Shown here: one piece after another, positions 1-33,585 of the stretch | How positions within the stretch are numbered: the stretch's first letter is position 1 | Layout of the letters: each line of letters starts with the position of its first letter | Origin: a virus | Length of the DNA: 33,585 nucleotides | Direction: 5' to 3' (one strand) | IMG/VR virus record: IMGVR_UViG_3300048009_000147 | Span: 1 to 33,585 of that record | Notes under the pieces: generated by a model | Seen by the model: the letters and a program-made list of their open reading frames with translations, nothing else | Database searches by the model: none | What the model was told of the DNA's origin: nothing | Program-made: the position numbers and the translations under genes

Positions 1-495
1 CTACAGAATGACAGACCTAGAATTATTATCCCTCTCATTGACAAGGACGGTAATTGGTTTGGCATTCAGGGTAGATCTATGGCAGCAACTTCTACGCTAC
101 GATACATCACCGTGATGTTTGAGGATAGACTCAAACTATTCGGACAAGACCAAGTAAACCCTAAGGAGACAGTGTATGTCACAGAAGGACCATTCGACAG
201 TACTTTCATTAAGCAATCTGTTGCTATGTGTGGCAGCGATGTTGACCACCGCACTCTTCCTTATCCACATAGGGTCTGGGTCTTCGACAACGAGCCAAGA
301 AATCGACAGATCGTGTCTAGGATTGATGCGGCAATTGGAAGCGGCGAGGCAGTAGTAATCTGGCCGAAGTCAGTAAAAGAAAAAGACATAAATGACATGG
401 TGTTGGCAGGACTTGACCCTTCTGCTATAATAAAAAGCAACACCTTTTCAGGATTAACAGCAAAGGTACAACTTACAGATTGGAAAAAGGTATGA
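1..495 (+). CDS. 61: DNA primase, gp61-like, C-terminal part (5' truncated)
   Basis: The frame is open from the first base, so the N-terminal half lies outside the window. The visible 164 residues look like the TOPRIM half of a T4 gp61-type primase. There is a 'VTEGPFD' stretch of the kind that carries the catalytic Glu, and about 40 residues later 'VWVFDNEPRN', matching the metal-binding acidic motif. In T4, gp61 makes RNA primers with the gp41 helicase at the fork. The stop (TGA 493-495) overlaps the nrdA start as ATGA, indicating translational coupling. A TOPRIM protein of another type is possible, but the position before nrdA fits gp61. Confidence 0.8.
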   Translation, partial: LQNDRPRIIIPLIDKDGNWFGIQGRSMAATSTLRYITVMFEDRLKLFGQDQVNPKETVYVTEGPFDSTFIKQSVAMCGSDVDHRTLPYPHRVWVFDNEPRNRQIVSRIDAAIGSGEAVVIWPKSVKEKDINDMVLAGLDPSAIIKSNTFSGLTAKVQLTDWKKV

Positions 496-2813
496 GCAAC
501 ACAGTTGTCAAACGCAACGGACAGGTGGAAGAGATCCACCTTAGTAAAATCCATGAAATGGTAGAGCACGCTTGCAGAGGACTTGCTGGTGTGTCAGAGT
601 CAGCAATCGAAATGAATGCTAACCTGCAACTATTTGATGGCATTAAGACGAGTGACATTCAAGAGATCCTTGTGCGCTCTGCTAATGATTTGATTACATT
701 GGATGCACCAAACTATCAGTTTGTAGCAGCACGTCTGCTCCTGTTTGGTCTTCGTAAGCAAGTGTATAATGGACACCCAGACTTGCGTCCTCATATTCAG
801 GAGCATGTATGGGACTGCATTGAGCGTGGCGTCTACGATAAGTCCATCCTCAAAGCATACACAGATGATGAGTGGGATCAGATTGAATCCTTCATCGATC
901 ATGACCGTGACTATTTGTTTACATACGCTGGTCTAAGGCAGGTGGTTGATAAATACCTCGTGCAGGATCGGTCGTCTGGTGAGGTGTATGAGACACCCCA
1001 ACAGATGTACATCATGATTGCAGCAACTCTCTTCCAAACATACCCCAAAGAGACAAGACTCGATTATGTCAGACGATACTACAACGCAATCTCGAAGCAC
1101 AGGATCAACATCCCAACGCCCATCATGGCAGGAGTGCGGACTCCACTTCGACAATTTGCAAGCTGTGTTCTTGTGGATGCTGATGACACCATCGATAGCA
1201 TTTTTAGTAGTGACATGGCTATCGGTTACTATGTTGCTCAAAGGGCTGGCATCGGTATTAATGCTGGAAGAATCCGTGGCATCAACAGTAAAATCAGGGG
1301 CGGTGAAGTTCAGCACACAGGCGTTGTTCCATTTCTCAAAAAGTTTGAAGCAACTGTCAGATGCTGCACTCAAAATGGCGTCCGAGGTGGAAGCGCAACA
1401 GTCCACTTCCCCATTTGGCACAAAGAAATAGAAGATATCATTGTCCTTAAGAATAACAAGGGCACTGAAGATAACAGGGTAAGGAAACTTGATTACTCAG
1501 TCCAAATTAGCAAACTATTTTATGAAAGATTCATCGGAAACGGAGAGGTTTCGCTTTTTAGTCCTCATGATGTCCCTGGGTTGTATGACGCTTTCGGCAC
1601 TGATGAGTTTGACGATCTGTATTGTAGTTACGAGAGGGATCAGTCAATCCCTAGACTCACCATCTCTGCCCAACAACTCTTCCTTGATCTACTAAAGGAG
1701 AGAGCAGAGACAGGTCGTATCTACATCATGAATATCGACCACTGCAATAGTCACTCCTCCTTCAAGGACAAGGTGAATATGAGTAACCTCTGTCAGGAGA
1801 TCACTCTGCCTACTGATCCTATCAATCACATTGATGATCGTGGTGGTGAGATTGCTCTGTGCATTCTCTCTGCTATCAACGTGGGTAAACTGAAGTCCCT
1901 AGATGAGATGGAAGACCTCTGTGACCTCTCTGTGAGGGGTCTGGAGGAGTTGATTGACTACCAGGAGTATCCAGTCGCTGCTGCTCAACGTAGCACCCTG
2001 GCACGTCGCTCTCTGGGCATCGGATACATTGGACTAGCACACTACCTTGCTAAGCATGGCGAGCATTATGATGACAAAGGTGCATTGAAACTCGTCCATG
2101 AGTTGACGGAAGCATTCCAATACTACCTGCTCAAAGCATCTAACAAACTTGCTGAAGAGCGTGGAGCATGTGAAGCATTCCATCGCACAAAGTATTCCGA
2201 TGGACTTCTTCCAATCGATACATATAAGAAGGATGTAGATGACCTAGTAGCACCAGAATACAAGTATGATTGGGATACTCTTAGGCAAGATATCGATGAA
2301 TACGGACTCAGGCACAGCACTCTGTCCGCACAAATGCCTTCGGAGAGCAGCTCCGTTGTGTCAAACGCAACCAATGGAATCGAGCCGCCTAGAGACTACT
2401 TGTCCATTAAGAAATCAAAGAAAGGACCTCTTAAGCAGATTGTCCCTCAATACAATACACTAAAAAATAATTACACTCTCCTATGGGAAATGCAATCCAA
2501 CAAAGGATACGTTGAGATTGTTGCAGTCATGCAGAAATTCTTTGACCAAGCCATCTCTGGCAACTGGTCTTATAACCCAGAGAAATTCGACAACAACGAA
2601 GTGCCTGTATCCGTTATGGCACAAGATCTACTGATGACTTACAAGTATGGTTGGAAGACATCTTATTATCAGAATACCTATGATGCTAAGAAGGATGTCG
2701 ATGAGCCTGCTCATTCAATTGGGTGGGTTGATGAGACCACAGATAAGTTAAACAATCTCCTAGCAGAGATTGATGCAAGCGACGAGTCTGAATGCGACGC
2801 TTGTAATGTCTAA
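492..2813 (+). CDS. nrdA: Ribonucleoside-diphosphate reductase alpha subunit, class Ia
   Basis: Large subunit that reduces ribonucleoside diphosphates to dNDPs for phage DNA synthesis, working with NrdB. The ATG at 492 (ATGA overlap with gp61) gives 773 aa, a normal class Ia length. Residues 1-90 look like an ATP-cone allosteric domain. Active-site cysteines are visible: C225 in 'QFASCVL', the thiyl-radical Cys in 'SNLCQEI' (N432, C434, E436), and C457 in 'GEIALCI'. A Tyr pair near the C-terminus would continue the radical path, and the tail ends in CDAC (768-771), the pair reduced by glutaredoxin or thioredoxin. A glutaredoxin gene lies at 20494. No intron or inserted endonuclease is seen. 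Confidence 0.97.
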   Translation: MSNTVVKRNGQVEEIHLSKIHEMVEHACRGLAGVSESAIEMNANLQLFDGIKTSDIQEILVRSANDLITLDAPNYQFVAARLLLFGLRKQVYNGHPDLRPHIQEHVWDCIERGVYDKSILKAYTDDEWDQIESFIDHDRDYLFTYAGLRQVVDKYLVQDRSSGEVYETPQQMYIMIAATLFQTYPKETRLDYVRRYYNAISKHRINIPTPIMAGVRTPLRQFASCVLVDADDTIDSIFSSDMAIGYYVAQRAGIGINAGRIRGINSKIRGGEVQHTGVVPFLKKFEATVRCCTQNGVRGGSATVHFPIWHKEIEDIIVLKNNKGTEDNRVRKLDYSVQISKLFYERFIGNGEVSLFSPHDVPGLYDAFGTDEFDDLYCSYERDQSIPRLTISAQQLFLDLLKERAETGRIYIMNIDHCNSHSSFKDKVNMSNLCQEITLPTDPINHIDDRGGEIALCILSAINVGKLKSLDEMEDLCDLSVRGLEELIDYQEYPVAAAQRSTLARRSLGIGYIGLAHYLAKHGEHYDDKGALKLVHELTEAFQYYLLKASNKLAEERGACEAFHRTKYSDGLLPIDTYKKDVDDLVAPEYKYDWDTLRQDIDEYGLRHSTLSAQMPSESSSVVSNATNGIEPPRDYLSIKKSKKGPLKQIVPQYNTLKNNYTLLWEMQSNKGYVEIVAVMQKFFDQAISGNWSYNPEKFDNNEVPVSVMAQDLLMTYKYGWKTSYYQNTYDAKKDVDEPAHSIGWVDETTDKLNNLLAEIDASDESECDACNV

Positions 2814-2973
2814 AGAAGTTACGATTACACTATGTAAGGACTTGCAGGAAGACTTCGAGTCCTACATTGATTGCTGCACATCACTGGAGGTTGCTCCAAG
2901 GATCAATGCATTTCTAAATTATGTTTACAATTACGGTACATGCACGAATCCAAGGGAGCCAAAATGGGATTGA
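2806..2973 (+). CDS. Small hypothetical protein between nrdA and nrdB (55 aa)
   Basis: The ATG at 2806 gives 55 aa. The frame overlaps the nrdA end by 8 nt and the nrdB start by 10 nt, so the three genes form a tightly coupled unit. The predicted protein is mixed-charge and soluble, with two adjacent Cys ('YIDCCTS') and a third near the C-terminus. I do not recognise a family. Its location suggests a reductase-associated role, but this is only inference. An alternative is a translational relay that carries ribosomes from nrdA to nrdB. Confidence 0.65.
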   Translation: MSKEVTITLCKDLQEDFESYIDCCTSLEVAPRINAFLNYVYNYGTCTNPREPKWD

Positions 2974-4100
2974 CTGTTTTCAACGATAAGAAAGTGGACA
3001 CCAAAAAACAACCGATGTTTTTCGGAGCACCCTTAGGGATGCAACGCTACGATGAATACAAGTATCCTGACTTCGATAAATTAACACAGACACAACTCGG
3101 TTACTTCTGGAGACCTGAAGAGGTATCTCTACAGAAGGACCGTGCCGATTACAAGACACTGAATGAGCAACAAAAACATATCTACACCAGCAATCTTAAG
3201 TATCAGATCCTTCTGGACTCTGTGCAAGGGCGGGGTCCTGGCATGGCATTCTCACCTTACTGTAGTCTTCCAGAGTTGGAAGGATGCATGGGAGTATGGG
3301 AATTCATGGAGCAGATTCACTCCCGCTCCTATACTCATATCATCAAAAACGTATACGCAGACCCATCAGAAGTCTTCGATGCGGTATTAGACAACGACAA
3401 GATCCTTGACCGTGCTACTGCAGTATGCAAAGCATACAATGACTTCATTGAGGTAGCAACTGAGTGGTCACTCAGCAACATGTGGAAAGGAACTTGGCAA
3501 GATTCCCCCACTGCCCAATGGACTATGAGGGATGTCAAGCGTAAACTTTATCTGGCGGTCGCTAATGTTAACATCCTTGAAGGTATACGGTTTTATGTTT
3601 CTTTTGCTTGCAGTTTTGCTTTTGGTGAACTTAAACTCATGGAAGGTTCTGCAAAAATTATCTCCCTTATTGCCAGGGATGAGTCGCAACATCTCGCGTT
3701 GACCCAGAAGATCCTCTACAAGTGGAAGAAGGGTGACGATCCTGAGATGCAAGAGATCATCAAGGAAGAAGAGGAGACAGTGCGTCAGATGTTTCTTGAC
3801 GCAGTATCCCAAGAGAAAGAGTGGGCAAAATATTTGTTTGAGAATGGTAGCATGATCGGTCTTAACGAGCGTCTCCTTTCTCAATACGTTGAGTGGATTG
3901 CTAATCGTCGTATGAAAGCAATCGGTCTAGCACCTGCCTTCGACATCCCTGCTAAAAACAATCCTCTGCCTTGGACAGAGCACTGGCTAAATAGCAAGGG
4001 TCAACAAAATGCCCCTCAGGAAACTGAGATTGAATCCTATGTCGTCGGAGGAATCAAGCAGGATGTTAGTGCGGAAACTTTTAGCGGGTTTAAGCTATAA
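2964..4100 (+). CDS. nrdB: Ribonucleoside-diphosphate reductase beta subunit, class Ia
   Basis: Small subunit carrying the di-iron centre and tyrosyl radical that NrdA needs. I chose the ATG at 2964 (378 aa) because it has a GGGAG ribosome site and because alignment to E. coli NrdB in memory begins at 'PMFFG'. Expected ligands are visible: D85, E116, H119, E206, E240 ('ARDESQH') and H243. The radical Tyr is Y123 in 'IHSRSYTH'. The C-terminus is acidic to hydrophobic, as needed for docking to NrdA. It is the last large gene of the gp61-nrdA-nrdB unit. Confidence 0.97.
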   Translation: MGLTVFNDKKVDTKKQPMFFGAPLGMQRYDEYKYPDFDKLTQTQLGYFWRPEEVSLQKDRADYKTLNEQQKHIYTSNLKYQILLDSVQGRGPGMAFSPYCSLPELEGCMGVWEFMEQIHSRSYTHIIKNVYADPSEVFDAVLDNDKILDRATAVCKAYNDFIEVATEWSLSNMWKGTWQDSPTAQWTMRDVKRKLYLAVANVNILEGIRFYVSFACSFAFGELKLMEGSAKIISLIARDESQHLALTQKILYKWKKGDDPEMQEIIKEEEETVRQMFLDAVSQEKEWAKYLFENGSMIGLNERLLSQYVEWIANRRMKAIGLAPAFDIPAKNNPLPWTEHWLNSKGQQNAPQETEIESYVVGGIKQDVSAETFSGFKL

Positions 4101-4305
4101 AATTACAACATGGATACGGATACCCAAGGTGTATCCAGGTACACATCACAATGCCGAGAAGAAATTGGAAGAGACAAGCGAGGTCCCTTTATACAAACGA
4201 GACACAATCGACTGGTATTCCGAAGACCCCGATACATGGTATAAGGGACCACTTATCTTTCTTGAAGAAACTCAAGAAGGACTTAAAGAATACCAAGCCC
4301 ATTAG
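4063..4305 (+). CDS. Small hypothetical ORF overlapping the nrdB 3' end
   Basis: This frame has codon choices typical of the surrounding genes and a plausible acidic protein containing 'DWYSEDPDTWYKG'. The ATG at 4063 has a GGAGGA ribosome site about 10 nt upstream, inside nrdB, giving 80 aa with a 38-nt overlap. A GTG at 4129 would give a shorter form. Two other frames are also open here (one at 4151-4354, another at 4110-4244), so which frame or frames are translated is unresolved. No family recognised. Confidence 0.42.
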   Translation: MLVRKLLAGLSYKITTWIRIPKVYPGTHHNAEKKLEETSEVPLYKRDTIDWYSEDPDTWYKGPLIFLEETQEGLKEYQAH

Positions 4306-4354
4306 CAACACCCCTTATAAACTCAATCGTCGTAAAAAGAAACGTGATAAATAA
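4151..4354 (+). CDS. Small basic hypothetical ORF, alternative frame (67 aa)
   Basis: This frame overlaps the acidic 4063-4305 ORF. It encodes a Lys/Arg-rich 67-aa protein ending in 'NRRKKKRDK'. Its 3' part, beyond 4305, uses codons normal for this genome (several CGT and AAA), which argues it is real at least there. The ATG at 4151 has no convincing ribosome site. It could be a small nucleic-acid-binding protein, but no family is recognised. Confidence 0.4.
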   Translation: MPRRNWKRQARSLYTNETQSTGIPKTPIHGIRDHLSFLKKLKKDLKNTKPISNTPYKLNRRKKKRDK

Positions 4355-4391
4355 GGGACTTGCATAAATAGTCATGTCATGTTATCATGAC
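4346..4391 (+). promoter_or_regulatory. Late-promoter-like motifs followed by a hairpin
   Basis: GATAAATA (4346-4353) and CATAAATA (4363-4370) match the NATAAATA form described for cyanomyovirus late promoters. Immediately downstream GTCATG (4376-4381) and CATGAC (4386-4391) can form a 6-bp stem with a 4-nt loop. A transcript from here would read the 4461 and 4670 genes. Confidence 0.4.
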
Positions 4392-4460
4392 CATACGTTC
4401 ATCCAAGGGACTCTATATCCTTTTGGACGCAAGTAAGTCGCGGAACGGAGCGTTCATCCC
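4392..4460 (+). other. Leader with direct repeat CGTTCATCC
   Basis: This noncoding-looking stretch contains CGTTCATCC twice (4396-4404 and 4451-4459), 55 bp apart, flanking a GC-richer core (GTCGCGGAACGGAGCG). A 26-codon frame (ATG 4387, stop 4465-4467) runs through it and overlaps the next start, so it could be a leader peptide. No function is assigned. Confidence 0.35.
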
Positions 4461-4628
4461 ATGCTAGAACTATTATTCTATTCAACACTCACCTGCACTC
4501 AGACTGACGCTATCATGCTGAAGATTGAGAGCAATCAGAATCTTAGCAATCAAGTTAAGATCGAGTTGGTCGATACCTTAAAGGAATCAGCACCAGAATG
4601 TGAGTGGTATTGGGACGAAAACGGCTGA
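4461..4628 (+). CDS. Small hypothetical protein (55 aa)
   Basis: The ATG at 4461 opens a 55-codon frame ending TGA 4626-4628. The first ~20 residues are hydrophobic with a Cys ('LLFYSTLTC'), resembling a short signal or membrane anchor. The rest is charged and ends in an acidic aromatic tail ('CEWYWDENG'). Codon use matches the neighbouring genes. No family recognised. Confidence 0.6.
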   Translation: MLELLFYSTLTCTQTDAIMLKIESNQNLSNQVKIELVDTLKESAPECEWYWDENG

Positions 4629-4669
4629 AGGAACGGGGATTAAAAACCCTAACTTCAGAGGACATACTC

Positions 4670-4837
4670 ATGAACACACTTAACCTCATTCGCAAGCAAA
4701 TCCACAAGGCATCTGCCTTGCATGACGCACAGATTACTCACACCTCATACCGTGGTGTTAAGTATGACACACGTTGTGTGGAAAGCACTGAGTCCCATGG
4801 GACTTTCTGCTACCGTGGGCAGACCTACAGCAAGTGA
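4670..4837 (+). CDS. Small DUF4278-like protein (55 aa)
   Basis: The ATG at 4670 is preceded by AGAGGA at good spacing. The protein contains 'YRGVKYDTR' and 'FCYRGQTY', the repeated Y-R-G-x-x-Y pattern that I associate with DUF4278 proteins of cyanobacteria and their phages. It has two Cys and no membrane segment. Function unknown. It is closed by a strong terminator 8 nt downstream. Confidence 0.7.
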   Translation: MNTLNLIRKQIHKASALHDAQITHTSYRGVKYDTRCVESTESHGTFCYRGQTYSK

Positions 4838-4844
4838 CCTAAGT

Positions 4845-4869
4845 AAAGAGGGGGTGACCCCTCTTTTTT
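4845..4869 (+). terminator. Intrinsic terminator
   Basis: Perfect 9-bp stem AAAGAGGGG / CCCCTCTTT with loop GTGA, running into a T tract. It ends the transcript carrying the 4461 and 4670 genes. Confidence 0.9.
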
Positions 4870-4886
4870 AATATTCTTTTACATCT

Positions 4887-5072
4887 ATGAATCACGAGAA
4901 AGTAAAACTGATTGCACACAATCTTAAACTCCTAGCAATCTCCCTAGAGGATGCTATCAAAGAAGATCCTGATGCATACAAACCCGTGCCTGACAAACCA
5001 TGGTTTCCTCCCAACCAGGCAGAGCGTTTGGGATATAGATATAGTGACGATGATGATGGTTATGCAGACTGA
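4887..5072 (+). CDS. Hypothetical protein (61 aa)
   Basis: The ATG at 4887 lies only about 17 nt past the terminator T tract and has no clear ribosome site. The protein has an N-terminal amphipathic helix, a Pro-rich middle ('KPVPDKPWFPP') and a very acidic end ('YSDDDDGYAD'). It overlaps the next gene by one base (TGATG). No family recognised. Confidence 0.65.
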   Translation: MNHEKVKLIAHNLKLLAISLEDAIKEDPDAYKPVPDKPWFPPNQAERLGYRYSDDDDGYAD

Positions 5073-5287
5073 TGAAACTACTAACACTAGATGATTACAA
5101 AAAGGCAGGCGATACTTTCTGGGAAAAGTATTGGTATGTTGCCAAAGAATTGGGCGGTGATGCTAAGACCGAAGACATCCTCAAAGTAATGGAGTCTCTG
5201 GGTGCTGTTGCACTCAAGTTGAGACTGGAGGAAGATAAGGTTGCACCGTTTGGATTTAAGAAGGAGACAGAAGAAGATGAAGATTGA
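5072..5287 (+). CDS. Hypothetical protein (71 aa)
   Basis: Starts at the A shared with the previous stop. Predicted mostly helical and soluble, with an acidic Glu/Asp tail. It overlaps the next ORF by 11 nt. No recognisable motif; part of a four-gene overlapping run (4887-5779) ending in a nuclease. Confidence 0.65.
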   Translation: MKLLTLDDYKKAGDTFWEKYWYVAKELGGDAKTEDILKVMESLGAVALKLRLEEDKVAPFGFKKETEEDED

Positions 5288-5444
5288 TACTCAGGGTATG
5301 TCATTGCCTGGTAAAGGACCAGCGATCCCACAACGTGAGTATCCTCCTCTTGTCGTACCCAAGCGGACAATCTTCACACCACAAGAGCGTATCGAGTTGA
5401 AGGAAATCATTCACGAGGCACTCGATGAGCGAGAAGGAAGATGA
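5277..5444 (+). CDS. Small hypothetical protein (55 aa)
   Basis: The ATG at 5277 is chosen because it lies in the usual overlap with the upstream gene and follows AGAAGA. The N-terminal half is Pro/Gly-rich ('LPGKGPAIP', 'EYPPLVVP') and the C-terminal half is a charged helix. It overlaps the nuclease gene by 4 nt (ATGA). No family recognised. Confidence 0.6.
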   Translation: MKIDTQGMSLPGKGPAIPQREYPPLVVPKRTIFTPQERIELKEIIHEALDEREGR

Positions 5445-5779
5445 AACCACAGAGTGCGAAAGCAAAGGGTAGAAACTTCCAGAAGTGGGTGAGAGATATG
5501 CTCATTGAGCATAGAGATGTCCACCCAGAGGACATTGAGTCTCGCAGCATGGGTGCTGGTGGAGAAGATCTTATCATGGCACGAGATGCTAGGAAGAAGT
5601 TTCCTTTTAGTATTGAGTGTAAGAATGTAGAGAAATTAAATGTCTACGATGCTTACGATCAGGCATGTGCCAACTCAGGAGATCACGAACCTATTCTTTT
5701 TATGAAGAAAAACAGGAAGCAACCTCTAGTGGTAGTGGATGCCGAATGGTTTATCAAACATTTCGGGGTTGACACCTGA
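5441..5779 (+). CDS. PD-(D/E)XK nuclease-like protein (Holliday-junction-resolvase type)
   Basis: 112 aa with the layout of a small restriction-endonuclease-fold nuclease: 'GRNFQKWVRDM' helix (10-20), 'GAGGEDLIM' (38-46, Asp43), beta strand 'FSIECKN' (Glu59-x-Lys61) and a following helix with Gln74. That is the D...ExK...Q pattern of Hjc-like and VRR-type nucleases. A role in resolving or trimming replication intermediates is inferred. It starts by ATGA overlap with the previous gene. The next promoter's -35 lies in its last codons. Exact substrate unknown. Confidence 0.72.
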   Translation: MKPQSAKAKGRNFQKWVRDMLIEHRDVHPEDIESRSMGAGGEDLIMARDARKKFPFSIECKNVEKLNVYDAYDQACANSGDHEPILFMKKNRKQPLVVVDAEWFIKHFGVDT

Positions 5780-5798
5780 CCTATCGAGCATATATAAT
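5769..5798 (+). promoter_or_regulatory. Sigma70-type promoter
   Basis: Perfect consensus hexamers TTGACA (5769-5774) and TATAAT (5793-5798) with an 18-bp spacer, at the end of the nuclease gene and about 28 bp before the 5826 start. Likely read by host RNA polymerase as an early promoter for the oxygenase/tRNA block. Confidence 0.8.
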
Positions 5799-5825
5799 TA
5801 GCAAGTTAAGGAGCGGAGACCCATC

Positions 5826-5975
5826 ATGGAAGATCAATTTCTTGAGGAGATTGATGAGATTAATTATACAATCGAATTTCTAGTGGATCAATTACACGAA
5901 GCCTTAGCAGCAGGAGATCACCTACGGGGTCAAGTCCTCGCAGAGAAGATCAAACAACAATCTGAAACAGCATGA
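5826..5975 (+). CDS. Small hypothetical protein (49 aa)
   Basis: First gene after the 5769 promoter. The ATG at 5826 follows CGGAG at about 8 nt. It is an acidic, almost entirely helical peptide ('EEIDEINYTIEF', 'AEKIKQQ') that could form a coiled coil. The stop overlaps the next ATG as ATGA. No family recognised. Confidence 0.6.
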   Translation: MEDQFLEEIDEINYTIEFLVDQLHEALAAGDHLRGQVLAEKIKQQSETA

Positions 5976-6562
5976 TTCATTCTTTATTTTCTATTCCGAT
6001 TGCACACTATGAAATACAGAATTGGAAACAGAATAAAGAAAGGATTATGAATGCTCTCCCCATCTTTGGGCAAGAGCATCTAGAATCTAACGGCGAGCAG
6101 TATACTGACTTCTTCCATCAGGATGAGAAGTTGCTGCCTGCTTATGCTGACACGGTGATTGCTATCATCGAGCCATACCTTGCTGAGTTTACTGAGCGTA
6201 GACGCATCGAGTTTACTGACATGTGGTGTCAAACATCATACAAAGGTCAGAAGCACGGTCTACACAATCATGGACACAGTGGATGGTCAGCAGTAATGTA
6301 TGTGGACTTTGATCCTAAAGTCCATCAAGCCACGCAATTCATCTCACCTTTCAATAACCCTTGGAGTGGTAGGTTACAGACCTTCATCCCACCTGTTAAT
6401 GAAGGGGACATGGTTATCTTTCCAGCAACCATTGCACATGAGGCACTACCCAATGAGTCTGACAAATCACGCACCATTGTCTCGTTTAACATACGAGGTA
6501 AAGTTGACAAGGTTAAGAGGACTATGTGGGAAGGCGATCCTATAGTGCGTATTCCTGCTTAA
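5972..6562 (+). CDS. 2OG-Fe(II) oxygenase-like protein (TIGR02466-type)
   Basis: 196 aa. A central 'HNHGHSGWSAVMYV' (His98, His100, His102) leads a beta strand. Near the C-terminus 'GDMVIFPATIAHEALPN' supplies a distal His156, followed about 11 residues later by Arg167 in 'SRTIVSFN', which would hold 2-oxoglutarate. This is the double-stranded beta-helix signature of a non-haem iron hydroxylase family common in cyanophages. Substrate unknown; protein or small-molecule hydroxylation is inferred. It is related in motif to the 7957 gene. Confidence 0.75.
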   Translation: MIHSLFSIPIAHYEIQNWKQNKERIMNALPIFGQEHLESNGEQYTDFFHQDEKLLPAYADTVIAIIEPYLAEFTERRRIEFTDMWCQTSYKGQKHGLHNHGHSGWSAVMYVDFDPKVHQATQFISPFNNPWSGRLQTFIPPVNEGDMVIFPATIAHEALPNESDKSRTIVSFNIRGKVDKVKRTMWEGDPIVRIPA

Positions 6563-6567
6563 CCCTC

Positions 6568-6641
6568 GGTCCAGTAGCTCAGTGGAATAGAGCAACTGCC
6601 TTCTAAGCAGTCGGTCGTTGGTTCGAATCCAACCTGGATCG
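6568..6641 (+). tRNA. tRNA-Arg (anticodon UCU)
   Basis: Cloverleaf visible. Acceptor GGTCCAG (6568-6574) pairs with CTGGATC before discriminator G6641. The D-arm contains AGTGGAATAG. The anticodon stem ACTGC/GCAGT holds loop CTTCTAA with anticodon TCT. The T-arm has GGTTCGAATCC. No encoded CCA. It reads AGA, a codon used often in this phage. Confidence 0.95.
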
Positions 6642-6657
6642 TTGCACTTCGGTGCAA
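6642..6657 (+). other. UUCG stem-loop directly after the tRNA
   Basis: TTGCAC (6642-6647) and GTGCAA (6652-6657) form a perfect 6-bp stem capped by a TTCG tetraloop, beginning one base after the tRNA. There is no T tract, so it is unlikely to terminate. A role in tRNA 3'-end processing or transcript stability is inferred. Confidence 0.55.
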
Positions 6658-6683
6658 GTCGGAAAACCACATAGGAGTCAGTC

Positions 6684-6908
6684 ATGACTGTTAGAGATCG
6701 CTTTGCAGATTCAATGCAAATCCTGAAGGATACTGTCAATGGTAACATTGCCCTTGACATAGAGTATCCACCCCTCTTCCAAGCACTCTGTCGTTTTTAT
6801 AGTGATAAGAGCGCACGTCACGTCCACTTTTGGGGACTAGATGTAGAGGAGGACTATACGATTCTCATTGATAACATGATTGCCGATGGCGTCTTGGAAA
6901 TGACCTAA
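6684..6908 (+). CDS. Hypothetical protein (74 aa)
   Basis: The ATG at 6684 follows TAGGAG at good spacing. A compact, helix-rich, mildly acidic soluble protein with no recognisable motif. It lies between the tRNA and the second oxygenase gene and probably belongs to the same transcript. Confidence 0.65.
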   Translation: MTVRDRFADSMQILKDTVNGNIALDIEYPPLFQALCRFYSDKSARHVHFWGLDVEEDYTILIDNMIADGVLEMT

Positions 6909-6931
6909 ACTTTACCCTGGTCGGGATACTT

Positions 6932-7555
6932 ATGCTTAAAGAAGAAATCGTAATTTATAAAGGTCGCGTCTGCACCCCACTTAATGATGAGTGTAATGAC
7001 TTTATCTGGGGTAACTTTATTGATGAATCCGTTGTGACGGGACTTGAAGATTTCTGGCATAAACAAAACGTCTTGGAGTTTCATGAGGGAATGGTCATGC
7101 GACAGGGAGATGTAACAGTTGATAAGAGTTATAAAGACTCTCTCGATCTGCTCATCCCCCATCAATTGTCTTGCCCCGAAGTGGTTAACTACCTGAAGGC
7201 ACTTCAAGGCGTGCTCAATCAATACTTGGAGAGGTTTCCATTCTCAGAGACCTCACGATTCCAAGTAAAGGAACCACTGTCTATGCAGTGGTATCCTAAA
7301 GGCGGTGGATTCAAGCAGTGGCATACCGAAAGGTCTAATGCTCTGCCTGGAAACACCTACCGTCATTTAGTCTTCATGACATATCTAAATGATGTCCCTG
7401 ATGGTGGCACTGAATGGTATCACCAACAGAAGTATGTCCCAGCGCAGCGTGGATACACTGTGATCTGGCCAGCAGATTGGACATTCCACCATCGTGGTAG
7501 GGTGTCTGATACAGAAGAGAAGAAGATCATTACAGGTTGGTTTAGTTTTACCTAA
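6932..7555 (+). CDS. 2OG-Fe(II) oxygenase-like protein (prolyl-4-hydroxylase type)
   Basis: 207 aa. Residues 119-135 contain 'QWYPKGGGFKQWHTE' (His131, Glu133), then 'YLNDVPDGGTEW', which closely matches the P4H-family strand after the metal motif. A distal His at 186/187 follows in 'WTFHHRG', with a basic residue about 10 later for 2-oxoglutarate. The iron motif is HxE rather than the usual HxD, which may be functional or a sign of divergence. Substrate unknown. It is of a different subfamily from the 5972 and 7957 genes. Confidence 0.75.
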   Translation: MLKEEIVIYKGRVCTPLNDECNDFIWGNFIDESVVTGLEDFWHKQNVLEFHEGMVMRQGDVTVDKSYKDSLDLLIPHQLSCPEVVNYLKALQGVLNQYLERFPFSETSRFQVKEPLSMQWYPKGGGFKQWHTERSNALPGNTYRHLVFMTYLNDVPDGGTEWYHQQKYVPAQRGYTVIWPADWTFHHRGRVSDTEEKKIITGWFSFT

Positions 7556-7563
7556 GGAGTTAC

Positions 7564-7734
7564 ATGCAAACGCAAGACGAAAAGTGGAATCGGGGACTAG
7601 ATATTTTTATCGAGAGTGTCTACGCTCCAGACCCAGGTCTAAGGGCATGTGCTCATTCCGAGAAATGCTACCACGAACTGTTGTGGATCCGTGAGGATGT
7701 GCTATCATATCTGAAGACACTCAGACGACCATGA
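7564..7734 (+). CDS. Small hypothetical protein (56 aa)
   Basis: The ATG at 7564 follows AAGGAG closely. It encodes a 56-aa soluble protein with two Cys ('RACAHSEKCYHELLW'). With the adjacent His residues these could bind a metal, but this is only a pattern. The stop overlaps the next gene as ATGA. No family recognised. Confidence 0.6.
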   Translation: MQTQDEKWNRGLDIFIESVYAPDPGLRACAHSEKCYHELLWIREDVLSYLKTLRRP

Positions 7735-7982
7735 CCACAGTCATTCACGAGCGGTTTCCATATCGCTATGTGCAGAGGGGTATCATTGAATTGAATGGTA
7801 AACCTGACTATCGTTTGCAAAAAGCAGACGAGTATACTAAGAAGTATTCTGACATCTATCTCTTTGATAATGGTGATCAGTTGCTTCTTGCTATTGAAGA
7901 CTTTGAGTATGCCAAATGGTTAGACCCTGCTGGTGTGCCTTGCTATGTAAAAGAAAATGTTTCTAGACCTGTTTCCCACTAG
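7731..7982 (+). CDS. Hypothetical protein (83 aa)
   Basis: Starts in an ATGA overlap. Beta-rich and aromatic, with a Tyr-rich stretch ('KYSDIYLFDNGDQLLLAI') and one Cys. The last 26 nt overlap the start of the following oxygenase gene in another frame. Function unknown. Confidence 0.65.
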   Translation: MTTVIHERFPYRYVQRGIIELNGKPDYRLQKADEYTKKYSDIYLFDNGDQLLLAIEDFEYAKWLDPAGVPCYVKENVSRPVSH

Positions 7983-8487
7983 GATATACCTTGAGAAGGT
8001 ATCCAACTATGATGTAATTCAGAGTGATCTCTCTGATGTAGAGGCGAGTATTGAATGGGAAAACCTATGGGATACTCATTTCATCTCTGATAAAACATTT
8101 TCCAAGACCATTATACCTGATAGTCTTGGTAGAGAGATTGCAGATCACATCATGAATTACACAGGACGTGATGATTTTCGTATCACTGCATCATGGATGA
8201 CTAGGTTAGAGCCTGGTCAGTATGCTGTTGCACACCAGCATGGTCACTCTGACATGTCTGGTGTATACTATTACAAGACTAATGGAGACGAGGGTAACCT
8301 TTACTTCATGAATCCTGCACTAGCAGCAACCACTAGCGTCTGGTCTCAAGCAAGAAACTATCATGACATACAACCTATTCAGGGTAGTATGGTATTGTTT
8401 CCTGGATACCTCACTCATGGTATCAAAACAAATACTTCAGACCATGATCGACTAAGTTTATCATTCAACATTGTATTCCAACGGTGA
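7957..8487 (+). CDS. 2OG-Fe(II) oxygenase-like protein (TIGR02466-type)
   Basis: 176 aa beginning 'MFLDLFPTRIY', the opening expected for this family. 'VAHQHGHSDMSGVYYY' (His93, His95, His97) resembles the metal motif of the 5972 protein. The distal part 'GSMVLFPGYLTHG' gives His154, with Arg165 in 'DRLSLSFN' as the likely 2-oxoglutarate anchor. The start lies 26 nt inside the previous gene. It is the third oxygenase-like gene within 2.5 kb. Substrate unknown. Confidence 0.78.
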   Translation: MFLDLFPTRIYLEKVSNYDVIQSDLSDVEASIEWENLWDTHFISDKTFSKTIIPDSLGREIADHIMNYTGRDDFRITASWMTRLEPGQYAVAHQHGHSDMSGVYYYKTNGDEGNLYFMNPALAATTSVWSQARNYHDIQPIQGSMVLFPGYLTHGIKTNTSDHDRLSLSFNIVFQR

Positions 8488-8729
8488 AGAAGTTAGTCGA
8501 TATATGGAAGTATTCCCTAGGGTCATTCTCTGATGACAAGACAGGACCCTACGATAATTACATTGCAGGTATTCGTACCTGCATTTTTGTATCCTATCTT
8601 GTCACCAATTGTTTTATCGTCAGCGGAGTTATCCGTCACTGGAATTATGAAAGCAGAATTGACAGCAGCAACAGAAGCACTCAAGAAAGCACTGCACAGT
8701 GCGATCGACGACCCCAACTTCAACCGTAG
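8484..8729 (+). CDS. Small membrane protein (81 aa)
   Basis: Starts at GTG 8484, overlapping the upstream stop as GTGA. The N-terminus is charged ('KKLVDIWKYSLGSF'), then one hydrophobic helix at about residues 28-50 ('AGIRTCIFVSYLVTN...'). I recall similar short one-helix proteins in other cyanomyoviruses but no assigned function. The last 30 residues are polar and overlap the next gene by 83 nt, so the tail may be poorly conserved. Confidence 0.65.
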   Translation: MKKLVDIWKYSLGSFSDDKTGPYDNYIAGIRTCIFVSYLVTNCFIVSGVIRHWNYESRIDSSNRSTQESTAQCDRRPQLQP

Positions 8730-8988
8730 TCACCTGAGTGAGTTGTGGCGTCACTACAATGGTCTACAGACCATCACTGAAGCATGTGCAGAGGACGTGC
8801 CACAGATCGAATTCCCTAGCAGTCCGATCTATCTCAATGATAACTATGACTTCCAAAACATTGACACTGGTATCGTTGGTGGTGAGGGCAGTGATCACAT
8901 CACCTTTAGTGCCTACGGTGACCAAGCAGCACAACCTGTAGACCTCGGTGGAGTGATCGGTGGTCAGGATGTCATCACATTTTCTTAA
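8647..8988 (+). CDS. Hypothetical protein (113 aa)
   Basis: The ATG at 8647 is chosen because upstream residues are the shadow of the 8484 gene. The N-terminal half is helical ('AATEALKKALHSA'). The C-terminal half is Gly/Asp-rich with two similar strands, 'SDHITFSAYG' and 'QDVITFS', suggesting a small internal repeat. No Cys-rich or catalytic motif. It is the last gene before the hli promoter. Confidence 0.65.
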   Translation: MKAELTAATEALKKALHSAIDDPNFNRSHLSELWRHYNGLQTITEACAEDVPQIEFPSSPIYLNDNYDFQNIDTGIVGGEGSDHITFSAYGDQAAQPVDLGGVIGGQDVITFS

Positions 8989-9006
8989 GGATCTGCCCAA
9001 GGGGGC

Positions 9007-9035
9007 TTGACAAGTTAAGAAATGTTATATATAGT
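9007..9035 (+). promoter_or_regulatory. hli promoter
   Basis: TTGACA (9007-9012), a 17-bp spacer and TATAGT (9030-9035), the same hexamers and spacing as the psbA promoter. GTTAC (9034-9038) and GTAAC (9044-9048) form an inverted repeat overlapping the -10 end and the predicted start (about 9042), possibly an operator. Confidence 0.85.
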
Positions 9036-9060
9036 TACAAGAAGTAACATACCTTAACAA

Positions 9061-9279
9061 ATGACTGTTACAATCGAAGACGGTGGACGCACTAACATGT
9101 ATGCCACCGAGCCCCAAATGTACATCGACCCCAAAGTAAAAGAAGCCATGCAATCTGACGTTTACGAAACTCACAACGAGTCCGCAGAGAAACTCAACGG
9201 TCGCCTAGCAATGCTCGGCATCGTATCTGCATTCCTGTCCTATGCCTTCACTGGCAAACTCTTCTTCGGAGTGTGGTAA
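9061..9279 (+). CDS. hli: High-light-inducible protein (Hli/Scp)
   Basis: 72 aa with the single-helix chlorophyll a/b-binding-like motif 'AEKLNGRLAMLGIVSAF' (about 43-59), in which Glu, Asn and Arg are the pigment-binding residues of this family. The hydrophobic helix continues to the C-terminus. Hli proteins sit in thylakoid membranes, bind chlorophyll and carotenoid and protect photosystem II. In cyanophages they are auxiliary host-derived genes. It has its own promoter about 20 nt upstream of a short leader and is followed after one base by a second, shorter hli. Confidence 0.95.
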   Translation: MTVTIEDGGRTNMYATEPQMYIDPKVKEAMQSDVYETHNESAEKLNGRLAMLGIVSAFLSYAFTGKLFFGVW

Positions 9280-9280
9280 G

Positions 9281-9388
9281 ATGACACCTGAAGCAGAAAG
9301 ATTCAACGGATGGGCAGCGATGATCGGTATCGTCGCAGCAATTGGCACCTATGCCGTCACGGGACAAATTATCCCAGGTATTTGGTAA
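9281..9388 (+). CDS. hli: Short high-light-inducible protein (35 aa)
   Basis: The ATG at 9281 lies one base after the stop of the first hli. The 35-residue product is little more than the Hli helix: 'AERFNGWAAMIGIVAAI' keeps the Glu, Asn and Met-Gly positions but has Trp where Arg is usual. It ends 'GIW' like its neighbour's 'GVW', which suggests tandem duplication followed by N-terminal loss. Its stop overlaps the next ATG (TAATG). Confidence 0.88.
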   Translation: MTPEAERFNGWAAMIGIVAAIGTYAVTGQIIPGIW

Positions 9389-9525
9389 TGAGTATAGAGG
9401 TAGTCCAGACGATTGCCTTCTGTCTCACTCCTCTCGCAATCCTGCTGCTCCTAGCAGACTACGAGGACGATGATGACGAAGGCGGTGGTGGCATGATGAT
9501 GCCTGCTTACAACCCAACCTCTTGA
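9388..9525 (+). CDS. Membrane microprotein (45 aa)
   Basis: The ATG at 9388 overlaps the hli stop. One hydrophobic helix (residues 5-23, 'VVQTIAFCLTPLAILLLL') is followed by an acidic run 'YEDDDDEGGGG' and a Met-rich tail. Co-transcription with two Hli proteins suggests a thylakoid-membrane location, which is inference. The stop codon TGA lies inside the next promoter's -35 box. Confidence 0.7.
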   Translation: MSIEVVQTIAFCLTPLAILLLLADYEDDDDEGGGGMMMPAYNPTS

Positions 9526-9549
9526 CAACCACACTAAATACGCTATGAT
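9522..9549 (+). promoter_or_regulatory. Promoter overlapping the hli stop and terminator
   Basis: TTGACA (9522-9527), 16-bp spacer, TATGAT (9544-9549). The stop TGA of the upstream gene is bases 2-4 of the -35 box. The predicted start (about 9556) falls within the 5' arm of the following terminator, so transcripts from here would carry an incomplete hairpin. Confidence 0.6.
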
Positions 9550-9553
9550 ACTG

Positions 9554-9579
9554 GGGTGCTGACAGCAGCACCCTTTTCT
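9554..9579 (+). terminator. Intrinsic terminator of the hli operon
   Basis: Perfect 8-bp stem GGGTGCTG / CAGCACCC, loop ACAG, then TTTTCT. It closes the hli-hli-microprotein transcript. Confidence 0.85.
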
Positions 9580-9594
9580 ATTGGATGACATACA

Positions 9595-10191
9595 ATGATC
9601 AAGAAAGCAGCATTTATTGCCGCTCCCTTCCTCATCGCATGTAGCAACCCTAAGGATATGGTTGCATCAGGACTTCGGGATCCCGAATTCCTAGACATGC
9701 CAGCAGCGGAGGAGGTGATACCAACAACATACCAGTGCGTTGACTGCACTCCAGAAGAAACACAGGTCGTAGCATATTTACAAACACCATCAGTAAATAT
9801 CACAGACAAAAATGCTATTGCTACAATTCTTGGCAACATTAGACAGGAGTCTAATTTCACTGCCAATATATGCGAGGGAGGTGCTAGAGTTCCTTACCAC
9901 GATTGTTATCGGGGTGGTTATGGCATCATTCAGTGGACCAGCGTAAACCGCTACGTCAACCTCGGTAAATTTGCCACTAAGTTTGAGTGTGATCCCTCCA
10001 CATTCGACTGCCAACTTCGTTACATGGTTAACGAGAATATATTTCAGCGCCAACTTCCATACTTCCAAGCGAATGGACTAAGCATTGCAGACTATATGCA
10101 ACCTGCTTATCGTTGGTTAGGTTGGGGCATCAAAGGCAACCGCGAAGTGTATGCTTGGGACTATCTAAATAAACTCAGGTTGGATGCATGA
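9595..10191 (+). CDS. Lipoprotein with phage tail lysozyme-like domain
   Basis: 198 aa. The N-terminus 'MIKKAAFIAAPFLIAC' is a lipoprotein signal with the lipobox Cys at 16. The mature part resembles the phage tail lysozyme domain: 'ILGNIRQESNF' (79-88, candidate catalytic Glu85), 'GGYGIIQWT' (107-115) and 'CQLRYMV' downstream, the order seen in that family. It has several Cys pairs ('CVDC', 'CEGG...DC'), fitting a periplasmic, disulfide-bonded protein. Peptidoglycan cleavage during lysis or superinfection control is inferred. A lipid anchor is unusual for an endolysin. Confidence 0.8.
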   Translation: MIKKAAFIAAPFLIACSNPKDMVASGLRDPEFLDMPAAEEVIPTTYQCVDCTPEETQVVAYLQTPSVNITDKNAIATILGNIRQESNFTANICEGGARVPYHDCYRGGYGIIQWTSVNRYVNLGKFATKFECDPSTFDCQLRYMVNENIFQRQLPYFQANGLSIADYMQPAYRWLGWGIKGNREVYAWDYLNKLRLDA

Positions 10192-10194
10192 GTC

Positions 10195-10350
10195 ATGTAT
10201 TGCTTAGAGTTTTACTGGGATGGTAACTGGGTCAAGTTAAAAAACTACTCAAACCTATCCATACACAAGGCTCAATTCCTCTTGCACCTGTGTCAAACAG
10301 GGCAAGAAGTATTCCAAACTAAAAAAGAATTCAGGATGATCGCTCAATGA
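10195..10350 (+). CDS. Small hypothetical protein (51 aa)
   Basis: The ATG at 10195 opens 51 codons. The sequence begins 'MYCLEFYWDGNWVKL' and is beta-rich then helical, with two Cys. The stop overlaps the next ATG (ATGA), supporting translation. No family recognised. Confidence 0.6.
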   Translation: MYCLEFYWDGNWVKLKNYSNLSIHKAQFLLHLCQTGQEVFQTKKEFRMIAQ

Positions 10351-10661
10351 TTGATGACTGGCGTTATGACGATGGCAAGATGGCAGAGAGACAGATCTGC
10401 TTGACTGCATTCATTCATCAGGAAATCCCTATAAATAGAGAAGTGTATGAGTTCTGTCACTACTATGTGTCGAATGGGTTGATGACTATCCCAACGTCGC
10501 AAGAAGAATTAGAAAAAGAATTAGCAGATCACGGTGGTGATCTTTATGCTTTTGTTGGCAAGAATCTCTTCAAAGAATTTTCAATATGGCAAAACATAAA
10601 TGCAGGACCAGGATCCAAAGAAACCACTATCAACAAAGAAAGCAGTAAAGAAACTAATTAA
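10347..10661 (+). CDS. Hypothetical protein (104 aa)
   Basis: Starts in an ATGA overlap. The first ~80 residues are a plausible soluble domain with two Cys; the last 20 are low-complexity Lys/Glu/Asn and overlap the next small gene in a different frame. Function unknown. A TATAAATA motif lies inside it at 10430. Confidence 0.65.
   Translation: MIDDWRYDDGKMAERQICLTAFIHQEIPINREVYEFCHYYVSNGLMTIPTSQEELEKELADHGGDLYAFVGKNLFKEFSIWQNINAGPGSKETTINKESSKETN
10430..10437 (+). promoter_or_regulatory. T4-type late promoter motif (intragenic)
   Basis: Exact TATAAATA within the 10347 gene, about 160 nt upstream of the 10600 ORF and 310 nt upstream of the halogenase. It could drive those genes late. A chance match is possible. 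Confidence 0.4.
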
Positions 10662-10746
10662 AGGAGCAAAGAAACATCCCACTTGGTATACACCAGAGGA
10701 AGTTTTGTATGCTAAACTAATTAAAAAGACACTAAAGAAAAAGTAA
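10600..10746 (+). CDS. Small very basic protein (48 aa)
   Basis: The ATG at 10600 starts inside the tail of the previous gene. The product is Lys-rich ('KKAVKKLIKGAKKHP') with 'TWYTPEEVLYAKLIKK' at the end, a pattern I recall from other cyanomyoviruses without an assigned role. Nucleic-acid binding is possible given the charge. It ends one base before the halogenase ATG. Confidence 0.65.
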   Translation: MQDQDPKKPLSTKKAVKKLIKGAKKHPTWYTPEEVLYAKLIKKTLKKK

Positions 10747-10747
10747 C

Positions 10748-12220
10748 ATGCGTATTGTGATTGTCGGTGGCGGGACATCTGGTTGGATGACTGCCGCTGC
10801 TTTTTGTAAAACTTTCCCAGACTGGGACATCACTATGATCAATGGTGGTGATGCCATCGGTGTGGGAGAGAGCACTACGCCACACATCAATCAGTATCTC
10901 TCATACATGGGGATCACTGATGAAGTATTTCTCCCTGCAGCACGAGCAACATACAAATCCTCTTCAAGGTTTGATGGTTTCGTAAACGAGGGTGAAGTAT
11001 TTCACTATCCTAATGGACAAACAGTTAACCAACGTATAAAATTTCAGGAGTGGATGCTCGCTAAAGCATTTCATCCAGAGAATCTTCCACCTTTCGCACA
11101 CACCTTCATGCCATTCACGGCAGTAGCAGAGGCAGGACGACTCCCCCTGAATAAAGATATCTTAAACCCATATGACCTCGCTAAAGACAGATCATTCCAT
11201 ATTAACGGAGCAGCCTTCTCCGACTTTCTCAGAAAGACCTTCTGCAAAAATCTTAAGGTGGTTAATAGCACAGTTAAGTCTGTTGCTACTAAAGGAAGGA
11301 ACGTCGAGCACGTCGTGGTCACAGGTGGACCATACAAACTTGGGGGAGAAAAGGTTTTTGGTGATCTCTTTATCGACTGTAGTGGGCAGCAAGCAGTTGT
11401 CGGAGGGGCGCTTAGCAAGTGGCAACCCTACGATTCAATTGTAACTGACAGCGCACTTGTAGTTAAGACTGACTACACCAATCGTGAGACCGAGATGGTC
11501 CCCTACACCAACGCCAAAGCAATGACTGCTGGTTGGCAGTGGACCATCCCTACCTATGACTTCCTCAGCAGGGGATATGTATTCTGCTCAAAGTTTCAGA
11601 GCGAAGAGGATGCCCGTAAAGAATTTGGATACGATGACGCTCGCCTGATCAAGTTTGAGAATGGCAGACACGAGAGGGCATGGACAGGTAACTGTGTGTC
11701 CATCGGACTCTCATTTGGATTCATCGAGCCGCTAGAATCTACAAGTCTCTTCAACACACACCATGGCATCCTTGCTCTCATGGACCTCCTGCGGGAGGCA
11801 CCTCTGCCTGGACAATTCCAGCGTGATCGCTTCAACCATAATCTCACTGAGCATATGGACGGATGGCGTGAGTTTGTAGAGGCACACTATTACTACAGTC
11901 GCCGTCGTGACACACCCTTCTGGAATCACGTCAGCAATGAGGTTGAGTATGATCTCACAGGCAACACCCATGAAGTCATTCAGTTTATTATGAATGGCAA
12001 CGAACCCGTCAATCATGGGGAGACTCAGGTCCTTTACATCCTTGCAGGATCTGGTTATACTACAGTCAACAAGCGACTCAATGAATACTTCAAGTATCCA
12101 GAGCTTGTTGCTCGTCGCAAGGTCGATGAGTGGGCAATCAGGCACCAACGTGTGCTACAATATGCCGAGTCATGTCCTCCTATGTCAGTTTTCCTAGAGT
12201 CCACCTTCGATTATTCTTGA
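10748..12220 (+). CDS. FAD-dependent tryptophan halogenase homologue
   Basis: 490 aa, close in length to PrnA/RebH-type flavin-dependent halogenases. It has the N-terminal dinucleotide motif 'VGGGTSGW' (6-13), then 'GVGESTTP' (38-45). Lys70 in 'ATYKSSSRF' is at the position of the PrnA catalytic lysine that carries the chloramine. The halogenase signature WxWxI is 'WQWTI' (263-267). 'GFIEPLESTS' (about 324-333) matches the conserved glutamate and halide-binding strand. All hallmarks of an active enzyme are present. It would need reduced FAD from a partner reductase, and no reductase gene is seen nearby. The substrate in infected cyanobacteria is unknown. Its stop codon lies in the psbA -35 box. 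Confidence 0.88.
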   Translation: MRIVIVGGGTSGWMTAAAFCKTFPDWDITMINGGDAIGVGESTTPHINQYLSYMGITDEVFLPAARATYKSSSRFDGFVNEGEVFHYPNGQTVNQRIKFQEWMLAKAFHPENLPPFAHTFMPFTAVAEAGRLPLNKDILNPYDLAKDRSFHINGAAFSDFLRKTFCKNLKVVNSTVKSVATKGRNVEHVVVTGGPYKLGGEKVFGDLFIDCSGQQAVVGGALSKWQPYDSIVTDSALVVKTDYTNRETEMVPYTNAKAMTAGWQWTIPTYDFLSRGYVFCSKFQSEEDARKEFGYDDARLIKFENGRHERAWTGNCVSIGLSFGFIEPLESTSLFNTHHGILALMDLLREAPLPGQFQRDRFNHNLTEHMDGWREFVEAHYYYSRRRDTPFWNHVSNEVEYDLTGNTHEVIQFIMNGNEPVNHGETQVLYILAGSGYTTVNKRLNEYFKYPELVARRKVDEWAIRHQRVLQYAESCPPMSVFLESTFDYS

Positions 12221-12245
12221 CAAGGTGTTGAAAACCATATATAGT
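12217..12245 (+). promoter_or_regulatory. psbA promoter
   Basis: TTGACA (12217-12222), 17-bp spacer, TATAGT (12240-12245). The TGA of the -35 box is the halogenase stop codon. Same hexamers and spacing as the hli promoter, so the two genes are likely expressed together early by host RNA polymerase. Confidence 0.88.
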
Positions 12246-12251
12246 AGGACG

Positions 12252-12391
12252 GTCGTTACACAACGACACACTTGACGCCTCACCAGGACTAAACAGCGTC
12301 ATTAAATAACAGTCCTTAATACCTGTGACTGAGGGTGTCACAGGAATATCATATCAGTGTTTCCCTGCACTCTTACCTACCCTAAATTTCA
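12252..12391 (+). promoter_or_regulatory. Structured psbA 5' leader
   Basis: About 140 nt. GTCGTT (12252-12257) and AACGAC (12262-12267) form a 6-bp stem exactly at the predicted transcript 5' end. A second 8-bp stem, CCTGTGAC (12322-12329) / GTCACAGG (12337-12344), has a 7-nt loop containing GAGGG. No ribosome site is seen before the ATG. Control of mRNA stability or translation is inferred. Confidence 0.6.
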
Positions 12392-13468
12392 ATGTCAACT
12401 CTTTCAAGGCAACAAACTACCTCCGCGTGGGATAACTTCTGCGAGTGGGTAACTTCCACAAACAACCGTCTCTATGTCGGTTGGTTTGGTGTGCTGATGA
12501 TCCCAACTCTGTTGGCGGCAACCATCTGCTTCGTGATCGCTTTCGTAGCGGCACCTCCCGTCGATATCGACGGCATCCGTGAGCCCGTAGCAGGTTCACT
12601 CATGTATGGTAACAACATCATCTCTGGTGCTGTTGTCCCATCCTCCAACGCAATTGGTCTTCACTTCTACCCCATCTGGGAAGCAGCTTCACTCGATGAG
12701 TGGTTGTATAACGGTGGTCCTTTCCAATTGGTAATCTTCCACTTCCTGATCGGCATCTTTGCCTACATGGGACGTGAATGGGAATTGTCTTACCGTCTTG
12801 GGATGCGTCCTTGGATCTGTGTTGCATACTCTGCACCTGTTGCAGCAGCATCCGCAGTCTTCCTGGTCTATCCTTTCGGTCAAGGTTCTTTCTCTGACGC
12901 AATGCCACTTGGCATCTCTGGTACATTCAACTACATGCTTGTATTCCAAGCAGAGCACAACATCCTTATGCACCCCTTCCACATGTTGGGAGTAGCAGGT
13001 GTCTTCGGTGGGTCACTCTTCTCGGCAATGCATGGTAGTCTTGTTACTTCTTCACTCGTCCGTGAGACGACTGAATCTGAGTCACAAAACTATGGTTACA
13101 AGTTTGGACAAGAGGAAGAGACTTACAACATCGTCGCCGCTCATGGTTACTTTGGTCGTTTGATCTTCCAATACGCTTCCTTCAACAACAGCAGAAGTCT
13201 TCACTTCTTCCTTGCCGCATGGCCTGTTGTCGGAATCTGGTTTACTGCACTGGGCGTAAGCACCATGGCATTCAACCTCAACGGTTTCAACTTCAACCAG
13301 TCCATCTTGGACAACAATGGTCGTGTCCTCCCTACCTGGGCAGACGTGCTTAACCGCGCTGGTCTTGGTATGGAAGTCATGCACGAGCGTAACGCTCATA
13401 ACTTCCCTCTCGATCTGGCAGCAGCAGAGTCCACTCCCGTGGCACTCACCGCTCCCGCTATCGGTTGA
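12392..13468 (+). CDS. psbA: Photosystem II reaction-centre protein D1
   Basis: 358 aa, full-length D1 with five membrane helices; numbering runs one below the usual scheme. Functional residues are intact: Tyr160 (YZ, canonical 161), Asp169 and Glu188 (Mn cluster, 170 and 189), His189, His197 (chlorophyll ligand, 198), and the C-terminal His/Glu in 'VMHERNAH' and Asp in 'PLDLA'. The 15-residue extension after Ala343 is present for processing by host CtpA. Residue 129 (canonical 130) is Glu ('YMGREWE'), the high-light D1:2 form. It replaces photodamaged host D1 during infection. It has its own promoter and a strong terminator, so is monocistronic. Confidence 0.99.
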
Positions 13469-13487
13469 GTCTAGTTACAATCTAATC

Positions 13488-13514
13488 AAAGGGGTCTACG
13501 GACCCCTTTTTCTT
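13488..13514 (+). terminator. psbA terminator
   Basis: Perfect 9-bp stem AAAGGGGTC / GACCCCTTT with loop TACG followed by a T-rich run. Confidence 0.92.
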
Positions 13515-13534
13515 TTCTTATCATGTGAAGTTTT

Positions 13535-13765
13535 ATGTCTACTGACCTAATCGAATTGCTCACTTACTATGTTATCGGTGGTGCTCTCATCATCGGTCCA
13601 CCTGCGATCTTCCTCATCATTGCTATGATGGGTGCTATCCAAAATACAAAAGGTCGTATGGTAGGTTATAAAGATCATAAAACTTATGGTGATTCATCCA
13701 TCTACGAGAATACACCCAGTGATCAATCAAAATTCTTCTTGGAAATTAGCGGAAATAATTCGTGA
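13535..13765 (+). CDS. Small membrane protein between psbA and psbD (76 aa)
   Basis: The ATG at 13535 lies about 20 nt past the psbA terminator. One long hydrophobic segment (about residues 8-34, 'LLTYYVIGGALIIGPP...') is followed by a polar cytoplasmic-type tail with 'NTKGRMVGYKDHKTYG'. I do not recognise it as a known photosystem subunit. Its position between two PSII core genes makes a thylakoid role plausible, but this is inference. Confidence 0.7.
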   Translation: MSTDLIELLTYYVIGGALIIGPPAIFLIIAMMGAIQNTKGRMVGYKDHKTYGDSSIYENTPSDQSKFFLEISGNNS

Positions 13766-13806
13766 TACTTGGCCTCAACTGTACTACCTAAAAGGAATGA
13801 AAAAAC

Positions 13807-14862
13807 ATGACTACAAGCACACTACAACAACCGACGAGGGGGTGGTTCGATGTCCTCGATGACTGGCTTAAACGGGATCGCTTTGTCTTTGTGGGTTGGT
13901 CTGGACTACTACTTCTTCCCACTGCTTATCTTGCCATTGGCGGTTGGCTTACTGGCACGACTTTTGTCACGAGTTGGTACACCCACGGACTTGCTACTTC
14001 CTATCTTGAAGGTGCTAATTTTCTTACGTCAGCTGTCTCAACGCCTGCTGATGCTATGGGTCATTCTCTTCTTCTACTTTGGGGTCCTGAGTCTCAGGGG
14101 GATTTCGTCAGGTGGATCCAACTTGGGGGACTCTGGGCTTTCGTGGCTCTCCACGGTGCCTTCGCTCTCATTGGTTTCATGCTTCGACAGTTTGAGATCG
14201 CTCGTCTAGTTGGTATCCGTCCTTACAATGCGATTGCTTTTTCTGGTCCTATTGCTGTCTTTGTTAGCGTCTTCCTCATCTACCCTCTGGGTCAATCGAG
14301 TTGGTTTTTCGCTCCATCTTTTGGAGTGGCAGCGATCTTCCGATTCCTCCTCTTCCTTCAAGGATTCCACAACTGGACCTTGAATCCCTTCCACATGATG
14401 GGCGTGGCAGGTATCCTGGGTGGAGCATTGTTATGTGCAATCCATGGTGCTACTGTAGAAAACACGCTGTTTGAAGATGGTGAGCAAGCAAATACTTTCA
14501 AGGCTTTCGAACCTACGCAAGAGGAGGAGACTTACTCGATGGTTACTGCGAACCGTTTCTGGTCACAGATCTTCGGTGTTGCTTTTTCTAATAAGCGTTG
14601 GTTGCATTTCTTTATGCTCTTCGTGCCCGTCATGGGTCTCTGGACTTCTTCTATCGGTATTATTGGACTCGCTCTTAATCTTCGTGCTTACGACTTTGTA
14701 TCTCAGGAGATTCGTGCGGCGGAGGATCCTGAATTTGAAACCTTCTACACTAAAAACATCCTATTGAATGAAGGACTTCGTGCATGGTTGGCACCAGTTG
14801 ATCAACCACATGAAAACTTTGTATTCCCTGAGGAAGTTTTGCCTAGAGGTAATGCTCTATAA
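13807..14862 (+). CDS. psbD: Photosystem II reaction-centre protein D2
   Basis: 351 aa, full-length D2. Residues are intact with numbering one below the usual: Tyr159 (YD, canonical 160) in '[13 protein letters not shown]', His188, and His196 (chlorophyll ligand, canonical 197) in 'NPFHMMGV'. The ATG at 13807 follows AAAGGAATGA. It partners D1 in the PSII core; carriage of both psbA and psbD is typical of broad-host-range cyanomyoviruses. Codons here end in T more often than in psbA, suggesting a different history or age of acquisition. Its stop codon overlaps a TATAAATA late promoter. Confidence 0.99.
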
Positions 14863-14865
14863 ATA
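14858..14865 (+). promoter_or_regulatory. T4-type late promoter
   Basis: Exact TATAAATA spanning the psbD stop codon (TAA 14860-14862). It would start late transcription at about 14875 toward the 1,448-aa virion protein gene, fitting a switch from photosynthesis genes to structural genes. Confidence 0.7.
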
Positions 14866-14921
14866 AAGTATCGTCGCCGCTGATGTGGATGGCAAAATCC
14901 ATCAGACACATCGCACTAAAT

Positions 14922-14950
14922 AGAGGAGCAGCACTTGCTCCTCTTTTTTA
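14922..14950 (+). terminator. Intrinsic terminator after psbD, abutting the next gene
   Basis: Perfect 9-bp stem AGAGGAGCA / TGCTCCTCT, 5-nt loop GCACT, then a T6 tract. The next ATG follows immediately (14951). The only ribosome-site-like sequence (GAGGAG) is in the 5' arm of the stem. Confidence 0.85.
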
Positions 14951-17900
14951 ATGTCCGAGCATATTCGTAATTTAGTTGCACGTTGCTATAACGTGACTGG
15001 TCCTATCGGTCTAGAGCCCAACGCTCTTGACGGTCAGAATCCTGCGAGTGAATTCACCCCCGCATCAGCATCATCGTCTGGTCCTATCCAATCCCTGACT
15101 CCTGCTGAAGTAATCCAGAGCCTGGTTGGTAGATGCTATGGTCCTACTCCACCAGTACTGGCTCCCAACCCGCTGGATTCAATCAATATTCCTGAGCGTC
15201 CTGTTGTACCTGATGCTCCAGATGTACCCACACCTAATCAGGTTATTCAGGGACTGGTTGGGCGATGCTATCCTGAGCTCCCACCACTGCTGCCACCCCC
15301 ACCTGATGCAGATATCCCTGATCTACCTACGATCATCCCTGTTGATCCTGTTATTTGTTTCGTAACGGACCAGTTAGGTATAGAAATTCCTGGTATGGAA
15401 TGTGGCGATGATATCGTCATCAAGATTCCAGATCCTAAGATCCCTGATGGTCCCTGGATCTCAACTGGTGGGGATGATTGTGCTCGTGTTTCTAGGTTAA
15501 AGGTCCGTAGTAAGGTAGAAGATATTGGTGGTGGATACTGGAAAGTCATCGGCAGTGATCCTGAAGAGATCCTTTACTGTCCTGATAGACCTACACCAAA
15601 TATAGAGTGGGAGAAGTGTGTTAGAAAGACTCTTGAATGTACATTCAAACCATACTTAGGTGGTGGTTGGACACCTGCCAAGGCAGACTGTGAAGGAATG
15701 CACCCGCGTGGATGGTCTGCTAACAAGACTGAAGTTTGTATCAAGAATTGCTTCCCCGAAAGACTTCCTGTCTATGAGTCAGTAGATGGTGATGAGTATA
15801 ACTATCACAATGAATCGTCTGGTCCTAGTGGATACTCTCTGACTGACAGTGATCCTGCATGGTGGGTGTTAAAGGATAAGATTCCTGGTGCAGCAGGTGG
15901 CAGTGGTGTCAACGTTGAGATAATTACTACTACTAACTCAGGTTTCACTAACTCTGAAAAGAATCCACCGATCAAAACCACTGACAAAACAGGTCAGAGT
16001 AACGGTAACTGGGTTTATAATGAGGGTGGTGCTGACTTCTGGCCTAAGAAAAACCTTGGTCTAAGTAGTGGCAACGGAAGACGAGGAGATATTGCACAGC
16101 ACACTGTCAGATATGGTGGTGCTGAGATTAACTTTGAAGTCCGACCTGTATATGATGTCGGTGGTGATGGTAAGGCAGATGATATTGACAGTGAATGGAG
16201 AGTCACATCTTGGACTGGCAAACTGCCTGAGTCTGGTGTAGAGATTCCATTCTCATTCATGCCTCAGCAGAATGGTAAGGATGGTCAGAGAGTCATGTAC
16301 ATTACTATCAATGTGCTTGGACCTGAGTCAAGAGAGAAGGTCGTGCCTCTGTTTAAGTATAAGGGTAATCAAAGCGATCACTTCCTAACTACAAACCCTG
16401 GTGCTCCTGATACTCAGGGTCCTGGTGAAAGAGAGTCCATGAATGCTGCTGGCATGGTCTTCCACAGTGTCCTAGGATATGTCTTCCAGAAAAGACCTGA
16501 TGGCATCTCATACCTTGCTAACAAGGAGAAGTTGTGGGCACTCCATCGCTTCTATAACCCCTCTACAAAGGACCATAGGTATACAATTGACCCGCAGAAT
16601 AACACCACTCCACAGAGAGTCTCTGATAGTAGGTTTGCATATCGTATCCCTCAGAATGTAACCAATGCTCTTGAAGTCCGTATGGATGTTGAGAAGGGTA
16701 AGGCAGGATATGACAATGCTTTTGGTTACTACCTAGCAGATAAAGATGGTCCTCAGTGGGGCAAGATCGTTGTGCCTAGTGCTAAGAATGCTGAAGAGGG
16801 TGGTGGTAACGAGACCAGCACTATTACAATCAGTCAGTCTGAGTTGGAGCAATACAAAGGTGGCACCATGGGATTCTTCCTGCTGTCAGATGGTGCTGGT
16901 CAAAACAACCTGAGTATTAACCAGACATTCAACTTTAATTCTCACTCTAGTGGTGGACATGGCCAGGGTTTTAGGGGCAGTGGTATTCAAACCAAAGAAA
17001 ATAACTACGCTCTCTTCTCAGATAAGAAGTGGAATCCTGAGGATGAGAAGGACTACACCAAGTGGAAGGGTCCTAACAAACAGATGTGGGAAGACCTTAT
17101 TGATGGTGATGATGACTATGATGACCTGATCCTCTGGCATACCGTAGAGTTTACTACCTACCCTGGATACAGATACGAGGGTATTCAGTGCTATGTGTAT
17201 GCACAGGACAGACCTGAGCCTGTCATGCTGAAGATTGATCTGTCTAACCCATGTGATCCTCAGTCATTCAAGAAAAACTTTAAGGATGTTATCCTCCAAC
17301 GTCAGGAGTGTGGTAACGATTCACCAATCACATTCGGTGAGTGGGATGAAAACCATGAGTGTGGTAAGTGTGAGGGAGACTATACAATCTCACAAGGTCG
17401 TGACCAAACTATTACTTCGATCACAGGTGGTAACTTTAAGTTGAAGTCCTTTGGTGGAATCACTGGTGGTAGCACAGGTGACTGCATCAGATTCAAAATG
17501 AGAATGAAAAAGAATGGGTCGCAGATATTTAACGACAGGTATGATGCAGGGTCATGGCCGAGCATTGGGCAAGACCTATATGATGGCACCATTTCCCTTG
17601 CACCTGGAGATAAACTCAACTTCAAACTGATATCAATTATCACTGGTCCCCCTACAGGTACGATCACACCTTACTGTGCTCTATGGAATGTAGATACAGG
17701 TAAGTTTGAGATGCAGTGGGGTCTGCAGTTGACTACATCATCAGGTGACACACCACTCAGTCCAATGATGATGGCAAACACACAGTTGCTTTCTATTACT
17801 GCTGCTGGTGCTATCACTGGATTTGATATGCAATTCTATCCATCATACGGTAGTCAAGTTAATGCTAAGGCAGATGGTAAGGTGCGAGCAGGTAGTTACA

Positions 17901-19297
17901 GTGGTGACTCTTGGCACAATACTGCTAGAGATAACAAGAAATCCTCTGGTCCTAAGCAGGCATCTACTACGGTGTTTGAAAACTCTGCAAGGACATCCAT
18001 GCATGGTCTGCTGCAGAGCAACCCTGAAATTCTAGGTGGTGTTGATAGGGATCTCCACAACCCTCTGATGCCTAACATCTCTAATGGATATATTGACACA
18101 GGTTATCCTGAGGAAGCAGAAGGTAACTATGAGAGAGGAGGAAGGCAAGGGTATCGTATTCAGGTGTTGGGTGGTGACTACGGTGACCTTGTAAGAAGAC
18201 ATCTCATCACACGTTTCGATAAGGTTGCTGGTAACTTCTCTCAGCGTGGTGAATTCCTAAAGAATTCTCCTGTCTGCTTTGCTAGGAAAGAGAAACCATG
18301 GTATGAAGTTGCTAACGTTAGATCAGCAGCAGCAACACAATTCCCTGGATCAACACAGTCTCCACAGGATACTACTTTCTTTAATGCAAATACTTTCATT
18401 CAAGACTACTACCTAGATGGTAATGAGTTTGAGAATGATGCTGTTGAGAATGTGAGCGTAGCATCTGCATTGTATGCAAAGGTTAGAATCGCATTCACCT
18501 TCTACTCCACCAAGGGAATCCCTAACGAGCTGGGCAAGGCACAAGGCGGTGCTGACAACCCTGAGAGGTGGTTGTGTGCCATCACCCTCCTAGAGGTGCT
18601 GCAGGCGGGTATAGGATACTCTGAGGGGCAGGAGTATGATCTCCAATGGCCACCTAAGAGATACAACGTTGGATCCAGTGGCACCTTGACGGCATACTTC
18701 AAACCAGATGGCACAGGTATCGCTGTCGAAGGTAGTGGCACTGGCACCATCACCCTGGACTTTGATTGGGATGACAAGGTGTATGTCTCTGGTCAGGCAG
18801 TTAAGCAATTAGATATTGCTGGTCAAACATTTGATCAAGGCACTAGCACCACTGGTAACCAGACTAGATCCTTCAATGTCGAAGGTGGCAACGAATATCT
18901 CTGGACTATTACTGGACAGAGTGAGACTGCTGGTCACAGGATCAGAGATGGTGGTCAGAAGATTCAATGGGATGACGATGCTGGCAATGGATTTGACACC
19001 AATGCTACAATGGAGATTGCAGACCTAACTACTGATGGTGGCGGTGGACAATCAGAAGACGCTGCTTATAATGCTATGGAGGACACTGCAACGTCCCCCT
19101 ACTACCCAGATATGAAGGGTAACTTCAGACTACCTCGTAAACTTGCTGCCTTCTATGAGAAGGATGGTCAAAAGAGGACAGCGAAGGAAGCATTCTATCA
19201 AGAATCACACAACAAAGACTCACCTGTGTGGTATACTAGCTCTGATAGAGACAAACACCGAGTTAAATTCAAACTAATCATCACCCAAACGAGCTAA
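14951..19297 (+). CDS. Large probable virion structural protein (1,448 aa)
   Basis: The N-terminus carries three copies of a short repeat, 'NLVARCY' (7-13), 'SLVGRCY' (57-63) and 'GLVGRCY' (101-107), joined by Pro-rich linkers. It then has a Cys-containing region. Paired stretches 'VPLFKYKG..SDHFLTTNPG' and 'LHRFYNPSTKDHRYT' resemble DUF5648-type surface modules. Further on 'FGYYLADKDG' and 'DLIDGDDDYDDLIL' resemble a DUF4114 domain with Asp-rich calcium-binding-like turns. The rest is beta-rich and Gly/Asn/Ser-rich. A fibre or capsid-surface adhesin is inferred, supported by the late promoter. No signal peptide is seen. It is likely co-transcribed with the 19300 gene. Confidence 0.8.
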   Translation: MSEHIRNLVARCYNVTGPIGLEPNALDGQNPASEFTPASASSSGPIQSLTPAEVIQSLVGRCYGPTPPVLAPNPLDSINIPERPVVPDAPDVPTPNQVIQGLVGRCYPELPPLLPPPPDADIPDLPTIIPVDPVICFVTDQLGIEIPGMECGDDIVIKIPDPKIPDGPWISTGGDDCARVSRLKVRSKVEDIGGGYWKVIGSDPEEILYCPDRPTPNIEWEKCVRKTLECTFKPYLGGGWTPAKADCEGMHPRGWSANKTEVCIKNCFPERLPVYESVDGDEYNYHNESSGPSGYSLTDSDPAWWVLKDKIPGAAGGSGVNVEIITTTNSGFTNSEKNPPIKTTDKTGQSNGNWVYNEGGADFWPKKNLGLSSGNGRRGDIAQHTVRYGGAEINFEVRPVYDVGGDGKADDIDSEWRVTSWTGKLPESGVEIPFSFMPQQNGKDGQRVMYITINVLGPESREKVVPLFKYKGNQSDHFLTTNPGAPDTQGPGERESMNAAGMVFHSVLGYVFQKRPDGISYLANKEKLWALHRFYNPSTKDHRYTIDPQNNTTPQRVSDSRFAYRIPQNVTNALEVRMDVEKGKAGYDNAFGYYLADKDGPQWGKIVVPSAKNAEEGGGNETSTITISQSELEQYKGGTMGFFLLSDGAGQNNLSINQTFNFNSHSSGGHGQGFRGSGIQTKENNYALFSDKKWNPEDEKDYTKWKGPNKQMWEDLIDGDDDYDDLILWHTVEFTTYPGYRYEGIQCYVYAQDRPEPVMLKIDLSNPCDPQSFKKNFKDVILQRQECGNDSPITFGEWDENHECGKCEGDYTISQGRDQTITSITGGNFKLKSFGGITGGSTGDCIRFKMRMKKNGSQIFNDRYDAGSWPSIGQDLYDGTISLAPGDKLNFKLISIITGPPTGTITPYCALWNVDTGKFEMQWGLQLTTSSGDTPLSPMMMANTQLLSITAAGAITGFDMQFYPSYGSQVNAKADGKVRAGSYSGDSWHNTARDNKKSSGPKQASTTVFENSARTSMHGLLQSNPEILGGVDRDLHNPLMPNISNGYIDTGYPEEAEGNYERGGRQGYRIQVLGGDYGDLVRRHLITRFDKVAGNFSQRGEFLKNSPVCFARKEKPWYEVANVRSAAATQFPGSTQSPQDTTFFNANTFIQDYYLDGNEFENDAVENVSVASALYAKVRIAFTFYSTKGIPNELGKAQGGADNPERWLCAITLLEVLQAGIGYSEGQEYDLQWPPKRYNVGSSGTLTAYFKPDGTGIAVEGSGTGTITLDFDWDDKVYVSGQAVKQLDIAGQTFDQGTSTTGNQTRSFNVEGGNEYLWTITGQSETAGHRIRDGGQKIQWDDDAGNGFDTNATMEIADLTTDGGGGQSEDAAYNAMEDTATSPYYPDMKGNFRLPRKLAAFYEKDGQKRTAKEAFYQESHNKDSPVWYTSSDRDKHRVKFKLIITQTS

Positions 19298-19299
19298 TT

Positions 19300-19704
19300 A
19301 TGACAGGATTTGGTAATACTGGACGTGCCGAAAGGTCCATGGAGAAAACCTCCCGTGAGTTGAAGGCACTCAGGAAAGTCATCGAGAAATACAAAGACGA
19401 TCCTAAGGGTCGTCGGAAGATGATGAAGAAGATGCAGAAGTATTGGAGGTCTAACCTTGCAGAGGTGCAGGGTATGGATCACAAACCTGGCAAGACTCAA
19501 GCGTTTGGTGGTGGGTTTGTCCCTGTAGGTATGGTCGAAGACCTAGCAGCAGTCCAGAAGCATCTTTCTCCTGTAGAAGATACCAAAGATGACGGTCCAG
19601 ATCCTGAAGAGAATCTAACGACTGGACAAATGTCAGAGATTCGTGATATACTATCTAAGTCCAAGGGAGAAGAGACCCATGATCAATCTGCACCAGAAGT
19701 ATAA
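19300..19704 (+). CDS. Hypothetical protein (134 aa)
   Basis: The ATG at 19300 lies two bases after the previous stop. The N-terminal half is strongly basic and helical ('KALRKVIEKYK', 'GRRKMMKKMQKYW'). The C-terminal half is acidic. This split charge suggests a DNA- or capsid-binding adaptor, but no family is recognised. It overlaps the next gene by 26 nt. Confidence 0.7.
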   Translation: MTGFGNTGRAERSMEKTSRELKALRKVIEKYKDDPKGRRKMMKKMQKYWRSNLAEVQGMDHKPGKTQAFGGGFVPVGMVEDLAAVQKHLSPVEDTKDDGPDPEENLTTGQMSEIRDILSKSKGEETHDQSAPEV

Positions 19705-19897
19705 CCATTACCTAAACACAAACAGGTTGCTGGATTGTGCTGAGGTGCATGAGCGTGTGGTGTCCTACGGTTGGACAGATAATGGTAAGGACTTGACTGG
19801 GTATTATGTCTTGACAGAAACCCATGCCCTCTACTATAATCTCAAGGAGCAGTTGATCGAGAAGGTCAAGCGTTGTCCAACTGGCACAAGGTCTTGA
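19679..19897 (+). CDS. Hypothetical protein (72 aa)
   Basis: The ATG at 19679 is chosen over upstream starts because of the GGGAGAAGAG ribosome site inside the previous gene. A small soluble alpha/beta protein with two Cys and no known motif. Two promoter-like sequences lie within or at its end (19811 and 19894), and its TGA stop is part of the second -35 box. Confidence 0.62.
   Translation: MINLHQKYNHYLNTNRLLDCAEVHERVVSYGWTDNGKDLTGYYVLTETHALYYNLKEQLIEKVKRCPTGTRS
19811..19840 (+). promoter_or_regulatory. Intragenic consensus sigma70 promoter
   Basis: Perfect TTGACA (19811-19816) and TATAAT (19835-19840) with an 18-bp spacer, inside the 19679 gene. It points to the beta-barrel gene at 20041, tandem with the promoter at 19894. 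Confidence 0.55.
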
Positions 19898-19924
19898 CAC
19901 TTTAAGATTTTTCTGTTATAAATA
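19894..19924 (+). promoter_or_regulatory. Promoter with superimposed T4-type late box
   Basis: TTGACA (19894-19899), 17-bp spacer, TATAAA (19917-19922). The -10 is also an exact TATAAATA late box (19917-19924). The upstream gene's TGA stop is bases 2-4 of the -35. The gene could thus be read both early and late. Confidence 0.75.
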
Positions 19925-19928
19925 ACCA

Positions 19929-20040
19929 TTCGTGACCCACCTTGGTTACGAATTGTTACAACTCAAACACGGGGAGAGTCGAATCCCCTATCATCTGTGG
20001 GTAAACACTCCACAAGAAAACACTAAGAGGTAAATACCAA
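19929..20040 (+). promoter_or_regulatory. Structured leader of the beta-barrel gene
   Basis: TTCGTGAC (19929-19936) pairs with GTTACGAA (19945-19952), 8 bp with one G-U, at the predicted transcript start. Further short inverted repeats follow, such as GGGGA/TCCCC and GTGG/CCAC. An AGAGG ribosome site lies about 10 nt before the ATG. Confidence 0.5.
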
Positions 20041-20418
20041 ATGATCAAAACTGCTATCGCAACTCTCGCCGCCACTGCCGCAATTGTGGCTCCGTCTGCT
20101 GCCCTCGCAGGTCCCTACGTTAACGTAGAAACCAATGCTGGTTGGACTGGCGCAAATTACACTGGCGCAAATACAGATTTCCATGTGGGCTACGAAGGCG
20201 CACTTGGCGAATCCGCTTCATACTATGTCCAAGGCGGTGCTACGCTGGTTTCTCCTGATGGCGCTGAGAATGACACCGTTCCTTCTGGTAAGGCAGGTGT
20301 TGGTGTTGCCCTGAGCGATGCTCTGGGTGCGTATGGTGAAGTCTCCTTCGTGGGCAGCGGCGATGACAGCATCGACCGTGGCTACGGTGGTAAACTGGGT
20401 GTCAAGTATTCCTTCTGA
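20041..20418 (+). CDS. Secreted beta-barrel-like outer membrane protein (125 aa)
   Basis: A clear Sec signal peptide ('MIKTAIATLAATAAIVAPSAALA', cleavage after AlaLeuAla at 23) precedes alternating strands such as 'YVNVETNAGW', 'DFHVGYEGALG', 'SASYYVQGG' and a final 'GGKLGVKYSF'. The terminal aromatic is typical of outer-membrane barrels. At about 100 mature residues it may form a small barrel or an oligomer. A role in altering the host envelope, for example excluding superinfection, is inferred. It has strong promoters, a structured leader and its own terminator, so high expression is likely. Confidence 0.75.
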   Translation: MIKTAIATLAATAAIVAPSAALAGPYVNVETNAGWTGANYTGANTDFHVGYEGALGESASYYVQGGATLVSPDGAENDTVPSGKAGVGVALSDALGAYGEVSFVGSGDDSIDRGYGGKLGVKYSF

Positions 20419-20450
20419 TATATAATCTAGACGGAATCTGATGCTCTGTT

Positions 20451-20474
20451 GGGGTCCTTCGGGACCCCTTTTTA
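20451..20474 (+). terminator. Intrinsic terminator
   Basis: GGGGTCC / GGACCCC 7-bp stem with a TTCG tetraloop, then T5. Closes the beta-barrel transcript, 20 nt before the glutaredoxin ATG. Confidence 0.92.
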
Positions 20475-20493
20475 TTCTCTATCATATATCACG

Positions 20494-20742
20494 ATGGCAA
20501 AACCTGGAAACACAGCAATTTACACACGACCTGGATGCCCTTTCTGCACTAAGATTAAAGAAGTGTATCGAATGAAAGGTTACCCCTTTGCAGAATTCAC
20601 TTTGAATGTTAACTTTACTAGGGAGCAATTCTACAAAGAGTTTGGTCCTGGTGCTACCTTCCCTCAAGTCCTGATCAATGGGAGACAGATGGGTGGTTGC
20701 ACTGAAACTGTCAAGTACCTGAGAGAAAACAACCTACTGTGA
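20494..20742 (+). CDS. grx: Glutaredoxin
   Basis: 82 aa. The start at 20494 is chosen because the upstream frame is the terminator shadow. The active site 'RPGCPFCTK' has the CxxC pair. 'ATFPQVLING' carries the cis-Pro, and 'MGGCTET' is the glutathione-binding GG. It is the likely electron donor to the phage ribonucleotide reductase (T4 nrdC role). No ribosome site is evident. The stop overlaps the next GTG start. Confidence 0.93.
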   Translation: MAKPGNTAIYTRPGCPFCTKIKEVYRMKGYPFAEFTLNVNFTREQFYKEFGPGATFPQVLINGRQMGGCTETVKYLRENNLL

Positions 20743-21092
20743 AGTCAAAAGACACAACTGAAGTTTATCAATTAGTTGAGCGAGCACTCGACGAGGCAAT
20801 GCTCAACCAGCGATTCCTATTTAAGATGTATAACTACCTCAAGGCAGGTAAGTGGACACGACGTGAGACAAATGAATTCATTGAGTCGTCCACTGCTGCA
20901 CAACTGAGCAACACAGTTGAGGAATTGAATGGTTACATCAAGGGAGGTGACAAGACACTCAAAGAAGCGTATGGTCACATCCCTAAACCAAAGGCACGAA
21001 AGATTCGTGACTATCTCTACGGCATCCTTGAAGACACCTGGAAGTATCACGCTGAAAGGAAGCCTGGCAGGCGCAAAAAGGTTGCTAAATAA
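20739..21092 (+). CDS. Hypothetical protein (117 aa)
   Basis: Starts at GTG 20739 in a GTGA overlap with grx. An all-helical, basic soluble protein with a Lys/Arg-rich end ('ERKPGRRKKVAK'). No motif recognised. Coupling to grx suggests co-expression but not necessarily shared function. Confidence 0.7.
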   Translation: MKSKDTTEVYQLVERALDEAMLNQRFLFKMYNYLKAGKWTRRETNEFIESSTAAQLSNTVEELNGYIKGGDKTLKEAYGHIPKPKARKIRDYLYGILEDTWKYHAERKPGRRKKVAK

Positions 21093-21119
21093 TTTTAACT
21101 ACCCCCTAAAGGAGGCATC

Positions 21120-21356
21120 ATGGCTGATCTTTCATTTCTGTACATTGCCTTCTTTCTAACCCTCGGAGCATTCCTCCTAGGGTTTATCGTATCCTGGAAT
21201 CTGAAGCATGTGTTTGATCTGTGGATAGATAGAGCAGAGTATGCTGCTGTTGTTATGCACCCTGAAATGCAGGGTGAGGATGGCATGGTAGACCCGTCTG
21301 AGCTTCTCTACTTGCGGATTGCAGATGAAGATGATATGATGGATGACGAAGATTGA
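21120..21356 (+). CDS. Small membrane protein (78 aa)
   Basis: The ATG at 21120 follows a near-perfect AAAGGAGG site. An N-terminal membrane helix (5-26, 'SFLYIAFFLTLGAFLLGFIV') precedes an amphipathic region and a very acidic tail ('DEDDMMDDED'). Function unknown. Confidence 0.7.
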   Translation: MADLSFLYIAFFLTLGAFLLGFIVSWNLKHVFDLWIDRAEYAAVVMHPEMQGEDGMVDPSELLYLRIADEDDMMDDED

Positions 21357-21378
21357 ATGTAAACTTACTACTCACACC

Positions 21379-21819
21379 ATGAAACTGATGATTTCTGAAG
21401 TGCTTCAGAAAGCACATAACGCTAAGACGAAAGCAGCAAAGATTAAAATCTTGCAAGACAACAACACCCAGACACTGAGGTCTATCTTCATCATTAACTT
21501 TGATGATAGTGTAGAGCCTCGTGTCCCCATGGGTGAAGATGTCCCTTACCGTCCTAACGATGCACCTGTAGGCACTGAGCACACACTGCTAGAGAAGGAA
21601 GGAAAGAAACTCTATCGATTCTTTAAGGGTGGTGATGATACACTGCCTGGGATGAAGGTAGAGAGTATGTTTATTCAGATGCTTGAAGGACTGCACGCAA
21701 CAGAGGCAGAAGTCCTTATCAAGGCAGTGAATAAGACTCTCCACAAGAAGTTTCGTATCACCAAAGCAGTAGTCCAAGAGGCATTCCCCATGATTGAGTG
21801 GGGAGGCAGAGCTCGATGA
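21379..21819 (+). CDS. DUF6433-like conserved phage protein (146 aa)
   Basis: Begins 'MKLMISEVLQKAHNAKT'. I recall the same opening and the later 'NDAPVGTEHT', 'LYRFFKGG' and C-terminal 'EWGGR' from a conserved family of cyanomyovirus proteins (DUF6433, from memory). An in-frame ATG at 21343 would add 12 residues but overlaps the previous gene by 14 nt and lacks a ribosome site. Soluble, with a possible C-terminal helical domain. Function unknown. Confidence 0.72.
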   Translation: MKLMISEVLQKAHNAKTKAAKIKILQDNNTQTLRSIFIINFDDSVEPRVPMGEDVPYRPNDAPVGTEHTLLEKEGKKLYRFFKGGDDTLPGMKVESMFIQMLEGLHATEAEVLIKAVNKTLHKKFRITKAVVQEAFPMIEWGGRAR

Positions 21820-22094
21820 GCAGTAAGATCAAGACCTTACAATCTGACTGTAACCTTGAAGCAGCAGAGGATAGATCGCTACCAACCTCAGCATTTATCG
21901 TCTGCTATCTGATCGAGGGTAAGGAGCACTACGACATCGTTACCAGCGGTAAGAATGTTGATATCTTTGACCATTATTGGGACAAGTATAAGCATGACTT
22001 GAAATGGTATAAACAAGCAGAAGGAAGAATCAATCCCAAACTATGGCAAGATCCAAACAAACCCCAAGCAAAGGTAACCAAAGGCAAAGGATGA
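21816..22094 (+). CDS. Hypothetical protein (92 aa)
   Basis: Starts in an ATGA overlap. 'TSAFIVCYLIEGKEHYDIV' then 'KNVDIFDHYWDKY' suggest a small alpha/beta fold. The C-terminus is Lys-rich ('KPQAKVTKGKG') and read just before the next start. I recall similar cyanophage proteins without a function. Confidence 0.68.
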   Translation: MSSKIKTLQSDCNLEAAEDRSLPTSAFIVCYLIEGKEHYDIVTSGKNVDIFDHYWDKYKHDLKWYKQAEGRINPKLWQDPNKPQAKVTKGKG

Positions 22095-22390
22095 CTAAAG
22101 ATCAAGTCTATTTTGACCCCCGACAATCTGCTGAGCAGCAGATCGAGGACATGAAAGCAGCAGTTGATGCTGCATTGAAGAAGGAAGAAGAGGAGCAGGA
22201 GAAACTGAGCAACATTGAGATGGGTAAATCTATTGTTGCAGGTCTCGGCACTCTCTTCATCTCACCACTGGTGTTGATGTTTGTCTGGAATATTTTTATG
22301 CCAGGACTATTCGCACTACCTGTGCTAACCTACTGGACAAGCATGGGACTAATCGTAATCTCTCGCCTGCTTATCCCTAAGAATGACTAA
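22091..22390 (+). CDS. Two-helix membrane protein (99 aa)
   Basis: The ATG at 22091 is in an ATGA overlap, preferred to the ATG at 22043. The N-terminal half is a charged coil rich in Glu/Lys ('AALKKEEEEQEKL'). Two hydrophobic segments follow (about 58-75 and 80-95), with 'LFISPLVLMFVWNIFM' in the first. The C-terminus overlaps thyX by 8 nt. Function unknown. Confidence 0.68.
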   Translation: MTKDQVYFDPRQSAEQQIEDMKAAVDAALKKEEEEQEKLSNIEMGKSIVAGLGTLFISPLVLMFVWNIFMPGLFALPVLTYWTSMGLIVISRLLIPKND

Positions 22391-23123
22391 AATTTCTCCT
22401 GTAGAGCACTCCTCTAAGGTGTGTATGGTATCTGTGACCCCTGATGCTGAGAAGCATATGGGATACGTCGCTCGTGTGAGCAACCCCAACAACCAGGACA
22501 ACCCTGAGGTTGCTGGTCTATTGAAGTATTGTATTAAGCATGGACACTGGAGTGTGTTTGAGCAAGCATTCATGACGCTTGAGATCAACACTACCAGAGG
22601 ACTGGCAGCTCAAATCCTGAGGCACCGTAGTTTTACCTACCAAGAGTTCTCACAACGCTATGCAGATACTAATCTGCTGAGTGAAATGATTGAGGTGCCT
22701 GACTTGCGTCTGCAAGACACAAAGAATCGTCAGAATAGTATTGACGCTGTGGATGCAGAGCAGAAAGCATTCCTGCAGGGACGCATTCATCAATACTTTA
22801 TTGAGGGAATGGATCTCTACAATGAATTGCTGCGTGAAGGTATTGCAAAGGAATGTGCTCGTTTTGTGCTTCCCCTCGCCGCACCCACCAGAATTTTCAT
22901 GACGGGCTCTGTGCGTTCATGGATCCATTACATCCAACTGAGGTCTGCTAATGGCACACAGCAGGAGCACATGGACATCGCTAAACTATGTCAGAAGCAT
23001 TTCATCTGTCAGTTTCCTACCATCTCTAAGGCACTGGACTGGTGTCCTAACCCTAGTGAGTGTGGGTGTGAGGATAATGATACCTATTGGGAAGACCTAC
23101 AACCTTGTTTGAGGATTGATTAA
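22383..23123 (+). CDS. thyX: Flavin-dependent thymidylate synthase
   Basis: 246 aa. The ThyX signature RHRxxxxxxxSxR is present as 'RHRSFTYQEFSQR' (80-92), which binds FAD and dUMP. The upstream 'HGHWSVFEQA' and downstream 'LPLAAPTRIFMTGSVRSW' regions also match the family. It makes dTMP from dUMP using NADPH, FAD and methylene-tetrahydrofolate, supporting phage DNA synthesis. A C-terminal Cys cluster ('CPNPSECGC') goes beyond the core. T4 itself uses the unrelated ThyA-type enzyme. Confidence 0.97.
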   Translation: MTKISPVEHSSKVCMVSVTPDAEKHMGYVARVSNPNNQDNPEVAGLLKYCIKHGHWSVFEQAFMTLEINTTRGLAAQILRHRSFTYQEFSQRYADTNLLSEMIEVPDLRLQDTKNRQNSIDAVDAEQKAFLQGRIHQYFIEGMDLYNELLREGIAKECARFVLPLAAPTRIFMTGSVRSWIHYIQLRSANGTQQEHMDIAKLCQKHFICQFPTISKALDWCPNPSECGCEDNDTYWEDLQPCLRID

Positions 23124-23296
23124 TGAAATTAATTAGATACATGATCACATATACGTTACCTGCTACAGGTAATCGTCACCACTTCAGGATCGTGGAAGCA
23201 CGATCCCAGTCTGAATCAAGGCAACTCTTTGAAGCAGACGTGCCTACTGCTAAGTGGATTTGCAGTGGTGTAATGCCCCAAAGCAGGAGTTTGTAA
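23123..23296 (+). CDS. Small hypothetical protein (57 aa)
   Basis: The ATG at 23123 overlaps the thyX stop (TAATG) and the stop overlaps the next ATG in the same way. Basic, beta-rich peptide ('YMITYTLPATGNRHHFRIVEA'), similar in layout to small beta-beta-alpha proteins. No family recognised. Confidence 0.62.
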   Translation: MKLIRYMITYTLPATGNRHHFRIVEARSQSESRQLFEADVPTAKWICSGVMPQSRSL

Positions 23297-23526
23297 TGCC
23301 TACATACAGTGTAAAGAATCTAAAGACAGGCGAGAAAAAAGAATTCTCTATGTCAATGGTCGCCTATGATCAGTGGCGTAAAGATAATCCCGACTGGGAT
23401 AAGGACTGGCAGGCAGGTGTCGCTGGCACTACCTACGGAGAACCCAAACAATCGGATGGATTCAAAGAGGTCATGCAGAAGATGCAAGCCGACCACCCTA
23501 GAGCAAACTTGTCCCGTTACACCTAA
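23296..23526 (+). CDS. Small FmdB-like protein lacking zinc cysteines (76 aa)
   Basis: The start 'MPTYSVKNLKTGEKKEFSMSM' resembles the N-terminal strands of FmdB-type zinc-ribbon proteins, and the C-terminal 'DGFKEVMQKM' resembles phage versions. The protein has no Cys, so no zinc ribbon can form. Coupled by TAATG to the upstream gene. Function unknown. Confidence 0.62.
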   Translation: MPTYSVKNLKTGEKKEFSMSMVAYDQWRKDNPDWDKDWQAGVAGTTYGEPKQSDGFKEVMQKMQADHPRANLSRYT

Positions 23527-23540
23527 CCAACACCCCCTCT

Positions 23541-24305
23541 ATGCCAACATCTGTCAAGTCCAAGACACGCCGTCGCTCCATGAAACTGGAGACACTCACA
23601 GCAAAGCAAATGAGAAGAAAGAAACCTATCAATCTTGAGCATCTCAAGCAGATCAATCCACTCACAGACAATCAAGAAACTATCTTCAACTCTTACGCTG
23701 AAGGTAAGAATCTAGTATTGCATGGTGCCGCTGGCACAGGTAAGACATTCATTAGTCTTTACTTAGCATTGCGTGAGGTCTTGGATCCTGAGACTCCATA
23801 CGAGAAGGTTTACATGGTCCGATCACTGGTCCCTACTAGAGAGATTGGTTTTCTCCCTGGTGATCATGAGGACAAGAGTAACCTTTACCAGATTCCCTAT
23901 AAGAATATGGTGAAGTATATGTTTGAGATGCCAGATGACAATGCCTTCGAGGCACTGTATGATAACCTCAGAGCACAGGAGACTGTCTCTTTCTGGTCTA
24001 CCTCATTCATTCGTGGCGTGACACTTGACAAGTGTATTATAATTGTAGATGAGTTTAGTAATCTCAACTTCCATGAGCTTGATTCCATTATCACTCGTGT
24101 TGGTGAAGATTCTAAGATCATCTTCTCTGGTGACTACTCCCAGTCCGATCTCGTGAAATCTAATGAGCGCAATGGCGTCCTTGACTTCATGAAGATCCTA
24201 CAATCTATGCCATCCTTCGACTGTGTTGAGTTTGGTATCGAGGACATCGTAAGGTCTGGTTTAGTGAAAGAGTATCTTGTATCTAAAATTAACATGGGAA
24301 TGTGA
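23541..24305 (+). CDS. phoH: PhoH-like ATPase
   Basis: 254 aa. Walker A is 'GAAGTGKT' (62-69) and Walker B 'IIIVDEFSN' (166-174), with 'GDYSQSDL' as a sensor region, the order of the PhoH P-loop fold. The N-terminal 30 residues are Lys/Arg-rich. PhoH is very common in marine phages; its function is unproven, possibly RNA-linked ATPase activity. No pho-box was identified upstream. It is followed directly by a nuclease gene. Confidence 0.95.
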   Translation: MPTSVKSKTRRRSMKLETLTAKQMRRKKPINLEHLKQINPLTDNQETIFNSYAEGKNLVLHGAAGTGKTFISLYLALREVLDPETPYEKVYMVRSLVPTREIGFLPGDHEDKSNLYQIPYKNMVKYMFEMPDDNAFEALYDNLRAQETVSFWSTSFIRGVTLDKCIIIVDEFSNLNFHELDSIITRVGEDSKIIFSGDYSQSDLVKSNERNGVLDFMKILQSMPSFDCVEFGIEDIVRSGLVKEYLVSKINMGM

Positions 24306-24980
24306 ATGTCTTTTAATTATGTGGGTCCTGCTTCTCCCCTCAAAGAGTTGGAGAGTAGGACTCTTCCTCACGGAAGATTCTATAAGACCGATAGTGGTTG
24401 GATGCCTAGCGTCACAACTGTTGTCGGTCATAATACTAAGGCAGGTATCCTTGCCTGGGAGAAACGAGTAGGATATACTGAGGCAGAGCGCATCCGCCGT
24501 GCAGCATCATGGCGTGGCACCAAATACCATACCATCGTGGAGCACTATCTTAAAAATGAATTGGAAGAAGTTGAAAAAAGCGAGGGTCTTCCCAAGTACC
24601 TTTTTGGGTTTGCTCGTCAGGATCTTGATCGTATTTCTAACATTCATTGTATTGAAGCCCCTCTTCATTCTCTTAAGTTGGGGATTGCTGGTCGTGTTGA
24701 TTGCATTGCTGAGTTTGATAATTCTCTAGCAATCATTGACTTCAAAACTACAACTCGAATTAAGAAAGAAGAGTATCTTAAGTCATACTTCGTGCAGGAA
24801 GCAGCGTATGCTTACATGTATTATGAGATGACAGGTGTTGAAGTGGACAAACTTGTCACAATTTCAGTATCCGAGCAAGGATCCATGCAAGTTGTGGAAA
24901 AGTATGATAAGATACCTTATATGGATACACTCATCAAATGGATCGAAGAGTATCGCTACTATGTCGAGGGACTTAAATGA
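24306..24980 (+). CDS. PD-(D/E)XK exonuclease-like protein (RecB/MGME1 type)
   Basis: 224 aa starting immediately after the phoH stop. 'RGTKYHTIVEHYL' (70-82) is the GxxxH..E helix of RecB-like nucleases. 'GRVDCIAEF' gives Asp132, 'LAIIDFKTT' gives Asp145-x-Lys147, and 'YFVQEAAYAYMY' the Q/Y motif (Gln164, Tyr168). This is the full catalytic set of a Cas4/RecB/MGME1-type single-strand exonuclease. A role in DNA processing or host DNA breakdown is inferred. Confidence 0.87.
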   Translation: MSFNYVGPASPLKELESRTLPHGRFYKTDSGWMPSVTTVVGHNTKAGILAWEKRVGYTEAERIRRAASWRGTKYHTIVEHYLKNELEEVEKSEGLPKYLFGFARQDLDRISNIHCIEAPLHSLKLGIAGRVDCIAEFDNSLAIIDFKTTTRIKKEEYLKSYFVQEAAYAYMYYEMTGVEVDKLVTISVSEQGSMQVVEKYDKIPYMDTLIKWIEEYRYYVEGLK

Positions 24981-25222
24981 AAGAGATTGAAGAAAAATTC
25001 ATGACACAAGGTAAGTTTACCTCACTCGTGGAAATGCGAGTCAAAGAGTCTCAAGGACTCATCAACTACATAGAAGCAGTCGCATCTGTTTGCGAGGAGT
25101 TTGAGATCGAGGTTGAAACTGTGAGTAAACTCATCTCGAAACCACTCAAGGACAAAATTAAATGGGACGCACAGCAATTAAATTACATTAAACGAACGAG
25201 TAGAGGTATCCTGCCACTATGA
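24977..25222 (+). CDS. Late-transcription accessory protein gp33-like candidate
   Basis: 81 aa, starts in an ATGA overlap. A helical protein with 'INYIEAVASVCEEFEIEVETVSKLISKPLKDKI'-type core (split here: 'LINYIEAVASVCEE' and 'VSKLISKPLKDKIK'), ending in a hydrophobic 'RGILPL'. I recall this core from phage proteins annotated gp33, and the position upstream of gp32 matches T4 gene order (33-59-32). T4 gp33 bridges RNA polymerase and sliding clamp for late transcription. The assignment is by memory and position only. Confidence 0.55.
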   Translation: MKEIEEKFMTQGKFTSLVEMRVKESQGLINYIEAVASVCEEFEIEVETVSKLISKPLKDKIKWDAQQLNYIKRTSRGILPL

Positions 25223-25587
25223 CAGACAACGAATTTTTCAAGAGTGACGTAGTAAAAGAGGAAGTAGAAGAGATTCAGGAGTGTTATACAGATCTCTTGA
25301 AGATGTCTGCAGGTCTTAAGGAGTTTGATCCTGAGCAACGTCTAGAGCATGTGGAGAAGACCCTGGAGTTGATTGCTAAGCAGAAAGTATTCTACTCACG
25401 CTTGGCACTAGCATCACATGGGTTGGATCCTACTGATGACAAAGACAATGAAGCAAAGTATGTGAAGGATAGGATTGATCTCCTATCACAAGAGTATTCT
25501 GGTGGATTGAATCTAATGATGATCCTTCAGACGATGGAAGACAAACTGCAAACTTGGAGAAAGGAGTTGAAAGATGCCAAATCCTGA
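25219..25587 (+). CDS. DUF1825-like protein (122 aa)
   Basis: An all-helical acidic protein. 'FFKSDVVKEEVEEIQECYTDL' (seen in two parts: 'FFKSDVVKEEVEEI' and 'ECYTDLLKMS') followed by 'EKTLELIAKQKVFYSRL' matches my memory of DUF1825, a family of cyanobacteria and their phages. It is probably host-derived. Function unknown. Coupled to the gp33-like gene by ATGA. Confidence 0.75.
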   Translation: MTDNEFFKSDVVKEEVEEIQECYTDLLKMSAGLKEFDPEQRLEHVEKTLELIAKQKVFYSRLALASHGLDPTDDKDNEAKYVKDRIDLLSQEYSGGLNLMMILQTMEDKLQTWRKELKDAKS

Positions 25588-25726
25588 AGCACTATGGCAA
25601 GACATGCAGAAACTCGATGACCTATACGAAGAGTTACTGTGGGACGCTGACGACGAGCTACAATTCACTCACGATGGTGAGAAGGTCCTGATCATAAACC
25701 GCACACGGGCGCTTGACAAACGCTAA
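25574..25726 (+). CDS. Small acidic hypothetical protein (50 aa)
   Basis: The ATG at 25574 overlaps the previous gene by 14 nt and follows GGAG. Acidic and helical with 'DLYEELLWDADDELQF'. The end of the gene contains a TTGACA sequence and a CTAAATAA motif upstream of gp32. No family recognised. Confidence 0.6.
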   Translation: MPNPEALWQDMQKLDDLYEELLWDADDELQFTHDGEKVLIINRTRALDKR

Positions 25727-25745
25727 ATAAGAGTGCTACCATAAT
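25713..25745 (+). promoter_or_regulatory. Possible gp32 promoter region
   Basis: TTGACA (25713-25718) has no ideal -10: TACCAT at 25737 (18-bp spacer) is weak and CATAAT at 25740 is too far. CTAAATAA (25722-25729) resembles a late box. Some promoter is expected because gp32 is highly expressed. Confidence 0.35.
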
Positions 25746-25787
25746 ACGGTGGCAAACACAACAAAACACAACACAACGGAGAAACAC

Positions 25788-26726
25788 ATGTCTTTTGCAA
25801 GTCTTAAGAAAAAGTCTGGCACGTTTGATAAACTGACCCAGCAGATTGAAAAGATGTCCAAACCACAGGGTGCTGGTCCTGACGAGCGTCTCTGGAAACC
25901 TGGGGTGGACAAGAGCGGAAACGGTTATGCCGTGATCCGTTTCCTTCCTGAGCCTGATGGTGAAGACCTTCCTTGGGCACAGGTGTGGAGCCACGCTTTC
26001 CAAGGTCCTGGTGGATGGTATATTGAAAACTCTCTCACTACATTGGGTCAGAAAGATCCTGTTGGTGAATTGAATCGCACACTCTGGAATAGTGGTCTCG
26101 ATGCTGACAAAGAGATTGCTCGTAAGCAGAAGAGGAAACTCTCCTACTACAGCAACATCTATGTGGTGAAGGATCAACTGAATCCTCAGAATGAGGGTAA
26201 AGTATTCCTCTATAAGTATGGTAAGAAGATCCACGACAAGGTGGTGTCCTCTATGCAACCTCAGTTTGAGGATGAAGAGCCTATCAATCCTTTCGATCTT
26301 TGGCAAGGCGCTGACTTCCGTATCAAGATCCAGACCATTGGTGGTTACTGGAATTACGATAAGTCTGACTTCGCATCACCTGCTACGTTGGGTGGTTTCG
26401 ATGATGACAAACTGGAAGCACTGTGGAAGTCTCAGTATTCCCTCAAGGAATTCACTGATCCTACTGCATTCAAGTCTTACGAGAAACTGGAAGAGCGTTT
26501 GAATATGGTCCTTAACAAGGGTCGTACTCAGGTCCGCACTCGTGACGAGTCCTTCGAGGATGAGTCTGAGGGACGTGGCAATTTCAACTCGCCTGACATT
26601 ATGCCACCTGCACAAGTGGTCGCTCCCGACCCCACACCCAGTGGATTCGGTGCTAAGATTGAAGAGTTAAATAAGGCAGATGATGGTCCTGACTTGGACT
26701 ACTTCGCCGCACTCGCTAACGACTAA
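25788..26726 (+). CDS. 32: Single-stranded DNA-binding protein gp32
   Basis: 312 aa (T4: 301). The ATG at 25788 follows CGGAG and gives the basic N-terminal 'ASLKKKSG', equivalent to the T4 LAST motif used for cooperative binding. The core matches T4 gp32: 'AVIRFLP', 'WYIENS', 'YYSNIYVVKD' and 'GKVFLYKYGKKI'. The tail is acidic with a Pro-rich linker, the segment that recruits partner proteins. There is no Cys anywhere in the protein, so the zinc ribbon of T4 gp32 is missing. It coats ssDNA in replication and recombination. Confidence 0.93.
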   Translation: MSFASLKKKSGTFDKLTQQIEKMSKPQGAGPDERLWKPGVDKSGNGYAVIRFLPEPDGEDLPWAQVWSHAFQGPGGWYIENSLTTLGQKDPVGELNRTLWNSGLDADKEIARKQKRKLSYYSNIYVVKDQLNPQNEGKVFLYKYGKKIHDKVVSSMQPQFEDEEPINPFDLWQGADFRIKIQTIGGYWNYDKSDFASPATLGGFDDDKLEALWKSQYSLKEFTDPTAFKSYEKLEERLNMVLNKGRTQVRTRDESFEDESEGRGNFNSPDIMPPAQVVAPDPTPSGFGAKIEELNKADDGPDLDYFAALAND

Positions 26727-26727
26727 C

Positions 26728-27009
26728 ATGAAAAAACTTGCCCTTGCCACTCTGCTGCTACTGTCTGCTGCGGCACCTGCCAACGCACTAACCTGGAAGG
26801 AATTCTGGGAGCCGTTTGATGGGCATGGGCATTATGAATCTCATCACTACCATCATTATTATGAGCGTCCTAGGAGACGCATGTGTGAAGTGCAAGTAAC
26901 CCGACGTGTTTGGGTCCCTGGTCGTTGGTTAGGGCGCTACGAATACGTCGAAGGTTACTACGAGAAGCAGACACGTCTCAAGTATAAACCTTGTGGACGA
27001 CACTATTAA
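26728..27009 (+). CDS. Secreted His/Tyr-rich small protein (93 aa)
   Basis: The start one base after the gp32 stop gives a classic signal peptide ('MKKLALATLLLLSAAAPANA'). The mature part has a His/Tyr cluster ('HGHYESHHYHHYYERP') that could bind metal, and 'WVPGRWLGRYEYVEGYY', a pattern found in small envelope proteins. Two Cys could form a disulfide. A periplasmic or envelope location is likely; function unknown. Confidence 0.72.
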   Translation: MKKLALATLLLLSAAAPANALTWKEFWEPFDGHGHYESHHYHHYYERPRRRMCEVQVTRRVWVPGRWLGRYEYVEGYYEKQTRLKYKPCGRHY

Positions 27010-27100
27010 CCCCTATATATTATTTCACTTTTGATTCACAGGATCGGCGGAAAAAAATTCGGGGTAATTTTTCGTCTCCAGGGTTTTTCACTATTTTACT
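27010..27100 (+). other. Intergenic region after the gp32 operon
   Basis: 91 nt with no ORF. Contains an A/T-rich start (CTATATATTATTTC), a run of A7 and later T-rich segments. No clean terminator stem or promoter pair is seen. Confidence 0.4.
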
Positions 27101-27307
27101 ATGACAACACACTACAAACCATATTCCCAAGAATGGCACAGATACCGCTATTTGAAGGAGGCACTAGATAAGTATATTGACGATTACGTCGATAATGACA
27201 CTATCATGAAGGATATCCTAGGTATCGTCTGTGAACGCCAAGAAAGAGCACACGCTGAATTCCATAGACTGGAAGACCTCGAACTCAAACTCGATTTTAG
27301 AGACTAA
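27101..27307 (+). CDS. Hypothetical protein (68 aa)
   Basis: ATG at 27101 without a clear ribosome site. Helical, acidic, Tyr-rich N-terminus ('YKPYSQEWHRYRYL') and one Cys. First of a run of six tightly packed small genes to 28540. No family recognised. Confidence 0.62.
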   Translation: MTTHYKPYSQEWHRYRYLKEALDKYIDDYVDNDTIMKDILGIVCERQERAHAEFHRLEDLELKLDFRD

Positions 27308-27308
27308 C

Positions 27309-27623
27309 ATGTTATCCACTCAATACAGACTTAGACTAGAGTTTATCTGTAAGAAGATCGCTAACAAGGAAGAAGTAAAACTAGAGGACATGATCTGGGC
27401 AGAGAAAATTGCCAAACAGTATACAACTGCCCGAGACTGGTTAAAGCAAGCACGACGACAAGCTTCCCAAGACATTGAAGAAGGAAGTATCGATGATTTT
27501 ATGAATAGGATGGGATTAGGCGACCCCGACCCATCCAACCACAAAACGGGGTTTGACAGTGCAGACGATATTAAGAATTGGTTTCATCAAGACAAACCTG
27601 ATGATTGGAGGCAGCGAGATTGA
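27309..27623 (+). CDS. Hypothetical protein (104 aa)
   Basis: The ATG at 27309 lies one base after the previous stop. A helical N-terminal domain ('YRLRLEFICKKIANKEEV', 'WAEKIAKQY', 'DWLKQARRQ') is followed by an acidic, Asp-rich tail. I recall similar cyanophage proteins but no function. Confidence 0.68.
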   Translation: MLSTQYRLRLEFICKKIANKEEVKLEDMIWAEKIAKQYTTARDWLKQARRQASQDIEEGSIDDFMNRMGLGDPDPSNHKTGFDSADDIKNWFHQDKPDDWRQRD

Positions 27624-27631
27624 GTAGTAAA

Positions 27632-27919
27632 ATGCTGTTTTTGGTTGATGCAGGAGATGGCAGATGCATCAGTCACGATGGATATATCCAACTTGGTAGT
27701 TTCTCCCATAGTGTAGAAAAACACCTTGAGTTGTGTCCTGAGCAAGAATGGCAGGTGACCTATTGGATGCCTGATCCATTTTATATGAGATATCCACGAC
27801 CCAACTATCAGCACACTATGAAGGCAAATGAAGGATCTCCTAAAACCGACAATGCCACTGATAGCAGACCAAGAGACTTTCCAGACCAAGCAACCAATCG
27901 CTTAGAGAGGACACTATGA
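27632..27919 (+). CDS. Hypothetical protein (95 aa)
   Basis: The ATG at 27632 is chosen; a TTG at 27620 in a TTGA overlap with the previous gene is an alternative. The first half has beta character ('MLFLVDAGDGRCISHDGYIQ' trimmed to its core: 'LFLVDAGDG', 'DGYIQLGSF'). The second half is polar and Pro-rich, probably disordered. No family recognised. Confidence 0.62.
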   Translation: MLFLVDAGDGRCISHDGYIQLGSFSHSVEKHLELCPEQEWQVTYWMPDPFYMRYPRPNYQHTMKANEGSPKTDNATDSRPRDFPDQATNRLERTL

Positions 27920-28146
27920 GTGAAAAGATCACTCCACAGACTTATATTGATATGAATAAGGAATTCGTGGAGGATGATATTCCTTTCCGAATCTCTATTC
28001 CTACACAGGAAGCAATTGACGAGTGGAAGTCAAAACCACCCGAGCACTATAAGACCCCACCAGCAGTAGATATGGTTGCTGAGATGTGGGCAGAGCAACA
28101 CCGAATAGAAGAAGAGGCAAAACTACAACTTGAGCTAGATCTATGA
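27916..28146 (+). CDS. Hypothetical protein (76 aa)
   Basis: Starts in an ATGA overlap with the previous gene. Acidic, with a central Pro-rich segment ('KSKPPEHYKTPP') and a long helical tail rich in Glu. Soluble. No motif recognised. Confidence 0.65.
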   Translation: MSEKITPQTYIDMNKEFVEDDIPFRISIPTQEAIDEWKSKPPEHYKTPPAVDMVAEMWAEQHRIEEEAKLQLELDL

Positions 28147-28295
28147 AATTTGAAAATGATAAAGGTTTCGCACTTGAAATGCAACTAGATAATATATGCA
28201 GGATATTGGGTGGCGAAGTAAGTCACTATATCTGCACTGATAGAAAGACCCAGCATCAAAAGATAGTAATTACCTACGATCACAAGGAGAAGTAA
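28143..28295 (+). CDS. Small hypothetical protein (50 aa)
   Basis: The ATG at 28143 is in an ATGA overlap and the stop overlaps the next ATG (TAATG). Two Cys ('NICRILGG', 'YICTDRK') with a terminal strand. No family recognised, but coupling on both sides supports translation. Confidence 0.62.
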   Translation: MKFENDKGFALEMQLDNICRILGGEVSHYICTDRKTQHQKIVITYDHKEK

Positions 28296-28540
28296 TGGTA
28301 GTACCTCAGACCGCCGTAATCTATTCTAATGGAAGCCTTGAATGTGAAAGAGCAGCACAACTGCTAAAAGCACTAGATGGCGAATATCTCGAATATCGCC
28401 TAGATCAGCATTTTGACCAAAGAGCGTTTGAAAACGAATTTGGACCAAAAGCAGAATACCCACAAATTGCACTTGGAGCGCAACATGTGGGTAATTTGAA
28501 AGAATTGCTACATGTAGCAAAAGACAGAGGACTTATTTAA
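28295..28540 (+). CDS. Degenerate glutaredoxin-like protein (81 aa)
   Basis: Thioredoxin-fold pattern: first strand 'TAVIYSNGS', helix with 'LECERAAQLLKAL', second strand 'YLEYRLD', and 'EYPQIALG' with the cis-Pro in the right place. The active site reads SLEC instead of CPxC, so only the second cysteine position remains. A monothiol or non-redox role is inferred. Length and order match the 20494 glutaredoxin. Its stop codon overlaps the stop of the opposing gp53 gene (TTAA). Confidence 0.72.
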   Translation: MVVPQTAVIYSNGSLECERAAQLLKALDGEYLEYRLDQHFDQRAFENEFGPKAEYPQIALGAQHVGNLKELLHVAKDRGLI

Positions 28541-29496
28541 TATCCACCACCACCGCTGTAGGACGATCCTGAGGATCCTGATGTCTGACCACTAGAAGAT
28601 CCAGCAGATCCATATTGGTTAGTTTCAGTTGTATCCATCTGTCCTGCCTGCTCAATAGTAGCACTATTAGTGCCAGTAGAGACAGTAACTGCAACGGTGC
28701 TACCATCAGCAAGCACATCACCTTCAGAGATAGTAGGATCAGAAGATCCAAAGTTTCTGGAGGTGTATTCTGCTGAAGAGGAGAAGTCGATAGACGATGT
28801 TCTTCCCACAAGAGTCTCGTATGTGGGTTTGACGTTGGTAAATGCTTCTGCAACAACGTTAGAAGTCTTCTTAATGCCTGTAGCAGCATCAACTTCATTA
28901 GAAGGAAGGTATTCAACCAGTTTCTCAAATTCTTCAACGAATGCATCGATATATTGAGGTTTAAGGATGTGTATACCTCTCTTATAGTCATTCAATTGAG
29001 TTTCATAGTCATAATTGGAGACGGGTCTAATTAACTCTTCTCTAGGGATAACTGTGCCATCAGGTCTCTGGTATTGGAAGTCCTCTGGGACCTCAAATCC
29101 ATCTCTAAGGACTACATCACCCCTTGTGCTTTTAATTTCTTGTGTCACCCAGTGGTGGACACTCTCTACATGAGCAACACCATACTTACGGACCATGTGC
29201 TGATACATCTCCTGCTCACTCATAGGCCATTCATCATAGATGTTGATGATGTTATTAGTGAGGAGCACAACCCAATCATAGTCAACATCACCATATACCC
29301 TGTCAGCAATCTGCTCAGGTCTTTCATTATGTTGGATAATGTATTTTTCAAATCCAAGAATCACATCACTCAGATCATCTCTGATCTTAATACGACGAAA
29401 GAGATTCTTCGCTCTAACGTAAGGATCATTGCTACCTGTGCGATAACTTGATGTCCTTACGAATACATCTGGTAAGTAGGAGAAATAATTTGCCAT
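28537..29496 (-). CDS. 53: Baseplate wedge protein gp53
   Basis: 319 aa on the minus strand. The N-terminal 'NYFSYLPDV', 'DYDWVVLLTNNIINIYDEWP' (split: 'DYDWVVLLTNN', 'IYDEWPMS') and following region match T4 gp53, which links wedges around the hub. T4 gp53 is about 196 aa, so this version has an extra C-terminal part of roughly 120 residues ending in a Gly/Ser-rich tail ('SSSGQTSGSSGSS'). The ATG overlaps the gp48 stop (TAATG on the minus strand). The stop overlaps the convergent glutaredoxin-like gene. Confidence 0.9.
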   Translation of the reverse strand: MANYFSYLPDVFVRTSSYRTGSNDPYVRAKNLFRRIKIRDDLSDVILGFEKYIIQHNERPEQIADRVYGDVDYDWVVLLTNNIINIYDEWPMSEQEMYQHMVRKYGVAHVESVHHWVTQEIKSTRGDVVLRDGFEVPEDFQYQRPDGTVIPREELIRPVSNYDYETQLNDYKRGIHILKPQYIDAFVEEFEKLVEYLPSNEVDAATGIKKTSNVVAEAFTNVKPTYETLVGRTSSIDFSSSAEYTSRNFGSSDPTISEGDVLADGSTVAVTVSTGTNSATIEQAGQMDTTETNQYGSAGSSSGQTSGSSGSSYSGGGGY

Positions 29497-30407
29497 TAGT
29501 CTTCAAAGTTTTCGCGTGTGCGGTATTTGGTTTCTTGGAAAGTAAGAGTCATGTTATAGACAGCGAAACCGAAATCCTTTGATTCCATGCCAGGAATCTG
29601 GGTGCGAATTGCAGTTGAATCACCAAAGTCAACACTCATGTCTTGCAACACCATCTTGTGAGGGAATCGCATGAGTGTATTCATATATCCTTTTGCTGCA
29701 TTACCCTCACCCAATTCTTCTCTATCATCCTTAGAAACGTATCTAACAATTTCTGCCTTAAACTTATCAGGGATGAGCAACCAGTCGTTTCCTTCTTTTG
29801 CAGGGTGCATTGACTGTCTAAGAGAACTAATGATCTCATAGATTGTCTGCACATCAGCAGCACTCTTAGGCACAAAGGTAAACTTAAAACTATGAGAGAT
29901 AAACCCAACACCTTTGAAGAGCATCTCTTCATAAGGGTTGAATACTTTACCTTGCGTTATTTGGGAAAGGTCGTTAGAATCAATGTTAAACCCATAAGGT
30001 GACACTTCACCCACCGTCGTGTTGATGGCTGCAGCACCAATCTTAAATCCTAGAGCAGGTTTTGCTGCAGCTGCCGCTGCTGAAACATTTTTACCAATAT
30101 TGTCAAGAGATCCACCACTACCAACCACGTCAGCAGCAGCATCAAGTACTGCATTACCAACTGCACCAAGGTTTTTACCTTCATACTTGGCAGAATATCT
30201 TTCATTCAAACCAGGAGGAAGATATAGGTAGAGGGATTTTTGAATTCCACCACTTCCTTTATCACCTCTCTTTTGGTGTTTATAAATATTTAACTTAAGG
30301 TAGTCTATGACTTCCGTTGGGAAAGCAGCTTTATCTCTGATAGACGCTCTGGTGCTACCGCTGGTCCCTAACGGTTTGACCCTTGGAAATACTAAGGTTT
30401 CTGACAT
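29496..30407 (-). CDS. 48: Baseplate tail-tube cap protein gp48
   Basis: 303 aa on the minus strand. 'SLYLYLPPGLNERYSAKY' and the C-terminal strands 'FPHKMVLQDMSVDFG' and 'YNMTLTFQETK' match cyanomyovirus proteins annotated gp48, which caps the baseplate before tube growth. gp54 is the alternative, but a gp54-like gene is present at 31307. The Ala-rich stretch 'NVSAAAAAAKPA' is near residue 110. The start (CAT at 30405-30407) has no ribosome site, but it is the only plausible in-frame start before the conserved region. It shares CATG with the gp4 start on the other strand. Confidence 0.82.
   Translation of the reverse strand: MSETLVFPRVKPLGTSGSTRASIRDKAAFPTEVIDYLKLNIYKHQKRGDKGSGGIQKSLYLYLPPGLNERYSAKYEGKNLGAVGNAVLDAAADVVGSGGSLDNIGKNVSAAAAAAKPALGFKIGAAAINTTVGEVSPYGFNIDSNDLSQITQGKVFNPYEEMLFKGVGFISHSFKFTFVPKSAADVQTIYEIISSLRQSMHPAKEGNDWLLIPDKFKAEIVRYVSKDDREELGEGNAAKGYMNTLMRFPHKMVLQDMSVDFGDSTAIRTQIPGMESKDFGFAVYNMTLTFQETKYRTRENFED
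30281..30288 (+). promoter_or_regulatory. T4-type late promoter for gp4 (inside gp48)
   Basis: Exact TATAAATA on the plus strand, about 118 bp before the gp4 ATG and within the antisense coding region of gp48. The only obvious way to transcribe gp4-gp54-gp26 rightward across the island boundary. Confidence 0.65.
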
Positions 30408-30840
30408 GAGTTATTCGGGCAAATTCAGACCATCAAATAGACATAAGTATAAGGGTGATCCCACCAATATTATTTATAGGAGTTTGTGGGAAAGAAAGTT
30501 TATGGTCTGGTGTGATAAAAATGTAAACGTATTGGAGTGGGGCAGTGAAGAGATCGTTATTCCATACATCAGTCCTGTTGACAGTCGGATTCACCGCTAT
30601 TTTCCCGACTTCTACGTCAGAGCAAGAACTAGAAACGGAGGGACTCAGAAGTTCATTATCGAGGTTAAACCGAAGATACAGTGCTCGCCCCCGAAGCGCC
30701 CAAAGAGGCAGACTAAAAGATACATAACTGAAGTGAAAACTTACGGTGTCAACCAAGCAAAGTGGAAGGCAGCAAGAGAATACTGTAAGGATCGTCGTAT
30801 GGAATTCTTAGTACTTACTGAAAAAGAGTTAAACGTATGA
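30406..30840 (+). CDS. 4: Head completion protein gp4
   Basis: 144 aa (T4 gp4 is about 150). The ATG at 30406 follows TAAGG at good spacing and gives 'MSYSGKFRPSNRHKYKGD'. The core has 'RSLWERKFMVWCD', then 'YFPDFYVRA' (Pro-Asp) and 'KFIIEVKPK' (Glu-x-Lys), a TnsA-like PD-(D/E)XK layout as reported for this family. It is needed to finish DNA-filled heads. The start codon overlaps the gp48 start on the opposite strand. The stop overlaps the next ATG (ATGA). Confidence 0.88.
   Translation: MSYSGKFRPSNRHKYKGDPTNIIYRSLWERKFMVWCDKNVNVLEWGSEEIVIPYISPVDSRIHRYFPDFYVRARTRNGGTQKFIIEVKPKIQCSPPKRPKRQTKRYITEVKTYGVNQAKWKAAREYCKDRRMEFLVLTEKELNV
30471..30478 (-). promoter_or_regulatory. T4-type late promoter for gp48-gp53 (inside gp4)
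   Basis: The plus strand reads TATTTATA, so the minus strand reads exact TATAAATA, 64 bp upstream of the gp48 start and within gp4. It is the only minus-strand copy I noticed and lies exactly where the only minus-strand operon needs one. Confidence 0.7.
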
Positions 30841-31307
30841 GCATCTTCAGTGATGTCAAAGATCTTGCCGAAGGTAAGAGTCAATCCAAAGAGTGGTATC
30901 GCTCACAACTACAATTTGGTTTAGAGCCTTATGAAGGCACCTTTGCAGTTGGTGATATCATCTTCTTTGCGTATTCTGCTGCAACTGAGAAACTGTCATT
31001 TTATGACAGATTCCCTATGGTGCAGATATCCGATCTGGATAAACCAAACATGCAATTCTCAGGTGGTAACTTGCATTATCTACAACCATCAGCAAGAAGG
31101 ACGATTGCTGCACAGTGGTCTATGGGTAGTCCTGCTTATCCTGCCCGTTGCCATCATAAATACTTTATGTCAAATGCTACCAACGTCTATACTGTTAAAC
31201 CGATTGATCTGCAGGATATGACTCCATTGCCTATAGAGCAATTCTTATTTAATGCAGCAGGTCGCTGGATCGAAGTCCCTAGCAGTCACATCTGGAGTCG
31301 AGTTTAA
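30837..31307 (+). CDS. Conserved protein of unknown function (156 aa)
   Basis: Starts in an ATGA overlap with gp4. 'MSIFSDVKDLAEGKSQSKEW' opening, 'YDRFPMVQISD' and 'GGNLHYLQPSARR' are stretches I recall from cyanomyovirus proteins of unknown role. Beta-rich with three Cys and no membrane segment. Its place between gp4 and gp54 suggests a virion-assembly role. A CATAAATA late-like motif occurs inside it at 31155. Confidence 0.72.
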   Translation: MSIFSDVKDLAEGKSQSKEWYRSQLQFGLEPYEGTFAVGDIIFFAYSAATEKLSFYDRFPMVQISDLDKPNMQFSGGNLHYLQPSARRTIAAQWSMGSPAYPARCHHKYFMSNATNVYTVKPIDLQDMTPLPIEQFLFNAAGRWIEVPSSHIWSRV

Positions 31308-32059
31308 TGAGTTACAGAAATCCCAATAGTTTTCTCCGATTTGCTGATCTGGTCAGCAGTGGTGAGAAGGATATTGCAAAGTCGAATCTATTTTCGGTTG
31401 AGATCACTCTCCCCCCGATGTTGTATGCTCAGAGGATACAGCCTTCCTATAAGGAGCATTATGAGTCTATCAACTACTTCGCTGACAGTGTAACTATCCC
31501 TGCTAGAAGGATTAAGACACAATCAGTCAAGACTGTTGGTATGCCATATGACTATGCATATGGTCAGCAGAAGCAAGAAGTCCGAATGTCATTCATCATG
31601 ACAAAGGACATGTATCATCGTCAATTCTTTGAGAATTGGATGAATATGACTGCTAATGATGCTGAAAATAGAGTTACATTTTACGATGAATACACGTCAT
31701 CCATTCAGATCCTGAAGTGGGAGAATGCTGCTAACGTTGTATATAAAGGCACTGCTAATAATGGTGCTGGAAGACCAGTCCAGTTTGAGCAGAGGATGAA
31801 TAGATCCACTGCAGTCTGGCAAATGTATGGTGCATATCCCTTCGACATCTCAGCAATGTCTCTCAACAATGGTCCAGCAGATCTATTGAAGATTGATGTT
31901 GACTTCAAATATGAGAGATTCAGATTTGATACAGTTGCAGAGGACGTGTTATCATTCAAACCTGAAGTCAATGATAAAGTTATTCGTAACTTTGATGAGA
32001 TATTTGCTCGCTTAGGATTCTCTGCCGATCAAATAGATTCATCCTTCTTTGGCACCTAA
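31307..32059 (+). CDS. 54: Baseplate tail-tube initiator gp54
   Basis: 250 aa. The pattern 'KSNLFSVEITLPP', 'YFADSVTIPARRIKT' and 'QEVRMSFIMTKDM' resembles the tube-protein fold shared by gp19, gp48 and gp54 in T4-like phages. Starts on the last base of the previous stop (TAATG). It would form the platform where tail-tube polymerisation begins on the baseplate. gp48 would be the alternative name, but that is better matched by the minus-strand gene. Confidence 0.8.
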   Translation: MSYRNPNSFLRFADLVSSGEKDIAKSNLFSVEITLPPMLYAQRIQPSYKEHYESINYFADSVTIPARRIKTQSVKTVGMPYDYAYGQQKQEVRMSFIMTKDMYHRQFFENWMNMTANDAENRVTFYDEYTSSIQILKWENAANVVYKGTANNGAGRPVQFEQRMNRSTAVWQMYGAYPFDISAMSLNNGPADLLKIDVDFKYERFRFDTVAEDVLSFKPEVNDKVIRNFDEIFARLGFSADQIDSSFFGT

Positions 32060-32063
32060 ATAA
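32056..32063 (+). promoter_or_regulatory. Late-promoter-like CTAAATAA
   Basis: CTAAATAA overlaps the gp54 stop (TAA 32057-32059) and lies 22 nt before the gp26 ATG. It differs from TATAAATA at the 5' end. Similar CTAAATAA lies upstream of gp32. Weak support. Confidence 0.3.
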
Positions 32064-32084
32064 ATTTAATAGTTATGGAGCATT

Positions 32085-32789
32085 ATGCCTTTACCTAAGC
32101 TCGCTATCCCCGAGTATGATTTGACGCTGCCTATCACTGGCACGAAAATCACATATAGACCTTTCCTCGTTAAGGAGGAAAAACTGCTGTATCTCGCTAT
32201 GGAGTCGCAAGACGACAAGCAGATGATCAAAGCAGTTAAGACCATCATCAGAAACTGCACCAACCTGAAAGGTAAGGTTGAAGATCTCGCAACCTTCGAG
32301 ATCGAATATATCTTCCTTCGCATCCGTGCTACTGCTGTCGGTGAAGCAAGTGAATTCAAGATCACCTGCCCTGATGATAATGAGACCCAAGTCGAAGTGA
32401 TGGTCCCTCTGAATGAAGTTGAGGTTGTTATTCCTGCAGATCATGAGAAGAAAATGCTTCTTGATGACAATGTAGGTATCGTTATGAAGTATCCGTCGAT
32501 TGATGTATTCATCAGTCAAAATATGTCGGATGATCCCAATATCGAGGATATCTTCGAGTTGGCAGCAGGGTGTATTGAAAGTGTTTACGATAAGGAAGAA
32601 GTCTATGACAACTTCACTAAGAAAGAAGCACTTGAATTCTTGGAAGACTTGAATTCCGAGCAGTTTGCTAAAGTCCAAAAATTCTTTGAGACTATGCCCA
32701 AACTATCATACACACTTGAAGTTGTTAACCCCAACACTAAAGTCGTATCTGATGTTGTGCTTGAAGGACTTGCAAGTTTTTTCGCATAG
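32085..32789 (+). CDS. 26: Baseplate hub assembly protein gp26 (likely tail-assembly chaperone)
   Basis: 234 aa (T4: about 208), ATG 32085 after ATGGAG. 'LTLPITGTKITYRPFLVKEEK' (seen as 'LPITGTKITYRPF' and 'VKEEKLLYLAMES') is the typical opening of the T4 baseplate hub family PF12322. Rich in acidic residues. The gene ends ...AGT TTT TTC GCA TAG; the heptamer T TTT TTC is a canonical -1 slippery site, and slippage would extend the protein by 65 residues into the next frame. This suggests gp26 is the short form of a G/GT-like chaperone pair. Confidence 0.9.
   Translation: MPLPKLAIPEYDLTLPITGTKITYRPFLVKEEKLLYLAMESQDDKQMIKAVKTIIRNCTNLKGKVEDLATFEIEYIFLRIRATAVGEASEFKITCPDDNETQVEVMVPLNEVEVVIPADHEKKMLLDDNVGIVMKYPSIDVFISQNMSDDPNIEDIFELAAGCIESVYDKEEVYDNFTKKEALEFLEDLNSEQFAKVQKFFETMPKLSYTLEVVNPNTKVVSDVVLEGLASFFA
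32777..32783 (+). promoter_or_regulatory. Predicted -1 ribosomal frameshift site T TTT TTC
   Basis: In the gp26 frame the codons are AGT TTT TTC GCA TAG, so T TTT TTC fits X XXY YYZ. AAGGA (32764-32768) lies 8 nt upstream, suitable as a stimulatory internal Shine-Dalgarno as in dnaX. Slipping -1 enters the frame 32783-32977 without a stop. Only a weak downstream stem is seen. Confidence 0.7.
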
Positions 32790-32980
32790 CCCTACTGCAC
32801 GATAGTCTTGAAAACTACTATAAAACAAACTTTGCTTTGATGCAGCACCACAAATATTCACTGACCGAGTTAGAGAATATGATACCGTGGGAACGTGATG
32901 TATATGTGAATCTTCTCCTCGCACACATTGCTGAGGAAGAAAGAAGGCAAAACCAAGATCAGTCACGCATGGCCCTCTAA
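32783..32980 (+). CDS. 51: gp51-like ORF, likely made as a gp26 frameshift fusion
   Basis: Open in the -1 frame relative to gp26, 65 residues from the slip site: 'IALLHDSLENYYKTNFALMQ' then 'HHKYSLTELENMIPWERDVY' and a Glu/Arg-rich helix. The conserved-looking part starts before the first ATG (32840, 46 aa), and no ATG, GTG or TTG precedes it until inside the slip region (only ATA 32786 and CTG 32795). Expression by -1 frameshift, giving a 298-aa fusion, is thus the simplest reading. I recall similar ORFs being named gp51, but T4 gp51 is much longer, so the name is uncertain. Stop overlaps the next ATG. Confidence 0.65.
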   Translation, partial: RIALLHDSLENYYKTNFALMQHHKYSLTELENMIPWERDVYVNLLLAHIAEEERRQNQDQSRMAL

Positions 32981-33585
32981 TGGCAGCAATCCGTAGTTTC
33001 GTAAAAATTCAACCGATAACTGGTAAGTCAGGTATCGCTAAAAACATGGATCAGGTGCGTAAAAGCATCAATCGCATGGGTAGCGTGACGGATGGCATTG
33101 CCAAGAGTTTTTATGATACGACTGAGCTTCTAAAGTTTGAAAAGGAGTATCTTTCAGACACTTCTAAGACAGAAGTCACGGAGATCAAGAAGAAATCAAA
33201 GAAGGATAAGACCAAGTGGACTACATCCATGCGGGATATCCGACGCACTTTCAGAAAGAAGAAACGTGCTCGCTTAGAAGATGAAGCAGAGAAGGGCGTA
33301 GAGGAAGGTAAAGAGGAAGGTAGAAAGGCGGTTGAGAAGCAGAAACCCAAGTTAAATATGCTTGGTGGATTCTTCAATGGTCTATTCAAAGTCTTCAAAT
33401 ATATGATTATATTTGGAGCATTAAACTGGTTAAGTAACCCCAAGAATGCTGAGAGTGCCGTAAAGGTATTCAAGATACTCTTTACCATAGGTAAGTTTGC
33501 ATTCAAAGTTACTAAATTTGGGGTTGGTCTGCTCCTTGATGGACTGACTAATGTAATTGGTAATTTTAAGGAAGAAGGTCCGATC
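32980..33585 (+). CDS. Tape-measure-like tail protein, N-terminal part (3' truncated)
   Basis: ATG 32980 overlaps the previous stop (TAATG). 202 residues are visible and the frame is open at the window end. It has a long charged helical region (about 65-122, rich in Lys/Glu/Arg), then two hydrophobic segments (about 128-150 and 162-190). This is typical of phage tail-length tape measures. Its place directly after a frameshifted chaperone-like pair fits lambda gpH. A gp29-type hub/tape measure is the T4 counterpart. The C-terminus is needed to confirm. Confidence 0.65.
   Translation, partial: MAAIRSFVKIQPITGKSGIAKNMDQVRKSINRMGSVTDGIAKSFYDTTELLKFEKEYLSDTSKTEVTEIKKKSKKDKTKWTTSMRDIRRTFRKKKRARLEDEAEKGVEEGKEEGRKAVEKQKPKLNMLGGFFNGLFKVFKYMIIFGALNWLSNPKNAESAVKVFKILFTIGKFAFKVTKFGVGLLLDGLTNVIGNFKEEGPI

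Follow-up and report, generated by a model that had tools for sequence, protein, structure and literature searches.

The 3' end of the gp26 gene in the virus record IMGVR_UViG_3300048009_000147 raises the question of whether the gp51-like reading frame that follows it in another frame is a separate gene or the second part of a single gene that is translated into two proteins by ribosomal slippage. The window, i.e., the whole stretch of 33,585 nucleotides analysed here, is a cyanomyovirus-type record of a marine T4-like phage; among named phages, Synechococcus phage S-WAM1 has the closest gp26 (67%). Comparison with relatives makes it very probable that ribosomes undergo programmed -1 frameshifting at 32777-32783 and thereby read from gp26 into the gp51-like -1 open reading frame (ORF), so that one gene would encode two proteins. 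This was the central claim of a sequence-only reading of the window, which the comparison strongly supports, and its heptamer, its 65-codon -1 frame and its predicted 298-aa fusion were reproduced at the same coordinates.

Slip site, reading frames and predicted products

The features of the locus are as follows:

31307..32059, + strand: tail tube protein gene, directly 5' of gp26 (phrog_45, E 4e-42; Pfam Phage_TTP_2, E 5.7e-9)
32085..32789, + strand: gp26, frame 0, putative short form of a tail assembly chaperone, 234 aa (PF12322 T4_baseplate, E 4.5e-69; phrog_150, E 3.8e-75)
32764..32768, + strand: AAGGA, proposed SD-like stimulator, 8 nt upstream of the heptamer; no better than chance in the window
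32777..32783, + strand: T TTT TTC slippery heptamer for a -1 slip, read from the sequence and invariant in 81/81 sequences
32783..32980, + strand: -1 frame extension, gp51-like tail of the predicted 298-aa fusion (phrog_634, E 4.1e-30), open in 81/81 sequences
32980..33585, + strand: following gene, which runs past the end of the window and is a possible tape measure (PHROG matches largely unknown or 'endolysin'; phrog_339, tape measure, only at E 0.06)

The gp26 gene ends GCA AGT TTT TTC GCA TAG (stop at 32787-32789), with T TTT TTC in the 0 frame as X XXY YYZ, two codons ahead of the stop. The -1 frame reads CGC ATA GCC CTA and continues for 65 codons up to TAA at 32978-32980. The family that its peptide matches, phrog_634, is labelled 'baseplate hub assembly catalyst', i.e., gp51. 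Moreover, the same peptide matches positions 237-276 in the C-terminal portion of phrog_150 (E 1.8e-5), which hints that fused versions are already present in the phrog_150 family. The junction peptides VVSDVVLEGLASFFR and IALLHDSLENYYK would be diagnostic of the fusion in the window.

According to the proposed mechanism, most ribosomes would terminate at TAG and release the 234-aa short form, while a minority would move back by one base on T TTT TTC and go on to add a gp51-type tail of 65 residues, giving the 298-aa long form. The two forms would act jointly as a tail assembly chaperone, as suggested by homology to T4 gp26 and gp51 and by a layout like that of lambda G/GT and P2 E/E'. The domain common to both forms would build a polymer around the tape measure or bind subunits of the tube, while contact with the tape measure or the hub would fall to the tail of the long form. 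Lambda G/GT and P2 E/E' are reportedly frameshifted tail assembly chaperones. No sequence relation to them is expected, however; the window has T6C where P2 has T6G, and many cyanophages differ further from both systems in having lineage-specific hairpins.

Conservation in relatives

The bare heptamer occurs in the window at chance frequency (6 occurrences vs. 5.95 expected) and, thus, the case must rest on conservation. Five in-frame XXXYYYZ sites were counted in the window ATG ORFs of at least 100 codons, and the gp26 site is the only one that lies within 60 nt of a stop or has a -1 extension of at least 30 codons.

The gp26–gp51 junctions were aligned in 81 sequences, namely the window and 80 IMG/VR relatives (49-99% identity) retrieved by peptide patterns that do not cover the slip site; these sequences are kin rather than independent trials, but they are spread over deep branches of the gp26 tree. 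T TTT TTC stands at the same position, and in the same relation to the -1 frame, in every one of them, no relative lacking the heptamer. The two terminal Phe codons are invariably TTT (81/81) and TTC (81/81), whereas Phe-Phe pairs elsewhere in these genes are coded TTC TTT (54), TTT TTT (25), TTC TTC (5), or TTT TTC (1), and Phe codons elsewhere comprise 631 TTT vs. 289 TTC. Given this usage, the terminal TTT TTC represents a constraint at the nucleotide level. The residue preceding Phe-Phe can be Ser, Ala, Asn, or Asp, and its codon always ends in T. Over the 17 codons past the site, the -1 frame is open in 81/81 sequences, the +1 frame in 6/81, and frame 0 in 0/81, and the -1 frame is conserved directly from the slip site onward.

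These results also bear on the suspicion that stop readthrough, a sequencing error, or a decayed gene is being mistaken for programmed slippage, which could be entertained because homopolymers are error-prone and the tail is short. The closure of frame 0 within 17 codons past the stop in all 81 sequences, together with the recurrence of the same frame relation in these sequences and in 19 named genomes, rules out readthrough and sequencing error, and the probability of this whole class of explanations is negligible.

Among the 20 named T4-like genomes sampled, which include other T4-like groups and cyanophages, 19 share the layout with T6C, T6G, or T7; they belong to Kyanoviridae, Pootjesviridae, Menderavirus, Schizotequatrovirus, Nanhuvirus, Otagovirus, and DLP6. 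T6C is found in S-N03, DLP6, OLIVR5, ORM_20, Mendera, ValKK3, D525, LPCS28, Astolliot, and cyanophages. T6G (T TTT TTG), the P2-type heptamer, precedes the gp26 stop in the rhizobial phages phiM9 (L112) and RHph_Y68 (L113), and at least seven T's occupy the site in HTVC008M and C48C1. An overlapping TGATG in phiM9 and RHph_Y68 is a possible additional gp51 start. Vibrio phage K397 (L090, 3060-3080) is the only sampled named genome without a T-run: its gp26 ends A CTT TTC AAG TAA, and a gp51-like peptide is nonetheless present downstream in the -1 frame.

Start codons in the -1 frame

A different reading of the locus would treat the -1 ORF as a gp51 gene in its own right, whose translation begins through reinitiation or coupling at an ATG immediately past the gp26 stop, with T6C being incidental. 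An in-frame ATG does lie 3-9 codons past the slip site in 68/81 sequences, overlapping TAATG or TGATG motifs occur in ValKK3, Mendera, and phiM9, and many GenBank records annotate gp51 with such a start. Nevertheless, the position of this ATG varies, while the heptamer is invariant. The early ATG is absent in 13/81 sequences (the window and 12 others), nine sequences (the window and eight relatives) have no start before codon 15, and the window has none before codon 18, the earliest ATG, GTG, or TTG past the site being TTG 32837 followed by ATG 32840, both within the conserved domain. Likewise, OLIVR5, ORM_20, LPCS28, and C48C1 have no start within the first 15 codons, and in T4 the tail is made only as a fusion to the gp26 domain. 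Reinitiation is a real rival for most relatives, not for the window, and as an explanation of the locus it is very improbable. The sequence-only reading had held that the -1 ORF has no start of its own, which is correct for the window, whereas most relatives have an early in-frame ATG; in-frame ATGs in homologues, which it had named as evidence against itself, are common, but at differing positions next to an unchanging heptamer.

Frameshifting would also make sense of the database records. GenBank gp51 starts are scattered among the named genomes, with those of S-RSM4 and HTVC008M falling inside the conserved domain, and no gp51 is annotated in S-WAM1, ACG-2014d, and ORM_20. The inconsistent, truncated, or missing annotation of cyanophage 'gp51' is explained if this peptide is, as seems probable, the frameshifted tail of gp26 instead of the product of a separate gene.

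Candidate stimulators of slippage

In 50-nt windows sliding along the 81 sequences, unusually low folding energy is confined to the interval of +10 to +60 relative to the slip site (mean z -2.15, with 46/81 below -2), the other windows having a mean z of -0.7 or weaker, except for the +130 window at -1.0. A null that preserves the -1 peptide strengthens the signal at +10 to +60 (mean z -2.57, 55/81 below -2) and leaves control windows at about -0.7. The first paired base lies 3-5 nt past the heptamer in 33 of 47 hairpin sequences, which is about the usual place of -1 slippage stimulators.

The stems vary between lineages and covary within them. In one group, the third base of an Ala codon and its partner occur as U-A (12), G-C (5), and A-U (3), the change of the partner altering the encoded residue (Glu, Ala, Val), and the covariation score of this group was reached by 0/500 shuffles; in a second group, 139/170 cells pair, vs. 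a maximum of 133 in 2000 shuffles. RNAalifold over all 81 sequences detected no single conserved downstream structure, and Rfam gave no match. The relatives L003, L029, L032, L033, and others have strong lineage-specific hairpins, which the window, L001, and L002 lack. In the window, no downstream hairpin is significant (z +0.2 to +0.9) and, therefore, the heptamer is the only signal identified for it.

Hairpins with z below -2 occur in 47/68 sequences with the early ATG vs. 0/13 without it (Fisher p 2e-6), an association that is confounded by descent and includes two supported independent pairs. Moreover, an ATG at codon 3 is paired in 82% of cases, vs. 51% for other codons at that place. These hairpins may serve as slippage stimulators, as a cover for the ATG, or as both. 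Joint evolution of hairpin and ATG was considered and set aside as suggestive, the independent pairs being too few. The same figures favour a reading in which both products are made, i.e., the fusion by slippage and, where the ATG exists, a free gp51 peptide, with the hairpin covering the ATG and setting the ratio. However, besides the shared descent of the sequences, OLIVR5, ORM_20, and S-RSM4 have the hairpin without an early ATG, and the window has neither, so that this reading is inapplicable to it. Production of both is compatible with slippage and not exclusive of it, and is judged rather improbable. The more specific idea that in most cyanomyoviruses the hairpin sets the chaperone frameshift and buries the internal ATG, thus fixing the proportions in which the short form, the fusion, and the free gp51 tail are made, is a possible but doubtful one; if it were true, phages like that of the window, without ATG and hairpin, would run an unregulated basic version.

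The AAGGA at 8 nt upstream of the heptamer had also been proposed to stimulate slippage. Its position was confirmed, but the proposed effect is not supported in the window, where anti-SD pairing (-5.8) is not above chance when compared with a synonymous-codon null (-6.0, rank 0.66). In relatives, GAG is used at the Glu of this site in 62/81 sequences vs. 14-41% at other conserved Glu columns, GAG-G is enriched, and anti-SD pairing is somewhat better than the null. This codon preference and better pairing across relatives make a weak stimulatory SD effect possible.

The same pair from two genes in T4

The short protein of the window belongs to the T4 gp26/gp51 family by its PF12322 match, and the long form would consist of the PF12322 domain plus a gp51-type tail. 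T4 gp51 (249 aa) also falls into PF12322 (E 4e-52) and carries at its C-terminus a tail matching phrog_634, while T4 gp26 matches PF12322 too and ends where a gp51-type tail would start. By sequence comparison, T4 gp26 and gp51 are paralogues, gp51 consisting of a gp26 domain and a tail that shares homology with the -1 peptide. A profile of the 81 -1 peptides matches gp51 of T4, Aeromonas 31, Proteus, and RB43 (4/4 tested, E 2e-9 to 1e-5), while no gp26 was matched and no decoy ORF fell below E 0.03. T4 thus has homologous short and long proteins, the long one carrying the tail type of the window -1 peptide. The difference is that T4 uses two separate, divergent genes and lacks the slippery run in gene 26, which retains Phe-Phe coded as TTC TTT, whereas the window has one gene and a predicted -1 slippage. 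Since T4 genes 26 and 51 lie on opposite strands, they cannot be joined by frameshifting. In RB43 (L098, 2501-3794), the gp51-like and gp26-like copies are adjacent and on the same strand, unlike the divergent T4 pair.

The copy number agrees with this division: T4-type genomes contain two full phrog_150 copies, and frameshift-type genomes one plus the tail. T4-type phages thus have the short and long forms as two genes; cyanophages would obtain both from one gene by slippage. Given this composition of gp51, T4 possesses as an ordinary protein the fusion that is predicted for cyanophages, which is in our view the strongest evidence that the fusion is the functional product. In an unrooted tree of the shared domain with some long branches, T4-type 26s and 51s fall into a single clade that excludes all frameshift-type sequences (98/96), which is consistent with a single duplication. 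The polarity with frameshifting first is favoured by taxonomy, since LPCS28 and ValKK3, which are frameshift-type, belong to the family of T4, but it is not proven because the tree is unrooted. One protein pair would therefore have two encodings, i.e., slippage in cyanophages, pelagiphages, rhizobial phages, and KVP40-type phages, and duplicated genes in T4-type phages, and such a double encoding provides a direct test of the purpose of the frameshift ratio.

Relation to published work

The gene identity and the frameshift principle are prior art, and the headline result is mostly known. In a review from 2010 (PMC3004832), gp26 and gp51 of T4 already appear under the hub assembly chaperones. 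Vladimirov, Gautam & Davidson 2022 (Virology 566:9-15), as cited in PRFect (PMC10885494) and in PMC12846349, identified these genes as tail assembly chaperone genes; according to the former, T4-like phages have a short gene copy and a long, fused one and, according to the latter, poly-T slippery sequences occur in the TAC-N genes of T4-like phages. The link between gp26/gp51 and tail assembly chaperones drawn in the sequence-only reading is thus right, although already published, and T4 realises it with two genes and not by frameshifting. With the principle published for T4-like phages, the window adds a new and well-supported example to a known phenomenon. The TAC locus of Vandenendeviridae and Andersonviridae, with a GTTTTT motif, likewise has a conserved poly-T -1 site ending TAC-N and an unbroken -1 frame; it concerns other phage families and was argued by the same comparative method (PMC12846349). 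What is left without a description in the literature searched, in which Vladimirov et al. 2022 was represented by papers citing it, is the lineage-specific, covarying hairpin 3-5 nt past the slip site.

Neighbouring genes and predicted folds

The expected layout, with a tail tube gene before and a tape measure after the pair, is present on its upstream side. Full homologues of the next gene have about 1039-1111 aa, and their tape-measure match is weak (phrog_167, E 0.003 at best), so that the identity of this gene as a tape measure, which the sequence-only reading had proposed, is unproven.

AF2 models of gp26 and of a T4-type gp51 both reach pLDDT 86, the former ending in a short helix and the latter in a helical tail. 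Foldseek searches against the PDB returned nothing significant for gp26 and nothing relevant for gp51; in the top PDB list for gp26, HK97 2ob9 is the only entry that is a tail assembly chaperone (prob 0.57, E 1.2, rmsd 3.4 over 56 columns). The gp26 and gp51 profiles found nothing relevant among sequences of solved structures, and NCBIfam gave no hits. The chaperone role is, thus, drawn from T4 genetics, the 2022 paper, and the gene layout, not from structure in this analysis. Against viral models, the gp26 model matches gp26-type proteins of many myophages.

Elsewhere in the window, at 30307-30407, the longest gp4-like ORF (30307-30840, + strand) overlaps the start of a gp48-like ORF (29496-30407, - strand). 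Its similarity to PHROGs starts at residue 34, which is a Met, so that the true gp4 start probably lies near 30406.
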